Shown here: positions 1 through 64,000 of the stretch, piece after piece
How the letters are laid out: the number at the start of each line of letters is the position of its first letter
Position numbering within the stretch: the stretch's first letter is position 1
Source of the DNA: Streptomyces halstedii
Lineage (GTDB): Bacteria > Actinomycetota > Actinomycetes > Streptomycetales > Streptomycetaceae
Direction of reading: 5' to 3'
Assembly: GCA_000720535.1 (NCBI GenBank)
Contig: JOAZ01000006.1
Span: 296,744-360,743, forward strand
DNA length: 64,000 nucleotides
Made by a program: the position numbers and the translations under genes
The notes under the pieces: model-generated
The model's database searches: none
What the model was told of the DNA's origin: nothing
The model's input: the letters and a program-made list of their open reading frames with translations, nothing else

Positions 1-1
1 C

Positions 2-211
2 TCCAGCGCCCTGGAAGGGATCGCCAAACCCGACCCGGCCCTCTACCGGATCGCGGCCGGACGCGCCGGCGTACGCCCCGAACGCTGTCTGTTCGTCGAC
101 GACCGGCGGGAGAACGTCGACGCAGCCGAGGCACTCGGCATGACCGGCGTACTCTTCCGCGAACCGGCCGACCTGTACACCCCGTTCGGCTTCGCCCGGG
201 AGGACGGATGA
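2..211 (+). CDS. HAD-family hydrolase, C-terminal part (5' end outside window)
   Basis: This is the last 69 codons of a gene entering from the left, in frame from base 2. The segment carries KPDP (the motif III lysine of HAD phosphatases) and FVDDRRENVDAAEALGM, the acidic DD pair plus Asn typical of motif IV in the GMP/IF sugar-phosphatase-like HAD subgroup. It is likely a cytosolic phosphatase or dehalogenase-like enzyme; the substrate cannot be told because the catalytic DxD motif lies outside the window. The stop overlaps the ATG of the next short frame (ATGA), suggesting translational coupling to what was once a kinase gene. Confidence 0.85.
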   Translation, partial: SSALEGIAKPDPALYRIAAGRAGVRPERCLFVDDRRENVDAAEALGMTGVLFREPADLYTPFGFAREDG

Positions 212-318
212 GCGGCGGACCGGACGTGGCGGTGCTGCACGGCGGTATGGACAACGCGGGCTCCGTCGTACGCCGGGGAGACACCGTCGAACGCCCGGAC
301 GGCCTCCTCGACGGCTGA
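208..318 (+). pseudogene. Truncated aminoglycoside/small-molecule phosphotransferase remnant (36 codons)
   Basis: A 36-codon frame starts in an ATGA overlap with the HAD gene. It encodes VLHGGMDNAGSVVRRGDTV followed by RPDG. The pattern of a Gly-rich turn, VVR(V/R)GDTV and RP.G is the usual first beta-hairpin of APH-family kinases, which normally run for 250-300 residues. Here it stops at once at GLLDG. No continuation of the kinase fold is visible in any frame downstream before the TetR gene. I infer a gene deleted except for its 5' end; HAD-APH gene pairs are common in Streptomyces. It could instead be a chance short frame, but the start coupling and motif argue against that. Confidence 0.6.
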
Positions 319-485
319 CGACCGACAGGTGGCCCCTGAACGGCTGACGACTGACGGCTCGTCGGCCATCACGGGCCCGCGTCCGGATCCTGCCGCCGAC
401 CGGCACGTCGGCTCGCGCCCGGCCCTTCGCCACCGACCAGCCACGAAGTCCCGCACCCGGCCGCCACGAAGTCCCTCGCCCCGCC

Positions 486-1277
486 CTACTCCGCCCCCCG
501 CGTCTCCTTCCGGACGAGCACCTCGACGCCGTCGAGCACCCGCTCCAGCCCGAACACGAACTCGTGGTCCGGGTGGTCCGGTTCGGCCAGGTCCTCGGTC
601 TCCAGCAGACTGACCAGCGCCGGGTGCCGTACGGGATCGACGAGCCGCTTCAGCGTGCGCTCCCAGCGCGTCATGACCTCCTCGGCCGGGACGCCCTTCT
701 CCTCGACGGCCGCGGCGATGTCGCTCATCAACAGCGCCTCGTTCCGTACGAAGCCGGAGACCAGCATGATGACCGAGATCTTGGCGCCCTCGGGAAGTCC
801 GCTGCCCGACAGCGCCTGGAGCCCCTGTTCCCACCAGGCCACCGAATGGGGGCTGGCGGGCGGGCCCCCGATCGGAATGCGCAGCGCCCACAGATTGCGG
901 TGGAACATGCGCCGCTGGGCCCACGCCCACTCGCCCAGGGCCGCGCGCCAGTCGGCCCCCGACTCCAGCGCGGGCAGCGGCTCCGGGGTGCCCATGGCCG
1001 CCTCCTGCATCAGGAGGTACAGCTCCTCCTTCGCGGAGACGTACCGGTAGAGCGCCATCGTCGAGGCGCCCAGCTCCTTGGCGACGCGCCCCATCGAGAC
1101 GGCCCCGAGCCCTTCGGCCGCGGCCACGTCCACGGCCGCGGCGACGATGCGGTCCAGCGAGAGGCCGGGCTTGGGCCCCTTGACCGGACGGTCCCGCAGC
1201 CCCCAGGCGGCCTCGACGCTCGCCGGAAGTCCGGTGCCGTCCGCGTCGTTGTTCCCCGCCACCCGAAGCCGCCTCAT
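486..1277 (-). CDS. TetR-family repressor of the divergent DrrAB-type exporter
   Basis: A 263-residue TetR-type regulator. The N-terminal helix-turn-helix (about residues 38-85) contains SLDRIVAAAVDVAAAEGL and the recognition segment LGASTMALYRYVSAKEELY. The long C-terminal half resembles the tetracycline-repressor-like TetR_C_1 ligand domain. The start chosen is the ATG giving MRRLRVAGNN; longer versions would read through the operator region. It is divergent from an ABC exporter, and the intergenic space holds two perfect 15-bp inverted repeats, so it most likely represses both itself and the exporter until a drug-like ligand binds. The ligand is unknown. Confidence 0.85.
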   Translation of the reverse strand: MRRLRVAGNNDADGTGLPASVEAAWGLRDRPVKGPKPGLSLDRIVAAAVDVAAAEGLGAVSMGRVAKELGASTMALYRYVSAKEELYLLMQEAAMGTPEPLPALESGADWRAALGEWAWAQRRMFHRNLWALRIPIGGPPASPHSVAWWEQGLQALSGSGLPEGAKISVIMLVSGFVRNEALLMSDIAAAVEEKGVPAEEVMTRWERTLKRLVDPVRHPALVSLLETEDLAEPDHPDHEFVFGLERVLDGVEVLVRKETRGAE

Positions 1278-1288
1278 CCCGTGTCGTC

Positions 1289-1317
1289 TTGACCACCATC
1301 CTAGATGTGCGTAATGC
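1289..1317 (+). promoter_or_regulatory. Candidate promoter of the drrAB-like operon
   Basis: TTGACC at 1289-1294 and TAATGC at 1312-1317 are separated by 17 bp, a good match to a principal-sigma promoter facing the exporter genes. The -10 hexamer lies inside the first operator palindrome. On the other strand TAGGAT (plus-strand 1298-1303) could be the -10 for the tetR gene. Confidence 0.6.
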
Positions 1318-1344
1318 TTACGCAGTAGAGCGTACGGCATACGC
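1309..1344. promoter_or_regulatory. Tandem TetR operators O1 and O2
   Basis: Two 15-bp inverted repeats share the pattern GCGTA-N5-TACGC. O1 (1309-1323) is GCGTAATGCTTACGC and O2 (1330-1344) is GCGTACGGCATACGC. Their centres are 21 bp apart, about two helical turns, so bound dimers would sit on the same DNA face. O1 covers the likely -10 of the exporter operon. This is the expected geometry for cooperative TetR repression. The sites are seen directly; the binding partner is inferred from position. Confidence 0.8.
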
Positions 1345-1368
1345 AGAAGTCGAAGGGGGGTCTCCGCC

Positions 1369-2370
1369 GTGCCGGAGACGATGATCGAGGCACACGGCCT
1401 CACCAAGTCCTACGGAAAACCGTCCGACCCGGTCCGCGTCCTGGACGGCCTCGGCCTCCAGGTCCCACGCGGCGAGGTCTTCGCCCTGCTCGGACCCAAC
1501 GGCGCGGGCAAGACCACCACCGTCCGGATCCTCGCCACCCTGACCACCGCCGACTCCGGCACCGCGCGCGTCGCCGGGTTCGACGTCGTCGCCGACCGGC
1601 ACCGGGTGCGCCGCGCGATCAGCCTGACCGGCCAGTTCGCCGCCGTCGACGCGACCCAGACCGGCGAGGAGAACCTGCGGATGACCGCGCGGCTCACCGG
1701 TCTGTCCCGCAGCCACGCGAAGCACCGGGCCGCCGAACTCCTGGAACGCTTCGGCCTCACCGAGGCGGCCCGCCGCCAGGTGCGCACGTACTCCGGGGGC
1801 ATGCGCCGCCGTCTGGACCTGGCGGCCGGGCTGGTCGGCTCCCCCGAGCCCGGCGTCTTCTTCCTGGACGAGCCCACCACCGGCCTCGACCCGCGCAGCC
1901 GCCGTGAGCTCTGGCAGGTCGTCCGGGACCTCGCCGACGGGGGCGCGACCGTCCTGCTCACCACCCAGTACCTGGAGGAGGCCGACCGGCTGGCCGACCA
2001 CATCGCCGTCCTGAACGGCGGCCGGGCCGTCGCCGAGGGCAGCCCCGAGACCCTGAAGGCCCGGTTCCCCGGCCACCGGCTCGATCTGGTGCTCACCGGC
2101 CGCGAGGCCTATCTGCGCCTCGCCGCCCGCGCGGTCCACCACTCCCCCGGCACCCTCACCCTGGGCCTGCCCACCGACGGCACGGCGGCCCACGCCCGCG
2201 CCCTGCTCGACGAGATCGACCCGCACCGCACCGACGTCGAGCGCTTCTCGGTGCACAGCGCGAGCCTCGACGACGTGTTCCTGGCCCTGACCGGCGAGAC
2301 CGCCGAAGAGGCCGCCGGAGAGACCACCGGAGAGACAACCGAGCCGACGGAGGAACCCACCCATGTCTGA
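1369..2370 (+). CDS. DrrA-like ABC exporter ATP-binding protein
   Basis: A 333-residue ATPase of the daunorubicin-resistance (DrrA) type, powering efflux with the membrane protein encoded next. It has Walker A GPNGAGKTT, signature YSGGMRRRLDL, and Walker B VFFLDEPTTGLD with the D-loop. The DrrA-type C-terminal extension includes VHSASLDDVFLALTG. An acidic, repetitive tail (GET.E, GETTGETTEPTEE) ends the protein. The start is a GTG with a G-rich ribosome binding site at about 1352-1357. The stop overlaps the permease start by 8 bp, so the two are translationally coupled. Regulation is presumably by the divergent TetR protein; the cargo is not known. Confidence 0.9.
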   Translation: MPETMIEAHGLTKSYGKPSDPVRVLDGLGLQVPRGEVFALLGPNGAGKTTTVRILATLTTADSGTARVAGFDVVADRHRVRRAISLTGQFAAVDATQTGEENLRMTARLTGLSRSHAKHRAAELLERFGLTEAARRQVRTYSGGMRRRLDLAAGLVGSPEPGVFFLDEPTTGLDPRSRRELWQVVRDLADGGATVLLTTQYLEEADRLADHIAVLNGGRAVAEGSPETLKARFPGHRLDLVLTGREAYLRLAARAVHHSPGTLTLGLPTDGTAAHARALLDEIDPHRTDVERFSVHSASLDDVFLALTGETAEEAAGETTGETTEPTEEPTHV

Positions 2371-3136
2371 CGCCCCCGGGGTCCTCACCCACGCCGCCGT
2401 CATGACCGGCCGCAGCCTGCGCATCAGCCGCCGCAACCTCGACGCCATGATCACCGCGATGATGCTGCCGATCATGCTGATGCTGATCTTCGTCTACTTC
2501 TTCGGCGGCGCGATCGAGACGGGCACCGCCTACGACTCGTACGTCATGTACGTCGTCCCCGGCGTCCTGCTCCTGTGCGCCGGCTTCGGCTCGGCCACCA
2601 CCGCGGTGGCGGTGAGCGAGGACATGAAGGGCGGCATCATCGACCGCCTCCGGTCCCTGGACGTCGGCGGCGCACCTGTCCTGGCCGGGCATGTCGTGGC
2701 GAGCACCGTACGCAACCTGGTCTCCACCACGCTGGTGTTCGGTGTCGCCCTGCTCATCGGCTTCCGCCCCGCCGCCTCCCTCGGGGGCTGGCTCGCCGTC
2801 GCGGGCGTCCTCCTCGCCTACATCGTCGCGCTGTCCTGGATCTCCGCGGCCATCGGGCTGCTGGCCCGCACCCCGGAGGCGGCCGGCGGCTTCACCTTCT
2901 TCATGTCGTTCCTGCCGTACCCGAGCAGCGCGTTCGTCCCGGTCGACTCGATGCCCGGATGGCTCCACGGGTTCGCCGACCACCAGCCCATCACCCCGGC
3001 CATCGAGGCGCTGCGCGGCCTGCTGCTCGCCCAGCCGGTGGGCAACGCCCCCTGGATCGCGCTGGCCTGGGCGGCGGGGATCCTCGCGGTGGCCATCGGC
3101 CTGTCCGGGGTGCTGTTCCGGATACGGACCGCGTGA
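2363..3136 (+). CDS. DrrB-like ABC-2 type permease
   Basis: A 257-residue integral membrane protein of the ABC-2 (DrrB) family, partner of the preceding ATPase. About six hydrophobic segments are visible, beginning with the block MITAMMLPIMLMLIFVYFF at about residues 30-48. Conserved DrrB features include YVMYVVPGVLLL and ...MPGWLHGFADHQPITPAIEALRG near the C-terminus. It overlaps the ATPase gene by 8 bp and is the last gene of the two-gene operon. The gene is followed by a tandem repeat rather than an obvious terminator. Confidence 0.9.
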   Translation: MSDAPGVLTHAAVMTGRSLRISRRNLDAMITAMMLPIMLMLIFVYFFGGAIETGTAYDSYVMYVVPGVLLLCAGFGSATTAVAVSEDMKGGIIDRLRSLDVGGAPVLAGHVVASTVRNLVSTTLVFGVALLIGFRPAASLGGWLAVAGVLLAYIVALSWISAAIGLLARTPEAAGGFTFFMSFLPYPSSAFVPVDSMPGWLHGFADHQPITPAIEALRGLLLAQPVGNAPWIALAWAAGILAVAIGLSGVLFRIRTA

Positions 3137-3224
3137 ACCGGTGCGGCATCCCCCGGCATCCCCCGGCGGCCTCGTACGCCACCGGACTTCGGCGGCCGGG
3201 CGGCCGGACACGCCGCTGACGCCA

Positions 3225-3299
3225 CGTCAGGACAGGCGGCGTCAGAACAGGCCGCATCAGGACTCGCCGCGTCAGGACAGGCCGCGTCAGAACATGTCC
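3225..3299. repeat. Five tandem 15-bp repeats
   Basis: Units are CGTCAGGACAGGCGG, CGTCAGAACAGGCCG, CATCAGGACTCGCCG, CGTCAGGACAGGCCG and CGTCAGAACATGTCC. The last unit contains the stop codon and final residues (P-D-M-F) of the convergent acetyltransferase gene, so the array seems to have grown from that gene's 3' end. Confidence 0.9.
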
Positions 3300-4537
3300 G
3301 GGCACCACGCCCGCCGGGGTGCCCGGAACGACGCGTCCGCCGCCGTCACCGCGCCCGGCCGCAGCTCGTCCACCCGGCCCAGCGCGGCCAGGCGCGCCAC
3401 CGACTCGTCGCCCAGGTAGAGCGCCGCCAACTCCCCCGCCCCCAGGGCCAGATCGGCGCTCCGGGTCGTCGGCGCGCAGGTCGCCCCGGCCGGGGAGGCG
3501 TCCAGCAGGAAGCGGCCCGCCGTCAGTCCCGTCGCGTCGTGGACCTCCAGGACCAGGGCGGCCTCGGTGTCCCAGGTGCGGGCCGTGAGGGCCCTCGATA
3601 CGTCCAGGAGGCGCAGCCAGAGCCAGTCCGCCTGGGTCACGACGCGGGCGGCCCGGGGGTCCGGGAGGAAGAAGGGGAGCAGGTCGTCCGGGGCGCGGCG
3701 GCCGGTGCGGACGGTGGTGATCCAGTCGACCGAGCAGACGAACCGCCACAGGACCCGCTCCGCCGCCGGGGTGGCGGCGATCAGATCGCTCACCGTCGCC
3801 GTGTTCAGCGGCTGCTTCCCGTCGCCCCAGCGGGCGTCGGCGCGGTAGGTGACCAGCCCGTCCACCGTGCCGTCGGCCGCGCGGTAGACCGCGTAGAAGG
3901 GCTCCGTCCACGTCTCGTGCGCCGGCACATGGACACCGGTGGTCCGCAGCCACCACTGCTCGCCCCGGCTCACGACACCGTGCTGCCGGGCCGCCAGCCG
4001 GTCGTGCAGCTCCGGCCCCAGAGCGCGTACGGCGTCCCCGTCCACCAGGTCGATCCGGCCGCCGTCCGCCTCGTCGGGCACCGGGCGGCGCGGGTCCAGA
4101 CCGGCCCGGGGCACGTCGATCTCCCACTCGGTGGTCCAGGCGGCGGGGCCGAAGCCGTACCGCCCGTAGATCGGGTACTCGGCCGCGATCAGCGAGGCGA
4201 CCACGTCACCGCGCTCCTTCGCCGCCGCCAGGTCCACCGCCATCATCCGGCCGAGCAGTCCGCGCCGGCGGTGCGTCGGCGAGACGGTCACCGTGGTGAT
4301 CGCGTCGGCCGGCACCGTGGCGCCGCCGACGACGGTCAGCTCCTGTGCGAACGAACGGAAGGTGGCGACGCACCGGCCGGCGTCGAACACGCCCTGGACC
4401 CGGGCCAGATCGGTGTGGGTCAACCGCAACGCGATCTCCTCCTGCGTCGCCGCGTGCGGCCGCAGGAAGCCGGTGTCCACGGCGCGCAGCCAGTCGGGGA
4501 AGTCGGAGACGGTGACGGTACGCGGGGCGAGGCTCAT
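3287..4537 (-). CDS. Eis-like GNAT N-acetyltransferase
   Basis: A 416-residue protein with the three-part layout of the Eis family (enhanced intracellular survival): an N-terminal GNAT domain, a second GNAT-like domain and a C-terminal sterol-carrier-protein-like domain. The acetyl-CoA loop [15 protein letters not shown] is at about residues 86-100. [10 protein letters not shown] at about 121-130 holds the Tyr expected to act as general acid. The protein ends CPDMF: in mycobacterial Eis the free carboxylate of the terminal Phe is the catalytic base, and that feature is preserved. Substrates may be aminoglycosides or other polyamines. The start is ATG at 4537; a longer frame upstream lacks family resemblance. 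Confidence 0.85.
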
Positions 4538-4658
4538 ACGCCCCACGCTATGCACCAGCCTGCCGACTGTCGCTCCGTTTACGCCCCCGGCGCCCCGGCA
4601 ACGGCAACAGCCCGCCATCGCCCGCACCGCCCGGCCCCGCCGCGCTTCCGGGGCCGCC

Positions 4659-5627
4659 TCAGAACGCCGCGCGGATCGCGCCGACCTCCGCGGCCCCGCC
4701 GAGCAGCGGCGCCCGGCCGATGCGGGAGACCACCGGGGCGTCCACGCCCAGCAGTTCGAGCGCGCGCGCCAGCACCGGACCCAGGGCGCGCGTCGATCCG
4801 TCGTCGATCTTGAAGGCCAGCGCCCGGCCGTCCGGCAGCGCCACCGCCTGGACCGCCTCGGCGCCCATCTTGGACAGCGTCCCCGGCACCTCGCGCATCA
4901 GCCAGGTGTCCGGACGCCGGGTACCCGCCACGTATTCGGGGTGCGCCCGCATCGCGTCCGCGACCCGGCGCTCCGCCGACCCCGGCTCGGCGGTGACGAA
5001 GGCGCGGAAGGCGCGGGCCAGGCCCACCAGCCCGATCGCCATCAGCGGCGCCCCGCAGCCGTCCGTGCCGACCGCCGCGACGGGCTCGCCCGCCGCCTCC
5101 GCGACCACTTGCCCGACCAGGATGTGCAACGGATGGGCCGGGTCCAGATAGGTCGCGGTGTCCCAGCCGTTGCGTACGCAGACCGCGAGCATCGCCGCGT
5201 GCTTGCCGGAGCAGTTCATGGTGATCGGTTCCCGCACCCGCCCGGCCGCGAGGTACGCCTCCGCCTCCACCGGGTCCAGCGGCAGGTCCGGCGGGGTCCG
5301 CAGGTCGTCCGGGGTCAGCCCGTGCTCCGCGAGCATCGTGCGGACCAGTTCGAGGTGGAAGCCCTCGCCGGAGTGGCTCGCGGCGGCCAGCGCCAGCCGC
5401 TCCCCGGACAGTTCGAGACCGGCCCGCAGGATCGCGGCGGCCTGCATCGGCTTGTTGGACGAGCGCGGGAAGACCGGGGCGGCCGGGTCACCAAGGGCGA
5501 GATCGACGCTCCCGTCGGCCGCCAGCAGGACCAGCGAACCCCGGTGGTGGCCCTCCGTGAAACCGGACCGTACGACCTCGGCCAGAACCGGGTGCGGGGC
5601 GGACGCGGACGAGTACGGCGAGGTCAT
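4659..5627 (-). CDS. L-asparaginase II (Rhizobium ReAII/ReAV type)
   Basis: A 322-residue cytosolic amidohydrolase, normal length for the asparaginase II family, converting L-asparagine to aspartate and ammonia. Family landmarks are all visible: RSSNKP (Ser57/Lys59 region), ASHSGE (Ser84-Glu88), [11 protein letters not shown] (Cys139), TDGCGAP (Cys191) and FKIDDG (Lys273). These match the two Ser-Lys tandems and two cysteines described for the R. etli enzyme, which is unrelated to the E. coli type. It is a single gene, convergent with nothing and facing rsiG downstream on the same strand. No regulatory site is evident. Confidence 0.9.
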
Positions 5628-5681
5628 GGTGGCGGCTGGCCTTCCGGGCGGCGGGCGGAACCCGCCCCCCGGGGGATCGCC

Positions 5682-6368
5682 TCAGGCGAGCAGGTCGTCT
5701 ACTTGTGCTTCCCCGTCACGGTACCTGCGGGCGATCTCCGCGCTGCAATCGTCCACGGTCCGCTGGAGCCGGTGACGGCGCCGGGACACCTGCTGCTCGT
5801 AGCCCACGAGCCGCCCCATCGCGGCCAGCAGCTCGTCGTCCGTACGCGCTCCCAGGTCGGAGAGCTCCACCTCGGCGAGGGTGTCGGCGGCCAGCCGGCG
5901 GTACTCGTCGCTGCGCGGCGTGGTCAGGGTGACGTGCCGCACCGAGGACCGGTGCACGGACGGGGCGTCGGCGAGGATCTCCGAGAGCCGGTCCACCACC
6001 GGCGACCGGTGCCCGGCCCGCCGGGCGAGTTCCGCACGCAGGATGTCGATCCGGCCCTGCACCAGTCGGCGTACGTAACTCAGGTCCGCCTCGTCGCGCT
6101 GGGCGTCCCGGCGCCGGATCCGCAGATCCGGCATCCGCAGCCCGCCGAACTCCGCGTGCCCCCGGCCCGCCCCCTCGCCGCCGCAGCTTCCCGCCGCCTG
6201 CCCCGGCACGTGCAACGGCCCGGCCGCCTGCACGGCCTGCGGCACGGGCTCCGGCAGCTGGTCCGGTCCGGGTGAAGCGCCTGTCCGCTGCACTGGTGGC
6301 CGCGAGGTACCGGCAGTACGTGTCACCGGTACGGCGCCGGGAGATGACCCGGTTCCCTGTGTACTCAT
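5682..6368 (-). CDS. rsiG: Anti-sigma factor RsiG (binds c-di-GMP and sigma WhiG)
   Basis: A 228-residue protein with a disordered Pro/Gly-rich N-terminus (residues 1-85) and a helical C-terminal half. It carries two exact copies of the RsiG signature E(X)3S(X)2R(X)3Q(X)3D: E93-S97-R100-Q104-D108 and E191-S195-R198-Q202-D206. In Streptomyces each helix of RsiG binds part of a c-di-GMP dimer, and the complex holds sigma WhiG inactive until the second messenger falls, delaying sporulation. Start ATG at 6368 gives [11 protein letters not shown]. It is divergent from dtd. The sequence fits the known protein so closely that only the exact start is open. Confidence 0.92.
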
Positions 6369-6470
6369 GCTGTTCCGTCCCCTCGGCCGGTGCGTCGGCA
6401 CACCGACACCGTGCATGGTGCCACTACGGAGGGTGTTCACGCAGGTGCTCTGTACCCGTTCGGCCCAAGA

Positions 6471-6476
6471 TAGGTT
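6471..6476 (+). promoter_or_regulatory. Possible -10 (TAGGTT) for a leaderless dtd transcript
   Basis: TAGGTT ends 7 bp before the dtd ATG and no purine-rich ribosome binding site precedes that start, as expected for a leaderless mRNA. No convincing -35 is seen. Confidence 0.4.
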
Positions 6477-6483
6477 GGTCTGT

Positions 6484-6933
6484 ATGCGTGCAGTGATACA
6501 GAGGGTGGACGGTGCGAGCGTCACCGTGGACGGCGGTACGGACGGTCCTCCGGGTACCGCGACGGTCGGCGAGATCGTCGGTGAGGGGCTGTGTGTGCTG
6601 GTGGGGGTCACCCACGGGGACACCCCGGAGAAGGCGGCCCAGCTCGCCCGCAAGCTGTGGACCCTGCGGATCCTGGAGGGCGAGAAGTCCTGCTCCGACG
6701 TGAACGCGCCGCTCCTCGTGATCTCGCAATTTACCCTCTACGGGGACGCCCGGAAGGGCCGCAGGCCCACCTGGAACGCCGCCGCCCCCGGTGAGGTCGC
6801 GGAACCGCTGGTGGACGAGGTGGTGACGGCGCTGCGCGCGCTCGGCGCCCAGGTGGCCACGGGCCGCTTCGGGGCGGAGATGCGGGTCTCGCTCACCAAC
6901 CACGGCCCGTTCACCGTGTTCCTGGAGGTGTAG
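6484..6933 (+). CDS. dtd: D-aminoacyl-tRNA deacylase
   Basis: A 149-residue enzyme that hydrolyses D-amino acids (and glycine) wrongly attached to tRNA, keeping translation homochiral. It opens MRAVIQRV and has both catalytic signatures of the DTD family: SQFTLYGD (about residues 81-88) and [11 protein letters not shown] at the C-terminus, which supplies the cross-subunit Gly-cisPro motif. The length is typical. The start is set by the MRAVIQRV family N-terminus; the longer upstream frame crosses the promoter. It is divergent from rsiG and stands alone as a transcription unit. Confidence 0.95.
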
Positions 6934-6960
6934 GCACACGCCGCACGTCAGCCACCCGCC

Positions 6961-7926
6961 TCACGGCTCGACGACGGTCTCCTGGGCGGCGGCCGTGTCA
7001 CCGGCGATCAGCTCCGCGTCCACGGGCACGTTCCGCTTCACCAGGGCCAGGGCGATGGGGCCCAGCTCGTGGTGGCGGGCGGACGTGGTGACGAAGCCGA
7101 GCTGGCGGCCTTCCTGGCCGTCGGCCGCCAGCCGCACCGGCGTCCCGTGGCCGGGCAGGTGCACCTCGCTGCCGTCCAGGTGCAGGAAGACCAGCCGGCG
7201 GGGCGGCTTCCCCAGGTTGTGGACGCGGGCGACGGTCTCCTGCCCCCGGTAGCACCCCTTCTGGAGGTGGACGGCGGTGCCGATCCAGCCCAGCTCGTGC
7301 GGGATGGTGCGGTGGTCGGTCTCGTACCCGACGCGCGGGCGGTGCGTCTCGACGCGCAGCGCCTCGTACGCCAGGATCCCGGCGGCCGGGCCGTGCCCGG
7401 CCGCGTACGCCTCCAGGCCGTCCCGGGACAGGAACAGGTCACGGCCGTGCGGGGTCTCCCGTACGGTGACGCCTTCCGGCACCTCGGCGATGGAACCGGC
7501 GGGCAGGTGCACGACGGCGATGTCCTCGGTGCGGTCGGCGACCTCGACCCGGTAGAAGAACTTCATCGACTCCAGGTACGCGATCAGCTCGCCCTGGGTG
7601 CCGGGTTCGACGTGCGCCCACACCGTCGTCCCGTCGTCCACCAGGTAGAGGGCGTGCTCGATGTGCCCGTTGGCGGTGAGGACCAACGCCTCGGTCGCCT
7701 GGTGGGGCGCGAGGTCGCTGACGTGCTGGGTGAGCAGCAGATGCAGCCACGCCAGCCGGTCGTCGCCGGTGACCGTGACGACGCCCCGGTGGGACAGGTC
7801 CACGAACCCGCTGCCGTCGGCGAGTGCGCGTTGCTCACGGAACAGGTCGCCGTAGTGCGCGGCGACACCTTCGTCGCGGCCCTCGGCGGGGACGGCGCCG
7901 GGCAGGGACAGCAGGGGGCTCTTCAT
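6961..7926 (-). CDS. ygfZ: Folate-binding protein YgfZ
   Basis: A 321-residue GcvT/YgfZ-fold protein needed for maintaining certain Fe-S enzymes. The diagnostic YgfZ motif KGCYRGQE (residues 223-230, with the reactive Cys225) is present. The N-terminus has the aminomethyltransferase-like FVDLSHRGVVTVTGDDRLAWL, and the C-terminus the short GcvT_C-like barrel. Start ATG at 7926. It is co-directional with nur just upstream (31 bp gap), so the two may be co-transcribed. Nothing unusual is seen. Confidence 0.9.
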   Translation of the reverse strand: MKSPLLSLPGAVPAEGRDEGVAAHYGDLFREQRALADGSGFVDLSHRGVVTVTGDDRLAWLHLLLTQHVSDLAPHQATEALVLTANGHIEHALYLVDDGTTVWAHVEPGTQGELIAYLESMKFFYRVEVADRTEDIAVVHLPAGSIAEVPEGVTVRETPHGRDLFLSRDGLEAYAAGHGPAAGILAYEALRVETHRPRVGYETDHRTIPHELGWIGTAVHLQKGCYRGQETVARVHNLGKPPRRLVFLHLDGSEVHLPGHGTPVRLAADGQEGRQLGFVTTSARHHELGPIALALVKRNVPVDAELIAGDTAAAQETVVEP

Positions 7927-7957
7927 GCCACCAGCGTACGACTCGCGCCGACGCGCC

Positions 7958-8407
7958 TTACGAGGCGGCCGACGGACCCTCCCCGGCCGCCTTGGCCGAG
8001 CAGTCGGCACACCGGCCGAAGATCGCGAAGTGCTTCATGTCCGTCTCGAAGCCGAAGGCGCCCCGCAGCTTCTCCGTGAAGTCCGCGACCACCTCGACGT
8101 CCGCCTCGATGACCTCGGAGCAGTCGCGGCAGACGAGGTGGATGTGGTGGTGGCGGTCGGCCAGGTGGTACGTCGGGGCGCCGTGCCCCAGATGCGCGTG
8201 GCTGACCAGGCCGAGCTCCTCCAGGAGCTCCAGCGTCCGGTAGACGGTCGAGATGTTCACACCCGACGCGGTCTTGCGCACCTCGCCGAGGATGTCGTCG
8301 GGAGTCGCGTGTTCCAGGGTGTCGACGGCCTCCAGAACGAGCTGGCGCTGGGGCGTCAGCCGATAGCCGCGCTGCCGGAGATCGGTCTTCCAGTCGGTGC
8401 TCACCAC
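7958..8407 (-). CDS. nur: Nickel-responsive Fur-family regulator Nur
   Basis: A 149-residue Fur-family repressor. The winged helix is at about residues 1-80 (GYRLTPQRQLVLEAV, NISTVYRTLELLEELGLV) and the dimer domain follows with HHHIHLVCRDC. All ligands of the S. coelicolor Nur structure are kept at the same numbers: His33, His86, His88 and His90 (nickel site) and His70, His72 and His126 (M-site). Nur with Ni represses sodF and nickel uptake genes and indirectly allows sodN expression. The GTG start gives MVSTDW, as in the known protein. No Nur box (TGCAA-N5-TTGCA) was seen in its own upstream region. Confidence 0.92.
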   Translation of the reverse strand: MVSTDWKTDLRQRGYRLTPQRQLVLEAVDTLEHATPDDILGEVRKTASGVNISTVYRTLELLEELGLVSHAHLGHGAPTYHLADRHHHIHLVCRDCSEVIEADVEVVADFTEKLRGAFGFETDMKHFAIFGRCADCSAKAAGEGPSAAS

Positions 8408-8536
8408 GCGCCCAGTGTAGGGCGGGACACGCGGTGGCCGTCGAGCCCCGCCCCGGGAGGGCCCGCCGGAGACCGAAGGGCCCGCCTGAACACCGAAGAA
8501 CCCGCTCGGCGCCGGAGGGGTCTGCTCGGGGTGGGC

Positions 8537-9109
8537 CTACTTGAAGAAGGCGATGCCGTCGTCGGGCATGTCACCGAGGCTCTTCGCCATCTCCGCGACC
8601 TCCTCGGGGGTGACGACCTTCTTCAGGTGCGCCGACATGTACGGCCGCAGCTCCACGTCGGGGGTGGCCTTCTCGCCGACCCACATCAGGTCGCTGTGCA
8701 CATAGCCGTAGAGCCGCTTGCCGCCGCTGTACGGGCCGGAGGCCGCGGTACGGGCGACCGCGTCGGTGGCGATGTCGATCTGCGGCTTCTGCTTGGCCAG
8801 CTCGCCGTACCAGACCTCGACGACGCCCTGGTCCCGGACCATGACGATCTCGACCTTGCGGTCCTTGTCCACGCGCCAGTAGCCGGACTCGCTCTCCAGG
8901 GGCTCGACCTTGTTGCCCTCGGCGTCCAGCACCCAGGAGTGCGAGACGTATTCGAGGAAGTCACGGCCGTCGTGGCTGAAGGTGACTTCCTGGCCGAAGT
9001 TGCACTTCTCGTCGCCGGGGAAGTCGAAGACGCCGGCGCCCGCCCAGTTCCCGAGGAGGAAGGACAGCGGTACGAGGTCCGGGTGGAGGTCGGACGGAAT
9101 CTCGATCAT
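8537..9109 (-). CDS. Nitrobindin-like heme-binding beta-barrel protein (FABP-like)
   Basis: A 190-residue protein of the THAP4/nitrobindin heme-binding beta-barrel family, often annotated FABP-family. It has the typical N-terminal pattern HPDLVPLSFLLGNWAGAG, where GxWxGxG closes the barrel, the middle strand FLEYVSHSW, and near the C-terminus YMSAHLKKV, whose His is the likely proximal heme ligand. Family members bind ferric heme and interact with NO or peroxynitrite. It lies between nur and a tiny membrane protein, all on the minus strand. The role here is inferred from the family. Confidence 0.85.
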   Translation of the reverse strand: MIEIPSDLHPDLVPLSFLLGNWAGAGVFDFPGDEKCNFGQEVTFSHDGRDFLEYVSHSWVLDAEGNKVEPLESESGYWRVDKDRKVEIVMVRDQGVVEVWYGELAKQKPQIDIATDAVARTAASGPYSGGKRLYGYVHSDLMWVGEKATPDVELRPYMSAHLKKVVTPEEVAEMAKSLGDMPDDGIAFFK

Positions 9110-9166
9110 GAGCGGCTCAGACGATCTGTGAGGGTGTACGGGAGCACGGGAGGCGTTCGGCGAGGG

Positions 9167-9268
9167 TCAGCGCTGGCCCTGGTACAGCTTCTTCACGGTC
9201 AGACCGGCGAAGGCGAGGACGCCGACGCAGACCAGGACCAGCAGAGCGGAGAAGAAAGCCTCAAGCAC
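9167..9268 (-). CDS. Tiny single-pass membrane protein (33 residues)
   Basis: A 33-codon gene starting at GTG 9268, 5 bp after GAGGAG. The protein is LEAFFSALLVLVCVG followed by more hydrophobic residues and a basic C-terminus KKLYQGQR, so it is one transmembrane helix with a cytoplasmic basic tail. The strong ribosome binding site, clean hydrophobic profile and high G/C at third positions support a real gene. Function is unknown; it could be a regulatory micropeptide of a membrane complex. It lies on the same strand as, and just upstream of, the nitrobindin-like gene. Confidence 0.7.
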   Translation of the reverse strand: MLEAFFSALLVLVCVGVLAFAGLTVKKLYQGQR

Positions 9269-9537
9269 GGGAGCTCCTCGGGACGACATGACGGCGGAAA
9301 CAGGGCCGGTCCCCAGCGTAATGGGTGGGGCCCGGCCGTGGCGGTCCGGGGTTTGCCCCGGGCCCGGTCGGCACGCGGATCCCGGCCCGGTCGGCACGCG
9401 CCCCCGGGCCCGGTCGGGCACACGACCCCGGGCCCGGTCGCCGCACGGGCACCGGCCCCTGTCCGGGGCGTTACCGGCCGTCCCCGGCGTACGCCGTCGC
9501 GAGGGAGACCGCGCACCGGAGGATTACAGTTCGGTCC

Positions 9538-9900
9538 ATGTCCAAGAAGCTCGTGATCAAGGTGACCGCCGGGGCCGATTCCGCCGAGCGCTGCTCGCAG
9601 GCCTTCACCGTGGCGGCCGTGGCCGTCGCCAGCGGGGTCGAGGTCTCGCTCTGGCTGACCGGCGAGTCCGCCTGGTTCGCCCTGCCGGATCGGGCGGCCG
9701 CGTTCGAACTGCCGCACTCGGCGCCGCTGCCCGATCTGATCGACGCGATCCGGGCGGGCGGCCGGATCACCCTCTGCACCCAGTGCGCGGCCCGGCGCGA
9801 CATCACGGAGAAGGACGTCCTGGAGGGCGTACGCATCGCCGGCGCCCAGGTGTTCGTCCAGGAGGCCATGGCCGACGGCACGCAGGCCCTCGTCTACTGA
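9538..9900 (+). CDS. DsrE-family protein
   Basis: A 120-residue DsrE/DsrF-fold protein. It opens KKLVIKVTAGADSAERCSQA and has the glycine turn SGVEVSLWLTGES. CTQCAARRDI supplies a CxxC-type pair that could carry persulfide or disulfide, and the C-terminus has GAQVFVQEAM. Family members act in sulfur relay, but many actinobacterial paralogues are uncharacterised. The ATG at 9538 follows TACAGT (9526-9531) by 6 bp without a ribosome binding site, consistent with a leaderless transcript. A 20-bp palindrome follows at 9926-9945. Confidence 0.8.
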   Translation: MSKKLVIKVTAGADSAERCSQAFTVAAVAVASGVEVSLWLTGESAWFALPDRAAAFELPHSAPLPDLIDAIRAGGRITLCTQCAARRDITEKDVLEGVRIAGAQVFVQEAMADGTQALVY

Positions 9901-9925
9901 CGGAAGCGGCGGAGATCCGCCAAAG

Positions 9926-10068
9926 CCCGTCCGGCGCCGGACGGGGCGTACGAGGACCGGCGCCGGACGGGCCGAGGACGGCCGTACGGGACCGGCGCCG
10001 GAGCGCCCCTCAGCGCGGGCGCCGGTCCTCGTACGGCCCGGCGCCGGTGCGCCCCTCAGCGCGGGCGC
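9926..10068. repeat. Palindrome, 18-bp inverted repeat and duplicated 3' end of the DUF3099 gene
   Basis: 9926-9945 is a perfect 20-bp palindrome (CCCGTCCGGCGCCGGACGGG) that could end the DsrE transcript. 9947-9964 and 10018-10035 are a perfect 18-bp inverted repeat. 9983-10022 nearly duplicates 10030-10068; the second copy contains the stop codon of the DUF3099 gene at 10056. The arrangement suggests a local duplication of that gene's 3' end. Confidence 0.8.
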
Positions 10069-10565
10069 TTCCTGCCGTCGAGCTCGTCCCACCACGCGTC
10101 GGACTGGGGGTCGCCGGTGCGCTGGGACCTCCCGTCGCGCGACCCGGCCTTCCCGTGGGGCGGTCCCGTCTTCCCCTCAGGCGGTCCCGTCTTCCCCTCG
10201 GGCGGTCCTGCCGCCCCCTGGGGTGGCTCCGCCTCTCCCCGGGTGCCTTCCCCGCTCCCGCCAGGCCGCCGCGCGTCCCCGCCGGGGCGGTCCGCGTCCT
10301 CGTCGGGGCGCGGTCTCTCGCCCGGACGGGGCCGGAAGCCGCCTGGCCGGGGCCGGGAGACCGGGGACGGATCGTCCCACCACCGGTCGTCCGGGCCACG
10401 CCGGTTGGCGACCACCGCGGCCACGGGTGGGATGACCATGGCCACCACGCACATCGCCACCGCCGCCGGAATCGACCAGAGCCGCACGAAGGCCCAGGCG
10501 GAGACGAAGAGTGCGAGGCAACCGCCCATCATCAGGAAGTAGGCGCGCCTTCGTCGGGCGTACAT
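10056..10565 (-). CDS. DUF3099-domain membrane protein
   Basis: A 169-residue protein. The first 60 residues match DUF3099: a basic start (YARRRRAYF), two transmembrane segments and the NRRGPDDRWWDDP tail motif typical of the family. The rest is disordered and repetitive, with PPEGKTG twice followed by PPHGKAG, rich in Pro, Gly, Arg and Asp, ending WWDELDGRKRPR. The function is unknown. Start ATG 10565. The collagen-like tail is longer than I would expect for the family, and the tail's DNA has been partly duplicated downstream. Confidence 0.8.
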   Translation of the reverse strand: MYARRRRAYFLMMGGCLALFVSAWAFVRLWSIPAAVAMCVVAMVIPPVAAVVANRRGPDDRWWDDPSPVSRPRPGGFRPRPGERPRPDEDADRPGGDARRPGGSGEGTRGEAEPPQGAAGPPEGKTGPPEGKTGPPHGKAGSRDGRSQRTGDPQSDAWWDELDGRKRPR

Positions 10566-10714
10566 GTCTTCCAGCGTAGGACCGGATCCGCTCCCCGGCA
10601 GCCCGCCGAGGACGGGCCGGGCAACACGAAGGGCCGCACCCGCTCAGGTGGCGTCCAACCCCCTGGGGTGCGGCCCTCCGGGCCGGGTCCGCGCGCACAC
10701 GCCGCGCGGACGCG

Positions 10715-11002
10715 CTACACGGCGATGGCGACCTCGGAGAGACCACCGGTCTGGGCCACGACCGTGCGGTCGGCGGTGCCGCCCGGAACCAGGGCGCGGA
10801 CCGTCCAGGTCCCCTCGGCCGCGTAGAAGCGGAACTGCCCGGTCGCCGAGGTCGGGACCTCGGCGGTGAACTCACCGGTCGAGTCCAGCAGCCGGACGTA
10901 GCCGGTGACGGGCTCGCCGTCGCGGGTCACGCTGCCCTGGATGGTCGTCTCGCCGGGCTTGATCGTCGAAGCGTCGGGGCCGCCGGCCTGTGCTCCACAC
11001 AT
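10715..11002 (-). CDS. sseC: DUF1416 protein SseC
   Basis: A 95-residue protein of DUF1416, called SseC in mycobacteria where it sits beside the CysA-type sulfurtransferase exactly as here. It starts CGAQAGGPDAS and shows a transthyretin-like or carboxypeptidase-regulatory beta-sandwich pattern (QGSVTRDGEPVTGYVRLLDS, TGQFRFYAAEGTWTVRAL). Cys2 is conserved. It lies 48 bp downstream of the sulfurtransferase gene on the same strand and is almost certainly co-transcribed. It presumably assists sulfur transfer; the biochemical role is not established. Confidence 0.85.
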   Translation of the reverse strand: MCGAQAGGPDASTIKPGETTIQGSVTRDGEPVTGYVRLLDSTGEFTAEVPTSATGQFRFYAAEGTWTVRALVPGGTADRTVVAQTGGLSEVAIAV

Positions 11003-11050
11003 GGTGTTCTGTCCTTCTGGTCGGGGTCCTGCTGAACCGGTCGTGCGGAC

Positions 11051-11890
11051 TTACTTGTTGGAGCCGAGCTCGATCGGCACACCCACGAGGGAGCCGTACT
11101 CGGTCCACGAGCCGTCGTAGTTCTTGACGTTCTCGACACCGAGCAGCTCGTGCAGCACGAACCAGGTCAGGGCCGAGCGCTCACCGATGCGGCACAGCGC
11201 GATGGTGTCCTTCGAGAGGTCCACCTGCTCGTCCTCGTAGAGGGCCTTGAGCGCCTCGTCCGACTTGAAGGTGCCGTCGTCGTTGGCGTTCTTCGACCAC
11301 GGGATGTTGCGGGAGCTCGGCACGTGGCCGGGGCGCTGCGACTGCTCCTGCGGGAGGTGCGCCGGGGCGAGCAGCTTGCCGCTGAACTCGTCGGGCGAGC
11401 GCACGTCGACGATGTTCTGGTTGCCGATCGCGGCGACGACGTCGTCACGGAAGGCGCGGATCGAGGCGTCCTGCGGCTTGGCCACGTACGCGGTGGCCGG
11501 GCGCGTCGGGACGACGTCGGTCAGGTCGCGGGAGTCCAGCTCCCACTTCTTGCGGCCGCCGTCGAGCAGCTTGACGTTCTCGTGGCCGTACAGCTTGAAG
11601 TACCAGTACGCGTAGGAGGCGAACCAGTTGTTGTTGCCGCCGTAGAGGACGACCAGCGTGTCGTTGGCGATGCCCTTCTCGGACAGGAGCTTCTCGAAGC
11701 CGGCCTGGTCCACGAAGTCACGCCGGACCGGGTCCTGGAGGTCCTTGGTCCAGTCGATCCGGATCGCGTTCTTGATGTGGTTCTTCTCGTACGCCGAGGT
11801 GTCCTCGTCGACCTCGACGATGGCCACCTGCGGGTCGTCGATGTGGGCCTCGACCCAGTCGGCGTCGACCAGAACGTCTGCGCGGCTCAT
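11051..11890 (-). CDS. cysA: Thiosulfate sulfurtransferase (two rhodanese domains)
   Basis: A 279-residue rhodanese with two domains, the actinobacterial CysA/SseA type. The N-terminal domain (about 1-140) lacks the catalytic cysteine. The C-terminal domain has the active-site loop LCRIGERS, whose Cys accepts sulfane sulfur from thiosulfate. Start ATG at 11890 after GGAGGAG. It is the first main gene of the operon with sseC. The separate cysteine-containing leader peptide about 150 bp upstream suggests expression rises when cysteine is short. The symbol cysA is used in Streptomyces for this gene and is not the sulfate ABC ATPase. Confidence 0.9.
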   Translation of the reverse strand: MSRADVLVDADWVEAHIDDPQVAIVEVDEDTSAYEKNHIKNAIRIDWTKDLQDPVRRDFVDQAGFEKLLSEKGIANDTLVVLYGGNNNWFASYAYWYFKLYGHENVKLLDGGRKKWELDSRDLTDVVPTRPATAYVAKPQDASIRAFRDDVVAAIGNQNIVDVRSPDEFSGKLLAPAHLPQEQSQRPGHVPSSRNIPWSKNANDDGTFKSDEALKALYEDEQVDLSKDTIALCRIGERSALTWFVLHELLGVENVKNYDGSWTEYGSLVGVPIELGSNK

Positions 11891-12044
11891 GTGTTTCTCC
11901 TCCGGGGCAGTCTGCGGCGGGGTGGTACGGCGTGCGTGGTACGAGGTGTACGCGCGGGCGCTCGGCACCGGGATGCGTACGGGAGGCACGGGTTCGGCCC
12001 TGACGTGGTCGAAGGGCCGGGGGGGAAACGGGAGAAGGTCCCGC

Positions 12045-12125
12045 TCAGAAGGTGCGACAGAGCATGGCGGCGACGCGGCACAGGTCTACTGCCCGCCGCT
12101 TCGTGAGGTCCGCCTGTCGCTTCAT
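12045..12125 (-). CDS. Cysteine leader peptide of the cysA-sseC operon
   Basis: A 26-codon ORF read on the minus strand, beginning MKRQADLTKRRAVDL and ending with two cysteine-containing stretches (LCRV and MLCRTF) before TGA. This matches the Streptomyces 'putative leader peptide' found upstream of sulfur genes. Two Cys codons near the end would stall ribosomes when charged Cys-tRNA is low. The ATG lies 7 bp from a good -10, so the mRNA is probably leaderless. About 150 bp of untranslated RNA follows before cysA, enough for an attenuator or Rho-dependent switch. Confidence 0.85.
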   Translation of the reverse strand: MKRQADLTKRRAVDLCRVAAMLCRTF

Positions 12126-12132
12126 GGGTCCG

Positions 12133-12162
12133 ATCGTAGGGAGGTACGGGTGGAGATGTCAC
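12133..12162 (-). promoter_or_regulatory. Promoter of the cysteine leader peptide and cysA operon
   Basis: On the minus strand GTGACA (plus-strand 12157-12162) and TACGAT (12133-12138) are separated by 18 bp, a good principal-sigma promoter. The leader ATG begins 7 bp downstream of the -10, so transcription probably starts at or within a base of the start codon. Confidence 0.65.
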
Positions 12163-12436
12163 CGCCGTGTCGCATCCTGAGACGCGATCGTCCACCATGC
12201 GATACGCGAGCGGAGCCGCCCGGGGCGCGACCCCGGTGGACGGGCATCGGGGCCGAGGCGGCTTCTACGCCTCGGACGGGAGCGTCTCAGCATCCGGATC
12301 GTCGGCCGCCGATGCTGGCAAGCCGGCTGCCCGGCGGCGCCCGGCGGCCGGTATCCGGGTCATCGGGCGGGCATGAGCGGGGCGTCGGGCGGGCACCGAC
12401 GGGTCCGCGACGGGTCACCGGTGGGTCACCGGTGGG
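12163..12436. other. Intergenic region between the cysA leader promoter and the LmeA-like gene
   Basis: About 270 bp with no convincing gene on either strand. It includes GGGTCACCGGTGGGTCACCGGTGGGTCATC-like short direct repeats (12-bp period) near 12412-12440, next to the stop codon of the following gene. No terminator with a T tract is visible. Confidence 0.5.
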
Positions 12437-13147
12437 TCATCGGGCGAGTGCGATGTCCGAGCCGCTGACCGAGATCTCCAGGCCGTCCGGCGTCACCGCG
12501 ATCTTCTCCAGCTCCAGGCCCTCAGGCAGCCCGTCGATCTTCCGTTCGAAGTCGGTCTTCTTGCGGACCAGGCCCTCCAGCCCGGGGATGCCCTCGCCGG
12601 GTACCTCGTCGGCGTGCACCTTGACGGTGTCGTCACCGGCCAGGGTGACGGTGGAGAGCACACTGCGCGAGAGCTGCTTGTCCAGCAGCGGGACCCGGAT
12701 CGTGCCGGTGACCTTGACCTTGCCGTCGCCGCCGTAGGCGACGGTGACACCGTCCTCGGCGGCCGCGGTGAGGTCCGCGTACGAGACGACGGCCGTCCCG
12801 GTCGCCCGGGAGGCCGTCGCACTGGTGTATCCGGCGCCCAGTGCCACCTGATGGAGCCGGGCCCGGATCTCGCTGATCCGGAGCGACCGGCCGGCCGCGT
12901 CGTCCTTGACGTCCTTGACCATGACGTCCTTGACCGTGACGTCGACCCGGTCGAGCCGGGACCCGGCCAGTTGGGTCAGGAAGGGGAAGCCCTTGATCGA
13001 GACCTCGGCGGATCCGGTCTCGACCCCGGTGAACCGGACGCTGTCCTCGGCCTGCGACTCCACGACGTACACGGCGACGCGGTCGACCACGACGAAGATC
13101 CCGCCCAGCACCACGGCCAGGACCAGCAGTATTCGCAGTGCGCGCAT
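12437..13147 (-). CDS. LmeA-like (DUF2993) membrane-anchored phospholipid-binding protein
   Basis: A 236-residue protein with an uncleaved N-terminal transmembrane or signal segment (RALRILLVLAVVLGGIFVVVD) and a DUF2993 extracytoplasmic domain. In mycobacteria the DUF2993 protein LmeA binds phospholipids and supports mannan elongation of lipomannan; the Streptomyces substrate is not known. Typical family features are the early ...VGAVETGSAEVSIKGFPFL-like stretch (here ETGSAEVSIKGFPFL) and the C-terminal LEKIAVTPDGLEISVSG. Start ATG at 13147. It is a single gene; a repeat array lies upstream. Confidence 0.82.
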   Translation of the reverse strand: MRALRILLVLAVVLGGIFVVVDRVAVYVVESQAEDSVRFTGVETGSAEVSIKGFPFLTQLAGSRLDRVDVTVKDVMVKDVKDDAAGRSLRISEIRARLHQVALGAGYTSATASRATGTAVVSYADLTAAAEDGVTVAYGGDGKVKVTGTIRVPLLDKQLSRSVLSTVTLAGDDTVKVHADEVPGEGIPGLEGLVRKKTDFERKIDGLPEGLELEKIAVTPDGLEISVSGSDIALAR

Positions 13148-13271
13148 CCTCGTTGCTCCCCACTCAGACCGGCCGGACCCACTTCGCCCGTGACCCGTGC
13201 CGCCGACCGGCACACCCTTCAGTGATCGACGGGTGCCGGCCACGGCCGGTTCCCTCAGCGCTCCTACCCGG

Positions 13272-13354
13272 CTTCGTCCCCTCCGCACGCGAGCCGGCGC
13301 CCCCTCCGCACGGGAGCCTTCGTCCCCTCCGCACGCGAACGACGAACGGAGGGG
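13272..13354 (-). repeat. Three 23-bp tandem repeats and a hairpin downstream of the Q/G/P-rich gene
   Basis: Units at 13272-13294, 13295-13317 and 13318-13340 share CCCCTCCGCACG; units 1 and 3 are nearly identical. CCCCTCCG at 13324-13331 pairs with CGGAGGGG at 13347-13354, giving a hairpin just downstream of the minus-strand gene ending at 13384, a possible terminator without a T tract. Confidence 0.7.
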
Positions 13355-13383
13355 CGGGGCAGCCGGGTCGAGCGGGCGTCACC

Positions 13384-15114
13384 TCAGGCGAGGACCTGCC
13401 CGAGCAGGTAGACGGCGGGCGCCGCCGCGGTCAGCGGCAGCGCCACCCCGGCCGTCATGTGCACGAACCGGGACGGGTAGTCGTAGCTCGCCACCCGCAG
13501 GCCGATCAGCGCGCAGCCTCCGGCGGCGAGGCCGAGCAGCGCGGCCCGGCTCCCGAAGTCGGTGAGGGTCCCCGCCCCGGCACCGGCGGCGGTCGCCGCG
13601 GCCAGGGCCAGGACGACGGAGGCGGGACCGGTCAGCGGAAGCGCCCGGACCAGCACGGCCACCGCGACGGCGAGCGCGCCCACGGTCACCGCGTCGCCGG
13701 TGGCGGCCAGATGACCGCCCGCCAGGACGGCGAGCGCCGCCGAGGTGACGGTGGCGGTCAGCCCGTACATCCGCTCGTCGGCCCCGGCGTGGCTGCGGAG
13801 CTGGAGCACCAGGGTGAGCAGCACCCAGACGCCGAGCGTGCCGAGGAGGGCGGCCGGTCCGTTGTCCCGGCCGGCCGCGAGCAGGACGACGTCCGCGACG
13901 AGCCCGCCCGCGAACGCGAGCGCGATGCCCTGCCGGGCGGGCCACATCCCGTTCAGCCGGAACCAGCCCGCGGCGGTGACCGCCTGGAGCAGGACCAGCG
14001 GTACGAGCAGGGCGTACTGCCCGAGCGCCGCCCCGCCCGCGAGGAGCAGGCCGAGCGCGGCGGTGATCGCGGCGGGCCGCGTGCCCGGCGCGATGATCGG
14101 CGACCGGCCCTCGGCCCTGGCCCGCTGGGCATCGGTGATCCGGCTGTTGCCCACAGTGGTGGCGGGCCCGTACCCGTCGTTCCCGGCGGCCGGAGCGGGG
14201 GCCGCGCCGTCCACCGGCCCGGCGGGAGGCACGGACGGGGCCGCCGCCTCCGGCTGTGCGGAGGCGACGGGGCGCACGGGCGCCTCGGGGGGCAGCGGAT
14301 ACGCCCCGGAGCCCGCTCCGGCTCCCGCCGGCGCGGCGGGAGGCTGAGCCGCGCCGAACTGCTGCGGGTCGCCGTAGCCCTGGCCCGTGTGCGGACCGGG
14401 CTGCGCCTGCCGCGCGCCGGTGTGCGGGGGCGTGTGGAAGGGCTGCCGCGGTCCGTCCGCCTGCGGGGACCAGACCTGCTGCGCACCGGACTGCTGCTGG
14501 GCCGCGTACCCGGCCTGCCGCGGGTCCGTGTACGAGCCCTGCCCGGCACCGGACCGGTGCGGGTCCACGTGTCCAGGCTGCCGCGGGGGCGTGGCCGGCC
14601 CGCCCCCCGTGTACGGCGGGCCGCTGTCCGGCCGCGCGCCGTACCGCGACGCCTCCTGCGAGGAGCCCCCGTACGGAGCGCCGGCCCCGGACCCGGACCC
14701 CTGGGAGCCGTCGTGCCGGGAGGCCGGGGGCGGGGTCGTGAGGGGCCGGATCGGGGGCTGGTACTGGGTGTCCCAGGTCTGGCCCTCCCACGTCTGCGCC
14801 ACCCCGGGACCCGCCTGGCCCTGCGGCTGGACCGGCTCCGCGTAGGGCCCGTTCTGCGCGTACGGCTGCGGATTCTGCTGCGGATACGGCTGCGCGTCCG
14901 GTTCCGGGTAGCCGTACGCGGCCGGCTGCTGCCCCTGGCCGCCCTGGCTCCCCGCCGGGTCCTGCCCGTGGGCCTGGGGCCATTCCGCCCCGGCCGGCGC
15001 GCCCGGAGCCGGGTCCGCGCCGTACGGGCGGCCCTGGGCGTCGTACCCCTGCCCCCGCGCCTGCCCGTACCCCTGGCCGTACTGCTGCCCGTACTGCTGG
15101 TCGTCGTTGCTCAT
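13384..15114 (-). CDS. Membrane protein with long Q/G/Y/P-rich disordered N-terminus
   Basis: A 576-residue protein of two unlike halves. Residues 1 to about 340 are low-complexity, rich in Gln, Gly, Pro, Tyr and Ala (for example QQYGQQYGQGYGQARGQGYD), with no fold visible. Residues about 360-576 form roughly seven or eight hydrophobic segments starting IAPGTRPAAITAALGLLLAG. I do not recognise a family with known function; similar proline/glutamine-rich membrane proteins are common in Streptomyces. Start ATG at 15114. The next gene upstream, a ubiquitin-like protein, ends 10 bp before it, so the two may be one operon. The N-terminus might mediate clustering. Confidence 0.75.
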   Translation of the reverse strand: MSNDDQQYGQQYGQGYGQARGQGYDAQGRPYGADPAPGAPAGAEWPQAHGQDPAGSQGGQGQQPAAYGYPEPDAQPYPQQNPQPYAQNGPYAEPVQPQGQAGPGVAQTWEGQTWDTQYQPPIRPLTTPPPASRHDGSQGSGSGAGAPYGGSSQEASRYGARPDSGPPYTGGGPATPPRQPGHVDPHRSGAGQGSYTDPRQAGYAAQQQSGAQQVWSPQADGPRQPFHTPPHTGARQAQPGPHTGQGYGDPQQFGAAQPPAAPAGAGAGSGAYPLPPEAPVRPVASAQPEAAAPSVPPAGPVDGAAPAPAAGNDGYGPATTVGNSRITDAQRARAEGRSPIIAPGTRPAAITAALGLLLAGGAALGQYALLVPLVLLQAVTAAGWFRLNGMWPARQGIALAFAGGLVADVVLLAAGRDNGPAALLGTLGVWVLLTLVLQLRSHAGADERMYGLTATVTSAALAVLAGGHLAATGDAVTVGALAVAVAVLVRALPLTGPASVVLALAAATAAGAGAGTLTDFGSRAALLGLAAGGCALIGLRVASYDYPSRFVHMTAGVALPLTAAAPAVYLLGQVLA

Positions 15115-15124
15115 GGTCTCCGGT

Positions 15125-15379
15125 TCACCCTCCTGCGAACGGCGGGAGCACCTCGACCGTGCCGCCCTCGGCAAGCCGTACGGTCTCATGGTCCCGGGTC
15201 CCCACGGGATCCCCGTCGATCAGGAACGAGCATCTGCGCAGGACGCGCGTCAGCTCACCCGGGTGCCGCTCGCGCACCCCGTCGAGCGCCTCCTTGAGCG
15301 TCGCCGCCGCGTACGGCTCCTCCGCGGTCCCCGCGGCCGCCTTCGCCGCGGCCCAGTAGCGGATCGTCCCCGCTGCCAT
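15125..15379 (-). CDS. MoaD/ThiS-family ubiquitin-like sulfur carrier
   Basis: An 84-residue beta-grasp protein ending in the di-glycine tail PPFAGG that MoaD/ThiS proteins adenylate and thiocarboxylate. IRYWAAAKAAAGTAEEPY at the start and FLIDGDPV.TRDHETVRLAEGGTVEVLPP in the second half fit MoaD. It is not beside other molybdopterin or thiamin genes, so whether it serves molybdopterin synthesis or another sulfur transfer pathway is open. It is co-directional with the alpha/beta hydrolase (53 bp upstream) and the membrane protein downstream. Start ATG at 15379. Confidence 0.85.
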   Translation of the reverse strand: MAAGTIRYWAAAKAAAGTAEEPYAAATLKEALDGVRERHPGELTRVLRRCSFLIDGDPVGTRDHETVRLAEGGTVEVLPPFAGG

Positions 15380-15432
15380 GGCGGCACCCCTTTCCTCGTC
15401 CGTCAGCTGTCCATCATCGAGCACGCCACGCG

Positions 15433-16359
15433 TCACGCCGACGCGGTCCACTCCGCGACGCGGGTGAGCAGGTCCTCGTCCGCCGCGTTCTCGGCGTGGC
15501 CCATCCCCCGCTCCAGCCACAGCTCCGCGTGGCCCCGCGCCGCCGCCGCCAGCGTCCGGGGGTGGTCGAGCGGGAAGTACGGGTCCCGGTCGCCGTGCAC
15601 GATCAGCAGGGGCACCCGGATCAGGGGCACCGCCTCGACCGGGGAGAGCGGGACGGGATCCCAGTCCTCGGTGTGGATACGGGTCCGGAAGCCGTAGCGC
15701 CCGACGAGCCGGCCGGTCCGCCGGGTGACCACCCAGTGCAGGCGGCGCATCGGGGCCGTACCCCGGTAATACCAGCGCGCCGGAGCACTGACGGCGACCA
15801 CCGCATCCGTATGCGCCCCCGCGCGCCCATCACACGCCTCGGTGCGCCGCCCCACTCTCCCGGCCCTGTCCCCGGAATCCTTTTCCCCCTCTCCGGGACC
15901 CTCCCCGGAACCGTCCGCGGACCTATACAGGGCGGCGTGCCGGAGCACCACGGAACCGCCCATCGAGAATCCCACCGTGACGACCCGCCGGTGTCCCAGG
16001 GAGCGCGCCCAGGCGACGGCGGCGGCCAGGTCGAGCACCTCCCGGTCCCCGACCGTGGACCGTCCGCCGGACCGTCCGTGGCCCCGGAAGGAGAACGTGA
16101 TCACGGCCGCACGCTGGGCGAACACCTCGGCGGCCCGCCGCACGGCCGGCCGGTCCGCCGAGCCGGTGAAGCCGTGGGCGAGGACGACGGCCGTGTCCCG
16201 CGCGTCCGCGCCGTCCGGCCGCGCGGAACCCGCCGTACACGGGGTGTACACCGCCTCGATTCGCACCCCGTCACCCGTCCGCAATGTCGTGCGCCGAGGT
16301 GTCGGCGTGAGCGAGGGAACAGAAGAACTCAGGAAACGGCCCTCGGACGCAGAACTCAT
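15433..16359 (-). CDS. Alpha/beta hydrolase
   Basis: A 308-residue cytosolic alpha/beta hydrolase of unknown substrate. The catalytic triad is visible: nucleophile Ser in VGFSMGGS, acid Asp in VHGDRDPYF and base His in GMGHAE. The oxyanion-hole motif is [12 protein letters not shown] Gly/Glu-rich insertion of about 35 residues ([15 protein letters not shown]) sits between the nucleophile and the cap, longer than in most relatives. Start ATG at 16359; the next gene in the same direction is MoaD-like. Divergent from the glnR region. Confidence 0.85.
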
Positions 16360-16614
16360 GTGGGCTATTGTGCTGCGGAGAGGATCCGGGCAATGCAGCC
16401 CCCGGGTCCTTTTGTGCTTTCCGAGCCTTGTTACGGAGACGTTTCAACAAGCTCAGCGCTCCCGCGAACAGGGATCGCATCCGGAAAGGCCGTATTGCCG
16501 TCGCCGCACGGCGAAAGGTATACGGACGGAACGGGCGTACGAAGCAGTGCCGCATACTCCCCCGGGCGCGGCCCGGGAGTGCCCCTCTCGCAGGGAACGA
16601 GGAGAACCGACGTA
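16360..16614. other. Upstream region of glnR
   Basis: About 255 bp between the divergent hydrolase start and the small ORF before glnR. It is G+C-rich with a CCCCCGGGCGCGGCCCGGGAG inverted-repeat-like stretch near 16559-16581. No GlnR box (GTnAC-n6-GaAAC type) was recognised. Promoters for both directions must lie here but I cannot place them with confidence. Confidence 0.4.
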
Positions 16615-16671
16615 ATGGGCGAGCGAACCGTGCACGATCGACCGACGACCCAGGCAGGTGGGCGGCGATGA
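16615..16671 (+). CDS. 18-codon ORF translationally coupled to glnR
   Basis: An ATG at 16615, preceded by GAGGAGAA at about 16600-16607, opens an 18-codon frame ([18 protein letters not shown]) whose TGA overlaps the glnR ATG as ATGA. The ribosome binding site is better placed for this frame than any for glnR itself, where only AGGTGGG lies upstream. The peptide is basic and has no family I know. I infer coupling that adjusts glnR translation; comparison with other species would show whether the frame is conserved. Confidence 0.5.
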
Positions 16672-17477
16672 GTTCACTGCTGCTTCTGACGAATGCCCTC
16701 CAACCGTCGACGGAGGTGCTTCCGGCCCTGGGGCTCCTGCTCCACAGCGTGCGGGTCGCCCCCGCCGAGGGGCCCGCCCTCGTCGACACCCCCGGCGCCG
16801 ACGTGATCCTCGTCGACGGGCGGCGCGACCTCCCGCAGGTGCGCTCGCTGTGCCAGCTCCTGCGGTCCACCGGCCCCGGCTGTCCGCTGATCCTCGTCGT
16901 CACCGAGGGCGGTCTCGCGGCCGTCACCGCCGACTGGGGCATCGACGACGTGCTGCTGGACACCGCCGGGCCCGCCGAGGTCGAGGCCCGGCTGCGGCTG
17001 GCGACCGGACGCCGGCAGCTCACCTCCGACGACTCCCCCATGGAGATCCGCAACGGGGACCTGTCGGTCGACGAGGCGACGTACAGCGCGAAGCTCAAGG
17101 GCCGGGTCCTCGACCTGACCTTCAAGGAGTTCGAGCTGCTCAAGTACCTCGCCCAGCACCCCGGCAGGGTCTTCACCCGCGCCCAGCTCCTCCAGGAGGT
17201 CTGGGGGTACGACTACTTCGGCGGCACCCGGACCGTCGACGTCCATGTACGACGACTTCGCGCCAAGCTCGGCCCCGAGCACGAGTCGCTGATCGGGACC
17301 GTCCGTAACGTCGGCTACCGCTTCGTCACACCCGAGAAACCGGAACGCCCCGCCGAGGAGGCAAAGGCCACGGCCGAGGCGGCCCCCGGGACGGCCGGAG
17401 AACCGGTCCCCCGTCCGGAGCAGTCCGCGCACCCACCTGTTTCGGAAGAAGCCCCGGTCCGGCCTGCCAAGCGATAG
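16668..17477 (+). CDS. glnR: Global nitrogen regulator GlnR
   Basis: A 269-residue orphan OmpR/PhoB-type regulator, the main activator and repressor of nitrogen assimilation in Streptomyces (glnA, glnII, amtB, nirB and others). The receiver-like N-terminus begins [20 protein letters not shown] and keeps the Asp of VDGRRD but lacks a normal phosphorylation pocket, as known for GlnR. The winged helix runs about residues 125-225 with [20 protein letters not shown] and [20 protein letters not shown]. The C-terminal tail is acidic and Pro-rich and more variable. Start ATG at 16668, coupled to the 18-codon frame. Followed by a separately promoted LacI gene. Confidence 0.95.
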
Positions 17478-17488
17478 GTTGATCCGCG

Positions 17489-17494
17489 TAGACT
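17489..17494 (+). promoter_or_regulatory. Possible -10 (TAGACT) for a leaderless LacI-family transcript
   Basis: TAGACT ends 7 bp before the GTG at 17502 and no ribosome binding site lies between. This is the usual spacing for a leaderless mRNA. The -35 is weak. Confidence 0.4.
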
Positions 17495-17501
17495 GCCGCG
17501 C

Positions 17502-18545
17502 GTGGCCAAGGTGACGCGGGACGATGTGGCGAGACTGGCGGGGACCTCGACAGCGGTCGTCAGCTACGTCATCAACAACGGACCCAGGCCGGTCGCCCCG
17601 GCCACGCGCGAGCGGGTGCTCGCCGCGATCAAGGAGCTGGGTTACCGGCCCGACCGGGTCGCCCAGGCGATGGCCTCACGGCGGACCGACCTCATAGGGA
17701 TGATCGTGCCGGACGCCCGGCAGCCGTTCTTCGCGGAGATGGCGCACGCGGTCGAACAGGCCGCCGCCGAGCGGGGAAAGATGGTGCTCGTCGGCAACTC
17801 CGACTATCGCGACGAGCGCGAGGTCCACTATCTGCGGGCCTTCCTCGGCATGCGTGTCTCCGGGCTGATCCTGGTCAGCCAGGGTCCGAGCGAGCGGGCC
17901 GCCGCCGAGATAGAGGCCTGGGACGCCCGGGTCGTCCTGCTGCACGAGCGGCCGGAGGCGATCGACGACGTCGCGGTGGTCACCGACGACATCGGCGGCG
18001 CGCAGCTCGCCACCCGCCACCTGCTGGAACACGGCAACGCCTACGTGGCGTGCCTGGGCGGCACGGAGTCCACCCCGGTGGTCGGTGACCCCGTCGCCGA
18101 CCACATCGAGGGCTGGCGCCGGGCGATGCGGGAGGCGGGGCTGCCGACCGAGGACCGGCTCTTCCACGCCCCGTACAACCGTTACGACGCCTACCAGGTG
18201 GCGCTGAAGCTGCTGGCCGGGCCCGAGCGGCCCCCGGCGATCTTCTGCTCGACCGACGACCAGGCCATCGGCGTGCTGCGGGCCGCGCGCGAGCTGCGGC
18301 TCGACGTGCCCGGGGAGCTGGCGGTCGCGGGCTTCGACGACGTGAAGGAGGCGGGTCTGACCGACCCGCCGCTGACGACGGTCTCCTCGGACCGCCCGGC
18401 GATGGCACGGGCCGCCGTGGACCTGGTCCTCGACGACTCGCTGCGGGTGTCGAGCTCCCGGCGGGAGCGTCTGAAGCAGTTCCCGTCCGCCCTGGTGGTG
18501 CGGCGCTCGTGCGGATGCGGGGAGCCCGCCGTCGGCGCGGTGTAG
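17502..18545 (+). CDS. LacI-family transcriptional regulator
   Basis: A 347-residue LacI/GalR protein. The N-terminal helix-turn-helix and hinge are [20 protein letters not shown] and ...[22 protein letters not shown]; the periplasmic-binding-like effector domain follows ([40 protein letters not shown]). The C-terminus [11 protein letters not shown] is a Cys-rich end typical of many actinobacterial members. It lies directly after glnR, as in S. coelicolor from memory, but no sugar genes are nearby, so the effector and targets are unknown. The GTG start is likely leaderless. Confidence 0.88.
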
Positions 18546-18691
18546 CGGGTCCCCGGGCGCGGCGCACGGCCGTGCGGCCCTCCGGCCCACGGTGCGGAGG
18601 CCCCTGGCCCACGGCCCGGAGGGCTGGCGCACGGTCCGGAGACCTTCGCCCTCGGGCCCTTATATCGGGCATACGCGGTTCTGCCGGGCTT

Positions 18692-18724
18692 CTCAGGACG
18701 TACTCAGGCTGCTCTCATGTTCAC
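18692..18724 (+). promoter_or_regulatory. Three 11-bp direct repeats upstream of the HtrA-like gene
   Basis: CTCAGGACGTA, CTCAGGCTGCT and CTCATGTTCAC follow one another without gaps (18692, 18703, 18714), ending 17 bp before the protease ATG. An 11-bp period of direct half sites is what OmpR-family dimers recognise; the mycobacterial MprA box has two 8-bp direct repeats 3 bp apart. The response regulator encoded at 20065 is the natural candidate to bind here. Confidence 0.6.
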
Positions 18725-18741
18725 TGGCCACTCTCGTAGAC

Positions 18742-19833
18742 ATGACCGACAGCCACCGCCCGAGCGGCGCGTACCCGATGTACCCCTCGTACGGCAACGG
18801 CGAGGCGGCCTACCCGCCGCCGCCGGCGTACGAACCCCAGCGGGCGGCCGACGAGGCGCCCGGTGCCGAGACCTGGCCGCCCCCGCCCCCGCAGTCCCCG
18901 CCCACCGGGCCGGACGCCGGAACTCCGAAGCCGGAACGCCGGGTCAAGCGGCCCGTCGCCCTGCTGGCGGCCGTGGCCATCGTGGCCGCGGCGGTCGGCG
19001 GCGGCACCGCGACCCTCATCGGTTCCCACCTCGACGGCTCCACGGCCCCCACGGCCTCCGGCAGTGCCGTCAGCGGCACCACCGTCTCGCAGAGCAGCGC
19101 GGGCACCGTCGCCGGTGTCGCGGCGGCCGTGTCCCCGGCCATCGTCGAGATCAGCGCGACGTCCTCGGCGGGCGAGGCCACCGGCTCCGGTGTCGTCGTC
19201 ACCGCGGACGGCGAGATCGTCACCAACAACCACGTGATCTCCGGCGCCTCGCAGATCGAGGTGGCCCTGAGCACCGGCAAGACGTACACCGCCGACGTGG
19301 TCGGCACCGACGCCGACAAGGACCTGGCGCTCATCAAGCTCCAGGGCGCGAGCGGGCTGAAGACCGCCACCCTCGGCGACTCCTCCTCGCTGCGGGTCGG
19401 CGACGAGGTCGTCGCGATCGGCTCGCCCGAGGGCCTGACCGGCACGGTCACCAGCGGGATCGTCTCCGCGCTGGACCGGGACGTCACCGTCGCCAAGGAC
19501 GAGGACCAGGGCCAGGGCCAGCAGCAGCGCCAACAGGGCGGCGGGAACTGGCCGTTCGAGTTCGGCGGGCAGCAGTTCAACGGCGACACCGGCACCTCCA
19601 AGACCACCTACAAGGCGATCCAGACCGACGCCTCGCTCAACCCCGGCAACTCCGGCGGCGCGCTCATCAACATGAGCGGCGAGATCATCGGCATCAACTC
19701 CGCGATGTACTCGCCCAGTTCGACCAGCACCTCCGGCAGTTCCTCGGCGGGCAGCGTGGGCCTCGGCTTCGCCATCCCGGTCGACACCGTCAAGGCCGAC
19801 CTGGACACCCTGCGCGCCGGGAACGGCTCCTGA
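18742..19833 (+). CDS. HtrA-like membrane-anchored trypsin-type serine protease
   Basis: A 363-residue S1C-type protease. Residues 1-72 are a Pro/Tyr-rich cytoplasmic region, 74-95 a transmembrane helix (VALLAAVAIVAAAVGGGTAT), then an extracytoplasmic protease domain with catalytic His164 (TNNHVIS), Asp194 (DKDLALIKL) and Ser304 (NPGNSGGAL). A Gln-rich insertion (EDQGQGQQQRQQGGG) interrupts the domain. The protein ends right after the protease domain with no PDZ domain, unlike DegP or PepD. It precedes a two-component system, recalling mprA-mprB-pepD of mycobacteria, so a role in envelope stress is likely. Confidence 0.9.
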   Translation: MTDSHRPSGAYPMYPSYGNGEAAYPPPPAYEPQRAADEAPGAETWPPPPPQSPPTGPDAGTPKPERRVKRPVALLAAVAIVAAAVGGGTATLIGSHLDGSTAPTASGSAVSGTTVSQSSAGTVAGVAAAVSPAIVEISATSSAGEATGSGVVVTADGEIVTNNHVISGASQIEVALSTGKTYTADVVGTDADKDLALIKLQGASGLKTATLGDSSSLRVGDEVVAIGSPEGLTGTVTSGIVSALDRDVTVAKDEDQGQGQQQRQQGGGNWPFEFGGQQFNGDTGTSKTTYKAIQTDASLNPGNSGGALINMSGEIIGINSAMYSPSSTSTSGSSSAGSVGLGFAIPVDTVKADLDTLRAGNGS

Positions 19834-19846
19834 CCGGGAGGTCCTC

Positions 19847-20017
19847 ATGACATCCGCGACCGACACCGGGCCGTCCGGCCTGGCCCTGCCCCTCGCCCTG
19901 GCGGCCGAACTGGCCGCCTCGGCCCCCGCCCTCCGCCGGGCGCCCGAGATCCGGGGCGGCAACGGCGGCCGGGACCGCCGTGCCGCGCGACGCCGCGCGG
20001 CACGCGTGGGACGCTGA
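19847..20017 (+). CDS. Small hypothetical protein (56 residues)
   Basis: An ATG at 19847 lies 5 bp after GGGAGG and 13 bp after the protease stop, in the same direction. The 56-residue product starts [20 protein letters not shown] and ends in an Arg-rich tail ([15 protein letters not shown]). The first half is mildly hydrophobic and helical, the second strongly basic. No known family. Good start signals and position inside the protease/two-component operon support it, but it could be a non-coding gap. Confidence 0.4.
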
Positions 20018-20064
20018 GGGCACACCCGGGAGAACCGGAACGACGAGAAGAGGACCAGGAAGCG

Positions 20065-20796
20065 ATGAGCCCCGCCGAAGACGATCCCCAGCGTGTCCTG
20101 ATCGTCGACGACGAGCCCGCCGTACGCGAGGCGCTGCAACGCAGCCTGGCCTTCGAGGGCTACGGAACCGAGGTCGCCGTGGACGGCTACGACGCCCTGG
20201 CCAAGGTGGACACGTACGCCCCCGACCTGATCGTCCTGGACATCCAGATGCCCCGGATGGACGGCCTCACCGCCGCCCGCCGCATCCGGTCCACCGGTTC
20301 CACCACACCCATCCTGATGCTGACCGCCCGCGACACCGTGGGCGACCGGGTCACCGGCCTCGACGCGGGCGCCGACGACTACCTGGTCAAGCCCTTCGAG
20401 CTGGACGAACTGTTCGCCCGCATCCGGGCCCTGCTGCGCCGCAGCTCCTACGCGGTCGCGGCGGGCGCCACGGACCCCGACGACGACGTGCTGTCCTTCG
20501 CGGACCTGCGCATGGACCTGAACACCCGCGAGGTCACCCGGGGCACCCGCCGGGTGGAGCTGACCCGCACCGAGTTCACCCTGCTGGAGATGTTCCTGGC
20601 GCACCCCCGGCAGGTGCTGACCCGGGAACAGATCCTCAAGGCGGTCTGGGGCTTCGACTTCGAGCCCAGCTCCAACTCCCTGGACGTGTACGTGATGTAC
20701 CTGCGCCGCAAGACCGAGGCGGGCGGCGAGCCGCGCCTCGTGCACACCGTACGGGGCGTCGGGTACGCGCTGCGGTCCGGCGGCGGTGACGGGTGA
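20065..20796 (+). CDS. OmpR-family response regulator (MprA-like)
   Basis: A 243-residue response regulator. The receiver has acidic Asp15/Asp16, phospho-acceptor Asp59 ([13 protein letters not shown]) and Lys109 (VKPFELDEL). The OmpR winged helix spans about residues 145-238 ([39 protein letters not shown]). The layout with a downstream kinase and upstream HtrA-like protease resembles MprAB-PepD. It likely binds the three 11-bp repeats upstream of the protease. ATG start; its end overlaps the kinase GTG by 4 bp. Confidence 0.92.
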
Positions 20797-22205
20797 CCGG
20801 TCTGCCGCGCCCGCTGCGCGCCCTGCCGCTGCGCTCCCGGCTCGCCCTGCTGGTCGCCCTCGCGGTCGCGGTCGCCGTCGCGGCGGTGGCCGCCGCGTGC
20901 TGGTTCGTCACCCAGGAGCAGTTGGAGAGCCGGCTGGACAGCTCCCTGCGCAACTCCCCCGAGGTGGACGCGTCCCTGGTCAGGGACCTGCTCGCCAGTT
21001 GCCGGGGGGCCGGACGGGAACCCGTGCGGTCGCCCGGTTCGTACACCCTCCAGATCATCGACGCCTCCGGCACGGTCTGCGCGGCCCCCGGGTCCACCCG
21101 CATCGAGCCGACCGGCACGGACCTGACGGTGGCCGCCGGGGACCGCCGCGACGTCCTGCACTCCGCCACCGACGCCGACGGCCAGAAGATGCGGGTCTAC
21201 ACCTACGGGCTGGAGCTGCGCCCCTCCGGCGAGCACTACGCCGTGTCGGTGGCCCGCCCCGAGAGCGAGGTGACCGCCCCGCTCTCCACCCTCGCCTGGG
21301 TGCTGGTGCTCGTCTCCGGCGTCGGCGTCCTCGGCGCGGGCGCGGCCGGGCTGTGGATCGCCCGTACCGGCCTGCGCCCCGTCGACGAACTCACCCATGC
21401 CGTCGAACACGTGGCCCGCACCGAGGACCTCACGGTCCGGATCCCCGCCGAGGGCGAGGACGAGATCGCCCGGCTCTCCCGCTCGTTCAACTCCATGACC
21501 AGCTCCCTGGCCACCTCACGCGACCGCCAGGCGCAGCTCATCGCGGACGCCGGGCACGAGCTGCGCACCCCGCTCACCTCGCTCCGCACGAACATCGAGC
21601 TGCTGGCCCGGAGCGACGAGACCGGCCGGGCCATCCCGCCCGAGGACCGCAAGGCCCTGCTGGCGTCCGTCACAGCGCAGATGACCGAGCTGGCGGCCCT
21701 CATCGGCGACCTCCAGGAGCTCTCCCGGCCCGACGCCGCACAGCCGGGGCCGCTCCAGGTGGTCGCCCTGCACGACATCACCCGTACCGCGCTGCGGCGC
21801 GCCCGGCTGCGCGGGCCCGAGCTGACCATCACCGCCGAGCTGGCCCCCTGGTACGTACGCGCCGAACCGGCGGCGCTGGAGCGTGCGGTGGTCAACGTGC
21901 TGGACAACGCCGTGAAGTTCAGCCCGCCGCGCGCCACGATCGACGTGCGCCTGCACCGGGGCGAGCTGACCGTCCGGGACCACGGCCCCGGCATCCCCGC
22001 CGAGGAACTGCCGCACGTCTTCGAACGCTTCTGGCGCTCCCCGTCCGCCCGCCAGCTCCCCGGCTCGGGCCTGGGCCTGTCCATCGTGGCCCGCACGATC
22101 CACCAGGCGGGCGGCGAGATCGCCCTGCGCCCGGCGGACGACGGGGACGGCACGGTGGCCTCGGTCCGCCTGCCGGGGGCGCCGCAGCCGCCGCCGGGGC
22201 ACTGA
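20793..22205 (+). CDS. Sensor histidine kinase (MprB-like)
   Basis: A 470-residue membrane kinase. Transmembrane helices lie at about residues 15-40 and 165-190 and flank an extracytoplasmic sensor of about 120 residues. Then come a HAMP domain ([20 protein letters not shown]), HisKA with His255 ([16 protein letters not shown]), and HATPase_c with N box [15 protein letters not shown]1 [10 protein letters not shown] box FERFWRS and G2 [10 protein letters not shown]. It is coupled to the response regulator through a GTGA overlap. The signal is unknown; envelope stress is plausible given the HtrA-like partner. Confidence 0.92.
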
Positions 22206-22212
22206 ACCCGCC

Positions 22213-23109
22213 TCAGACCCCCGGGTTGTGCCTGATGAGCGACTCCACCAGGCCGGAGCGGGTCGCGGGGTAGTCCAGCGGGACGACACCGAGCCCGCTC
22301 CAGCCCGCCGCCTCGGAACCGTCGAGGAAGGCGTGCACCCGGGGGTTCAGCCGGTCGGCGTTCCAGCGGGGCGGCAGCAGCGCCGCGGTGGACACGTAGT
22401 TCATGAACAGCTTGCCGGGCTGCTGGGCGGCCTTGCGGAACTGCGCCTCGATCTTGGGGTACTTGCCGATCGGCTCGGCCATGTAGTCGTCCTGGATGTC
22501 GAAGAGCGCCGGATCCGCGTACCGGACCCCGGGCAGCCCGCCGTTGTCCGCGAGCAGCACGACCCTGCCCCGGGCCCCGCCGAGGTCGGGCAGCGCGGGG
22601 CCCAGATGGAAGAGCGAACGCCAGCCCTTGCCGTCCAGATAGAGGTCGAAGATGCCCCGGAACGTGGCGTCGCTCTCCTCGGAGTACTCCTGCTTGACCC
22701 GCATCAGCACGGTCTCCGAGGGCCGGCGGGCCAGGAAGTCCCGGCAGGCGATGAGGACGTCGCCGAACATCATGTTCTGGTACGAGGCACCGTGATGGAT
22801 GGCGAAGGAGTCACCGGTGACGCGGCAGCGCACGTCGAGGAAGCGGATGCCGCTGTCGAGCTGCTCGGTGACGGTGGTGTTCTGGCACTCCGTCCAGGGC
22901 CCGCCGTGACGCGCGCCCGAGTTGTGCGTCCCAGGGATCGTGAGATGCCGCAGCGGGGTGGGGTCGGGGACGGCCCCCATCCAGTCCTGGGTCCCGAGGA
23001 CCCTCACCGGACGGGCGGACGCGGGCGCCGCGCCGAGGGCGACTCCGGCGGTGGCGGCCAGGGCACCGGTGAGGAAGGTCCGGCGTGTGGTGGCGGTGTA
23101 CGGACTCAT
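22213..23109 (-). CDS. Secreted phosphatidylinositol-specific phospholipase C-like protein
   Basis: A 298-residue exported enzyme. The N-terminus is a Tat signal (TTRRTFLTG, then a long hydrophobic stretch ending APASA). The PLC X domain follows with both catalytic histidines: LTIPGTHNSGARHG and FAIHHGASYQN, and the conserved LDSGIRFLDVRCR and RPSETVLMRVKQE. It should cleave glycosylphosphatidylinositol-type lipids outside the cell. The convergent kinase gene ends 7 bp from its stop. A G-rich repeat lies upstream. It stands as a single gene. Confidence 0.88.
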   Translation of the reverse strand: MSPYTATTRRTFLTGALAATAGVALGAAPASARPVRVLGTQDWMGAVPDPTPLRHLTIPGTHNSGARHGGPWTECQNTTVTEQLDSGIRFLDVRCRVTGDSFAIHHGASYQNMMFGDVLIACRDFLARRPSETVLMRVKQEYSEESDATFRGIFDLYLDGKGWRSLFHLGPALPDLGGARGRVVLLADNGGLPGVRYADPALFDIQDDYMAEPIGKYPKIEAQFRKAAQQPGKLFMNYVSTAALLPPRWNADRLNPRVHAFLDGSEAAGWSGLGVVPLDYPATRSGLVESLIRHNPGV

Positions 23110-23198
23110 GCGGACGCGTCTCCGGGGGCCGTGGGGGGCGGGCCTGAATTATGACGGGTCCACATCAATTACGGAACGGGGCGTGGGCGGGGCGAGGG

Positions 23199-23297
23199 CC
23201 GCCGGGGGCCGGGGGCCGGGGGCCGGGGCCACCGGGGGCAAGGGCCGGGGGCCGGGGCCGCCGGGGGCAAGGGCCGGGGGCCGGGGCCGCCGGGGCC
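23199..23297. repeat. G-rich tandem repeat with G-quadruplex potential
   Basis: Runs of four or five G separated by CC fill the plus strand. A 29-bp unit is repeated exactly at 23232-23260 and 23261-23289, preceded by shorter GGGGGCC repeats. Multiple G4 tracts close together could fold as quadruplexes. It lies between the PLC-like gene start and the stop of the PIN gene. Confidence 0.85.
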
Positions 23298-23298
23298 T

Positions 23299-23841
23299 TC
23301 ACAGCCGGCGCCGGAACTCCGCCGCGAACTGCGGAACACCGCCGGCGTCCAGCCTGTCCAGCAATCCGTGCGCATCCCGTGGCTCACGCCGACAGGAACC
23401 GGCCTGCGCACGCAGGACGGAGGCCACCTCCACCGGGGCGAGATCGAGCAGGTCCAGCAGGAAGTCGTCCGGACACAGCACCTCGATCTCGTAAGGATCC
23501 GAGGCCTCCGCCGAAAAGTCCCTCAGGTTCCTCGTGACGACGGCGTGGGCCTGCCCGCGAACGGCCGCCGCCATCACATGCCGGTCCTTCGGGTCGTTCC
23601 GCATCGCGGGGACGAGCGCCGTGTATCCCGTCACCAGACTGTCCGGAAACGTGTCGGCCATCGCACCGACGAGCCTCTTGGCCCTGTCGGGCCCGATCCG
23701 CTCCGCGACGTTCCTCGTCAACTCGTCCAGGATGTCGGGCGACCACAGCGGCTCGTAGAGCTCGGCCTCGGCGAGACGCAGCAGCGTATCCCTGAGGTAG
23801 TTCGGAAAGAGGACGCAGGTGTCCAGGACGACGCGCTGCAC
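23299..23841 (-). CDS. PIN-domain ribonuclease, VapC-like toxin candidate
   Basis: A 180-residue PIN-domain protein. Acidic positions expected for the metal site are Asp6 (VVLDTCVLFPN), Glu40 (DILDELTRN), Asp87 (DPKDRHVMAAA) and Asp104 (VTRNLRDFS). It starts at GTG 23841 after GGAG and lies 32 bp downstream of an HTH gene on the same strand, a standard toxin-antitoxin-like layout. The C-terminal 40 residues (after DLAPVEVASVL) extend beyond the core domain. Ribonuclease activity and toxicity are inferred from the family. Confidence 0.8.
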   Translation of the reverse strand: MQRVVLDTCVLFPNYLRDTLLRLAEAELYEPLWSPDILDELTRNVAERIGPDRAKRLVGAMADTFPDSLVTGYTALVPAMRNDPKDRHVMAAAVRGQAHAVVTRNLRDFSAEASDPYEIEVLCPDDFLLDLLDLAPVEVASVLRAQAGSCRREPRDAHGLLDRLDAGGVPQFAAEFRRRL

Positions 23842-23873
23842 ATCGCTCCAGTCGGTCGGTCGCGATCAGGCGG

Positions 23874-24320
23874 TCAGGTGTCGTACAGGTCCGCGTCCTC
23901 GGTCAGTCCGACCAGTTCGTCCAGACCTCGCCTGCGGCGCGAGCGCCTCTTCTCCTTGTAGGCGAGCACGTCCTCCAGCAGCACCCTCCGGTGCCTGCCG
24001 GGTCGCGTGAAGGGGACGCCTCCCTCGTCGAGAACCTTGACGAACGTCGGGCGGCTGACCCCGAGCAGGTCGGCGGCCTCCTGGGTGGTGAGGGTGGTGT
24101 TCACCGGGGCGACCGTCACCGCCTTGCCCTCGGACAGGGCTCTCACCACGACCATCAGGGCTTCGTAGACCTCCGGGGGCAAGGTGCGCGTGCTGCCGTC
24201 CGGGCCCCGCAGCAGGGCGGGCTCGACCGCTTGCGGCGTGCGGTCGAGGAAGGCGCAGAGCTCCGCGATCTCCGCGCGGTGCTCAGGCAGGAGAGTGCGG
24301 TCTTCAGCGGTGCCGTGCAT
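23874..24320 (-). CDS. Excisionase-type HTH protein, antitoxin candidate
   Basis: A 148-residue DNA-binding protein. The MerR/Xis-like helix-turn-helix TTQEAADLLGVSRPTFVKVL lies at about residues 82-101 and is followed by PFTRPGRHRRVLLEDVLAY, the typical wing and helix. The N-terminal 75 residues are helical and acidic; the basic patch KRRSRRRRGLDEL ends the protein. Start ATG at 24320 with AAGGAG 10 bp upstream, rather than the longer frame. It precedes the PIN gene, so it probably neutralises the nuclease and represses the operon. Confidence 0.78.
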   Translation of the reverse strand: MHGTAEDRTLLPEHRAEIAELCAFLDRTPQAVEPALLRGPDGSTRTLPPEVYEALMVVVRALSEGKAVTVAPVNTTLTTQEAADLLGVSRPTFVKVLDEGGVPFTRPGRHRRVLLEDVLAYKEKRRSRRRRGLDELVGLTEDADLYDT

Positions 24321-24380
24321 AGCCCTGTCTCCTTCTGGATTCACCTCAGCATCGCACAATTCGAAAGAAACGCAAGGAGG

Positions 24381-24427
24381 AAAAACCCGAGCGGGGCGGT
24401 GGGCCCGTCGGCCCGCCGCCCCGCTCG
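24381..24427 (-). terminator. Intrinsic terminator of the 5'-nucleotidase gene
   Basis: On the minus strand CGAGCGGGGCGG pairs with CCGCCCCGCTCG (plus-strand 24416-24427 and 24388-24399), with inner GGGCC/GGCCC pairing, followed by GGGTTTTT. A strong stem plus a T tract makes this the clearest factor-independent terminator in the window. Confidence 0.85.
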
Positions 24428-24443
24428 TCCACCCGCGGAAGGG

Positions 24444-26261
24444 TTACCGCACGACCGTGATCCGGTCCGCGGCCGGCGGGGCCAGGGGGGCCGTGGCCGT
24501 GGAGTGGGCCGCCAGGTAGTCGTTGAACACGTCCAGGTCGGACGGGCCGACCAGCTTGTTCGTGCCCTCGCCCAGGGCCGCGAAGCCGTCGCCGCCGCCC
24601 GCGAGGAACTCGTTCATCGCGACGCGGTACGTCTTCGCCGGGTCGATCGCCTCACCGTTCAGGCGGATGGTGCCGGCCACCACCCGGTCGGCGCCCGACT
24701 TCGTCAGGTCCAGGGTGTAGGTGAGGCCCTCCGAGATCTGGAGGATCTTCGGGGAGGCCTCGTTGGAGCCGCTGACCTGCTGCTGGAGCGCCGCCACGAG
24801 CTGCGCGCCGGTCAGGTCGACGACGTTCATCATGTTGGTGAACGGCTGGACGGTGAACGCCTCGCCGTACGTCACCACCCCGTCGCCCTCACCGCCGGAG
24901 GCCGCGTACACCAGATCCGCCCGGATACCGCCGGGGTTCATGAACGCGACGACCGCGCCGCCCTTGTCCGCCGGGGCCAGGCCCTCCAGCTGCGCGTCCG
25001 CGATGAGGTCACCGAGGGGCAGTTCGGGGGTGGTGGCGCCCCGGCCGTTGATGTCGGCGCTGATCCAGCCCTGCGGCTTGTCCGCGATGGGGGCCGCGAG
25101 CTTGTTCCAGCGGGCGATCAGCTTCGTCATGTCGGTGGCCTTGGCCTGGTCACGGCTGACCACGTGGTTCGCCGACTTCACCGACGTACGCACGATGTCC
25201 TTGGTGCGCAGGTCGTAGGTGAGCGTCGTGTCCGTGTACAGCTTGCCGAACGACGCGGCCGAGGTGACCATGCGCGGCTTGCCGGACGGGTCCGGGACCG
25301 TGCACACGTACGCCTGGTGGGTGTGGCCGGTGACCAGCGCGTCCACCTTCGGGCTGATGCCCTTGGCGATGTCCACGATGGGCCCGGAGATCCCGTCACC
25401 GGCACCCGGGCTGTCGCAGTCGTAGTTGTACGAGGTGGACGCCGGGGCCCCGCCCTCGTGGATGAGCGCGACGATGGACTTGACGCCCTGCCGGTCCAGC
25501 TCCTTGGCGTACTTGTTGACCGTCTCGATCTCGTCGTGGAACTTCAGGCCCTTGACACCGTTGGCCGTGACGATGTCGGGCGTGCCCTCCAGAGTCACCC
25601 CGATGAAGCCGATCTTGACGCCGTTCTTCTTCCAGACCGTGTAGGGCTTGAGGATCGGCTTGCCGGTCTTCTCGCTCGTCACGTTCGCCGCGAGGTACGG
25701 GAAGTCGGCGCCCTTGAACTTCTTGCCCTTCTCGTAACACCCCTCGACCGGGTGGCAGCCGCCGTTCTGGAGGCGGGCCAGCTCCGTGGCGCCCTCGTCG
25801 AACTCGTGGTTGCCGACCGCCGTCACGTCGAGGTCGATCTTGTTGAGCGCCTCGATGGTCGGCTCGTCGTGGAAGAGCCCCGACAGCAGCGGGCTCGCGC
25901 CCACCATGTCGCCGCCCGCGGCCGTGACGGAGTACGCGTGACCCTTGCGCGCCTTGCGCAGCGAGGTCGCCAGGTACTCGACGCCACCGGCCGGGACCGA
26001 GGTCACCGTGCCGTCGGCCTGCGTCTCGCTGACCGTGCCGGCCGAACCGGCCGGCGGCTCCAGGTTGCCGTGCAGGTCGTTGAAGGACAGCAGTTGCACA
26101 TCGACGGTACGGGAGGGCTGGTGGTGGCCGTGGCCGTGCCCCCGGTCGTGGGCGTCGGCCGGCATCGCGGCGACGAGCGCGCCGACGGTGGCCAGCCCGG
26201 CCGCCGCGGCGAGCACCCGCCGGGGCGCGCGGTTCTTCTGCGGATGCGAGGTCGCTGACAT
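24444..26261 (-). CDS. Secreted 5'-nucleotidase / bifunctional metallophosphatase (UshA-like)
   Basis: A 605-residue exported enzyme that releases phosphate from extracellular nucleotides. The signal peptide ends near MPADA, followed by a His/Gly-rich linker (HDRGHGHGHH). The metallophosphatase domain has LLSFNDLHGN, AAGGDM, GNHEFD and GHTHQ. The C-terminal 5'-nucleotidase domain has FMNPGGIRADL and FLAGGGDGF. Start ATG at 26261. It is adjacent to mshD divergently. A phosphate-scavenging role fits the ppk/pst block 6 kb away, but no clear PHO box was found upstream. Confidence 0.9.
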   Translation of the reverse strand: MSATSHPQKNRAPRRVLAAAAGLATVGALVAAMPADAHDRGHGHGHHQPSRTVDVQLLSFNDLHGNLEPPAGSAGTVSETQADGTVTSVPAGGVEYLATSLRKARKGHAYSVTAAGGDMVGASPLLSGLFHDEPTIEALNKIDLDVTAVGNHEFDEGATELARLQNGGCHPVEGCYEKGKKFKGADFPYLAANVTSEKTGKPILKPYTVWKKNGVKIGFIGVTLEGTPDIVTANGVKGLKFHDEIETVNKYAKELDRQGVKSIVALIHEGGAPASTSYNYDCDSPGAGDGISGPIVDIAKGISPKVDALVTGHTHQAYVCTVPDPSGKPRMVTSAASFGKLYTDTTLTYDLRTKDIVRTSVKSANHVVSRDQAKATDMTKLIARWNKLAAPIADKPQGWISADINGRGATTPELPLGDLIADAQLEGLAPADKGGAVVAFMNPGGIRADLVYAASGGEGDGVVTYGEAFTVQPFTNMMNVVDLTGAQLVAALQQQVSGSNEASPKILQISEGLTYTLDLTKSGADRVVAGTIRLNGEAIDPAKTYRVAMNEFLAGGGDGFAALGEGTNKLVGPSDLDVFNDYLAAHSTATAPLAPPAADRITVVR

Positions 26262-26642
26262 CGGTCCCCTTGAGAGTTCAGCGGAGGGTGGTGAGTGGTG
26301 ACAGGTCTGGATCCTGCTGCCGCAGCCTAGGGTCAACGCGCGTAGCGCGACAGGGTGTCGAGGTTACGAGCTGATTGCTTCCGGGTCGGAAAGCGGCAGA
26401 TGCCCCCGTATCGACCGGACCGGCCCGCGAGGCGGATCGGCGGGCCGCGGAGCCCTGCCGCACGGCGGGCCGGACGGCCGGGAACCGCCGCGCGCGCCAC
26501 GGCACGCGACGGGCGGACCACACGGTACGGCCGCGCACGGGGCACCGCCGTTCGACGCGACGTGACCGGCGACCGGCGACAGCGACCGCGCCCCCGCCCG
26601 GACACACCCCCACCCCGACCCCGCCGCCGTACGCTCGTACAC
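26262..26642. other. Divergent intergenic region between the 5'-nucleotidase gene and mshD
   Basis: About 380 bp. On the minus strand TTGACC (plus-strand near 26329-26334) is a possible -35 for the nucleotidase gene. On the plus strand TACGCT ends 7-8 bp before the mshD ATG, hinting at a leaderless transcript. The rest is a G/C-rich stretch with no gene that I can support. Confidence 0.4.
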
Positions 26643-27566
26643 ATGACGACTGACGCACCCCTCCCCTCCCCCGGGCGCGAGATCGAAACCCTCGACGCGC
26701 TCACCCCCGAGCAGGCCGACGCCGTCCTCGCCCTCCTCGGCGAGGCCGCCGCGTCCGACGGCCGGCAGGCGGTCTCCGAGCAGGGGCGGCTCCAGCTCCG
26801 GGGCGGGCACCGCGAGGGGGTACGGCACTTCCTGCTCACCGCCGACGGCATCCTCGCCGGGTACGCGCAACTGGAGGCCACCGACCCCGTCGAGGCCCCC
26901 GCCGCCGAACTCGTCGTGCACCCCTCCCACCGCGGCCGGGGACACGGCCGGGCCCTGGGCGCGGCCCTGCTCGCGGCGACCGGGAAGCGGCTGCGGGTCT
27001 GGGCGCACGGCGGCCGGGCGGCCGCACGGCACCTCGCACAGGTCCTGGGCCTGTCCCTCTTCCGCGAACTGCGCCAGCTCCGCCGCCCGTTGGACTCACT
27101 CGACATCGCCGAACCCGCGCTGCCGCCGGGCGTGTCCGTGCGCACCTTCGCCCCCGGACAGGACGACGCCGCCTGGCTCGCGGTCAACAGCGCCGCCTTC
27201 GCCCACCACCCCGAGCAGGGCTCTCTCACCCAGCGGGACCTGGACGACCGCAAGGCCGAGCCCTGGTTCGACCCGAAGGGCTTCTTCCTCGCCGAGCGCG
27301 ACGGCGAGCTCATCGGCTTCCACTGGACCAAGGTGCACGCCGACGAACGGCTCGGGGAGGTGTACGTCGTCGGCATCCGCCCGGACGCCCAGGGCGGCGG
27401 CCTCGGCAAGGCGCTCACCGCGATCGGCCTGCGCCACCTGGCCGGCGAGGGCCTGCCGACCGCGATGCTCTACGTGGACGCCGACAACCCGGCGGCCCTG
27501 TCGGTGTACGAGCGGATGGGCTTCACCACGTACGAGACCGACCTGATGTACCGCACGGAGTCCTGA
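26643..27566 (+). CDS. mshD: Mycothiol synthase
   Basis: A 307-residue acetyltransferase with two tandem GNAT domains that acetylates the cysteine of Cys-GlcN-Ins in the last step of mycothiol synthesis. The first domain has VHPSHRRGHGR-like VVHPSHRGRGHGRALGAALL and the second VYVVGIRPDAQGGGLGKALT with the C-terminal GFTTYETDLMY. The pairing and length match MshD. ATG at 26643, likely leaderless. A hairpin with a short T tract follows at 27601. It is the only mycothiol gene in the window. Confidence 0.92.
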   Translation: MTTDAPLPSPGREIETLDALTPEQADAVLALLGEAAASDGRQAVSEQGRLQLRGGHREGVRHFLLTADGILAGYAQLEATDPVEAPAAELVVHPSHRGRGHGRALGAALLAATGKRLRVWAHGGRAAARHLAQVLGLSLFRELRQLRRPLDSLDIAEPALPPGVSVRTFAPGQDDAAWLAVNSAAFAHHPEQGSLTQRDLDDRKAEPWFDPKGFFLAERDGELIGFHWTKVHADERLGEVYVVGIRPDAQGGGLGKALTAIGLRHLAGEGLPTAMLYVDADNPAALSVYERMGFTTYETDLMYRTES

Positions 27567-27600
27567 CCGACCGTAATCCTGACTGTTCGTCAGCAGGCTC

Positions 27601-27628
27601 AGGGGCGGCGTCACTTGACGTCGCCCCT
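27601..27628 (+). terminator. Hairpin terminator of mshD
   Basis: AGGGGCGGCGTCA and TGACGTCGCCCCT form a 13-bp stem with one G-T wobble and a tiny loop, followed by TCCTTA. It lies 34 bp after the mshD stop and just before the GntR operator. Confidence 0.65.
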
Positions 27629-27639
27629 TCCTTACGGCA

Positions 27640-27667
27640 CCCTTTCACTACTTCATTAGTGAAAGGG
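27640..27667. promoter_or_regulatory. GntR (YtrA-type) operator
   Basis: CCCTTTCACTA (27640-27650), six bases, then TAGTGAAAGGG (27657-27667) is a perfect 11-bp-arm inverted repeat. It covers the ribosome binding site and the upstream GTG of the gntR gene, so a bound dimer could block both transcription and translation of the operon. Confidence 0.8.
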
Positions 27668-27675
27668 TGGTGAAC

Positions 27676-28086
27676 ATGGCAGAGTCCGCAGCGGTCGAGT
27701 TCCGTATCGACCGGCGCAGCGGCGTCGCCACCTACCTCCAGATCGTGCAGCAGACCAAGCAGGCGCTGCGGCTGGGCGTCCTGGAACCGGGCGACCGGCT
27801 GCCCACCGCCCGCGAGGTCGTCGAGGCCACCGCGATCAATCCGAACACCGTGCTCAAGGCCTACCGCGAGCTCGAACGCGAAGGTCTCGTCGAGGCGCGC
27901 CGGGGCCTGGGCACCTTCGTCCGCCGCACCCTCGGGAGCGCGGCGGTCACCACCGACGCGCCGCTGCGCGAGGAGCTCGTCGCCTGGACCCTCAGGGCCA
28001 GGGCGGCCGGACTCGACAGGGACGACGTGAGCGCGCTCTTCACCGCCGTACTGGACAGCACATTCAAGGGGGACCCGCACACATGA
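27676..28086 (+). CDS. GntR-family (YtrA subfamily) regulator of the ABC operon
   Basis: A 136-residue GntR protein of the short YtrA type: a winged helix (YLQIVQQTKQALRLGVLEPG, TAREVVEATAINPNTVLKAY, LVEARRGLGTFV) plus a short helical dimerisation tail, without a metabolite-binding domain. The ATG at 27676 is used here; a GTG at 27667 in the same frame is possible but lies inside the operator. It overlaps the ABC ATPase gene by 4 bp. It probably represses its own operon through the perfect palindrome upstream and responds to cell-envelope antibiotics, as YtrA does in Bacillus. Confidence 0.88.
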   Translation: MAESAAVEFRIDRRSGVATYLQIVQQTKQALRLGVLEPGDRLPTAREVVEATAINPNTVLKAYRELEREGLVEARRGLGTFVRRTLGSAAVTTDAPLREELVAWTLRARAAGLDRDDVSALFTAVLDSTFKGDPHT

Positions 28087-28979
28087 CAGGCGCCGCCATC
28101 GAGGCGAACGGCCTCGGTATGACCTACGGGCGAAAGCGCGGGTGGGCGCTGCGCGACTGCTCGTTCCGGCTGCCCGCCGGACGGATCTGCGCCCTCGTCG
28201 GGCCCAACGGTGCCGGGAAGTCCACCCTCCTCGCCCTCGCGGCGGGCCTGCTGAGGCCCACCGAGGGCACGGTCCGGGTGCTGGGCTCCACGGACCGGGC
28301 CGAGATCCGGCCCCGCGTCGCGTACGTCGCCCAGGACAAGCCCCTCTACCCCCAGCTCACCGTCGCCGACACCCTGTGGGCGGGCCGGGAGCTCAACCCT
28401 GCCACCTGGGACGCCGACGCCGCCGACCGGATCGCCGCCCCGCTCCCACGGGACGCCAAGGTCCGCACCCTCTCCGGCGGTCAGCGCACCCGGCTCGCCC
28501 TCGCCCTCGCCCTGGCCAAGCGGCCCGGACTCATGCTGCTGGACGAGCCGATGGCCGACCTCGACCCCCTCGCCCGGCACCAGCTGATGGGCCTGCTGAT
28601 GGCCGAGGCCGCCGAGCACTCCACCACCATCGTGATGTCCTCGCACATCCTCACCGAGCTGGAGGGCGCCTGCGACTACCTCCTGCTGGTCGACGGCGGC
28701 CGGGTCCGGCTCGGCGGGGAGAGCGAGGACGTCGTCGCCGCGCACGCCCTGGTCACCGGCCAGGTCCGCGACCTCGCCCCGCACACCGTCATCGAGTCCC
28801 GTACGACGGGCCGTCAACTCACCGCCCTGATCAGGCCGGACGGCCCGGTGGATGCCGCCGCCTGGGACGTGGCCGAACCGTCCCTGGAGGAACTGCTGCT
28901 CGCCCACCTCCGCTCCCCGGACGCCCCGCCGCTGCTCACCCCGAGCGCGCACGCCCGCGAGGCGGTGGCCGCCGCATGA
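28083..28979 (+). CDS. ABC transporter ATP-binding protein (YtrB-like)
   Basis: A 298-residue ABC ATPase. Walker A GPNGAGKSTLL, signature LSGGQRTRLALALAL, Walker B LMLLDEPMADLDPLAR, and the switch His in MSSHILTELEG. The C-terminal 90 residues form a domain found in multidrug-type ATPases (LEELLLAHLRS). It is translationally coupled to the GntR gene upstream and the permease downstream by ATGA-type overlaps. The cargo is unknown; the YtrA-type regulator points to envelope-stress or peptide export. Confidence 0.9.
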   Translation: MTGAAIEANGLGMTYGRKRGWALRDCSFRLPAGRICALVGPNGAGKSTLLALAAGLLRPTEGTVRVLGSTDRAEIRPRVAYVAQDKPLYPQLTVADTLWAGRELNPATWDADAADRIAAPLPRDAKVRTLSGGQRTRLALALALAKRPGLMLLDEPMADLDPLARHQLMGLLMAEAAEHSTTIVMSSHILTELEGACDYLLLVDGGRVRLGGESEDVVAAHALVTGQVRDLAPHTVIESRTTGRQLTALIRPDGPVDAAAWDVAEPSLEELLLAHLRSPDAPPLLTPSAHAREAVAAA

Positions 28980-29992
28980 GCACCCTCGCCCCGCCCCGCC
29001 CGTCCCCTTCCCCGACCGGCCTGCGCGGACCGGCCCGCGTCGTCGTGCGGCAGCACCGGCTGGTCCTGTGGGCCTCGGTGGCCTTTCTGGTCCTGGGGGC
29101 CGCCGCCATGGTGGGCACCCGGCTGCTGACCGACCGGTTCGCCGACCAGTTCGCCGCCACCGGCTGCTCGATCGAGGACACCGTGCACGGGTGCGGTGAC
29201 ACGGTCCGGAGCTATCTGGACGACCAGTACCTCCTGCACACCGTCCAGTCCTGGGCCGGACTCGCCTTCCTGGTGCTGCCGGTCCTCGTCGGCGCCTTCA
29301 CCGCGGGCCCGCTCATCGCGCGCGAACTGGAGACCGGCACGTACAAACTGGCCTGGTCCCAGTCCGTGACCCCGGCCCGATGGCTGACCGCGAAGCTGGC
29401 GGTCCCGGCTGCGCTGCTGCTCGCCGGCCTCTCGGTGCTGACGGCCGCCTTCACCTGGGCGCGGGCCAGGACGGGCAGCGAGTACTCCATCGACTGGTAC
29501 GACACACCGGCCTTCGTGACGACGGGCGCCGCTCCCGTCGCCTACGCCCTCCTGGGGCTCGGCGTCGGTGCGCTCATCGGGCTGCTGGTCCGGCGCACCG
29601 TGGCCGCGTTGTCCCTGGCCGCCCTCGCAACCGGGGCGGTGATCACCGTCCTCGCGTCCGTCCGGAGCGCGCTCTGGCCACTGCGGACCACGGTCCTGGG
29701 TATGTCGGCCGACGACGCGACCATCACCCTTCCGATCAACCCCTGGGTCGTCCGCACCGGGCAGTTCACCAGTGGCGGCGAGCGGCTCCCCGTGGACGTG
29801 TGCTGGGGGATGGACGTCGAGGCGGAACAGGCCCGGTGCATGGCCGACCACCACATCACCGGGATGTTCATCGACTACCACCCCGCCTCCCACTTCTGGC
29901 CCCTGCAACTCGTCGAGACCGGCATCCTGCTCGTCCTCGCCGCCCTGGCCCTCACGCTCGCCTTCCGGCTGCTGCGCCGCCGCCACGGCTGA
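28976..29992 (+). CDS. ABC transporter permease
   Basis: A 338-residue membrane protein, partner of the preceding ATPase. About six transmembrane segments are visible, the first at residues 35-55 (LVLWASVAFLVLGAAAMVG) and the last at the C-terminus (ILLVLAALALTLAFRLLRR). A large extracytoplasmic loop contains four cysteines in two close pairs (ATGCSIEDTVHGCGD, and VCWGMDVEAEQARCM), possibly disulfide-linked. The motif LIARELETGTYKLAWSQSVT is the typical ABC-2 coupling region. Last gene of the GntR-ABC operon. Confidence 0.85.
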   Translation: MSTLAPPRPSPSPTGLRGPARVVVRQHRLVLWASVAFLVLGAAAMVGTRLLTDRFADQFAATGCSIEDTVHGCGDTVRSYLDDQYLLHTVQSWAGLAFLVLPVLVGAFTAGPLIARELETGTYKLAWSQSVTPARWLTAKLAVPAALLLAGLSVLTAAFTWARARTGSEYSIDWYDTPAFVTTGAAPVAYALLGLGVGALIGLLVRRTVAALSLAALATGAVITVLASVRSALWPLRTTVLGMSADDATITLPINPWVVRTGQFTSGGERLPVDVCWGMDVEAEQARCMADHHITGMFIDYHPASHFWPLQLVETGILLVLAALALTLAFRLLRRRHG

Positions 29993-30089
29993 CCGGGCCG
30001 CCCGTCCGGGTTCCGGGGGGATCCGGATCGAGCCCTCCGTCGATGAGTTCCCTGCGGTAGGCGATGACCTTCTGGGCGGTGGTGGTCAT
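29952..30089 (-). pseudogene. Truncated phage-type small gene at an islet boundary
   Basis: The 45-codon frame starts in an ATGA overlap with the HslV-like gene and begins TTTAQKVIAYRRELIDGG, which looks like a real coding start (such short proteins follow HslV-like genes in actinobacterial elements, from memory). After about residue 24 it turns into Pro/Gly/Arg-rich sequence that is simply the antisense of the permease gene end. I infer the gene was cut by recombination near 30015, marking the left edge of an inserted segment. Confidence 0.55.
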
Positions 30090-30634
30090 GCGCGGTCCTT
30101 CCTGGTGCTGACGTAGAGGTACGGGCCGCCGACGCCGGCACTGTGGTGGTCGGCGGCGGCGAGTGCCGCGGTGAGGCGCCGGCGTGGGCGCATGCCGAGG
30201 TGGGCGGTGGCGTGCAGGGCACCCAGGGCGAGGTCGTCGCCGCAGCCGACGGCGGCGTAGCTGTCTGTGGGTTCGCCCACCTGGTAGTCGCTGTGGACGG
30301 TGAACAGGCGACCGTGTATGCCGACGAGGAAGGTTCCGGCTTCTTCCTGCTCGGCATCCTTGCGGGCCCAGCCGCCGTCCTTGAGACAGGTGCGCAGCGC
30401 GTCCACGAACGTGGTGACCATGAACCGGTTGAGGTTGCCAGTGGGGTGGGGTGCTTGCAGGGCGTGGTGCAGAAGTTGGCCCATGCGGAAGCTGGTGGTG
30501 AAGCCGATGACGTATGGGCCGTTCCGGAAGACCTTGGGGTCGTTGCGGATGGTGATCTGGTAGCCGGAGACGCCGGCGGAGTCGGCGCCCAGGTGTACGC
30601 GTCCCTTGTGGGCGATGCCCACGATCACGGTCAT
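30086..30634 (-). CDS. HslV/proteasome-like Ntn-hydrolase of phage type
   Basis: A 182-residue protein whose N-terminus, TVIVGIAHKGRVHLGADSAG, parallels HslV (TTIV..., GD/ADG): Thr2 would become the nucleophile after Met removal, Asp at GADSAG and Lys in DPKVFRNG occupy the other catalytic positions. Later motifs include GTFLVGIHGRLFTVHSDYQV and YAAVGCGDDLALGAL, where small-residue strands resemble proteasome beta subunits. No hslU is nearby. Proteins like this are known to me from actinobacteriophages and integrated elements. Codon G/C at third positions is lower than in neighbours. Its partner gene is truncated. Confidence 0.75.
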   Translation of the reverse strand: MTVIVGIAHKGRVHLGADSAGVSGYQITIRNDPKVFRNGPYVIGFTTSFRMGQLLHHALQAPHPTGNLNRFMVTTFVDALRTCLKDGGWARKDAEQEEAGTFLVGIHGRLFTVHSDYQVGEPTDSYAAVGCGDDLALGALHATAHLGMRPRRRLTAALAAADHHSAGVGGPYLYVSTRKDRA

Positions 30635-30656
30635 GCGGTGGATGCCTCCGGGCATG

Positions 30657-30693
30657 CAGCAGCCCGGCCGTGTTGGTGACGGTCGGGCTGCTG
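30657..30693 (-). terminator. 15-bp hairpin between the 36-residue gene and the HslV-like gene
   Basis: CAGCAGCCCGGCCGT (30657-30671) pairs with ACGGTCGGGCTGCTG (30679-30693), with one wobble and a 7-nt loop. No T tract follows, so it may be a weak terminator or an RNA structure affecting the downstream gene's translation. Confidence 0.55.
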
Positions 30694-30698
30694 GGCGG

Positions 30699-30809
30699 TT
30701 AGTGGTTGCGTCGGCGGAAGAGACAGGCGAGGACGTGGTCACCGTTGTTGCAGGCCTCGCGGGCGCGTTCGCCTGCCTCTTGCGCTTTGGCGTCGTTGAT
30801 GAATCCCAT
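30699..30809 (-). CDS. Small protein of 36 residues in the phage-like islet
   Basis: A 36-codon frame on the minus strand from ATG 30809 to TAA, preceded by GAGGGGGG. The product begins GFINDAKAQEAGERAREAC, is strongly helical and charged, holds two cysteines and ends CLFRRRNH. TAA stops are rare in this genome, and the frame is read in the same direction as the HslV-like gene. Function unknown; it could be an element-specific regulator. Coding status rests on the strong ribosome binding site and amphipathic character. Confidence 0.6.
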   Translation of the reverse strand: MGFINDAKAQEAGERAREACNNGDHVLACLFRRRNH

Positions 30810-31004
30810 GTGCCCCCCTCGGGCTGTGATATCTGGACATCATCGGCCACCAGGGAGGGCTGCGGAGGTGGATTGAAGAGGCCTATGTCTCGGGGATGCC
30901 GACGAGGCGTGGCGCGCGGCCGCGGGTGCTGCGTTCGGCGGTGGCGACGTCACAGATCGGCTACTTCGGTCTGCTGCGGGGCGCGGCGTGTCAGGGTGCC
31001 CGGC

Positions 31005-31547
31005 ATGAAGGTGGAGCGAACTGTACTCATGGTGGCGGCCCTTGGGCTGGCGTGTGTGGCTTGCGACGGTCCGGACTCGGGCGGCGCGGGCGAGCCGAGC
31101 GGGTCCGCGGTGAGGAGCGCGGCGTCAAGCGCACCGGTGGAGCCGTCGGCTTCGGTGGAGGATGAGCCGACGGCGTCCCCTTCGCCTACGGAGGAACCGT
31201 CCAGCCGGGCACCGAGTCCGAAGCCGTCGCCGTCCGTGGCCGCAGAACCACGGCTGTTTCCGGGGCGTACGGCGCAGGAGAGCGAGGACAGTGTGGTCGC
31301 CACTCGGGCGTCGTGGGGCAAGGGCTGGCCATGGAAGACGAGCGATGTGGTGATGGCGTGCAGCGACGCGGTCAACGGGGGTGCGTACCTCGCTGCGGCG
31401 GACGGCGAGAACTACCTGCTGACGGGCACCATCGCGCGAGCCGGGTTCGTGAAGGGCAACGCGGGTGTGGCGCTGTGGGACATGAAGGACGAGGGGGCGT
31501 ACGCGGAGTGGCTGGACGCGGGGGAGAAGCTCTGCCCTGGCGGGTGA
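31005..31547 (+). CDS. Putative lipoprotein with a DUF2511-like domain
   Basis: A 180-residue exported protein. A short signal (VLMVAALGLACVAC) is followed by a Ser/Pro/Glu-rich linker to about residue 85. The C-terminal 90 residues (SWGKGWPWKTSDVVMACSDA, NYLLTGTIARAG, ending LDAGEKLCPGG) resemble DUF2511 (YebY), including the two cysteines and W-P core. The lipobox is not canonical because -3 is not Leu. Codon bias is weaker than in core genes. It belongs to the accessory islet before ppk and no function is known. Confidence 0.65.
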   Translation: MKVERTVLMVAALGLACVACDGPDSGGAGEPSGSAVRSAASSAPVEPSASVEDEPTASPSPTEEPSSRAPSPKPSPSVAAEPRLFPGRTAQESEDSVVATRASWGKGWPWKTSDVVMACSDAVNGGAYLAAADGENYLLTGTIARAGFVKGNAGVALWDMKDEGAYAEWLDAGEKLCPGG

Positions 31548-31586
31548 GCGGGGTCCTCGGCCGGCCGGTGTTGTCTCGGTGATGCC

Positions 31587-31617
31587 GGCCACCCGCAGTG
31601 CGCGGCTGCGGGTGGCC
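31587..31617. terminator. Perfect 12-bp inverted repeat after the lipoprotein gene
   Basis: GGCCACCCGCAG (31587-31598) and CTGCGGGTGGCC (31606-31617) flank a 7-nt loop, 39 bp after the stop codon. A strong stem but no T tract. Confidence 0.65.
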
Positions 31618-32019
31618 TCCGCAGCGAGGGGCGCTATGGGGCTCCGTTCACGTCATGGGCGCAGTTGACGGCTTCTCGCGCCTCCAGCCGGGCGGCGTCC
31701 TCGGCGGAGGGCCTGCGGGTCCAGGCGCTGCGCCGCCCCGTCCCCTCGGTCTTCCACCCGCTCGGCCGACGCGGAACCCGGACGGGAACCAGAGAAACAT
31801 GTACAGACCACACGGCTACCCCGCAGCCACACCGCTTCCCGTACGTCATGTCGCCGTCACCGACCGTTCAGACGGCCTTGCGACCCTCGCGGGATGCAGC
31901 CAGCTCTGCCCGCCCCCCGCACGGCGAGAGACCGGGGTTCACCGCCCGCTCCCGCCTCCTCCGCGTTCTTCCACGGCTCCGACGCGCCCAAGGAGCCGAA
32001 CACGCGGAAGAATAGGTCC
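31618..32019. other. Region between the lipoprotein gene and ppk
   Basis: About 400 bp. On the minus strand a frame ending at 31634 (last residues [20 protein letters not shown] then DVNGAP) has a plausible coding look but no good start, so it may be a remnant of a regulator. Upstream of ppk, GTTCAGACGGC (31866-31876) and GTTCACCGCCC (31937-31947) resemble PHO-box half sites but neither has a clean 11-bp repeat partner. No promoter hexamers stand out. Confidence 0.4.
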
Positions 32020-34269
32020 ATGAGCCAGCAGCCCAGCTCCGAGGTTCCGGTCCCGCCCGCCCAACCGTCCGTCGGCTCCCTCGCCGCCCAGCGGCCCCAC
32101 GCCGTGGCCGGCTCCTCGGTGTCCTCCGGCCTGTCCACGGCCGGTGACCTGGAGCCCGACCTGGACAACGACCCGGACACCTACGAGCCGGAGGGCGAGG
32201 GCGGCGAGCTCCCGGAGGGCCGGTTCCTGGACCGCGAACGCAGTTGGCTCGCGTTCAACGAACGCGTTCTGGAACTCGCCGAAGACCCCACGACCCCCCT
32301 CCTCGAACGGGCCAACTTCCTCGCGATCTTCGCCTCGAACCTGGACGAGTTCTTCATGGTCCGGGTGGCCGGCCTCAAGCGCCGCATCGCCACCGGGGTC
32401 GCCACCCGCTCCGCGTCCGGGCTCCAGCCGCGCGAGGTCCTCGACCTGATCTGGAACCGCTCACGCGAACTCATGGCCCGGCACGCCGCCTGCTACCAGC
32501 AGGACGTGGCGCCCGCACTCTCCGACGAGGGCATCCAGCTGATCCGCTGGCCCGAGCTGACCGAGAAGGAGCAGGCCCGCCTCTTCACCTTCTTCCGGCA
32601 GCGGGTCTTCCCCGTACTGACCCCGCTCGCCGTCGACCCGGCGCACCCCTTCCCGTACATCTCCGGCCTCTCGCTCAACCTCGCCGTCGTCGTACGCAAC
32701 CCGGTCAGCGGCCACCGCCACTTCGCCCGGGTCAAGGTGCCGCCGCTGCTCACCCGCTTCCTGGAGGCGTCCCCGCAGCGCTACGTCCCGATAGAGGACG
32801 TCATCGCCGCCCACCTCGAAGAGCTCTTCCCCGGCATGGAGGTCCTCGCCCACCACATGTTCCGGGTCACCAGGAACGAGGACCTGGAGGTCGAGGAGGA
32901 CGACGCCGAGAACCTGCTGCAAGCCCTGGAGAAGGAGCTCATGCGGCGCCGCTTCGGCCCGCCGGTCCGCCTGGAGGTCGAGGAGTCCATCGACCCGTAC
33001 GTCCTGGACCTCCTCGTACGCGAACTGAAGATCTCCGAGACCGAGCTGTTCCCGCTGCCCGGCCCGCTCGACCTCACCGGACTGTTCGGCATAGCGTCCC
33101 TGGACCGGCCCGAGCTGAAGTACCCCAAGTTCGTCGCCGGCACCCACCGCGACCTCGCCGAGGTCGAGTCCGCCTCCGCGCCCGACATCTTCGCCGCCCT
33201 GCGCGAACGCGACGTGCTGCTGCACCACCCGTACGACTCGTTCTCCACCTCCGTCCAGGCCTTCCTGGAACAGGCCGCGGGCGACCCGGACGTCCTCGCC
33301 ATCAAGCAGACGCTCTACCGCACCTCCGGCGACTCCCCGATAGTGGACGCCCTGATCGACGCCGCCGAGTCCGGCAAACAGGTCCTCGTCCTCGTCGAGA
33401 TCAAGGCCCGCTTCGACGAGCAGGCCAACATCAAGTGGGCCCGCAAGCTGGAGGAGGCCGGCTGCCACGTCGTCTACGGGCTCGTCGGCCTCAAGACCCA
33501 CTGCAAGCTGTCGCTCGTCGTCCGCCAGGAGGGCGACACCCTGCGCCGTTACTCCCACGTCGGCACCGGCAACTACCACCCCAAGACCGCCCGGCTCTAC
33601 GAGGACCTCGGCCTGCTCACCGCCGACCCGCAGGTCGGCGCGGACCTCTCCGACCTCTTCAACCGGCTTTCCGGCTACTCCCGCCGCGAGACCTACCGCC
33701 GGCTGCTGGTCGCCCCGAAGTCCCTGCGCGACGGGCTGGTCACCCGGATCGACAAGGAAGCCGGCCACCACCGCGCCGGGCGCCCCGCGTACGTCCGCAT
33801 CAAGGTCAACTCCATGGTGGACGAGGCGATCATCGACGCCTGCTACCGCGCCTCCCGGGCCGGAGTGCCGGTGGACATCTGGGTGCGCGGCATCTGCGCG
33901 ATCCGCCCCGGGGTCCCTGGGCTCTCCGAGAACATCCGGGTCCGCTCCGTCCTCGGCCGCTTCCTGGAACACTCCCGGGTCTTCGCCTTCGGCAACGGCG
34001 GTGAACCCGAAGTCTGGTTCGGCAGCGCCGACATGATGCACCGCAACCTCGACCGCCGGATCGAGGCCCTGGTGCGCGTCACCGACCCCGCCCACCGGGC
34101 CGCCCTCTCCCGGCTCCTGGAAACCGGCATGTCCGACACCACCTCCTCCTGGCACCTCGGCCCCGACGGTGACTGGACCCGGCACTCCACGGACGCGGAC
34201 GGCCAGCCGCTGCGGCACGTACAGGAGATGCTCATCGACGCCCGGAGGCGCCGGCGTGCGACACCCTGA
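32020..34269 (+). CDS. ppk: Polyphosphate kinase 1
   Basis: A 749-residue enzyme that polymerises the gamma phosphate of ATP into polyphosphate. The acidic, disordered N-terminus (1-65) precedes the four PPK1 domains; [20 protein letters not shown] opens the N domain. The two catalytic histidines lie in [14 protein letters not shown] (about residue 513, phospho-His) and [14 protein letters not shown] (about 651). Start ATG at 32020; a longer upstream frame lacks family resemblance. It is overlapped by a CHAD gene and a NUDIX gene, a conserved polyphosphate operon. PHO-box control of ppk is known in Streptomyces. Confidence 0.95.
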
Positions 34270-35236
34270 CCACCGGACGACGCCTTCCGCGGCCGACATG
34301 CTCGGCCCCTACCTGCGCGAACAGGCCGCCTGCTTCCTGCGCGGCCTGCGCCTGCACCGCGAGGCCCCCGCCGACGGCGGTACCCACGGCGCCGAGGAGG
34401 CCGCCGCGGCCCTGCGCCACGCGTCCCGCCGCATCAGCGGCACCCTGCGCACCTTCCGCACCGCTCTGGACCAGGCCTGGGCCGATCACCTCCGTACGGA
34501 ACTGGTCTGGCTCTCCGGCACGCTGGCCCGCGAACGCGCCTACGCCGATCGGCTGGGGCGGCTGCTGGAGGCCCTGCACCAGCTGTCGGGAACCTCGCTC
34601 CCGGCGGCCAGGACCTCATCACCGCCCCCCGGGGACGGCCACAGGGAACGGGCCGCCCTCGGCATCGGCGCCGCACGGGCCGGCGCCCTCCTGGAACGCC
34701 GGCTGACCCTCGCCCGGACCCGCGCCCACTCCGAGGCGCTCCAGGCGCTCGGCTCCTCCCGTTTCCACGCGGTCGCCGACGCCGTGGCGCTGCTGGCCTC
34801 GGAGGTACCACTGGCCGCCTGCGCCGCCGGACCCGCCACCGAGGTGCTGTACGCCCCGGCCGGACTGGCCGAGCAGCGGGTGCGCACCGCGGTCGCCGCG
34901 CTGCCGCACGACGAGGCGGTGGAGCCGTACGACGAGGCCCTGGACGCCCCCTGGCACCGGACCCGGGTGCTGCTGCGGCTGCACCGGTACGCCCACGAGG
35001 TGGTCCGCCCGACCCCCGACCCGGCCCTGGCGGACGCCGGACACGCCCTCGACCTGCACCGGGACGCGGCGGAGGCGGCCTCGGCGGCGTCCGCCGCGGC
35101 CCGTACCCCGCGGATCGCGCCCGCGACGGCGTACGCGCTGGGCGTGCTCCACGCCCACCAGCGGCACGAGGTGGGGGCGGCCCGCGCGGTGTTCCGGGAG
35201 ACCTGGCCGTACGCCGCGGCGGTGAGCGCGCCGTGA
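34256..35236 (+). CDS. CHAD-domain polyphosphate-binding protein
   Basis: A 326-residue CHAD protein: all-helical, rich in Arg and His, with the duplicated four-helix pattern and conserved basic residues ([28 protein letters not shown]). CHAD domains bind polyphosphate through basic grooves, which fits its place between ppk and a NUDIX gene. It starts at GTG 34256 inside the ppk gene after GGAGG, overlapping by 14 bp, and its stop overlaps the NUDIX start. The typical His pairs are spread thinly, so binding is inferred. It may localise or stabilise polyphosphate granules. Confidence 0.85.
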
Positions 35237-35634
35237 GCGGCCCCGTGCTCGCCGCCGGGTGCGTGCTGTGGCGCCGTGCCCCGCACATCGAGATCTGCCT
35301 GGTCCACAGACCGCGGTACGACGACTGGTCCTTCCCCAAGGGGAAGCTGAAGCGGGGCGAGACCGCGCTCGAAGGCGCCCTGCGCGAGGTCCTGGAGGAG
35401 ACGGGCCACCACTGCGTCCCGGGGGCCGTCCTGCCCACGGCCCGGTACCTGACCGACGGCCGCCCCAAGGAGGTCAGCTACTGGGCGGCCGAGGCCACGC
35501 ACGGCACCTTCGTGCCCAACGACGAGGTGGACCGCCTGGCCTGGCTCCCCCCGTCCGCCGCCCGGTCCCGACTCAGCCGCCCCGGCGACCGCGTCCAACT
35601 CGACGCCTTCCTGACCACCCTGCCCAAGCACTGA
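35233..35634 (+). CDS. NUDIX hydrolase (MutT-like)
   Basis: A 133-residue NUDIX enzyme. The NUDIX box GKLKRGETALEGALREVLEE then TG runs from residue 37 to 58 and matches GX5EX7REUXEEXGU fully. It cleaves nucleoside diphosphates linked to other groups; the short length and gene context (ppk, CHAD) suggest a role with diadenosine or inositol/polyphosphate compounds, though MutT-type cleaning of oxidised nucleotides is possible. It starts at GTG in a GTGA overlap and ends the polyphosphate operon. Confidence 0.9.
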   Translation: MSGPVLAAGCVLWRRAPHIEICLVHRPRYDDWSFPKGKLKRGETALEGALREVLEETGHHCVPGAVLPTARYLTDGRPKEVSYWAAEATHGTFVPNDEVDRLAWLPPSAARSRLSRPGDRVQLDAFLTTLPKH

Positions 35635-36106
35635 CACACCCGCCCCACGCCACCCACACCCCACCGGGCCGCACGCGCCCCCACGCCCGGACCAGCGGCG
35701 TGCACGCGCCGGGCCGCACCCGCCCGACGGCCGGTCCGGGGGCGTGCAGGAGGGTCCCCGCAGGGTGACGAACGGATTGCCGGGCACCACAGCGTGCAGC
35801 TGGAAACGTTCGTCGCCCGAGGAGACACTCCGGAGGGCCGCCGGGCCACCCCCACGCACCGGGGCGCCCCGCACCGCGGCCCCCGCGCCCCCCGACCAGA
35901 CCCGGGCCCCGCTCCCCGTACCGGGACCGGACCGCCCCCGCACCTCCGACCGGGGCCACCCCAGCCCGTCCGGCGCTTGAGGACGGAACCCCGCGCCCGG
36001 GAACCCTCGCGACGACCGCACGCCGCGCCCCGCACGTACCCCCGCGCACAGCCCACCGCCCCGCACGCCGCGCCCCCATACCCCCGGAACCAGCCCGCCC
36101 GGCACG
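35635..36106. other. Intergenic region before pstS, with a common Streptomyces repeat
   Basis: About 470 bp, Pro/Arg-coding in all frames and G+C-rich, with no credible gene. At 35963-35984 it contains AGCCCGTCCGGCGCTTGAGG, a short element that I recall as one of the commonest intergenic repeats in Streptomyces. A related palindrome lies at 9926-9945. Confidence 0.45.
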
Positions 36107-36150
36107 GTTCACCCTCCGTTCACTCTGCCCCGTGGGCCGCTTCACCTGTT
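36107..36150 (+). promoter_or_regulatory. PHO box of the pstSCAB operon
   Basis: Four 11-bp units follow one another: GTTCACCCTCC (36107), GTTCACTCTGC (36118), a degenerate CCCGTGGGCCG (36129) and CTTCACCTGTT (36140). Two adjacent GTTCAC direct repeats 11 bp apart are the core PHO box bound by phosphorylated PhoP in Streptomyces. TAATTT at 36156-36161 is a likely -10 just downstream. Confidence 0.85.
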
Positions 36151-36261
36151 CTGCCTAATTTCGGACGTACCCGGTGCACGGCGCCAAGCCACCGCACCAC
36201 TCCTCATCGCACGCCGCCTCGCACCCCAGCCGCGGCGGCTCCTGGAAGGAACACCCCGAAA

Positions 36262-37398
36262 GTGAAGCTTCAGCGCAAGAACCGGCTTCGTGCCACCGCG
36301 CTCGGTGCCCTCGCCGTCTCCGGCGCCCTGGTCCTCACGGCGTGCGGTTCGGACGACAACAGCGGCGCCGACGCGGACGGCGGCGGCAAGACCACCGCGG
36401 CCGCGTCCACCATCGCGTGCGACGGTGCCAAGGGCCAGCTGCGCGCCTCCGGCTCCAGCGCCCAGAAGAACGCGATGGACCTGTGGGTCAAGAACTACAT
36501 GGCCGCCTGTTCCGGCGTGCAGGTCAACTACAACTCCTCTTCGTCCGGAGAGGGCATCGTCGCCTTCAACCAGGGCACCGTCGGCTTCGCCGGCTCCGAC
36601 TCGGCGCTGAAGCCGGAAGAGGTCGCCGAGTCCAAGAAGATCTGCGGGACGGGCCAGGGCATCAACCTCCCGATGGTCGGCGGCCCGGTCGCGATCGGCT
36701 TCCACCTGGAGGGCGTCGACGACCTCGTGCTGGACGCCCCCACGCTCGCCAAGATCTTCGACACCAAGATCAAGAAGTGGAACGACCCGGCGATCGCCGC
36801 GCTCAACGAGGGCGCGAAGCTCCCGGACAAGGCGATCCAGCCCTTCCACCGCTCCGAGGACTCCGGCACCACGCAGAACCTCGGCAAGTACCTCGCCGCG
36901 GCGGCCCCGGCCGACTGGAAGTACGAGGCCGAGAAGAAGTGGCCCGCCCCCGGTGGCCAGGCCGCGTCCGGCTCCTCCGGTGTCGCCTCCCAGGTGAAGG
37001 CCGTCGACGGCTCGATCGGCTACTTCGAGCTGTCCTACGCCGCCTCGCAGGACATCAGCACCGTGGACATCGACACCGGTGGCGCCGCCCCGGTCGAGGC
37101 CACCTCGGAGAACGCCTCCAAGGCCATCGCCGCCGCCAAGATCAAGGGCACCGGCAAGGACCTGGCGCTCGACCTCGACTACACCACCAAGGCCGAGGGC
37201 GCCTACCCGCTGGTCCTGGTCACGTACGAGGTCGTCTGCGACACCGGCAACAAGGCCGACACCCTCGGCACCGTCAAGTCCTTCCTGACCTACACCTCCT
37301 CCGAGGACGGCCAGAAGGTCCTCACGGACGCCGGCTACGCCCCGATCCCCGAGGCGATCAACGCCAAGGTCCGCGAGACCGTCGCCGCCCTCTCGTAA
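36262..37398 (+). CDS. pstS: Phosphate ABC transporter substrate-binding lipoprotein
   Basis: A 378-residue phosphate-binding lipoprotein. The lipobox LTAC gives Cys after about 26 residues (LVLTACGSDD). The mature protein has the phosphate loops GSSAQKNAM near the N-terminus, VGFAGSDSAL and HRSEDSGTTQNLGKYL in the middle. It captures inorganic phosphate outside the membrane for PstCAB and in Streptomyces is also abundantly released from the cell surface. The GTG start at 36262 is chosen because the basic KLQRKNRLR signal begins there. Strong PHO box control. A 17-bp tandem array starts at its stop codon. Confidence 0.94.
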   Translation: MKLQRKNRLRATALGALAVSGALVLTACGSDDNSGADADGGGKTTAAASTIACDGAKGQLRASGSSAQKNAMDLWVKNYMAACSGVQVNYNSSSSGEGIVAFNQGTVGFAGSDSALKPEEVAESKKICGTGQGINLPMVGGPVAIGFHLEGVDDLVLDAPTLAKIFDTKIKKWNDPAIAALNEGAKLPDKAIQPFHRSEDSGTTQNLGKYLAAAAPADWKYEAEKKWPAPGGQAASGSSGVASQVKAVDGSIGYFELSYAASQDISTVDIDTGGAAPVEATSENASKAIAAAKIKGTGKDLALDLDYTTKAEGAYPLVLVTYEVVCDTGNKADTLGTVKSFLTYTSSEDGQKVLTDAGYAPIPEAINAKVRETVAALS

Positions 37399-37518
37399 CC
37401 CGCGGGGGCCTCGTCACCCGCAGGGCCTCGTAACCCGCAGGGCCTCGTAATCCCAGGGCCTCGCGACCACAGGGCCTCGCGACCCGCACGACCCCCGTAA
37501 CCCGCACGACCTCGCGGG
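37391..37518. repeat. 16-17 bp tandem array growing from the pstS stop codon
   Basis: Units such as CCTCGTCACCCGCAGGG, CCTCGTAACCCGCAGGG, CCTCGTAATCCCAGGG and CCTCGCGACCACAGGG begin at 37409, 37426, 37443, 37459 and 37475, with decaying copies to 37518. The first partial unit is the end of pstS itself (CTCTCGTAACCCGC includes the TAA). The array separates pstS from pstC and could form RNA structures that reduce downstream expression. Confidence 0.85.
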
Positions 37519-37621
37519 CGGCCGGTCCGGCGCACCCCTCCGGACCGGCCCCCGCCCCCGACCCATCCGGTGCACCGCCGCCAGGGGAGCCAGCCGCTCC
37601 CCCACACAGACCGGAAAGACG

Positions 37622-38617
37622 ATGGCTTCCACCACCTCACCGCTCGACAGCCCACCGGCTCCGCCCGCCCCACCCGGCCGGCCCCGGTCCACCGGACGCG
37701 TCGGCGACAAGATCTTCATCGGCCTCTCCCGGGGTTCCGGCATCCTGCTGCTCGTGATCATGGCGTCGATCGCCGTGTTCCTCAGCTACCGCGCCGTCCT
37801 CGCGATATCCAAGGACGAGGGCAACTTCCTCACCACCCTCGACTGGAACCCGGCCGGCGACCCGCCGGTCTTCGGCATCGCCGTCCTGCTCTTCGGCACC
37901 GTCGTCAGCTCGGTCATCGCGATGGTCATCGCGGTCCCGGTCGCCGTCGGCATCGCCCTGTTCATCTCGCACTACGCGCCGCGCAAGCTGGCCGCCCCCC
38001 TCGGGTACGTGATCGACCTGCTCGCCGCCGTGCCGAGCATCGTCTACGGCATCTGGGGCGCCCTCGTCCTGGTGCCGTACCTGGAGGGCCTGAACCTCTG
38101 GCTCGACCAGTTCTTCGGCTGGACGTACGTCTTCGAGAAGACCGAGGTCGGCATCGCCCGCTCGCTCTTCACCGTCGGCATCCTGCTCGCGATCATGATC
38201 CTGCCGATCGTGACCAGCGTCAGCCGCGAGGTCTTCCTCCAGGTCCCGAAGACGAACGAGGAGGCCGCGCTCGCCCTCGGCGCCACCCGCTGGGAGGTCG
38301 TCCGGCTCTCGGTCCTGCCCTTCGGCCGCTCCGGGATCATCTCGGCGTCCATGCTGGGCCTGGGCCGCGCCCTCGGCGAGACGATGGCCGTCGCCACGGT
38401 CCTGTCGCCGAGCTTCCTCATCTCCCTGCACGTGCTCAATCCCGGTGGCGGAACGTTCGCGCAGAACATCGCCGCCAAGTTCGGCGAGGCCGACGAGTTC
38501 GGGCGCGACGCCCTGATCGCCTCGGGCCTCGTCCTCTTCGTCCTGACCCTGCTGGTCAACGGCGCGGCCCGGCTCATCATCGCCCGCCGCAAGGAGTACT
38601 CGGGGGCCACCGCATGA
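37622..38617 (+). CDS. pstC: Phosphate ABC transporter permease PstC
   Basis: A 331-residue inner-membrane subunit with about six transmembrane helices after a Pro-rich cytoplasmic start. The permease coupling motif EEAALALGATRWEVVRLSVL lies at about residues 214-233 and the PstC hallmark AVPSIVYGIWGALVL at about 138-152. With PstA it forms the phosphate channel. ATG at 37622. Its end overlaps pstA by 4 bp (ATGA). It is 223 bp from pstS across the tandem array, so differential expression of PstS over the permeases is plausible. Confidence 0.93.
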   Translation: MASTTSPLDSPPAPPAPPGRPRSTGRVGDKIFIGLSRGSGILLLVIMASIAVFLSYRAVLAISKDEGNFLTTLDWNPAGDPPVFGIAVLLFGTVVSSVIAMVIAVPVAVGIALFISHYAPRKLAAPLGYVIDLLAAVPSIVYGIWGALVLVPYLEGLNLWLDQFFGWTYVFEKTEVGIARSLFTVGILLAIMILPIVTSVSREVFLQVPKTNEEAALALGATRWEVVRLSVLPFGRSGIISASMLGLGRALGETMAVATVLSPSFLISLHVLNPGGGTFAQNIAAKFGEADEFGRDALIASGLVLFVLTLLVNGAARLIIARRKEYSGATA

Positions 38618-39696
38618 GCAACGCCACCACCACCGACGTCCAGGACGACCGTCCCCGGACCGCCCCGAAGCCGCCCGGGACCGGCCTCAGCAGCCGCAGC
38701 CTCCCCCGCTGGGCCCCCCTCGGCTTCGCCGCCGTGGCGCTCGCGCTCGGTGTCGGTACCGGCCTCGCCGCCGGCTGGCACAGCCGCACCCAGTGGGGCC
38801 TGATCGCCGCCCTGCTCTTCCTGGTGATCTCCTACGTCGTGACCACGGCCGTCGAGAACCGGCGCCAGGCCAAGGACCGCCTCGCCACCAGCGTCGTCTG
38901 GGTGTGCTTCCTGGTCGCCGTCGTCCCGCTCGCCTCCCTGCTGTGGACGACGGTCAGCCGCGGCGCCGCACGCCTGGACGGGTACTTCCTCACCCACTCC
39001 ATGGCGGGGGTCCTCGGCTCCGAGGACACCGGCGGCGTCTACCACGCGCTGATCGGCACCCTGGAGCAGGTCGGCATCGCCACGGTGATCTCCGCGCCGC
39101 TGGGCCTGCTCACCGCGGTCTACCTGGTCGAGTACGGCAAGGGCGCGCTCGCCAAGGCCGTCACCTTCTTCGTGGACGTGATGACGGGCATCCCGTCCAT
39201 CGTGGCCGGTCTCTTCATCCTGTCGATCATGCTGATGGCGAAGATCGAGCCGTCCGGCCTGATGGGCGCGCTGGCCCTGACCATCCTGATGGTCCCGGTC
39301 GTGGTCCGCTCCACCGAGGAGATGCTCAAGCTCGTCCCCAACGAGCTGCGCGAGGCCTCCCTCGCCCTCGGCATCCCCAAGTGGCGCACCATCCTCAAGG
39401 TGGTCCTGCCCACCGCGATCGGCGGGATCACCACCGGCGTGATGCTGGCCATCGCCCGCATCGCCGGGGAGACGGCACCGATCATCCTGCTGGTCTTCGG
39501 CAGCCAGCTGATCAACACGAACCCCTTCGAGGGCGCCCAGTCGTCGCTGCCGTTCTACATCTACGAGCAGTACAAGGTCGGCGAGGCCGCGTCCTACGAC
39601 CGCGCCTGGGCCGCCGCCCTGGTGCTGATCGCCTTCGTCATGATCCTCAACCTGGCGGCCCGCGGCATCGCCCGCTGGAAGGCCCCCCGGCGATGA
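38614..39696 (+). CDS. pstA: Phosphate ABC transporter permease PstA
   Basis: A 360-residue permease, longer than E. coli PstA because of a Pro/Thr-rich cytoplasmic N-terminus and two extra hydrophobic segments (about residues 30-85). The PstA core carries VDVMTGIPSIVAGLFIL and the coupling helix LREASLALGIPKWRTILKVV. Start ATG at 38614 overlaps the pstC stop. It is followed after 72 bp by pstB with its own ribosome binding site. A long open frame running through pstC in the same phase is not the gene; the family start fixes the N-terminus. Confidence 0.93.
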   Translation: MSNATTTDVQDDRPRTAPKPPGTGLSSRSLPRWAPLGFAAVALALGVGTGLAAGWHSRTQWGLIAALLFLVISYVVTTAVENRRQAKDRLATSVVWVCFLVAVVPLASLLWTTVSRGAARLDGYFLTHSMAGVLGSEDTGGVYHALIGTLEQVGIATVISAPLGLLTAVYLVEYGKGALAKAVTFFVDVMTGIPSIVAGLFILSIMLMAKIEPSGLMGALALTILMVPVVVRSTEEMLKLVPNELREASLALGIPKWRTILKVVLPTAIGGITTGVMLAIARIAGETAPIILLVFGSQLINTNPFEGAQSSLPFYIYEQYKVGEAASYDRAWAAALVLIAFVMILNLAARGIARWKAPRR

Positions 39697-39768
39697 CCAC
39701 GCGGCTCAGCCACGCGGCCTGCCGCTGACGCGGCCCCAGCGACCTTTCGAAAGAAGCAGTGATCTCAC

Positions 39769-40545
39769 ATGGCCAAGCGCATCGACGTCGGCGGCCTCAC
39801 CGCCTACTACGGCTCCCACAAGGCCATCGAGGACATCTCGATGACCGTGGAACCCCGCTCCGTGACCGCCTTCATCGGCCCCTCCGGCTGCGGCAAGTCC
39901 ACCTTCCTGCGCACCCTGAACCGCATGCACGAGGTCACCCCCGGCGGCCGCGTCGAGGGCAAGGTGCTGCTGGACGACGAAGACCTGTACGGGGCCGGGG
40001 TCGACCCGGTCACCGTGCGCCGGACGGTCGGGATGGTCTTCCAGCGCCCGAACCCGTTCCCCACCATGTCGATCTTCGACAACGTCGCGGCGGGCCTGCG
40101 CCTGAACGGCTCGTACCGCAAGAGCCGGCTCGCCGAGATCGTCGAGAAGTCACTCCGCGGCGCCAACCTCTGGAACGAGGTCAAGGACCGCCTGAACAAG
40201 CCCGGCTCCGGCCTCTCCGGCGGCCAGCAGCAGCGCCTGTGCATCGCCCGCGCGATCGCGGTCGAGCCGGACGTGCTGCTGATGGACGAGCCGTGCTCGG
40301 CGCTCGACCCGATCTCGACCCTCGCCATCGAGGACCTGATCGGCGAGCTGAAGGAGCGCTTCACGATCGTCATCGTGACGCACAACATGCAGCAGGCGGC
40401 GCGCGTCTCCGACCGCACGGCGTTCTTCAACCTCGCGGCGGTCGGCAAGCCCGGCCGGCTGATCGAGATCGACGAGACGGAGCGGATCTTCTCCAACCCG
40501 TCCGTGCAGGCGACCGAGGACTACATCTCCGGCCGCTTCGGATAA
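39769..40545 (+). CDS. pstB: Phosphate ABC transporter ATP-binding protein
   Basis: A 258-residue ATPase that drives phosphate import. Walker [20 protein letters not shown] (a PstB-specific extension), signature [16 protein letters not shown], Walker [17 protein letters not shown] and switch His in [15 protein letters not shown]. The C-terminus [10 protein letters not shown] is typical of PstB. Start ATG at 39769 with GAAAGAAG upstream. Last gene of the operon; a long hairpin lies between it and the convergent pit gene. Confidence 0.95.
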
Positions 40546-40593
40546 CCCCAGACGGCCTTGCGGTGCTGCATGGCGGTGCCACCACAAGGCGAA

Positions 40594-40642
40594 GGGTCCG
40601 CCCCCGCTCCTCGGACACGTTCCAGGGAGCAGGGGCGGACCC
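40594..40642. terminator. 17-bp-stem bidirectional hairpin between pstB and pit
   Basis: GGGTCCGCCCCCGCTCC (40594-40610) pairs with GGAGCAGGGGCGGACCC (40626-40642) with one mismatch and a 15-nt loop. It lies between two convergent transporter genes and can serve both; no T tract follows on either strand. Confidence 0.7.
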
Positions 40643-40751
40643 ATGTGCGTCGCGCGCGGCGTACCGGAGGGAACCGAGGGACCGGAAGAAGGCGGTACGG
40701 GCGGCGTACGGCGTATGCCGGAGCGAACGGTGAGGGGCGGGCCGAACCGCG

Positions 40752-41750
40752 TCAGCCGAAGAGCAGGAACACGACGCCGTAGCTCGTCGCGGCGACGATC
40801 GCCGCCGCCGGCATGGTGATGAACCACCCGAGGATGATGTTCTTGGCCACGCCCCAGCGCACCGCGTTCACCCGCTTCGTGGCGCCCACGCCCATGATCG
40901 CCGAGGTGATCACATGGGTCGTGGAGATCGGCGCGTGGAACAGGAACGCCGAGCCGAACATGATCGACGCACCGGTCGTCTCGGCCGCGAACCCCTGCGG
41001 CGGGTCCAGCTCGATGATCTTGCGCCCCAGCGTGCGCATGATGCGCCAGCCACCGGCGTACGTCCCGAGCGACAGCATCATCGCGCAGACGATCTTCACC
41101 CAGACCGGGATCTGGTCGTTCGGGCCCTCCACATCGGCGATGACGAGGGCCATCACCACGATGCCCATCGTCTTCTGGGCGTCCTGAAGGCCGTGGCCCA
41201 GGGCCATGGCCGCCGCCGAGACCGTCTGCGCGATACGGAAGCCGCGCTTGGCCTTGTGGGGGTTGGACTTCCGGAACATCCACATGATGGCGACCATCAC
41301 CAGATAGCCGATGACCAGACCTATGACCGGGGACAGGAACATCGGGATGACGATCTTGGACAGCACGCCGTCCCAGTGCACCATCGTTCCGCCGGCCAGC
41401 GCCGCGCCGACCATGCCGCCGAACAAGGCGTGCGAGGACGAGGACGGCAGGCCGTAGTACCAGGTGACGAGGTTCCAGATGATCGCGCCGACCAGCGCCG
41501 CGAAGAGGATCCCCATCCCCTTCTGTCCCTCGGGCGTGGCGATGAGGCCTTCGCTGACGGTCTTGGCGACCCCCTGGCCCAGGAAGGCGCCCGCGAGGTT
41601 CATCACCGCGGCCATCGCCAGAGCCGCACGCGGGGTCAGCGCCCGGGTGGAGACCGAGGTGGCGATGGCGTTCGCCGAGTCGTGGAAGCCGTTCGTATAC
41701 GTGAAGCCGAGCGCGACGCCGATGGTCACGATCAGCGCAAAGGTGTCCAC
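40752..41750 (-). CDS. pit: Low-affinity inorganic phosphate transporter (Pit)
   Basis: A 332-residue Pit-family transporter (PitH1 type of Streptomyces, from memory), a proton- or metal-phosphate symporter. The two Pit signature repeats are GFHDSANAIATSVSTRAL near residue 22 and MALGHGLQDAQKTMGIVVMA in the second half; about ten transmembrane segments are visible (for example WNLVTWYYGLPSSSSHALFGG). GTG start at 41750. It is 5 bp downstream of the DUF47 gene in an operon. Under low phosphate it gives way to the Pst system convergent with it. Confidence 0.93.
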   Translation of the reverse strand: MDTFALIVTIGVALGFTYTNGFHDSANAIATSVSTRALTPRAALAMAAVMNLAGAFLGQGVAKTVSEGLIATPEGQKGMGILFAALVGAIIWNLVTWYYGLPSSSSHALFGGMVGAALAGGTMVHWDGVLSKIVIPMFLSPVIGLVIGYLVMVAIMWMFRKSNPHKAKRGFRIAQTVSAAAMALGHGLQDAQKTMGIVVMALVIADVEGPNDQIPVWVKIVCAMMLSLGTYAGGWRIMRTLGRKIIELDPPQGFAAETTGASIMFGSAFLFHAPISTTHVITSAIMGVGATKRVNAVRWGVAKNIILGWFITMPAAAIVAATSYGVVFLLFG

Positions 41751-41755
41751 GAGGT

Positions 41756-42376
41756 TCAGGACTCCTTGACCGCGATGGTCTCCACGGTGTTGGCGACGTG
41801 CTCGAACGCGTCGGCCGCCTCTTCCAGCACGTCGACGATCTGCTTGAGCTTCAGCACGTCCATGGCGTCGTACTTGCCGTTGAACAGGTGCGCCAGCAGC
41901 TTCCGGTGGATCTGGTCGGCCTGGTTCTCCAGGCGGTTGACCTCGATCCAGTACTCGGTGAGGTTGTCCATCGTGCGCAGCCCCGGCATCGCCTCGGCCG
42001 TGAGCTCGGCCGCCCGTGCCAGCACCTCGATCTGCTGCTCGACCCCTTTGGGCAGCTTCTCGATCTGGTACAGCACGACCAGGTCGACCGCTTCCTCCAT
42101 GAAGTCCATGATGTCGTCGAGCTGCGAGGCGAGGTTGTAGATGTCCTCGCGGTCGAACGGTGTGATGAAGGAGGAGTTCAGCTGGTGGAAGATCGCGTGG
42201 GTCGCGTCGTCCCCGGCGTGTTCCGCTGCCCGCATACGCTCCGCGATCTCGACCCGGGAGGCGGAATCCGCCCCGAGCAGTTCCATCAGGAGCTTGGAGC
42301 CCGTGACGATGTTGTCCGCGGACGCGGAAAACATGTCGTAGAAGCTCGTCTCCCTGGGGGTCAGACGAAAGCGCAC
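41756..42376 (-). CDS. DUF47 PhoU-like Pit accessory protein
   Basis: A 206-residue all-helical PhoU-like protein of DUF47, usually encoded next to Pit and thought to restrain or assemble it. Acidic motifs typical of metal-binding PhoU helices are visible: EHAGDDATHAIFHQLNSSFI and DREDIYNLASQLDDIMDFMEE. It also has the ENQADQIHRKLLAHLF helix. GTG start at 42376. First gene of the DUF47-pit operon. No PHO box was recognised upstream although PhoP control of pit is reported in Streptomyces. Confidence 0.9.
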   Translation of the reverse strand: MRFRLTPRETSFYDMFSASADNIVTGSKLLMELLGADSASRVEIAERMRAAEHAGDDATHAIFHQLNSSFITPFDREDIYNLASQLDDIMDFMEEAVDLVVLYQIEKLPKGVEQQIEVLARAAELTAEAMPGLRTMDNLTEYWIEVNRLENQADQIHRKLLAHLFNGKYDAMDVLKLKQIVDVLEEAADAFEHVANTVETIAVKES

Positions 42377-42522
42377 GTGGGGTCCTCGGGGTGCTTTGGA
42401 TTCGGTCAGGCTGATGCTAGGCGCATCATCCGGCCACGGCTAACCGGCATTCTTCAGTGTCGCGCATCGTGCGCGGCGATCAGCACGGGCCCCCGGTCAC
42501 GTTTCGGATGTATTCGTTACGC

Positions 42523-42541
42523 TATACCCGGCAGGGGTATA
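42523..42541 (+). promoter_or_regulatory. CsoR operator
   Basis: TATACCC, five bases and GGGTATA form a perfect inverted repeat (ATACCC..GGGGTAT core), matching the copper-responsive CsoR operator described in Streptomyces lividans. It sits 24 bp before the csoR start and overlaps TACGCT (42518-42523), a likely -10, giving simple autorepression. Confidence 0.85.
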
Positions 42542-42564
42542 CAGGAGAAAAGCGGGAGGACCCC

Positions 42565-42948
42565 ATGACCACGACAGACGCCACCGGCGCGGCCGCCGCG
42601 GAAAGCCCCACCGAGCCCGGTGGGGAATCCGGCGGGGAAGTGATCGTCACCGATCACGACCGCGGTATTCACGGCTACCACCATCAGAAGGCCGAGCATC
42701 TCAAACGCCTGCGCCGCATCGAGGGCCAGGTCCGCGGCCTCCAGCGCATGGTGGACGAGGACGTCTACTGCATCGACATACTCACCCAGGTCTCGGCCTC
42801 CACCAAGGCCCTCCAGTCCTTCGCGCTCCAGCTGCTGGAGGAGCATTTGCGCCACTGCGTCGCGGACGCCGCCGTCAAGGGCGGCGAGGAGATCGACGCG
42901 AAGGTCGAGGAGGCCACCAAGGCGATCGCCCGGCTGCTGCGCACCTGA
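42565..42948 (+). CDS. csoR: Copper-sensing repressor CsoR
   Basis: A 127-residue CsoR-family repressor. A variable acidic N-terminus (1-35) precedes the helical core HHQKAEHLKRLRRIEGQVRG. The Cu(I) ligands are in place: Cys69 (VYCIDIL), His94 and Cys98 (EEHLRHCVAD). It binds its DNA site in the copper-free state and lets go on Cu(I). Start ATG at 42565 after GGGAGGA. The operator lies immediately upstream. No copper transporter gene follows here, so its other targets must lie elsewhere on the chromosome. Confidence 0.92.
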   Translation: MTTTDATGAAAAESPTEPGGESGGEVIVTDHDRGIHGYHHQKAEHLKRLRRIEGQVRGLQRMVDEDVYCIDILTQVSASTKALQSFALQLLEEHLRHCVADAAVKGGEEIDAKVEEATKAIARLLRT

Positions 42949-43152
42949 GCCCCGCCGGGCCGCGCCGGGCCCCACGGTGACACGCCCCGCCCCGCCGCGC
43001 CCCGCCGCGCGTCTCCCGGCGGGGCGGCCCCGCGTCGGCACCGGTTGCCGGTTGCCCGGAACCGCCCGGGACCGCGATGCGGCCGGCGGGAAGAGCGACC
43101 GGCCGCCGGGCACAGCGTCACGGCCGCTCGGGACAGCACCGCGGCCGCCGTC

Positions 43153-43356
43153 TCACAGCCGGTGGTAGAGCTGCTGCCGCGGCACGGTGGCCGCCCGCTC
43201 GCAGCCGTCCGCCCCGACGTTGAGCACCTCGTCGATCCGGTCCGGGCTCAGCCGGTCCTCCAACGCCGCCGAGGCCGCGATCATCAGCTCACCGCACAGC
43301 TCGATCTCGGCAAGGGCCACCCGGTCCTGGGCGGTCGGAGCGCTGAGCGTCACCAC
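43153..43356 (-). CDS. Small conserved-looking protein (67 residues)
   Basis: A 67-residue helical protein on the minus strand. It runs VTLSAPTAQDRVALAEIELC, GELMIAASAALEDRLSPDRI and DEVLNVGADGC..., ending PRQQLYHRL. GTG at 43356 is used because AGAGAGG sits 8 bp upstream; GTGs at 43365 and 43353 are alternatives. I recall short proteins of this type (GELMIAAS..., RIDEVL) widely in Streptomyces genomes, sometimes near regulators, but no function is known. Codon bias is normal for the genome. Confidence 0.7.
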   Translation of the reverse strand: MVTLSAPTAQDRVALAEIELCGELMIAASAALEDRLSPDRIDEVLNVGADGCERAATVPRQQLYHRL

Positions 43357-43463
43357 CTGCGTCACCTCTCTCTGCCGTCGCCGACTCCGGGCGCACCAAC
43401 TTCCCAGCGTAGAGATCGAGCCACGCACGCGCATGGCACGGACGGACCATTTCGGCCCCCTCC

Positions 43464-44354
43464 CTACGGGGCTTCCGGACCATCCGCACCCTGCTGGACG
43501 CTCCCGGTGTAGATGTCCGCCTCCCGCGGCAGCTCCACGGAGACCGTGGCCCCGAACCCGTACAGCAGCATCGTCGAGACCACCGCGACCGGCGGCCCCT
43601 CGGCCGCGAAACTGAACCGGTGACGCACCTTGCGCAGCAGCCCGTCGTCGTCCAGGTACACGTCGAACGGCACCGCGTCCGAGCTGAACCCTTTCGCCGC
43701 CGCGGCCATCGCCCCACGGGACTCCGGCGAGGCCGCCCCCGCCGCGCGCCCCAGGTCGGCCGTCCCCCGGTAGTGCCGCACCGCCACCCCGGCCAGCTCC
43801 GTCCGCCCCACGTACCGCACCTCCCCGGCCCCGCGCAGGAGTTCGGCGGCGGCCATGGGATCGGTGACACCGCCGGTGACCAGGTTGCCGTCCTCCAGGA
43901 CCGTCGTGTCGATCCGCACCCACTTGTCCTCGGGCACCCCCGCGCCACGGTTCTTCATGTACAGCACCCCCGGCGCCAGCAGCTCCGTGATCGGCGGGTG
44001 CCCGTCCGGTGACCCGGTGGCGTCCTTCGGCAGCACCACCCTGATCCGGCCGAGCTGCCGGCGGAAGTCGTAGATGCCCTGGCCCCGGATCGTCACCCGG
44101 GTACCCCCGGCCGCGGTCTCCATGGACGTACGCGTCTCGGCGCTGCCCGCACGCGACAGCGCGTCGGCCGCCGCACGGACCACGGCGGCCGAGGCGTCCG
44201 CCCCGCTCCCCCCGGTCACCGCGCGGCCGCCGGCCCCGCCCTCACCGTCCGGGGCCGGACCGGAGCACCCCGCGCACACCGCCACCGCACCCGCCACGGC
44301 GAGGGCGCACACAGCCAATGCCGCGCCCCCGCACCTGCGCTGCCGCACCACCAT
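43464..44354 (-). CDS. Lipoprotein, LppX/LprAFG-like
   Basis: A 296-residue exported lipoprotein. The signal (GGAALAVCALAVAGAVAVCA) ends in a cysteine of AGCSG, and the mature domain resembles the LppX/LprAFG fold: AGSAETRTSMETAAGG (beta start), LAPGVLYMKNRGAG, DKWVRID, ELAGVAVRHYRGTADL and DVYLDDDGLLRKVRHRF. The mycobacterial counterparts carry lipids to the outer surface. Streptomyces lacks that membrane, so the ligand is unknown. Start ATG at 44354. Nothing about regulation is visible. Confidence 0.8.
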   Translation of the reverse strand: MVVRQRRCGGAALAVCALAVAGAVAVCAGCSGPAPDGEGGAGGRAVTGGSGADASAAVVRAAADALSRAGSAETRTSMETAAGGTRVTIRGQGIYDFRRQLGRIRVVLPKDATGSPDGHPPITELLAPGVLYMKNRGAGVPEDKWVRIDTTVLEDGNLVTGGVTDPMAAAELLRGAGEVRYVGRTELAGVAVRHYRGTADLGRAAGAASPESRGAMAAAAKGFSSDAVPFDVYLDDDGLLRKVRHRFSFAAEGPPVAVVSTMLLYGFGATVSVELPREADIYTGSVQQGADGPEAP

Positions 44355-44508
44355 CGCCTGCCAACCCCCAACGACCGTACGCCTGACCGAGCTTCCGCCC
44401 GTCTCGCCTAACGACCACCGGGGCGCCCCGTCACGCCGCGCCACCCCCCACGCAAGCCGATCGGCCCACCCGTCCCCACGTGGAGGATGCCGTGGGTACC
44501 GTGGACAG

Positions 44509-44700
44509 GTGTACGAGGACTCCCCGGTTCCCCCGGATCCCGCCGCCGAGACGGCCGCCACGGCGCACACCGCCACCACCGTCGAACGGGGGTCGTTCTG
44601 CCTGGCCCGCTGTACCTGCGGCTGGTCGGGCCCGGCCCGCCGCTCCCGCGACCTGGCCCGCACCGACGCGGCCGGACACGGGGCGGCCGTCCCGGGCTGA
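44509..44700 (+). CDS. Small Cys-containing protein (63 residues)
   Basis: A 63-residue protein from a GTG at 44509. The first half is Pro/Ala/Thr-rich; the second is SFCLARCTCGWSGPARRSRD then LARTDAAGH, with a CxxxCxC pattern that could bind a metal. TACCGT ends 6 bp before the GTG, which may be a leaderless start. Similar short proteins with CTCGW(S/T)G are common in Streptomyces as far as I recall. Function unknown. A hairpin follows at 44802. Confidence 0.65.
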   Translation: MYEDSPVPPDPAAETAATAHTATTVERGSFCLARCTCGWSGPARRSRDLARTDAAGHGAAVPG

Positions 44701-44801
44701 TCCGCCGCCCCCGGCTGATCCGGCCGTGCGAACCGTGGCGGGTGGCCGCACGCCGGAGGGGCGCCCCGAACCGGGCACCCGTACCCGAACCCGTACGCCG
44801 A

Positions 44802-44829
44802 AGGGGGCGCCCCGGACGGGACGCCCCCT
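44802..44829 (+). terminator. GC-rich hairpin between two gene ends
   Basis: AGGGGGCG (44802-44809) pairs with CGCCCCCT (44822-44829) around a 12-nt loop, followed by CACACGCACA rather than T residues. It lies after the 63-residue gene and before the end of the convergent PAP2 gene. Confidence 0.5.
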
Positions 44830-44878
44830 CACACGCACACACATCGCACGCTCACACGCTCACACGCGAGCGACCACT

Positions 44879-44934
44879 GCTCGGACTGCTCGGTCCCGCT
44901 CGGACTGCTCGGTCCGCTCGGTCCCGCTCGGACT
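44879..44934. repeat. Six 9-10 bp tandem repeats overlapping the PAP2 stop codon
   Basis: GCTCGGACT and GCTCGGTCC(C) alternate six times; the last unit (44926-44934) includes the first two bases of the minus-strand stop codon of the PAP2 gene. Confidence 0.85.
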
Positions 44935-45661
44935 ACGCCGCGAGATCCTTCTCGCCGGGCGAGCCGCCCCGGCCCGGCCGCGGCTCGGGAATGCCGCGCG
45001 AATCGCCGCGCCCGTCGGCCCCGTCCAGGACCGGCCGCCGCGAGCGGACCAGCCAGCCGGCCGAACCGGAGCGTGCCACCGCGCCCATGAGGGGCGTCAG
45101 CAGCATCATCGCGAGCGGCGCGAGAAGCAGGGCCACCGCCGTACCGAGCGCGAAGCCCCCGATGACGTCGGTCGGGTAGTGCACACCCATGTAGATGCGG
45201 CAGAAGCCCTCCAGCACCGCCAGCACCAGCGCGATCAGGCCGAACTTCCGGTTGGCCACGAACAGCCCCACCGCGATCGCCATCGCCATCGTGGCGTGGT
45301 CACTGACGAAGGAGAAGTCCTCCTTGCCCTGCACCAGGACTTCGAGCCCCTGGTGGTCGTTGAACGGGCGCGGCCTCTCGACGAACCCGCGGATCGGAAT
45401 GTTGATGATCAACGCGATCCCGGCCGCGAGCGGCGCCCACACGAGTCCGGCGACCGCGGTCACCGAATCCTCGGTCGTCCCGCGTCGGCGTACGCTCCAC
45501 CAGCACCACAGGCCGACCAGGACCATGCCGAACATGATCCCGTACTCACCGACGAACTCCATGACCCGGTCGAACCAGGTAGGAGCGGCTTTCGCCAGCC
45601 CATTGATGTCGTAGAGCAGGCTGACGTCGGGGTTCGACCCATCGAGTGCGAGTCCAGCCAT
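44933..45661 (-). CDS. PAP2-family lipid phosphatase
   Basis: A 242-residue membrane phosphatase with five or six transmembrane helices. The PAP2 motifs are present in order: VERPRPFNDHQ (KxxxxxxRP-like, with R-P), FSFVSDHATMAM (PSGH equivalent, here SDHAT) and YMGVHYPTDVIGG (SRxxxxxHxxxD equivalent). The last 40 residues are charged and cytoplasmic. It may dephosphorylate undecaprenyl pyrophosphate (BcrC-like) or phosphatidate. ATG 45661 chosen with AAGGGG 9 bp upstream; a GTG 39 bp further upstream is an alternative. Confidence 0.88.
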   Translation of the reverse strand: MAGLALDGSNPDVSLLYDINGLAKAAPTWFDRVMEFVGEYGIMFGMVLVGLWCWWSVRRRGTTEDSVTAVAGLVWAPLAAGIALIINIPIRGFVERPRPFNDHQGLEVLVQGKEDFSFVSDHATMAMAIAVGLFVANRKFGLIALVLAVLEGFCRIYMGVHYPTDVIGGFALGTAVALLLAPLAMMLLTPLMGAVARSGSAGWLVRSRRPVLDGADGRGDSRGIPEPRPGRGGSPGEKDLAA

Positions 45662-45961
45662 CTCCTGCGGCCCCTTGCCTTGTCTGCTGCCGCGACGCAC
45701 AGCGGCGTGCGTCGCCTTGGTCGGACCCCCGTGATCGGTGCGGATCCCCTCACGCGTGACACCGTGGTGCCGTGACGCGTGACCGCTCTGGCCAGTGCCG
45801 CATGGTCAGTGCGCATGCTGTACCAGTCCAGGGAACGGTCTGGCGGCCCGTTGCGTTCCGCTCTCCACCGAATGATCACCATGACGTTATCGAAGAGAGA
45901 CTCGTCGTCGCAGCTCAGGGCCCGGTCTTTACGGAGAGTTCCAGCCATGGCCGACTCCCCG
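45662..45961. other. Region between the PAP2 gene start and the wall-hydrolase gene end
   Basis: About 300 bp upstream of the PAP2 gene. CACGCGT (45751-45757) and ACGCGTG (45775-45781) flank a smaller internal CACC/GGTG dyad, giving a 31-bp partial palindrome about 90 bp upstream of the PAP2 start that might be a regulatory site. A minus-strand frame (MAGTLRKDR...) runs out of phase into the PAP2 gene and is not supported as a gene. Confidence 0.4.
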
Positions 45962-46966
45962 TCAGCTCTGCGGCAGCGCGGTCGGAAGCGCCGCCGCCCC
46001 GTCCTCGGTGACCCTGGTCGCGCCGAAGTAGTCGGGCGTGTCGATCTTGTCGAACCGGATGACCGCCCCGGTGTACGGCGCGTTGATCATGTACCCGCCG
46101 CCGACGTAGAGGCCCACGTGCCTGATGGTCCGGGAGTTGGTCAGATCGTCGGAGAAGAACACCAGGTCGCCGGGGAGCAGCTCGTCCCGCGAGGGGTGCG
46201 GCCCGGCGTTGTACTGGTCGTTGGCCACCCGGGGCAGCTCGATGTCGACGGTCCGGTACGCGGCCTGCGTCAGCCCGGAACAGTCGAACCGGCCGTCCTG
46301 GTCGGCCGTGCCGTTCCCACCCCAGAGATAGGGCGTACCCAGCTTCTTCTGCGCGAAGTAGATGGCCCCGGCGGCCTGCCGGGAGGGCGAGACCCGTCCG
46401 ACCGGCTCGGCGAAGCTCTTCTCCAGCGAGCGGATGATCTTGACGTAGTTCTGGGTCTCGCTGATCGCGGGGACCCCACCGGACTTGATCACCCGGTAGG
46501 CCCCGGCGTTGTAGGCGGCGAGCATGTTGTTGGTCGGATCGCCCGGCACCTTCTTGACGTACCCGGCGAGTTCGCAGTCGTACGAGGCCGCGGACGGGAT
46601 CGCGTCCGCCGGGTTCCATACGTCCCGCTCACCGTCGTCGTCCCCGTCGATGCCGTGCGCGGCCCAGGTGCCGGGGATGAACTGTGCGATGCCCTGCGCG
46701 GCGGCAGCGCTCTGGGCACGCGGGTTCCAGCCACTTTCCTGGTACAGCTGTGCGGCGAGGAGGGCGGGGTTGATGGCGGGGCAGAGGTTGCCCCACTTCT
46801 CCACGATGGGCTTGTACTGAGCGGGCACCGCCCCCTTGGCCAGCCCGACCGCCCCGCTCACCCCGGCCATGCCGGCGGCGGCGGAGTACGTCCCCACGAC
46901 GAGCAGAGCGATGAAGCACAGGCCGAGCCCGAACGCACCGCCGACGAACACCCAGTATTTCCGCAC
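45962..46966 (-). CDS. VirB1-like wall hydrolase: lytic transglycosylase plus NlpC/P60
   Basis: A 334-residue exported protein. A membrane anchor (about residues 4-28) is followed by an SLT domain with catalytic Glu in AAQLYQESGWNP, GIAQFIPGTW and MLAAYNAGAYRV, and then an NlpC/P60 domain with Cys in RFDCSGL, His in TIRHVGLYVG and polar Asn in MINAPY. It would cut peptidoglycan glycan and peptide bonds. This pair of domains is used by Gram-positive conjugation systems. In S. coelicolor its homologue lies next to the cmd cluster; here it is 9 kb away. Start GTG 46966; ATG 46984 is possible. Confidence 0.85.
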   Translation of the reverse strand: MRKYWVFVGGAFGLGLCFIALLVVGTYSAAAGMAGVSGAVGLAKGAVPAQYKPIVEKWGNLCPAINPALLAAQLYQESGWNPRAQSAAAAQGIAQFIPGTWAAHGIDGDDDGERDVWNPADAIPSAASYDCELAGYVKKVPGDPTNNMLAAYNAGAYRVIKSGGVPAISETQNYVKIIRSLEKSFAEPVGRVSPSRQAAGAIYFAQKKLGTPYLWGGNGTADQDGRFDCSGLTQAAYRTVDIELPRVANDQYNAGPHPSRDELLPGDLVFFSDDLTNSRTIRHVGLYVGGGYMINAPYTGAVIRFDKIDTPDYFGATRVTEDGAAALPTALPQS

Positions 46967-47065
46967 GCACCAACCATCCCCCATCCGGGCGGGGTTCACG
47001 TGCCGATTCGCTGGTGTGTACGGACGGGTGGGTGCATGAGGGGGCGTCAGGGGCGGCTACGGGGG

Positions 47066-47608
47066 TCAGGGGGCGCCGGCCGACCAGAAGGGGGAGCGGA
47101 TGGTGGGGCGGGGGAGCGGATAGACGCCCTCGTAGGCCGGGCCGTTCGGCGGAGTGGTCGACTCCGCCACCTCGGACTTCTCGACACAGGGGCTGTCGGC
47201 CTCGAAGAACGCCTGTCCCGCGCCCCCGAAGCTCAGGCTGACACCGAACCCGTCCGGCGTGCGCGCGTACACGGCAGGGAAATCCACATCCTTGTTAACG
47301 GATTTGATCCAAAATCCGTTCTTCCGCCAGAAACGCTCCACAATACCGAGAAAGCTACCCCGCCGCTGAGTCGAGATGATCGTCATAACCGTACGACGGC
47401 GAGATACGTCACAGCTACCCGTCGTTGTCTGATCGTGCGCCCACTCAACCCCTGGCTCAATTTCTCCCAAGACCTCGTCAAGGATACCGTCCGCACGGTC
47501 AGCCGCCGCCTGCATATTCACAGCTCCCCCCTCAGTGGTATTTCCACAACCGAGCAGCACCATGCCGAGCAAGAACCCCACCACAGAATTTCGAAATGAG
47601 GCAATCAA
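47066..47608 (-). CDS. Lipoprotein downstream of the DUF1023 hydrolase gene
   Basis: A 180-residue lipoprotein: signal FRNSVVGFLLGMVLLGC with a clear LLGC lipobox at Cys21, then a mature domain with CDVSRRRTVMTIISTQRRG, FWRKNGFWIKSVNKDVDFPA, SFGGAGQAFFEADSPC and a Pro-rich end. It starts at TTG 47608 after GAGGAGG and its start overlaps the stop of the upstream gene. Base composition is visibly lower in G+C than the surroundings. Its coupling to the hydrolase suggests a protective or membrane-bound partner role, inferred only. Confidence 0.75.
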   Translation of the reverse strand: MIASFRNSVVGFLLGMVLLGCGNTTEGGAVNMQAAADRADGILDEVLGEIEPGVEWAHDQTTTGSCDVSRRRTVMTIISTQRRGSFLGIVERFWRKNGFWIKSVNKDVDFPAVYARTPDGFGVSLSFGGAGQAFFEADSPCVEKSEVAESTTPPNGPAYEGVYPLPRPTIRSPFWSAGAP

Positions 47609-49392
47609 CGAGCCTCCTCGGACTTGATCTTGTGCGCGTTCCCGGAAACGATCAACGCAATGTTGTCCGCCGAAGCATTATCTCGCTCGGGTCCAACATC
47701 GAAGTACCTTGAATGCGCATCGATTGACAGCCCCCTTGCACTGATCAGCCGGGGCCCTTCGTCCACATGAAAACGTTGCGCACCGAAGGCTCTGCTGGCC
47801 GGATCCTTCCCGAACCAGAGATCACCGTCTCCCTTGTCAACCAAACTGCCCACCATATAGGCCACGGGACCCGCCGCCGCACCAAGAACCACCTGCTGCT
47901 TGGACGGGAGCCTTGTCACGACATCATTTTCCGCTGCACCGACAAAAACGTGCTCTTTCCCAACGCCGAGATCCTCAGCACGATCAACTCCCACCCCAGG
48001 GCTGCCCACCAGCACGATGTCGTCAACGCCTGGGATTCCTTCGCCTCGCTGCGCAGCCGCCCCCACAGTGCGTGAACCGTACGAGTGACCAATAGCCGTA
48101 AGATGCGGGTCCTCGCTCTCATTCGTGGAAACGATTCCTTGCATGAAGCTACTGAAATGAGCCCCGCCTCTTTCGGCCCTGGAGTCCCCCATCACCGCCA
48201 AGCTGCCAAACCAGTCAGGAGCTTGTGGAGCGTCATACCCCAGCCATGCGATTGCCGCACTGGATGAGTCATATCTTTGCGCGGTGATGGCCGTGTCCCG
48301 AGCGCGCTTCAAATCCCCCTCCGCGAACTCCTTGTCCAATGAGGTGTTCAGTCCCGGCACGTACGCCGCCACGTTCCGCGCCGTGTCAGGGTTCCCGTAG
48401 GACACGATCGCTCGGCCGTTGCCCTCGTCACTGATGCCCCGCAGGAACATCGGAGGGTCGGACCCGGCCCTCAGCTGCCGGTCGATCTCCCGTAGGCCCT
48501 CCAGTTGCGCGACCGACCTGCTGTCGTCCCGGCCGTCCAGCTTCCCGATCAGCAGTTGCAGGTTGTCCCGGTTGGCCGCGTCCCGGACCGCCGCCGGGAT
48601 GCCGTCCAGGTTGCCGATCACGTCCGGGTACACCGCCAGGTACTCCTCGCGCTGTTCCTGCCCGAGGCCCGCCCACCACGCGTTCCGCTCCGCCGGGGTC
48701 GCGTCCTCGGGGATGCCGTCCCGCAGGTAGTTCCTCGCCGCGTCCCGGACCTCGGCCGCGTCGGCCGCCGCGTCCTTCCACGTCGAGGCCGGGACCTTCA
48801 GGCCCTCCTCGGCCTTCAGGCGCCGGAGGATCCCCGCGTAGCGCCAGTCGATCTCGGCCGCCGCCCGCACCGCGCCCGCCACCCGGTCCGCGATGTCCTG
48901 GGCCCTCGCGGCGTTCGGGTTCGGGGCGATCAGGCCCGAGGGGGCCACCAGTCCCGGCGGGCCGCTCGACGCGGCCGTACCACCCTGGGGCGGCCGGCCG
49001 TCGAGCAGGCCCTCGCCGGCCGCCGGGTACGCCACCGAGCCGTCCGCGTGCACTGTGAACGTCAGCGCCGCCGCGTCCTCCAGCGCGTCCGCCAGCACCC
49101 GCTGCTGGGCCTTCATCTCGTGGGCCAGGCTGTTGAGGGCCGTGCGGATCAGCCCGCACTCGGTGTGCGCGTACTGGAAGTTCCCGTGCAACTGGTGCAG
49201 CCGTGCGACCGCGGACTCCGCCGCCTCGCTCCGCTGTGTGTCGCGCAGACCGTTCAGCAGGTGCGTGCCCACCCGGTCCCGCGCCGCGTCGGCGCGGTTG
49301 CCGACCTGGCCCCACCCGTCGGCCGCGCCTTCGAGTTCCGCGCATTCCAGGTCACGTAACGCCGTCCAGGTCAGACCGCCGTCGATCCTCAC
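47605..49392 (-). CDS. DUF1023 alpha/beta hydrolase with long helical N-terminus
   Basis: A 595-residue protein. Residues 1-270 are helical and resemble WXG/ESX-type or TPR-poor coiled segments (RIDGGLTWTALRDLE, EMKAQQRVLADALEDAAAL). Residues about 300-595 form a DUF1023 alpha/beta hydrolase with nucleophile IGHSYGSRTVG and a later His in FHVDEG. The DNA for the last third is noticeably poorer in G+C (see the region 47150-48400) than the first two thirds. GTG start at 49392 overlaps the previous stop. Its substrate is unknown; it could be a secreted effector. Confidence 0.8.
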   Translation of the reverse strand: MRIDGGLTWTALRDLECAELEGAADGWGQVGNRADAARDRVGTHLLNGLRDTQRSEAAESAVARLHQLHGNFQYAHTECGLIRTALNSLAHEMKAQQRVLADALEDAAALTFTVHADGSVAYPAAGEGLLDGRPPQGGTAASSGPPGLVAPSGLIAPNPNAARAQDIADRVAGAVRAAAEIDWRYAGILRRLKAEEGLKVPASTWKDAAADAAEVRDAARNYLRDGIPEDATPAERNAWWAGLGQEQREEYLAVYPDVIGNLDGIPAAVRDAANRDNLQLLIGKLDGRDDSRSVAQLEGLREIDRQLRAGSDPPMFLRGISDEGNGRAIVSYGNPDTARNVAAYVPGLNTSLDKEFAEGDLKRARDTAITAQRYDSSSAAIAWLGYDAPQAPDWFGSLAVMGDSRAERGGAHFSSFMQGIVSTNESEDPHLTAIGHSYGSRTVGAAAQRGEGIPGVDDIVLVGSPGVGVDRAEDLGVGKEHVFVGAAENDVVTRLPSKQQVVLGAAAGPVAYMVGSLVDKGDGDLWFGKDPASRAFGAQRFHVDEGPRLISARGLSIDAHSRYFDVGPERDNASADNIALIVSGNAHKIKSEEAR

Positions 49393-49829
49393 CGCGCCTC
49401 GGCCCTCCCGGCCACCGACGTGAAGGACGACCGCACGGTCTCGTCCGTCCCGCCCAGGGTCCGGGCCACGGCCCTGAACTTCCCGGTGAGGCTCGCGCAC
49501 TCACCCTGGGCGGCCGCGAACCGCCGCTCCCAGGACGCGCGTACCGTTCCGAGCTCGGCGAGAGCCGACAGCGCGCCCGATCCGGCGGTCAGCCCCTTGT
49601 GCGCCGCGGCCAGTTCGGCGGGCACGGGCCCCAGGTGTGTACGCAGCGCCTCCGCGCCGTCGGCCGCCCGTACCCACGGCCCGTCGCTGTGCCGCAGCAC
49701 CGCCCGGTCGTCGTCCCCGGCCGGCCCCGCGAGTTCTCTCAGGCTCCGCACCCCGGTCACACCGCTCACCCCGTTCCTGATCGTGGAGCGGCACTGTGCC
49801 AAATCCGGCGTACCCGACACGCCCGGCAT
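49389..49829 (-). CDS. WXG-like small protein preceding the DUF1023 hydrolase
   Basis: A 146-residue protein. After a short N-terminus it is helical: EALRTHLGPVPAELAAAHKG, ALSALAELGTVRASWERRFA and SLTGKFRAVARTLGGTDETV. The W-E and hairpin layout recall WXG100-type chaperone or secretion partners, but without an exact WXG. It is coupled to the hydrolase gene by a GTGA overlap. It may pair with the N-terminal part of that protein. I cannot assign a family with confidence. Confidence 0.6.
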   Translation of the reverse strand: MPGVSGTPDLAQCRSTIRNGVSGVTGVRSLRELAGPAGDDDRAVLRHSDGPWVRAADGAEALRTHLGPVPAELAAAHKGLTAGSGALSALAELGTVRASWERRFAAAQGECASLTGKFRAVARTLGGTDETVRSSFTSVAGRAEAR

Positions 49830-50060
49830 CTCCGTACCCGGACTCGCCTCCCCCGCCGTCCCACGGGATCAGCGCACCCTCACGTCACCCGAACGCGCGA
49901 CGGGCTGACCGGACGCGGGCGCGCCCCTCGTCCAGGCGACGGCCACCGGCCCGCCCGCCCCGTCCGCACGCCCGCCGCCCGGTGACGGGGCCGGGAACCG
50001 CCCTCCACCTCCCGGCGTCATCCCCACCAGCCCCACAGCCCCACCGAACACCGACACCCA

Positions 50061-50091
50061 CACCGACACCGACACCGACACCGACCACCAC
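50061..50091. repeat. CACCGA hexamer tandem repeat
   Basis: CACCGA is repeated five times in a row at 50061-50091, with imperfect copies upstream (50042-50060). It lies 20 bp before the histidine phosphatase start. Confidence 0.85.
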
Positions 50092-50110
50092 AGCAACCGA
50101 GGACGCCCCC

Positions 50111-50734
50111 ATGGCCGGGACCGCAACCCGCTACCTCTACCTCGCCCGGCACGGCGAGGCGCTGCCGGACGAGTCCGGGCTCACGGATACCGGACGGCGC
50201 CAGGCGGAACTCCTCGGCGAACGGCTCCGGAGCGCTTCCCTCGCCGCCGTCCACCACGGGCCGTTGCCCCGCGCCGCCGAGACGGCCGAGCTGATCGGCG
50301 GGCGCCTGGACGGTGTCCCCCTGCACGTCGCGGAGGAGGCCGGGGACTTCGTCCCGTACGTTCCGCGGCGCGAGGAGTTCCCGCCGAACGCGGCAGAGCG
50401 CTTGCTCGGCTTCCTGGAACAGTTCACGGAGGAGGAGCTGGCTCACGGCCCGGAGCTGACCCGAGCCGCGACGGAGCGGTTCACCGGTCCCGTGGACGGG
50501 GACGAACCCCGCCACGAACTCGTCGTCACCCACGCCTTCCTGGCCGCCTGGCTCGTCCGGGACGCCCTCGACGCACCCCCGTGGCGCTGGATGGGCCTGA
50601 ACCACGCCAACGCGGCACTCACCGTCATCCGGTACGCCCCCGACCGGCCCGCCGACGTCATGACCGTCAACGACATGGGGCACCTGCCGCCGGAAATGCG
50701 CTGGACCGGCTTCCCGCCGGAGTCGCGCATCTGA
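50111..50734 (+). CDS. Histidine phosphatase family protein (phosphoglycerate mutase-like)
   Basis: A 207-residue phosphatase with the catalytic RHG motif (YLARHGEALPDESGLTDTGR) and the second His late in VVTHAFLAAWLVRD. The family acts on phosphoesters such as phosphoglycerate, phosphosugars or RNA ends. Length and the TDTGRRQAELLGERL region match the short bacterial broad-specificity group. Start ATG at 50111, 9 bp after GAGGACG. It lies after a CACCGA repeat and before a 13-bp repeat array. No clear operon partner. Confidence 0.85.
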   Translation: MAGTATRYLYLARHGEALPDESGLTDTGRRQAELLGERLRSASLAAVHHGPLPRAAETAELIGGRLDGVPLHVAEEAGDFVPYVPRREEFPPNAAERLLGFLEQFTEEELAHGPELTRAATERFTGPVDGDEPRHELVVTHAFLAAWLVRDALDAPPWRWMGLNHANAALTVIRYAPDRPADVMTVNDMGHLPPEMRWTGFPPESRI

Positions 50735-50894
50735 ACCGGGGCGGACGAACCGGGGCGGCTGCGCGAACCGCGTGACCGATCCTGACGACCGAAACGGGCG
50801 ACCGAACCGCGCGACCGGTCCTGACGACCAAACCGGGCAAGCGAACCTCGCGACCGAAACGCGCGACCGAACCGGGCGGCTGAACCGGGCCCGC
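50733..50894. repeat. Ten 13-bp tandem repeats seeded at the phosphatase stop codon
   Basis: From 50765 ten units of exactly 13 bp follow one another (GAACCGCGTGACC, GATCCTGACGACC, GAAACGGGCGACC, GAACCGCGCGACC and so on), with a 39-bp higher order repeat. Two 14-bp precursors (GAACCGGGGCGGAC, GAACCGGGGCGGCT) begin at 50733, inside the TGA stop of the preceding gene. Confidence 0.88.
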
Positions 50895-50975
50895 AGCCCT
50901 CACGGTCACCCGGACGGATGGTTTACGGAGCGGCGGCCCCTCAGTACCGAGTGGTGCGCCCGGGAGTTCGTGATC

Positions 50976-52565
50976 ATGCGACGCGTGATCTCTGTACACC
51001 GCACCTCATCGCGCGGCCGCCGGCTGCTGCTGGCCTCGGGGCTCGCCGCCGCCGCGGCCCTCGTGTCATCGCTGCCCGCCGGACCACCGGCACGGGCCGC
51101 CTCGGTCGCGGCCCCCGCCCCGGACCGCCCCACGACCACCGCCGAACAACGCACCGCCGCCTGGCTGGGCGCGCACGGGGCCGAGGCGCGGGCGGCCGAC
51201 CGCTTCTTCCGGGACCTGCCCAAGGGCGGTGACCTGCACAACCACCTCTCGGGTGCGGTCCGCACCGAATACCTCATCAAGCTCGCCGCCGACGACGGTC
51301 TGTGTATCGACGCCACCATGACCGCTGTCGCGCCCCCCTGCGGGCCCGGCAAGCGCCCCGCCGCCGACGCTCTCACCGATGCCGCGTTCCGGCAGAGCAT
51401 CGTCCGGGCCTGGTCCATGCAGGACTTCCCGCAGGGCGAGTCCGGGCACGACCACTTCTTCGACACCTTCGGCAAGTTCGGCGCGGCGACCGCACACCGC
51501 GGAAAGATGCTGGCCGATGTGGCGGGCACCGCGGCCGTCCAGAACCAGAGCTATCTGGAGACGATGGTCAGCCCGGCCTCGGCGGGAGCCAAGAAGCTCG
51601 CCGACGAGGTCGGGTGGGACCCGGACTTCGCCGCCCTGCACAACAAGCTGCTCGCCGGGGGCCGGCTCGACCAGCTGATCACCGACGCCAAGAAGGAAGC
51701 GGACGCCTCCGACACGGAGTTCCGCGAGACGGCGCGCTGTGCCACCGCCACCCCCTCCCCGGCCTGCCGGATCACGGTGCGCTGGATCTCCCAGGTCTCC
51801 CGCAACAGCGCCCCGGAGCGCGTCTTCACCCAGATCGCCCTGGGCCTGCGCCTGGCCGAACGCGACCAGCGGTTCGTCGCGGTGAACCTGGTGCAGCCGG
51901 AGGACGGCGCGATCTCCCTGCGGGACTACCGCCTCCAGATGCGCATGCTGGACTACCTCCACGGGGTCTATCCGCGCGCCCACATCACCCTGCACGCGGG
52001 CGAACTCGTCCCCGGGCTGGTGAAGCCGGAGGACCTCACCTTCCACATCGACGACGCCGTGCGCACCGGTCAGGCGGAGCGGATCGGCCACGGTGTCGAC
52101 CTGGTCCACGAGGACGGCTGGCGTCGGCTGGCCCGCGACATGGCCCGCCGCCAGATCGCGGTGGAGGTCCCGCTCACCAGCAACGCCCAGATCCTCCAGG
52201 TGGAGGGCGCCGAGCACCCCTTCCCGATCTACCGGGCGTACGGGGTCCCCGTGGTGCTGTCCACGGACGACCCGGGGGTCTCACGGGGCGACATCGGCCA
52301 GGAGTACCAGCGCGCGGCACGCACCTACGCCCTCGGCTACCCCGAGCTGAAGGACCTGGCGCGGGCTTCGCTGGAGTACTCCTTCCTGCCGGGCCGCAGC
52401 CTGTGGCGGGACGCGCCGGTGCGCAAGGGGTTCCGGCCGGTCGAGGAGTGCCGCGTACCGCAGTCGGACCGCTGCGAGCGCCTGCTGGCCGCGAGCCCGA
52501 AGGCCCGGCTGGAGTGGCGCCAGGAACGGGCCTTCCAGACGTTCGAGGCCCGGTACGCGGGATGA
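50976..52565 (+). CDS. Secreted adenosine deaminase-like enzyme (ADGF/CECR1 type)
   Basis: A 529-residue exported protein. The signal is basic (RRVISVHRTSSRGRRLLLAS) then hydrophobic to about residue 45 (ARA). The deaminase domain has DLHNHLSGA (metal-binding HxH), ITLHAGEL, ERIGHGVDL and VVLSTDDPG, the four zinc-site motifs of adenosine/AMP deaminases. Length and C-terminal extension fit secreted ADGF-like proteins. It would convert adenosine or related compounds outside the cell. Start ATG at 50976 with GGGAG about 11 bp upstream; the upstream in-frame extension is the repeat array. Confidence 0.85.
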   Translation: MRRVISVHRTSSRGRRLLLASGLAAAAALVSSLPAGPPARAASVAAPAPDRPTTTAEQRTAAWLGAHGAEARAADRFFRDLPKGGDLHNHLSGAVRTEYLIKLAADDGLCIDATMTAVAPPCGPGKRPAADALTDAAFRQSIVRAWSMQDFPQGESGHDHFFDTFGKFGAATAHRGKMLADVAGTAAVQNQSYLETMVSPASAGAKKLADEVGWDPDFAALHNKLLAGGRLDQLITDAKKEADASDTEFRETARCATATPSPACRITVRWISQVSRNSAPERVFTQIALGLRLAERDQRFVAVNLVQPEDGAISLRDYRLQMRMLDYLHGVYPRAHITLHAGELVPGLVKPEDLTFHIDDAVRTGQAERIGHGVDLVHEDGWRRLARDMARRQIAVEVPLTSNAQILQVEGAEHPFPIYRAYGVPVVLSTDDPGVSRGDIGQEYQRAARTYALGYPELKDLARASLEYSFLPGRSLWRDAPVRKGFRPVEECRVPQSDRCERLLAASPKARLEWRQERAFQTFEARYAG

Positions 52566-52610
52566 CGGGCCGTTAGGCAAGGGCGAAGTCGCCCCGGGAG
52601 ACGGACCAGA

Positions 52611-52645
52611 GGGGCGGTCAGGCCTGTCGGAGGCCCGGCCGCCCC
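52611..52645 (+). terminator. Hairpin after the deaminase gene
   Basis: GGGGCGG and CCGCCCC with inner GGCC/GGCC pairing form an imperfect stem 46 bp after the deaminase stop. No T tract follows, so termination is uncertain. Confidence 0.4.
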
Positions 52646-52746
52646 CGGTCACGTACGGGAGCGGACAGCCGCCCCCGCGTATGAACGGGCGAAGGGCGAC
52701 ACCCCGAGTGGCGGGGAGCGGTGCCCCGGGGCCGGAACCAGCCGGA

Positions 52747-53226
52747 TCACCCCGTCGGCCACTCCCTCGGCGACTCCGCCGGCAATTCCACCTCCGGCTT
52801 CCAGGCGCACTCGACCCACAGCAGCTTGCCGTCCTGTCCCGGCAGCCCCTCGCCCACCGGGCAGACGCCCCACCTCTCCGCCCAGAGGGTGACCAGGTGC
52901 AGGCCCCGCCCGTGCTCGGCCATGGCCGCCGGTGTCTCCACACTCCAGCCGAACGGCGCCGGGATGTGCGGATCGGTGTCGCGGACGCCGATCCTGACGC
53001 GCTGCCGCCCGGCCCCGCACACCCTGAGCGAATACGCGCCCTTGGAGTGCAGATACGCGTTGGTGACCAGCTCGCTGGCCAGCAGTTCGGCGGTGTCGAC
53101 GAGTTCGGCCATGCCGTGCGCGCGCAGGGCGGCCTTCAGGGTGGAACGGGCCACCCCGGGGGCGCGGGGATCTCGGGGAAGGTGGAGGGTGTAGGCCCAG
53201 GGCGGCGATACGGTGGCAGTGGGCAT
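52747..53226 (-). CDS. RsbW-like ATP-binding anti-sigma/kinase protein
   Basis: A 159-residue GHKL ATPase of the small RsbW/SpoIIAB-like type. It has the N box ELLASELVTNAYLHS, G1 VRDTDPHIP and G2 EHGRGLHLV, followed by a short C-terminal strand (LLWVECAWKP). Streptomyces encode many such proteins, often next to DUF5753 regulators as here, and few have a known sigma factor partner. Start ATG at 53226 after GGAG. It is divergent from a helix-turn-helix regulator 209 bp away. Confidence 0.85.
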   Translation of the reverse strand: MPTATVSPPWAYTLHLPRDPRAPGVARSTLKAALRAHGMAELVDTAELLASELVTNAYLHSKGAYSLRVCGAGRQRVRIGVRDTDPHIPAPFGWSVETPAAMAEHGRGLHLVTLWAERWGVCPVGEGLPGQDGKLLWVECAWKPEVELPAESPREWPTG

Positions 53227-53341
53227 GGAAGTCTCCGTCCACGGAGGAGGGTTGAGGTGCTCTGCGGTGCCCGGTGACCAGGTCGCTCCGTCGAGCGGGG
53301 TTCTTCCGGGCGGGTGGCCTGAGTCAGACACTAGAGTCGTT

Positions 53342-53396
53342 CAAGGATTACTTGCGCCACACGACCGGAATCCTTGCCCTAAATCACTCGTACGAG
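53342..53396. promoter_or_regulatory. Candidate control sites between the RsbW-like and DUF5753 genes
   Basis: CAAGGATT (53342-53349) and AATCCTTG (53369-53376) form an 8-bp-arm inverted repeat 19 bp apart, and CTCGTACGAG (53387-53396) is a perfect palindrome. GGAAT at 53367 followed 18 bp later by GTA also loosely resembles an ECF-type promoter. The likely regulator is the neighbouring HTH protein. Confidence 0.4.
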
Positions 53397-53434
53397 CGAG
53401 CGGGCCCCCGCAGACGACTCCGAGGAAGGTTCAC

Positions 53435-54286
53435 ATGGCAGGCCGGGCAGCCCCCACAGCGCGCCGCGTCCGACTCGGCGCCGAGCTGCGCAAACTGCGC
53501 GAGCGCGCCGGGATGACCACCACCCAGGCGGCCGCGCTCCTGGGCACGAGCTCGGGCCAGCTGAGCAACATCGAGGTCGCGCGGTTCGGGGTCAGCGCCG
53601 AACGCGTCCGCGTCGCGGCACGCGCCTACTCCTGTACGGACCAGGCGCTCATCGAGGCCCTGGTCGCCCTGACCGGTGAGCGCAGGGGCGGATGGTGGGA
53701 GGAGTACCGGGACAGGCTCCCGGCGAGACTCCTCGACCTGGCGGAGATCGAGCACCACGGCATCAGCCTGCGCGCGGCCTCCGGCCTGCACATCCCCGCC
53801 CTGTTGCAGACGGCCGAGCACGCGCGCGAGGTCCATCGGCAGGCCGTGCCCGCGATGTCACCGCCCGAGATCGAGCACCGCGTGTCGTACGGGATCAAGC
53901 GTCAGGGCGTCCTGTACCGCGACGGTGCCGTCCCTTACCGAGCGGTCGTCCACGAGGCGGCCCTGAGGATGAGGTTCGGCGGCCCCGAGACCGCCCGCAA
54001 CCAGCTCCGGCACCTGCTGGAGCTGGGCGAGTACCCGCACGTCTCGATCCGTGTCGTCCCCTTCACGGTCACGGACTACCCCGGGTCGGGGCAGTCCGTC
54101 TCCTACGTCCAGGGATCCGTGCCCGCCCTCGACACCGCACAGCTCGACCAGTCGCACGGACCGGCGTTCGTCGAGTCGGCCGCCCAACTGGAGCAGTACC
54201 GGCTGCTGTTCGACCGCCTCGAAGCCGTGGCACTGCCCGGCCCGGAGTCACGGGACCTCATCCAGGCACTCGTACGGGAGCCGTGA
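53435..54286 (+). CDS. HTH regulator with DUF5753 domain (Scr1 family)
   Basis: A 283-residue DNA-binding protein. The Cro/C1-type helix-turn-helix is at about residues 14-60 (LGAELRKLRERAGMTTTQAA, LGTSSGQLSNIEVARFGVS). The rest is the DUF5753 domain, with EYRDRLPARLLDLAEIEHHG, IPALLQTAEHAR and RVVPFTVTDYPGSGQSV. Such proteins are numerous in Streptomyces and usually pair with a DUF397 protein, which is absent here. Start ATG at 53435 after GAGGAAGG. Divergent from the RsbW-like gene. Confidence 0.85.
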   Translation: MAGRAAPTARRVRLGAELRKLRERAGMTTTQAAALLGTSSGQLSNIEVARFGVSAERVRVAARAYSCTDQALIEALVALTGERRGGWWEEYRDRLPARLLDLAEIEHHGISLRAASGLHIPALLQTAEHAREVHRQAVPAMSPPEIEHRVSYGIKRQGVLYRDGAVPYRAVVHEAALRMRFGGPETARNQLRHLLELGEYPHVSIRVVPFTVTDYPGSGQSVSYVQGSVPALDTAQLDQSHGPAFVESAAQLEQYRLLFDRLEAVALPGPESRDLIQALVREP

Positions 54287-54361
54287 GGGAACGCCCCGCC
54301 GACCGGTCTCGGCCCCTGCTGCGGATGAGACGGCCCGCACACCAGCCCATGCGAAAATCCG

Positions 54362-55270
54362 ATGATGACCTCATCCTCGGAAACGATCGACGCATCGGCG
54401 GCCGGCACCTGGACGCTCGGTGATCTGACGGTCAACCGCATCGGCTTCGGCGCCATGCGGCTCACCCAGCCCGGCCCGGCGTTCTCGAAGGGCCCCTCCG
54501 GCGACCGGGGCAGGTCCATGACGGTCCTGCGCCGGGCGATCGAGCTCGGTGTGAACCACATCGACACCGCCGCCTTCTACTTCTCCCCCCTGCGGTCGGC
54601 CAACGAGCTCATCAACAGCGCCCTGGCCCCCTACGCCGACGACCTGGTGATCACCACCAAGGTCGGCCCCGGACGCGACCCCTCCGGCGTGTGGACGTGG
54701 GCCACCCCTGAGCAGTTGCGCGGCCAGGTCGAGGAGAACCTGCGCCAGCTCGGCCGCGACCACCTGGACGTGGTGAACCTCCGGATCGCGCGCAGCCACC
54801 GGGCGGAATCGGTCGCCGACCACATCGGCGCCCTGGCGGAGCTTCGGGAGGCGGGCCTCATCCGCCACCTGGGCATCTCCAACACCACGGCTGACCAGCT
54901 CGCCGAGGCTCGGAGCATCGCCCCCGTGGTCTGCGTACAGAACAGGTACGGCATCGGGTCCACCCCCGAGGACCAGGCGCTCCTCCGCTCGTGCGGGGAG
55001 CAGGGCATCGCGTTCGTGCCGTTCTACGCCATAGCCGGTGCCGGAGGTGAGGCCGGGACGGGCGGCGGCGAGGGTGAGAGCGACGAGGTGCTGGCCGTCG
55101 CCCGGAACCACGGCGTGACGCCCGCGCAGGTGCGGCTCGCCTGGACGCTCCACCAGGGGCCGCACGTGCTGGCCATCCCCGGCACCGGCAACCCGGACCA
55201 CCTCGCCGAGAACATCGCCGCGGGAGCGGTCCGGCTCACGCCTGACGAACTGGCCCTGCTCGGCTCGTGA
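54362..55270 (+). CDS. Aldo/keto reductase
   Basis: A 302-residue (beta/alpha)8 reductase, NADPH-dependent by family. It has FGAMRLTQPG, the catalytic Asp-Tyr pair in NHIDTAAFYFSP, Lys in ITTKVGPG, and the cofactor region VLAIPGTGNPDHLAEN. The usual catalytic His is replaced by Arg in HLDVVNLRIARSH, a variation I have seen in other actinobacterial members, so activity may be altered. Two starts (54362, 54365) are possible. It is about 75 bp downstream of the DUF5753 gene, a possible but unproven operon. Confidence 0.85.
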   Translation: MMTSSSETIDASAAGTWTLGDLTVNRIGFGAMRLTQPGPAFSKGPSGDRGRSMTVLRRAIELGVNHIDTAAFYFSPLRSANELINSALAPYADDLVITTKVGPGRDPSGVWTWATPEQLRGQVEENLRQLGRDHLDVVNLRIARSHRAESVADHIGALAELREAGLIRHLGISNTTADQLAEARSIAPVVCVQNRYGIGSTPEDQALLRSCGEQGIAFVPFYAIAGAGGEAGTGGGEGESDEVLAVARNHGVTPAQVRLAWTLHQGPHVLAIPGTGNPDHLAENIAAGAVRLTPDELALLGS

Positions 55271-55880
55271 CCGGCCGGGCCCGCGCCGGAACCCCTCCGT
55301 CGGCGGCCGGCTGAGCCCCTCCCTCTTCCGCGCGTCACGCCGCGCGCGGGGCCAAGGTCCGGCTGTCGCGGCCGGCCGGCGACCGGCACGCCGACGGCGA
55401 CATCGAGGTGCCGCCGGACCGCGGCCGACGAAGGAAGGACGAGCGGTCGTTCGCCGAGTAGTCCGGGCCGGCCGCGGGCGAGGCCGACCGAAGGGGCGGC
55501 GGGGCCCCACCCCGAGCCGCTCCGCCCCTCCCCGGCCCGCGCCCTGACGGGGCGTCGGCCGGGAGCCACCGGCGCACTCCCGGCTCCCGAACGGCGCGGA
55601 CGGACAGCCGCCACCCGCCCAACGCCGCAACCGGGCTGATAATCCATGGCCACTGTCGTTGCTAACCGTCACTGAGCGTGATACACAGAGTAACCATGCA
55701 TGGGCACGCAGATCCGTACGTGAGCCGCACGTCAGAGCGGTCGCACCGGTCAAACGTGCGAGATTCGGGTAAAGAGACCCCGGAAGGCGTCGTGCGACGG
55801 CGGTTTCATCAGCGAAGATAGAAGGCGACCCGTTCCGTACGGCGCGGGCGGCGAACTACCCAACAGGGGCGGTGACTTAC
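55271..55880. other. Long gap before the cmd operon, with a possible gene remnant and BldD-like site
   Basis: About 610 bp. 55351-55461 has a short open stretch ending KDERSFAE and a stop with good third-position G/C but no start, a possible gene remnant. TCACTGAGCGTGA at 55669-55681 fits the TNAC-N5-GTNA pattern of BldD sites and lies about 200 bp upstream of the first cmd gene. The sequence from 55640 to 55760 is poorer in G+C, as promoters usually are. Confidence 0.45.
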
Positions 55881-56189
55881 ATGATCCTGGCAGCTGAAAA
55901 GGGCGACATCACCACCATCATCGGCGGAATCGCCCCGAACTGGGGGCCGTTCGGGACCCTGGGCAACGAGGCTCGCATCATGATCGAGGTGGTGATGGCG
56001 GTAGCCATTCTGCTCTGCCTCGGCATCGCGATCTGGGGGGCGGCCAAGCAGCGCATCGGGGCGACGGCCCTGCGTGACACGTTCAGCGCGGAACAGGGCA
56101 AAGGCCTGATCGTGGCGGGCCTGACCGGCGTCTTCATCATCGGGTCGCTGGGAACGCTCTTCACCATCGTCTACGGGATGGCAGTCTGA
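55881..56189 (+). CDS. cmdF: CmdF-like small two-helix membrane protein (VirB2/TrbC-like)
   Basis: A 102-residue membrane protein. After a short start (ILAAEKGDITTIIGGIAPNW) come two transmembrane helices (VVMAVAILLCLGIAIWGAAK, GLIVAGLTGVFIIGSLGTLF), the layout of TrbC/VirB2 pilin-type proteins but without a cleavable signal. First gene of the six-gene cmd operon that, in S. coelicolor, affects differentiation and antibiotic production when deleted. ATG at 55881 rather than the GTG at 55872 because GGGGCGG is better placed. Confidence 0.8.
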   Translation: MILAAEKGDITTIIGGIAPNWGPFGTLGNEARIMIEVVMAVAILLCLGIAIWGAAKQRIGATALRDTFSAEQGKGLIVAGLTGVFIIGSLGTLFTIVYGMAV

Positions 56190-56377
56190 GCGCCCGTCAG
56201 CCCGTTCGCCCCGGGCCCGTCCCCGTTCCCCGCCCGCCTCCACCCATCCGTCCGTAGTGCCCACCGGCAGAGGTTGCGTCCCCTGATGTCGAGTCACCAC
56301 TCCGCGCCCACGCGGGAACCAGCACGGCTACCGTCGTACCAGGCGGCACCGCACACGGCTGAGGGGGCGTACGCGGC

Positions 56378-57247
56378 ATGAGCCACGGCGACGAGCGTGA
56401 CTACAGGAGCGAACCGGGGCCCCGTACGGAGGACCCGTACAGCACCATCGGCGGTACACGCCAGACACGGACCCGCCTCCCCGGCGACGACAACGACGGC
56501 TACGGCCGCCGGCCCGTACGGAACACCCGCTCGCTGGCGATGGTGGTGGGCGTCGTCGTCCTGCTGATCGCGGCCATCGCCCTCGCGAACCTGGGCGGCG
56601 GCGAGGGCAAGGGCTCGGGAGCAAACGGCGGCGGCAAGGACTCCGCCACGGCCGGAACGGGCCCCACGGCCGCCACGGGCACGAAGCCGGTCCAGGGCAA
56701 GAACGGCACGATCGCCGCGGGCTTCGCCCACGACGAGCAGGGGGCCCAGAGCGCGGCGGCGAACTACGCGGTGGCGCTGGGGTCGGCGGAGATGTTCGAC
56801 AAGGCACAGCGCGACGCCATCCTCGACGCGATCATCGCTCCCGCATCCGTCGAACGCTTCCGTACCACTCTGGACACCGCCTACTCGCCCGGCTTCTTCG
56901 CCAACCTCGGCCTCAACGACGACGGTACTGCGCCCGCCGGCTTCACCTTCATCTCACGCACCACCCCGGTGGGCACCAAGGTGGTGAAGGTGGCCGACGG
57001 CCGCACCACCGTCGATGTCTGGTGCACAGGGCTGATCGGCCTGGCGGGGGAGGGGTCGACCAAACCGGTCACAGACGGATGGTTCACCATCACAACGGAA
57101 CTGGAATGGGTCGAAGGGGACTGGAAAATCGTGACTCATTCCCAGAAGGACGGTCCTGCCCCCGTAGACGGCGACAGTCGGGCGTCCAGCGCCGAGGAAA
57201 TCGCCGGCGCTGTCAACGGGTTCGGAGGGTTCACCTATGCCCGGTAG
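56378..57247 (+). CDS. cmdE: CmdE-like bitopic membrane protein (VirB8/TcpC-like)
   Basis: A 289-residue protein with a charged cytoplasmic N-terminus (1-52), one transmembrane helix (LAMVVGVVVLLIAAIALANL, about 53-72), a Gly/Lys-rich linker and an extracytoplasmic domain of about 160 residues (SAAANYAVALGSAEMFDKAQ, TGLIGLAGEGSTKPVTDGWF, TTELEWVEGDWKIVTHS). The NTF2-like tail W..V..DWK is that of VirB8/TcpC proteins. It ends in an 11-bp overlap with the next gene. Part of the T4SS-like cmd operon. Confidence 0.8.
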   Translation: MSHGDERDYRSEPGPRTEDPYSTIGGTRQTRTRLPGDDNDGYGRRPVRNTRSLAMVVGVVVLLIAAIALANLGGGEGKGSGANGGGKDSATAGTGPTAATGTKPVQGKNGTIAAGFAHDEQGAQSAAANYAVALGSAEMFDKAQRDAILDAIIAPASVERFRTTLDTAYSPGFFANLGLNDDGTAPAGFTFISRTTPVGTKVVKVADGRTTVDVWCTGLIGLAGEGSTKPVTDGWFTITTELEWVEGDWKIVTHSQKDGPAPVDGDSRASSAEEIAGAVNGFGGFTYAR

Positions 57248-58577
57248 CTCTCATCGTGCCGTCAAGGCTCTCGGCCTTGTACTGGCCGTTCTGCCTGCCC
57301 CCATGCTCCTGCTCGCCACACGTGCTGCGGCCGCGCCCACCCCGACTCCCGGCCCGAGTACCAGCAACAACCCCTGTGACCTCATCTACGGCGCTGCGAA
57401 GGACTACTGCGAGGACGGTGAAGGCGGCGCCCAACGCCGCACCCCCACCACCACCGACGACGCCCTGGACCCCCTCTCCTCCCTCGCCCGCGGCTGTGCC
57501 GACGCCGCGTCCTGGACCGTCAAGAAGCTCAGCGAGGCCGTCGAGGGCACCGCCAACGTCGACTTCACCAACCCCACGTTCCGCCAGCAGTACGCCATCG
57601 TGTTCGCCGCCTCCACCGTCCTGACCCTCGTCCTGTGGCTCTTCGCCGTGGCCAAGCGGGCGATCCGCGGGGTCCCGCTCACCACCGCGATCTCCGAGGC
57701 CGTCGGCTTCCTCTGGCTGACCGTGCTCGCCTCCGCCTTCACCCCGCTCATCCTCTACGTGGTCGTGTCCGCCACCGACGGCGTGACCTCGGTCATCTCC
57801 TCCGCCACCGGGGCCGACAGCGACGTCTTCTTCGGTTCCTTCGCCGAGGCGCTCAAGAAGGGCACCGACATCGGCGGCGGCCCGATCATGCTGATCATCG
57901 TCTCGCTCGTCTCGGTACTCGCCGCCGGCATCCTCTGGCTGGAACTGGTCATCCGGGCCGCCTTGTTGTACGTGGGCGCCCTGCTCGGCGTCATCGTGTA
58001 CGCGGGCCTGGTCGACAAGAACATGTGGGGCCACGTCCGCCGCTGGGCGGGCATCATGATCGCCGTGATCATGGTGAAGCCGGTCATCGTCATCGTGCTC
58101 GGACTGGCCGGCGCGCTCGCCGAGGACGACGGGCCGAACGCCATGTCCGCCGTCGTCTCCGGACTCGCCATCATCCTGCTGGCCATCTTCGCCTCGGCGA
58201 TGATCTACCGCTTCGTGCCCGGTTTCGGCGACGAGATCCAGGGCGCCCGTACCAACCGCAAGCAGGCCACGGACGGCTCCCAGGCAGCCGCGATGATCAG
58301 TTCGCCCGCCGCGCTCGTCTCCCAGGGCATCAAGACCCACAGCGGCCGCGGCGGCGGGGACGGCGGCGGTGGCGGCGGTGGCGGGGGCGGGCGACCGGCC
58401 AACCCGGTCAGCGGCGGTGTGGCCGCCCACAGCTCCCGCGGCACCGGCGGATCCGGCGCCACACCCGCGCCCCGCGGGTCCGGGCCCACCTCCGGCACCC
58501 CCCACAGCAGCCGCTCCTCCCGAGGTGGCGGTTCCGGCAGCACAGGCAGCACGAGCACAGGAGGTGGCGGGCGTTGA
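57237..58577 (+). CDS. cmdD: CmdD-like polytopic membrane protein (VirB6/TrbL-like)
   Basis: A 446-residue membrane protein with a signal peptide (ALGLVLAVLPAPMLLLATRA) and six or so transmembrane helices between about residues 120 and 335 (QQYAIVFAASTVLTLVLWLF, MLIIVSLVSVLAAGILWLEL, MIAVIMVKPVIVIVLGLAGA). The C-terminus is a Gly/Ser-rich tail of about 90 residues (GGGDGGGGGGGGGG). The arrangement resembles VirB6/TrbL. It overlaps the gene before it by 11 bp and the next by 4 bp (TTGA). Confidence 0.82.
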   Translation: MPGSSHRAVKALGLVLAVLPAPMLLLATRAAAAPTPTPGPSTSNNPCDLIYGAAKDYCEDGEGGAQRRTPTTTDDALDPLSSLARGCADAASWTVKKLSEAVEGTANVDFTNPTFRQQYAIVFAASTVLTLVLWLFAVAKRAIRGVPLTTAISEAVGFLWLTVLASAFTPLILYVVVSATDGVTSVISSATGADSDVFFGSFAEALKKGTDIGGGPIMLIIVSLVSVLAAGILWLELVIRAALLYVGALLGVIVYAGLVDKNMWGHVRRWAGIMIAVIMVKPVIVIVLGLAGALAEDDGPNAMSAVVSGLAIILLAIFASAMIYRFVPGFGDEIQGARTNRKQATDGSQAAAMISSPAALVSQGIKTHSGRGGGDGGGGGGGGGGRPANPVSGGVAAHSSRGTGGSGATPAPRGSGPTSGTPHSSRSSRGGGSGSTGSTSTGGGGR

Positions 58578-60124
58578 CGACCCAGTCCCACACCATCGCA
58601 TCCCGCCGTACGTATCTGATCGGCCGCGCCCGGCCGAACGCGATCGTCGGCAAGAACCGCGAGACGGGCGAGATCGCCCTGATCATCGGCGGGGCGTTCC
58701 TCGGCATGATGAGCGGGCTCCTCGTCCCGGTCCTCTCCCTGCGGATCGTGACGCTCGTCGGCTTCCCCATGCTGGCCCTGGCCGTCGTGTACTTCCCCTA
58801 CAAGGGGCGCACCTTCTACAAGTGGTTCGAGATCAACCGCAGCTTCAAGCGCTCCCTGCGCCGGGGCACCGCCTACCGTTCCGCCGCCATGGAAGCGGGC
58901 GTGGGGGCGGACGGCCGTGAGGTCGAGATCGGGCCGCCCCCGGGCATCGGCCGCATCAGCTGGCTCGCCGCACCCTTCGGACCCGACGAGATCGCCGTAC
59001 TCCTGCACGCCGACCGGCGCACGGTGACCGCCGCCATCGAGATCGAGGGCCCCGGAGTCGGCCTGCGCGACAGCGAGGACCAGGAAGCCCTGGTCGACCG
59101 GTTCGGCACCCTGCTCAAGCACGTCGCCAACGGCGACGGCTTCGTCACCCGCCTCCAGATGCTGGCGCGCACCCTGCCCGCCGACCCCGACGCCCACGCC
59201 AAGGACGTCGCCCAGCGCGGCGACCACGGCGCGCCCGGCTGGCTGCGGGACTCCTACGACCAGTTGCAGTCCATGGTCTCCACCTCCAGCGAGCAGCACC
59301 GCGCCTACCTCGTCGCCTGTATGCACTACAGCCGTGAGCTGGCCGCCGAGGCCAACGCCATGGCCCGCGCCGCCCGCCCCCGCAGCGGGCGCAAGCTCGA
59401 CCGCGACGCCGGACTCGCCGTCGTCATGGCCCGCGAGCTCACCGACATCTGCGCACGGCTGGCCGAGGCGGACATCCGCGTGCGCCAGCCGCTCGGACAG
59501 AGCCGGCTGGCCTCCCTCGTCCACTCGATGTACGACCCCGACCACCCCATCGACCACATCCAGGCGATGACCAAGCGCAACGCCTGGCCCGCCGAACTCG
59601 ACGCCGTCGAACCGACGTTCCTCCAGGCCAAGACCCGCGAGTCGACGACCCGCGCCCCCTGGTGCCACGCCACGGCCTGGGTGAAGGAGTGGCCGATGAC
59701 CCCCGTCGGCGTGAACTTCCTGGCCCCGCTGCTCGTCCACACCCCCGACGTGATCCGCACGGTCGCCGTCTGCATGGACCTCGAACCCACCGAGATCGCC
59801 ATCGAGCGGATGCTGACCGAGAAGACCAACGACGAGGCCGAGGCCAGCCGCCAGGCCAAGATGAACCGTACGATCGACCCCCGTGACATCGCCGCCCACG
59901 GCCGGCTCGACCAGCGGGGTGAAGATCTGGCCAGCGGAGCGGCCGGGGTGAACCTGGTGGGGTACATCACCGTGTCGTCCCGCTCCCCCGAAGCCCTCGC
60001 CCGCGACAAGCGGACGATCCGGGCCTCCGCCGGCAAGTCGTACCTCAAGCTCGAATGGTGCGACCGCGAGCACCACCGCGCCTTCGTGAACACCCTGCCG
60101 TTCGCCACCGGCATCCGCCGCTGA
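58574..60124 (+). CDS. cmdC: CmdC-like SCO6880-family protein (VirB3 plus VirB4 N-terminal domain)
   Basis: A 516-residue protein starting at TTG 58574 after GGAGGTGG, coupled to the previous gene. The N-terminal 85 residues hold two transmembrane helices (GEIALIIGGAFLGMMSGLLV, IVTLVGFPMLALAVVYFPYK), like VirB3/PrgI. The remainder is cytoplasmic and resembles the non-ATPase N-terminal half of VirB4 (GRISWLAAPFGPDEIAVLLH, STTRAPWCHATAWVKEWPMT). The Walker motifs are in the next gene. It was called SCO6880-family in databases, from memory. Confidence 0.8.
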   Translation: MTTQSHTIASRRTYLIGRARPNAIVGKNRETGEIALIIGGAFLGMMSGLLVPVLSLRIVTLVGFPMLALAVVYFPYKGRTFYKWFEINRSFKRSLRRGTAYRSAAMEAGVGADGREVEIGPPPGIGRISWLAAPFGPDEIAVLLHADRRTVTAAIEIEGPGVGLRDSEDQEALVDRFGTLLKHVANGDGFVTRLQMLARTLPADPDAHAKDVAQRGDHGAPGWLRDSYDQLQSMVSTSSEQHRAYLVACMHYSRELAAEANAMARAARPRSGRKLDRDAGLAVVMARELTDICARLAEADIRVRQPLGQSRLASLVHSMYDPDHPIDHIQAMTKRNAWPAELDAVEPTFLQAKTRESTTRAPWCHATAWVKEWPMTPVGVNFLAPLLVHTPDVIRTVAVCMDLEPTEIAIERMLTEKTNDEAEASRQAKMNRTIDPRDIAAHGRLDQRGEDLASGAAGVNLVGYITVSSRSPEALARDKRTIRASAGKSYLKLEWCDREHHRAFVNTLPFATGIRR

Positions 60125-60182
60125 CCCGCCGACCGCGCGCACCGACCGTACAGACCAAACCGAGAGGGAGGGCAGTCACGCC

Positions 60183-61601
60183 ATGCGAGACCCGCTGTCC
60201 GCGTTGTCGGACGCCTTCACCGCCTTCCTCTTCGGGAAGGTGGAGACGACCCGGCTGCCGGTCCGTACGTCGACGGGCCAGGCCCAGGCCGTCTACCTGC
60301 CGACCGCCGCGCCCGGCCTCGGTGACTCCGGCGTGATCATCGGACGCGAGGTGTACTCCGGCAAGGGCTACATCTACGACCCGTTCCAGCTGTACGGCCA
60401 GCAGCTCCCCGCACCCCACTGGCTGGTCCTCGGCGAGTCCGGCAACGGCAAGTCCGCGCTGGAGAAGACCTATGTGCTCCGCCAGCTCCGCTTCCGTGAC
60501 CGCCAGGTCGTCGTCCTGGACGCCCAGGGCGAGGACGGCGTCGGCGAGTGGAACCTCATCGCCCAGGAACTGGGTATAACCCCCATCCGCCTGGACCCGA
60601 CCGCCGCGCTGAACGACGGGATCCGGCTCAACCCCCTCGACCCGACGATCACCACCACCGGCCAGCTCGCCCTGCTCCGCACGATCATCGAGGTCGCGAT
60701 GGGACACGGCCTCGACGAGCGCTCCGGCTTCGCGCTCAAGGTCGCCCACGCCTACGTCAACGAGACCATCACCGACCGGCAGCCCGTCCTGATGGACATC
60801 GTGGAACAGCTCCGCCACCCGGAGCCCGAGTCCGCCGAGGCGATGAACGTCGATCTGGACGACGTACGGGCCTGGGGGCTGGACGTCGCCCTCGTCCTGG
60901 ACCGCCTCGTCGACGGTGACCTGCGCGGCATGTTCGACGGCCCGACGACCATCGGCATCGACCTCGACGCACCGCTGATCGTGTTCGACCTCTCGCACAT
61001 CGACCGCAACTCCATCGCGATGCCCATCCTCATGGCCATCGTCGGCGTGTGGCTGGAACACACCTGGATCAGGCCCGACCGGAAGAAGCGCATCTTCCTG
61101 GTCGAGGAGGCCTGGCACATCATCAACTCCCCGTTCGTCGCCCAGCTCTTCCAGCGCCTGCTGAAGTTCGGCCGACGGCTCGGCCTGTCCTTCGTCGCCG
61201 TCGTCCACCACCTCAGCGACGTCGTCGACGGCGCGGCGGCCAAGGAGGCGGCGGCCATCCTGAAGATGGCGTCCACCCGCACCATCTACGCCCAGAAGGC
61301 GGACGAGGCCAGAGCCACCGGCAAGGTCATCGGCCTGCCCCGGTGGGCGGTCGAGATCATCCCGACGCTGACCCCCGGTATCGCCGTCTGGGACGTCAAC
61401 GGCAACGTCCAGGTCGTCAAGCACCTGATCACCGAAGCGGAACGCCCCCTGGTCTTCACCGACCGCGCCATGACCGAGGGCTCCGCACCGGACCTGCTCC
61501 CCGACGACGTACGGGCCGCGGAGCTGGAGGCGGAGGAGCGGGCGGCCAGGATCGAGCGCCAGCAGCGGCTCGCCCAGTCCTCCGAGTCGACGGTGGCCTG
61601 A
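60183..61601 (+). CDS. cmdB: CmdB-like VirB4-type ATPase
   Basis: A 472-residue AAA-type ATPase, the motor half of VirB4. Walker A GESGNGKSALEK lies at residues 84-95, Walker B in RIFLVEEAWHIINSPF, and the later motifs are FGRRLGLSFVAVVHHLSDVV and KMASTRTIYAQKADEA typical of VirB4/TraC C-terminal domains. The preceding gene provides the missing N-terminal half, so VirB4 is split. In S. coelicolor the homologue was described as the ATP/GTP-binding member of cmd. ATG at 60183 after GAGAGGGAGGG. Confidence 0.87.
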   Translation: MRDPLSALSDAFTAFLFGKVETTRLPVRTSTGQAQAVYLPTAAPGLGDSGVIIGREVYSGKGYIYDPFQLYGQQLPAPHWLVLGESGNGKSALEKTYVLRQLRFRDRQVVVLDAQGEDGVGEWNLIAQELGITPIRLDPTAALNDGIRLNPLDPTITTTGQLALLRTIIEVAMGHGLDERSGFALKVAHAYVNETITDRQPVLMDIVEQLRHPEPESAEAMNVDLDDVRAWGLDVALVLDRLVDGDLRGMFDGPTTIGIDLDAPLIVFDLSHIDRNSIAMPILMAIVGVWLEHTWIRPDRKKRIFLVEEAWHIINSPFVAQLFQRLLKFGRRLGLSFVAVVHHLSDVVDGAAAKEAAAILKMASTRTIYAQKADEARATGKVIGLPRWAVEIIPTLTPGIAVWDVNGNVQVVKHLITEAERPLVFTDRAMTEGSAPDLLPDDVRAAELEAEERAARIERQQRLAQSSESTVA

Positions 61602-61602
61602 C

Positions 61603-63183
61603 ATGGCACGCCCGGCACCGTCCCGTACGGAGCGCGGCGGCGAGGGCCGGGCAGGCGGCATCCCGGACGGCCTGCTGATAGGTCTCCTGATCTTCCTGTT
61701 CGGCCTGACGGTCCTGGCCTGGACGGCCACCGGGCTGGCCGGGCTGCTCTCCCACGGCGCCTGGCCGGACGGCGTGACGTTCACCCGGACCCCGCTGGCC
61801 CTGCGCGCCCTGGCCGTCGCCCCGCAGGACCTCCCCGCCGCCTGGCCCGACACCCCGGAGGACGCACTGTCCGGGTACGGGCTGTTCTGGGGCCTGTTCA
61901 TCGGCGAGCTCATGGTGCTGGCCGTGCTGACCTTCTTCGTCCTCGGCGTGGTGACCCGCTGGCGCCTGGTCCGCCGCCGACGCGCGGCGGAGGCGGCGGA
62001 AGCGACGGCCGCACCGGCCGGGGCGGCGACGGAGACGGCCTACGAGCAGCAGCCGTCCGTACACGCACCCGCCGCCGTACCCGAGTCGCGCCCCCGAACG
62101 GCACCTCTGCCGACGCCCGTGCCCGTGCCTGCGTCCGAAGCGCCACCGACCGTGCCCGCGCCCGCGCCCGAAGCACCACCGACCGTGCCCCTGTCCGTGC
62201 CGTCCGCGGCCGCGACCACACGTGCGGCGGTGCCCGTCCCCTCGCCCAGGGCGCCGGCCCTCCTCTACGGCACCGCCGCCACCCGGCGCCCCACCGCCGT
62301 CCAGGCCGTCCAGGACGCCGAGGGCCCCGCCCTGGTCGTGACCTCCGACCCCACGCTCTGGGCCGAGACGAAGGACGCCCGCGCCAAGCTCGGCCCGGTC
62401 CTCGTCTACGACCCCGGCCACCTCTGCGACACCCCGGACCGCCTGCACTGGTCGCCCACCGCCGGCTGCGAGGACCCGGCCACCGCGTCCGCACGGGCCG
62501 CGGCCCTCCTCGCCCCGGTCCGTCCCCGGGCCCGGGCCGACGCGGCCGTCGCCGACACCGCCCAGACGCTCCTCCAGTGCTGGCTGCACGCGGCGGCCGT
62601 GGACGGCCGACCCTTCCGCCAGATCCATCGCTGGGCCTCCGGAGGCAGCGCCCATGAACCGGTGCGCCTGCTGCGTACGCACCCCAAGGCCGCCTCCGGG
62701 CTCGCCGGGCTCCTGGAGTCCGCGCTCACCGCGTATCCCGAACGCCGTGAGGTCGCACAGGACCTGACGGCCCGTGCCTTCACCGCGCTCTCCTCGGTCC
62801 ACATCCGCGAGGCCTGCACCCCCCACCGAAACGACGCGCTCCTGCTGGAATCTTTCGCCCCCGAAGGGGGAACGCTTTACGTGGTGGGTGAACCCATCGA
62901 GGATCCCCGTCACCGCCCCGGCGCGATGCCCCTCCTCACGGCGCTGGCCTCGCACGTGGTCGAGCACGGCCGCCGCATGGCCGCACGGTCACCCGACGGT
63001 CGGCTCGACCCACCAATGGCCCTCGTCCTCGACGACGTCGCAGCGGTGGCCCCGCTCCCCCAGCTCCCCGAGCTGCTGAGGACCGGCCAACACCGGGGGA
63101 TGCCCGCCCTGGTCCTGCTCCGTTCCCAGGAACAGGCCCGGTCCCGCTGGCAGGACACCCTCACCGCCCCGGAACACTCCTGA
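61603..63183 (+). CDS. cmdA: CmdA-like VirD4/TraG-type coupling protein with degenerate P-loop
   Basis: A 526-residue membrane protein. Two transmembrane helices (about residues 20-45 and 98-122) precede an Ala/Pro-rich linker and a cytoplasmic TraG/VirD4-like domain: ALVVTSDPTLWAETKDARAK, PVLVYDPGH, and late VLDDVAAVAPLPQLPELLRT and LVLLRSQEQARSRW. Where coupling proteins have GxxGxGKS, this has LLYGTAATRRPTAV with no Lys-Ser, and the Walker B is D-D rather than D-E. It probably no longer hydrolyses ATP. It ends the operon. Confidence 0.82.
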   Translation: MARPAPSRTERGGEGRAGGIPDGLLIGLLIFLFGLTVLAWTATGLAGLLSHGAWPDGVTFTRTPLALRALAVAPQDLPAAWPDTPEDALSGYGLFWGLFIGELMVLAVLTFFVLGVVTRWRLVRRRRAAEAAEATAAPAGAATETAYEQQPSVHAPAAVPESRPRTAPLPTPVPVPASEAPPTVPAPAPEAPPTVPLSVPSAAATTRAAVPVPSPRAPALLYGTAATRRPTAVQAVQDAEGPALVVTSDPTLWAETKDARAKLGPVLVYDPGHLCDTPDRLHWSPTAGCEDPATASARAAALLAPVRPRARADAAVADTAQTLLQCWLHAAAVDGRPFRQIHRWASGGSAHEPVRLLRTHPKAASGLAGLLESALTAYPERREVAQDLTARAFTALSSVHIREACTPHRNDALLLESFAPEGGTLYVVGEPIEDPRHRPGAMPLLTALASHVVEHGRRMAARSPDGRLDPPMALVLDDVAAVAPLPQLPELLRTGQHRGMPALVLLRSQEQARSRWQDTLTAPEHS

Positions 63184-63240
63184 CGGCGTCCCGCACCGGG
63201 CGGTCCGCCGGCCCGGGGTGGTTCACCGGCCTCGGGCGGA

Positions 63241-63813
63241 TCACCGGGTGACGTCGGCCGCCGGGTCCCTGCGCACCTCGAACTCCAGCTCACGAGCGGC
63301 CGGATCGCCTTCCATCGGAATCGTCACCCCTGACGGGACGAAGCCGATCCGTCGATAGGAAGCCGCGGCCCGTGCGTTGTCCTCGTGGACGTAGAGGCGT
63401 ACGCGTTCCACCGGGGGGCCGGGCAGCGCCCACGACCAGTCGATCGCCTCACGGAACAACGCGTCCACCACCCCACGTCCCCGGTGCTCGGGCCGGACGA
63501 ACACCCCGACCAGGTGTGTCTGATCCCTCTCAGCCGCCGCCCCGAAGCGCACCTCGCCCGCCGGCCGTTCCACGAGCACCGACGCCGTGCCCGCCCACTC
63601 CCCACCGGGGGCCTCGGCGACGAACTGCCGGACGTGCCTCCCCGTCGCGGCGTCCGCCGTCCGCTCCCGCCAGAACGTGTCGGGCCTGGCCGCCGCCTGC
63701 TCGTACGACTCCAGGAAGGCGAGGGGGGCCACCGGGTCGCGCAGTGCCGCCAGCCGGATGTCCCTGGCCCGCTCCCACTCGTCGGCCCGTATCCCGCGTA
63801 TGACGTAGTCCAT
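63241..63813 (-). CDS. GNAT-family N-acetyltransferase
   Basis: A 190-residue acetyltransferase with the CoA-binding motif VGVFVRPEHRGRGVVDALF and the later strand VRLYVHEDNARAAASYRRIG. It begins YVIRGIRADEWERARDIRLA and ends EFEVRRDP. The substrate is unknown; the length and layout are standard for the small single-domain group. ATG at 63813. It is convergent with the cmd operon (58 bp between stops) and lies just before the rRNA operon end. Confidence 0.88.
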   Translation of the reverse strand: MDYVIRGIRADEWERARDIRLAALRDPVAPLAFLESYEQAAARPDTFWRERTADAATGRHVRQFVAEAPGGEWAGTASVLVERPAGEVRFGAAAERDQTHLVGVFVRPEHRGRGVVDALFREAIDWSWALPGPPVERVRLYVHEDNARAAASYRRIGFVPSGVTIPMEGDPAARELEFEVRRDPAADVTR

Positions 63814-63917
63814 CCGCCGATGGTGCCCCGCGGCCCGGCCCCGGGCAACCGAAATCCGGCCCGGGGGGTCGAAGGGGGCCGACCGGTCCGCCCTACGGTG
63901 GGGCTCTGAAACGCAGA

Positions 63918-63948
63918 AAAGCCCCGTGCCACAAGGGCACGGGGCTTT
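63918..63948 (-). terminator. Intrinsic terminator of the rRNA operon
   Basis: AAAGCCCCGTGCC (63918-63930) and GGCACGGGGCTTT (63936-63948) form a perfect 13-bp stem with a 5-nt loop. On the minus strand it follows the 5S gene and ends in CTTTTC, a classic factor-independent terminator. Confidence 0.88.
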
Positions 63949-63960
63949 CCCGGAATAATA

Positions 63961-64000
63961 GTTCGGCGGCGTCCTACTCTCCCACAGGGTCCCCCCTGCA
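63961..64000 (-). rRNA. rrf: 5S rRNA, 3' end only (continues beyond window)
   Basis: On the minus strand the segment reads TGCAGGGGGGACCCTGTGGG then AGAGTAGGACGCCGCCGAAC, the conserved 3' end of actinobacterial 5S rRNA, followed by its terminator. The rest of the gene and the 23S/16S genes must lie to the right of the window. Confidence 0.93.

Follow-up and report, generated by a model that had tools for sequence, protein, structure and literature searches.

The chromosomal cmd locus of Streptomyces halstedii: a probable type IV secretion core with a degenerate coupling protein and a VirB1-like wall hydrolase

The window, by which the whole analysed stretch of 64,000 nucleotides of Streptomyces halstedii is meant, contains at 55881-63183 six open frames with the positions, order and strand that had been given in the initial annotation, as well as a promoter-like block and a gene for a wall hydrolase at lower coordinates. 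The features and their predicted products are as follows:

45962..46999, minus strand: VirB1-like cell wall hydrolase with one membrane anchor, an SLT lytic transglycosylase and an NlpC/P60 (C40) peptidase
55659..55694, plus strand: block 5' of cmdF, promoter-like by eye (TTGC..., a spacer of about 17 bases, TGATACACA)
55872..56189, plus strand: cmdF, 102 aa from 55881, a GTG start at 55872 being also possible; two hydrophobic segments
56378..57247, plus strand: cmdE, VirB8-like, with one TM helix (51-70) and an NTF2-like domain
57237..58577, plus strand: cmdD, VirB6-like polytopic membrane protein with six hydrophobic peaks
58574..60124, plus strand: cmdC, a VirB4 N-terminal-like domain preceded by two TM segments at the N-terminus (VirB3-like position)
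60183..61601, plus strand: cmdB, VirB4-type ATPase in which the Walker motifs A (GESGNGKS, residues 84-91) and B (LVEEAW) are intact
61603..63183, plus strand: cmdA, VirD4/TraG-like pseudo-coupling protein without the Walker A lysine and the Walker B glutamate

There are overlaps of 11 bases between cmdE and cmdD and of 4 between cmdD and cmdC; cmdB and cmdA are spaced by 1 base, cmdC and cmdB by 58 bases, and a gap of 188 bases separates cmdF from cmdE. All six frames are open and all six genes have relatives in other genomes, and of 14 aligned Streptomyces sequences from upstream of cmdF, 12 show the promoter-like block. The genes are the same six, in the same order, as the orthologous cmdFEDCBA of S. 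coelicolor, with which the initial annotation had matched the locus; this identity is borne out by the gene order and by the two mutagenic primers tested of Xie et al. 2009 (PMC2782261), which translate to the stretches ESGNG-SALE and VQVV-HLIT, both present in the window CmdB. The Walker A lysine of the latter is residue 90, the same number as given in that paper. The cluster cmdABCDEF (SCO4126-4131) itself, its VirB4 similarity and the proposal of a type IV-like channel are thus already known (PMC2782261).

CmdB matched the profiles AAA_10 (8.8e-14) and TraG P-loop (1.1e-7), and its Walker A was identical in all 61 loci fetched and compared. CmdC matched the SCO6880 family profile above the cut-off (4.9e-55), and R388 TrwK/VirB4 entries took ranks 1-4, 6 and 7 of its Foldseek matches (E 0.027-0.25), of which only the ranking was used, the low-confidence model being too poor to prove the fold. 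The VirB4 ATPase of a monoderm T4SS is predicted from these profiles to be split into CmdC and CmdB; since such a split also occurs in the plasmid relatives, it is no peculiarity of the cmd locus. The CmdC N-terminus is a plausible VirB3, judging from its size, its pair of hydrophobic segments and the gene order, and CmdF is plausibly VirB2-like only by size, two-segment topology and gene position, no profile match to VirB3 or VirB2, respectively, having been obtained. The assignment of CmdF, which has 49 invariant positions in the 26 sequences compared, to a known pilin family was dropped, as Pfam, NCBIfam, PHROG and PDB sequences gave no support for any of them. The AlphaFold model of CmdE, with a mean pLDDT of at least 90 in blocks 111-260, predicts the single TM helix with NTF2-like domain of a VirB8-type protein; its Foldseek matches include VirB8 domains (PrgL, CagV, VirB8), but the fold is common to other, higher-ranking proteins, the top three places being taken by NTF2-like domains of plastid division proteins, with ARC6 domains first. 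Sequence searches of PDB with CmdE and CmdC yielded nothing useful, and the match of CmdD to the SCO6881 family profile (1.2e-7) is far under the curated cut-off. In a comparison of 19 proteins, the first genes of three plasmid clusters encode CmdF homologues (E 2e-25 to 2e-22), and plasmid counterparts were found for CmdE (3e-51 to 2e-33) and CmdD (9e-87 to 3e-49). The T4SS ancestry, as proposed initially, is well supported by the VirB4-type ATPase, its SCO6880-family partner, the VirB8-like fold and the plasmid homologues.

The nearest outside relatives of cmd sit on Streptomyces/Actinacidiphila plasmids with intact coupling proteins. Thus, NZ_CP109145 (L147), NZ_CP108308 (L150) and pMDJK44.2 (L148) share the gene order of cmd for their homologues of CmdF, E, D, C and B, downstream of which they encode a coupling protein whose motifs, unlike those of CmdA, are intact; SLP2 (L149) is a more distant relative. 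Both pMDJK44.2 and SLP2 have, like cmd, an SLT-C40 hydrolase upstream, whereas a divergent M23 peptidase gene occupies this place in L147 and L150. pMDJK44.2 is typed MOBF, while the records of L147, L150 and SLP2 are typed non-mobilizable, the SLP2 genes being nevertheless required for conjugal transfer (PMC2782261). As the two nearest plasmid clusters examined are typed non-mobilizable, it is homology on which the derivation of cmd from a conjugative plasmid is based.

The working VirD4-like coupling protein expected from the initial reading is not supported, as the gene has either lost both Walker motifs or gone. After removal of 8 duplicates from 141 loci, CmdA had a motor-like domain in 84 of the 133 distinct loci, only the membrane part in 5, was absent from 38 and cut by contig ends in 6. 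Among the 84, GK[ST] at the P-loop was found in one (L109) and the Walker B 'DE' in none; both motifs are kept in all 12 other coupling proteins compared, three being plasmid-cluster proteins and nine stemming from a search of 11 further loci. The protein is reduced to its membrane part in g6 and g9, and three lineages, Kitasatospora-type (g18), g19 and f3 (all 14 loci examined), lack it in the operon although CmdB and CmdC are present. Genome-wide, no CmdA-like match was obtained at E 0.001 in 7 of 8 g18 genomes; the eighth gave one of 27%, its P-loop intact, which is taken for another element. A relocated CmdA was also considered for several f3 genomes in which a relative, about 34% identical, lies unlinked, and rejected: in G020 such a relative is 0.74 Mb away from cmdB and has a MOBF relaxase at a distance of 34 kb, and the one f3 example checked (L138) keeps the coupling motifs, so that it is read as another element and not a moved CmdA. 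The functional coupling ATPase of conjugative T4SS would, on this sequence evidence, be missing from cmd, and the loss of coupling function is well supported; standard coupling-protein-driven export is therefore unlikely. The dN/dS of whole CmdA was 0.25-0.36 in five pairs and 0.49 in one with an over-extended frame, and that of its C-terminal part about 0.20 and 0.24 (two pairs, by our own division of computed values). These values overlap those of CmdE (0.14-0.34) and CmdD (0.19-0.39), the frames being over-extended for CmdA of L097/L098 and CmdD of L129/L130; CmdA is therefore not evolving as a free pseudogene, and it may keep a non-ATPase role.

The hydrolase gene, 8.9 kb from cmdF and outside the interval 55881-63183, belongs to the cmd system and probably supplies the VirB1-like wall hydrolase of a monoderm T4SS. 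Its frame 45980-46984 (45962-46999 in the longer version) matched NLPC_P60 (5.6e-25) and SLT (2e-15) in Pfam. Relatives directly divergent from cmdF were found in most genera and in 83 of the 128 loci with a cmdF match, duplicates included and loci with little upstream sequence counted, 13 of 141 loci having been left out for want of a CmdF match. Eleven further matches were classed as 'other' (farther off, overlapping frames or weak), 10 loci had no upstream room, and 24 with more than 1.5 kb of it gave no hydrolase match, 23 being of the window's genus or named Streptomyces and one of g6. The 23 include one named 'Actinobacteria bacterium'. All 10 Streptomyces genomes searched contain the hydrolase, with 72-80% identity to the L131 copy, and the window protein is 49% identical to that of SLP2. 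It is probably the orthologue of S. coelicolor tgdA (SCO4132), the mutants of which overproduced as much actinorhodin as did cmdBCDEF mutants in a 2019 screen. That screen groups SCO4127-4131, while the 2009 cmdC and cmdF mutants showed no actinorhodin overproduction (PMC2782261). Of the protein or wall-related export suggested initially, the wall part gains support from this VirB1-like gene, which the initial annotation did not link to the operon.

CmdB was found in 61/61 genomes of the family (17 genera) and in 98 of the 99 genomes of the order sample, with 80-97% identity across the order. The apparent core loss in the remaining genome (G385) was rejected, CmdC lying there 50 bases from a contig end. 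Over six pairs, dN/dS was 0.025-0.067 for CmdB and 0.06-0.11 for CmdC, while CmdF lay at 0-0.036 in all pairs but one (0.217). The cmd tree follows families and genera, and judging by these distributions the locus does not have the mobile, patchy occurrence expected of a conjugative element; CmdB, CmdC, the protein with the VirB8-like fold, the polytopic and small two-helix proteins and the wall hydrolase are kept together across the order. The open frames, the distribution and the tree thus agree with the intact, vertically inherited core described at first. The relaxase families PF08751 and PF03432 are present in 9 and 11 of 20 genomes, respectively; in none of the 20 did the contig with cmdB show a match to either at 90 kb or less from that gene, nor was there any on the window's contig, at the end of which cmd lies in this draft genome; the initial statement that no relaxase is nearby thus holds for the two families tested.

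Taken together, it is moderately probable that cmd is a chromosomally fixed ('domesticated') monoderm-type T4SS core which works without a coupling ATPase and is driven by CmdB alone. The hydrolase would open the wall, CmdF, CmdE and CmdD would assemble at the membrane into a channel or short filament, and the CmdC-CmdB ATPase would power the insertion or movement of subunits. Since an active coupling protein is missing, the standard recruitment of DNA or protein substrates from the cytoplasm is improbable, and the likeliest 'cargo' would be either CmdF itself, as a subunit of the machine, or a wall factor exported by Sec. From this we infer an envelope role, the site of action being presumably the envelope of growing aerial hyphae, which would explain why branching, septation and chromosomes are affected in mutants. 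Counting against this explanation, CmdB itself could move a substrate, and the anucleate spores could be a sign of a direct DNA role; the available published work contains no observation of a cmd filament or channel.

The developmental role suggested in the initial annotation agrees with the published cmd work, in which the cluster is needed for normal sporulation, such a role being reported for three species (PMC2782261). The 2009 authors found 6-8% anucleate spores in cmdB and cmdA-F mutants, located CmdB to the membrane, predicted a RecA/FtsK-like fold, and observed that the CmdB lysine mutants failed to complement, with the warning that these may have been unstable (PMC2782261). They suggested that CmdB/CmdC may be an FtsK-like DNA motor clearing or segregating chromosomes at sporulation septa, with the other proteins as its membrane pore. 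This suggestion appears doubtful, since the delayed aerial growth, branching and collapsed hyphae of cmd mutants (PMC2782261) are not predicted by a pure segregation motor, the conserved wall hydrolase and the VirB8-like part point to the envelope, and the decaying part is just the DNA-coupling protein. It is likewise improbable that cmd is a developmental T4SS for the export of specific proteins, in which CmdA would be a substrate adaptor without ATPase activity, which is near the initial view: the T4SS ancestry, the purifying selection on the retained CmdA and its membrane part kept in g6 and g9 would suit an adaptor, but Kitasatospora-type, g19 and all the examined f3 operons do without it, though CmdB and CmdC are there. 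Moreover, the cmdA deletion alone made no apparent difference to sporulation in S. coelicolor, while the other nulls seemed to yield fewer spores (PMC2782261). A Ced-like importer, that is, a relaxase-free VirB4/VirB6/VirB2 machine taking up or exchanging chromosomal DNA, is very unlikely: the parts list is similarly reduced in archaeal Ced/Ted (PMC9905601) and CmdB matched the CedB model weakly (E 4e-4, far under its cut-off), but the known phenotypes are developmental, and the transfer of an SLP2-derived plasmid was unchanged by cmd deletion (PMC2782261). A remnant of an integrated conjugative element kept by chance, for which the homology with plasmid clusters could speak, is scarcely credible and is contradicted by the presence of cmd throughout the family and order samples, the low CmdB/CmdC dN/dS, the tree following taxonomy and the published mutant phenotypes.

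Several features of the preferred reading, a CmdB-driven core without a coupling ATPase, have parallels elsewhere. Brucella VirB and Bordetella Ptl are, unlike cmd, protein export systems of diderm bacteria. Like cmd, they are T4SS without a coupling protein homologue (PMC12102498). The Patescibacteria T4SS are also chromosomal, lineage-wide, monoderm-type and mostly without relaxase, but VirD4 homologues are common there, though mostly unlinked, and these bacteria live as epibionts (PMC12102498). Archaeal Ced/Ted are, like cmd, domesticated chromosomal VirB4/VirB6/VirB2-type machines without relaxase; unlike cmd, they import DNA, are UV-induced in Sulfolobales, and no VirB8-like or VirB1-like part is named in the available account (PMC9905601). 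A broader proposal, more tentative and somewhat short of probable, is that the whole order, made up of hyphal spore formers, runs the relaxase-free T4SS core with the hydrolase, but lacking a functional coupling protein, as a developmental envelope machine building a CmdF channel or filament through the aerial-hypha wall, as the monoderm counterpart of archaeal Ced, the DNA-feeding part being lost in parallel in several lineages.

In the available portions of Xie et al. 2009 (PMC2782261), no VirB8, VirB3 or VirB1 assignment and no CmdA decay is reported, and the neighbouring transglycosylase gene is not joined to the cmd system. The following appear to be new: CmdA as a degenerate coupling protein, truncated in one clade and missing from the operon in three lineages; the 80-97% CmdB identity across the order; the VirB1-like gene divergent beside cmdF in most genera; and the nearest outside relatives on plasmids with intact coupling proteins, along with no relaxase of the tested families near cmdB. 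If the preferred reading is true, a conjugation machine has become the cell's own developmental organ by steps readable in living species, with the core and wall hydrolase retained and the coupling motor decayed. The 2009 phenotype then gains a testable mechanism, which also fits the lack of an apparent sporulation defect on deletion of cmdA alone and the matching antibiotic phenotype of the neighbouring transglycosylase gene, and cmd becomes a natural test of the capacity of a VirB4 ATPase without VirD4.

A paralogue, taken as equivalent to the SCO6871-6884 type, lies on another contig of the same genome (C30, L005) with SCO6880/SCO6881-like and VirB4-like genes and, like cmd, an SLT-C40 hydrolase upstream; its CmdB relative is 36% identical, and only some genomes of the order sample gave matches of this kind. 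Nulls of SCO6878 and SCO6881 had no phenotype of the cmd kind (unpublished data of the authors of PMC2782261). In favour of the preferred reading of cmd, CmdE (SCO4130) is listed as a glycoprotein in published work.

The six co-oriented genes at 55881-63183 of the window, which is the terminal 64 kb of a 360.7 kb contig in a 7.74 Mb genome, are the counterparts of cmdF, E, D, C, B and A (SCO4131-4126) in S. coelicolor, as the initial annotation had proposed, and the cmdB primers printed by Xie et al. (PMC2782261) match the window CmdB. According to the accessible text of that paper, the cmd genes are co-transcribed, CmdB is located in the membrane and was already recognized as similar to VirB4, and the cmd mutants are characterized by delayed aerial growth, branching, collapsed hyphae and 6-8% anucleate spores. 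Actinorhodin was overproduced by the cmdB, D, E and whole-cluster mutants, the mutants in conserved CmdB lysines failed to complement, and sporulation defects were found in two more species (PMC2782261). In its Methods the labels K90A and K404A look swapped: the 'K404A' pair spans the Walker A stretch, which contains Lys90 in the window CmdB.

CmdB was present in all 61 genomes (17 genera) of the family sample, inferred to be Streptomycetaceae from the named loci among those compared. It was likewise found in 98 of the 99 genomes sampled from the order; in the other one the contig ends at this place. The two-piece CmdB of three genomes, G051 of the family sample and G329 and G377 of the order sample, may be sequencing or assembly faults. 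The Walker A of CmdB was identical in 61/61 fetched loci. Among 246 genomes sampled class-wide, 68 had a CmdB match at 1e-40; beyond the window's genus, genome G096 alone was close (78%), the remaining 45 being about 31-37% identical. A tree built from CmdF, D, C and B with G096 as its root agrees with families and genera, with some weakly supported inner nodes (one at 0.02).

In profile searches, CmdB matched AAA_10 and VirB4/TraC-type models, CmdC the SCO6880 family (4.9e-55) and CmdD, which has six hydrophobic peaks, weakly the SCO6881 family, while no family match was found for CmdF, with its two hydrophobic segments and 49 invariant positions in 26 sequences. The CmdC structure model was of low confidence (mean pLDDT 51); in a comparison with solved structures, ranks 1-4, 6 and 7 nevertheless went to R388 TrwK/VirB4 entries, all at E values of 0.001 or more. 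CmdE was confidently predicted as an NTF2-like domain with one transmembrane helix. Its top three fold matches were plastid ARC6/PARC6 domains, and those below E 0.05 include the VirB8 domains of PrgL, an IcmL-like T4SS protein, OrfG, CagV, VirB8 and the conjugation protein 3ub1, the T4SS matches having target-normalised TM-scores of about 0.2 to 0.7.

CmdA was scored over 133 distinct loci (141 less eight duplicates): 84 had a motor-like domain, five the membrane part only (genera g6 and g9), 38 none, and six were uninformative contig ends. The G-x4-GKS motif was kept in one of the 84 motor-domain proteins, at locus L109, assigned to Wenjunlia tyrosinilytica because it is identical to the named locus L204, and the Walker B DE pair in none; both GK[ST] and DE were kept in all 12 other coupling proteins compared. 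The family f2 representative reads GPARSGKA at the P-loop. With their best Pfam coupling-protein match, two plasmid proteins reached 4e-23 and 1e-24 and four CmdA proteins 2e-8, 4e-7, 5e-4 (window) and 6e-3; another model gave 1e-3 or worse for the window CmdA. CmdA was missing at the operon in 14/14 loci of family f3, the one g19 locus, 3/3 loci of g18, a Kitasatospora-type genus, and all 20 named loci grouping with g18 by CmdB identity (92-97%), 13 of them named Kitasatospora; genome-wide, no CmdA-like match was found in seven of eight g18 genomes. Seven loci without CmdA whose CmdB groups with Kitasatospora (L151, L157, L160, L161, L165, L166, L169) are named Streptomyces or Saccharothrix, probably old names. 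Read on the tree, the CmdA history comprises three losses and one truncation, with support of 0.70 for the g19 placement. However, the CmdA dN/dS of 0.25-0.36 (five usable pairs) is similar to that of CmdE and CmdD, so that the remaining CmdA is under selection, which speaks against a simple decay picture. In the accessible text of PMC2782261, deletion of cmdA alone left sporulation without apparent difference, and cmd deletion left the transfer of an SLP2-derived plasmid without significant change.

A seventh gene, for a membrane-anchored SLT transglycosylase with NlpC/P60, stands immediately beside cmdF in divergent orientation in 83 of 128 loci; these include f2, family f10 and most f3 loci with a CmdF match, as well as 19/19 named g18-type loci with such a match. 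In the ten Streptomyces genomes searched for it, a divergently oriented relative (72-80%) was located at 1-19 kb from cmdF, and in the window it is placed as follows:
45962-46999, minus strand, wall hydrolase, 8.9 kb from cmdF
The window hydrolase is 49% identical to that of SLP2 and 47% to that of plasmid pMDJK44.2, a protein with both of its domains; two other plasmid clusters have, in its place, a gene for an M23 peptidase in divergent orientation. SCO4132, named 'tgdA' as a putative secreted lytic transglycosylase in the accessible part of PMC6585502, where tgdA mutants overproduce actinorhodin to the level of cmdBCDEF mutants, would be the orthologue, judging by its locus number adjoining cmdF and its protein type. 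A gene adjoining the hydrolase in the same orientation (44933-45700, minus strand) is PAP2 phosphatase-like by eye, and a similar neighbour recurs in other genera.

The overall pattern is one in which envelope parts, wall hydrolase and assembly ATPase persist and the substrate-coupling motor does not. We infer a coupling-independent T4SS core, which would act on the envelope of aerial hyphae. No description of CmdA decay, or of the hydrolase joined to cmd as a T4SS, was found in the open literature by title and abstract start; a 2025 T4SS review (PMC12857230), in its accessible part, mentions Streptomyces for TraB-mediated transfer.

There are relatives in 197 plasmid records, with 40-49% identity for the first ten on the list, and three examined plasmid clusters, two of them typed non-mobilizable, carry CmdF, E, D, C and B homologues in order with an intact coupling protein. 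In 20 genomes, no PF08751 or PF03432 relaxase turned up on the cmdB contig at a distance of 90 kb or less; the nearest was 91 kb away (G047), and six genomes had neither family. In the window's genome, where cmd lies at the contig end, the search covered one side.

Six genomes of family f20 (L236-L241) have a second cluster on the chromosome, its CmdE-, D-, C- and B-like genes arranged as in cmd and its CmdB-like protein 31-32% identical to CmdB; none of the six gave a coupling-protein, CmdF or SLT-C40 match within the 15-16 kb compared, and the cluster is possibly a parallel domestication. This family has 18 genomes with a CmdB match at E 1e-40 in the class-wide sample, the cluster lies within 45 kb of the contig start in two genomes, and in L236 a small gene is directly upstream. 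The window's genome has further VirB4-like loci (L005, 2944-10883; L006; L007), one of them with an SLT-C40 hydrolase and CmdD-, CmdC- and CmdB-like genes. Convergent rRNA genes were found downstream of cmdA in three of five loci searched (L123, 12797-16416; L124, 12868-14325; L127, 16299-16407), which probably accounts for the end of the window, and of many contigs, at 1-2 kb past cmdA. In six f3 loci of genus g3 (L082, L083, L085-L088) the gap from cmdD to cmdC is longer by about 220-280 bases, enough to hold an additional small gene.
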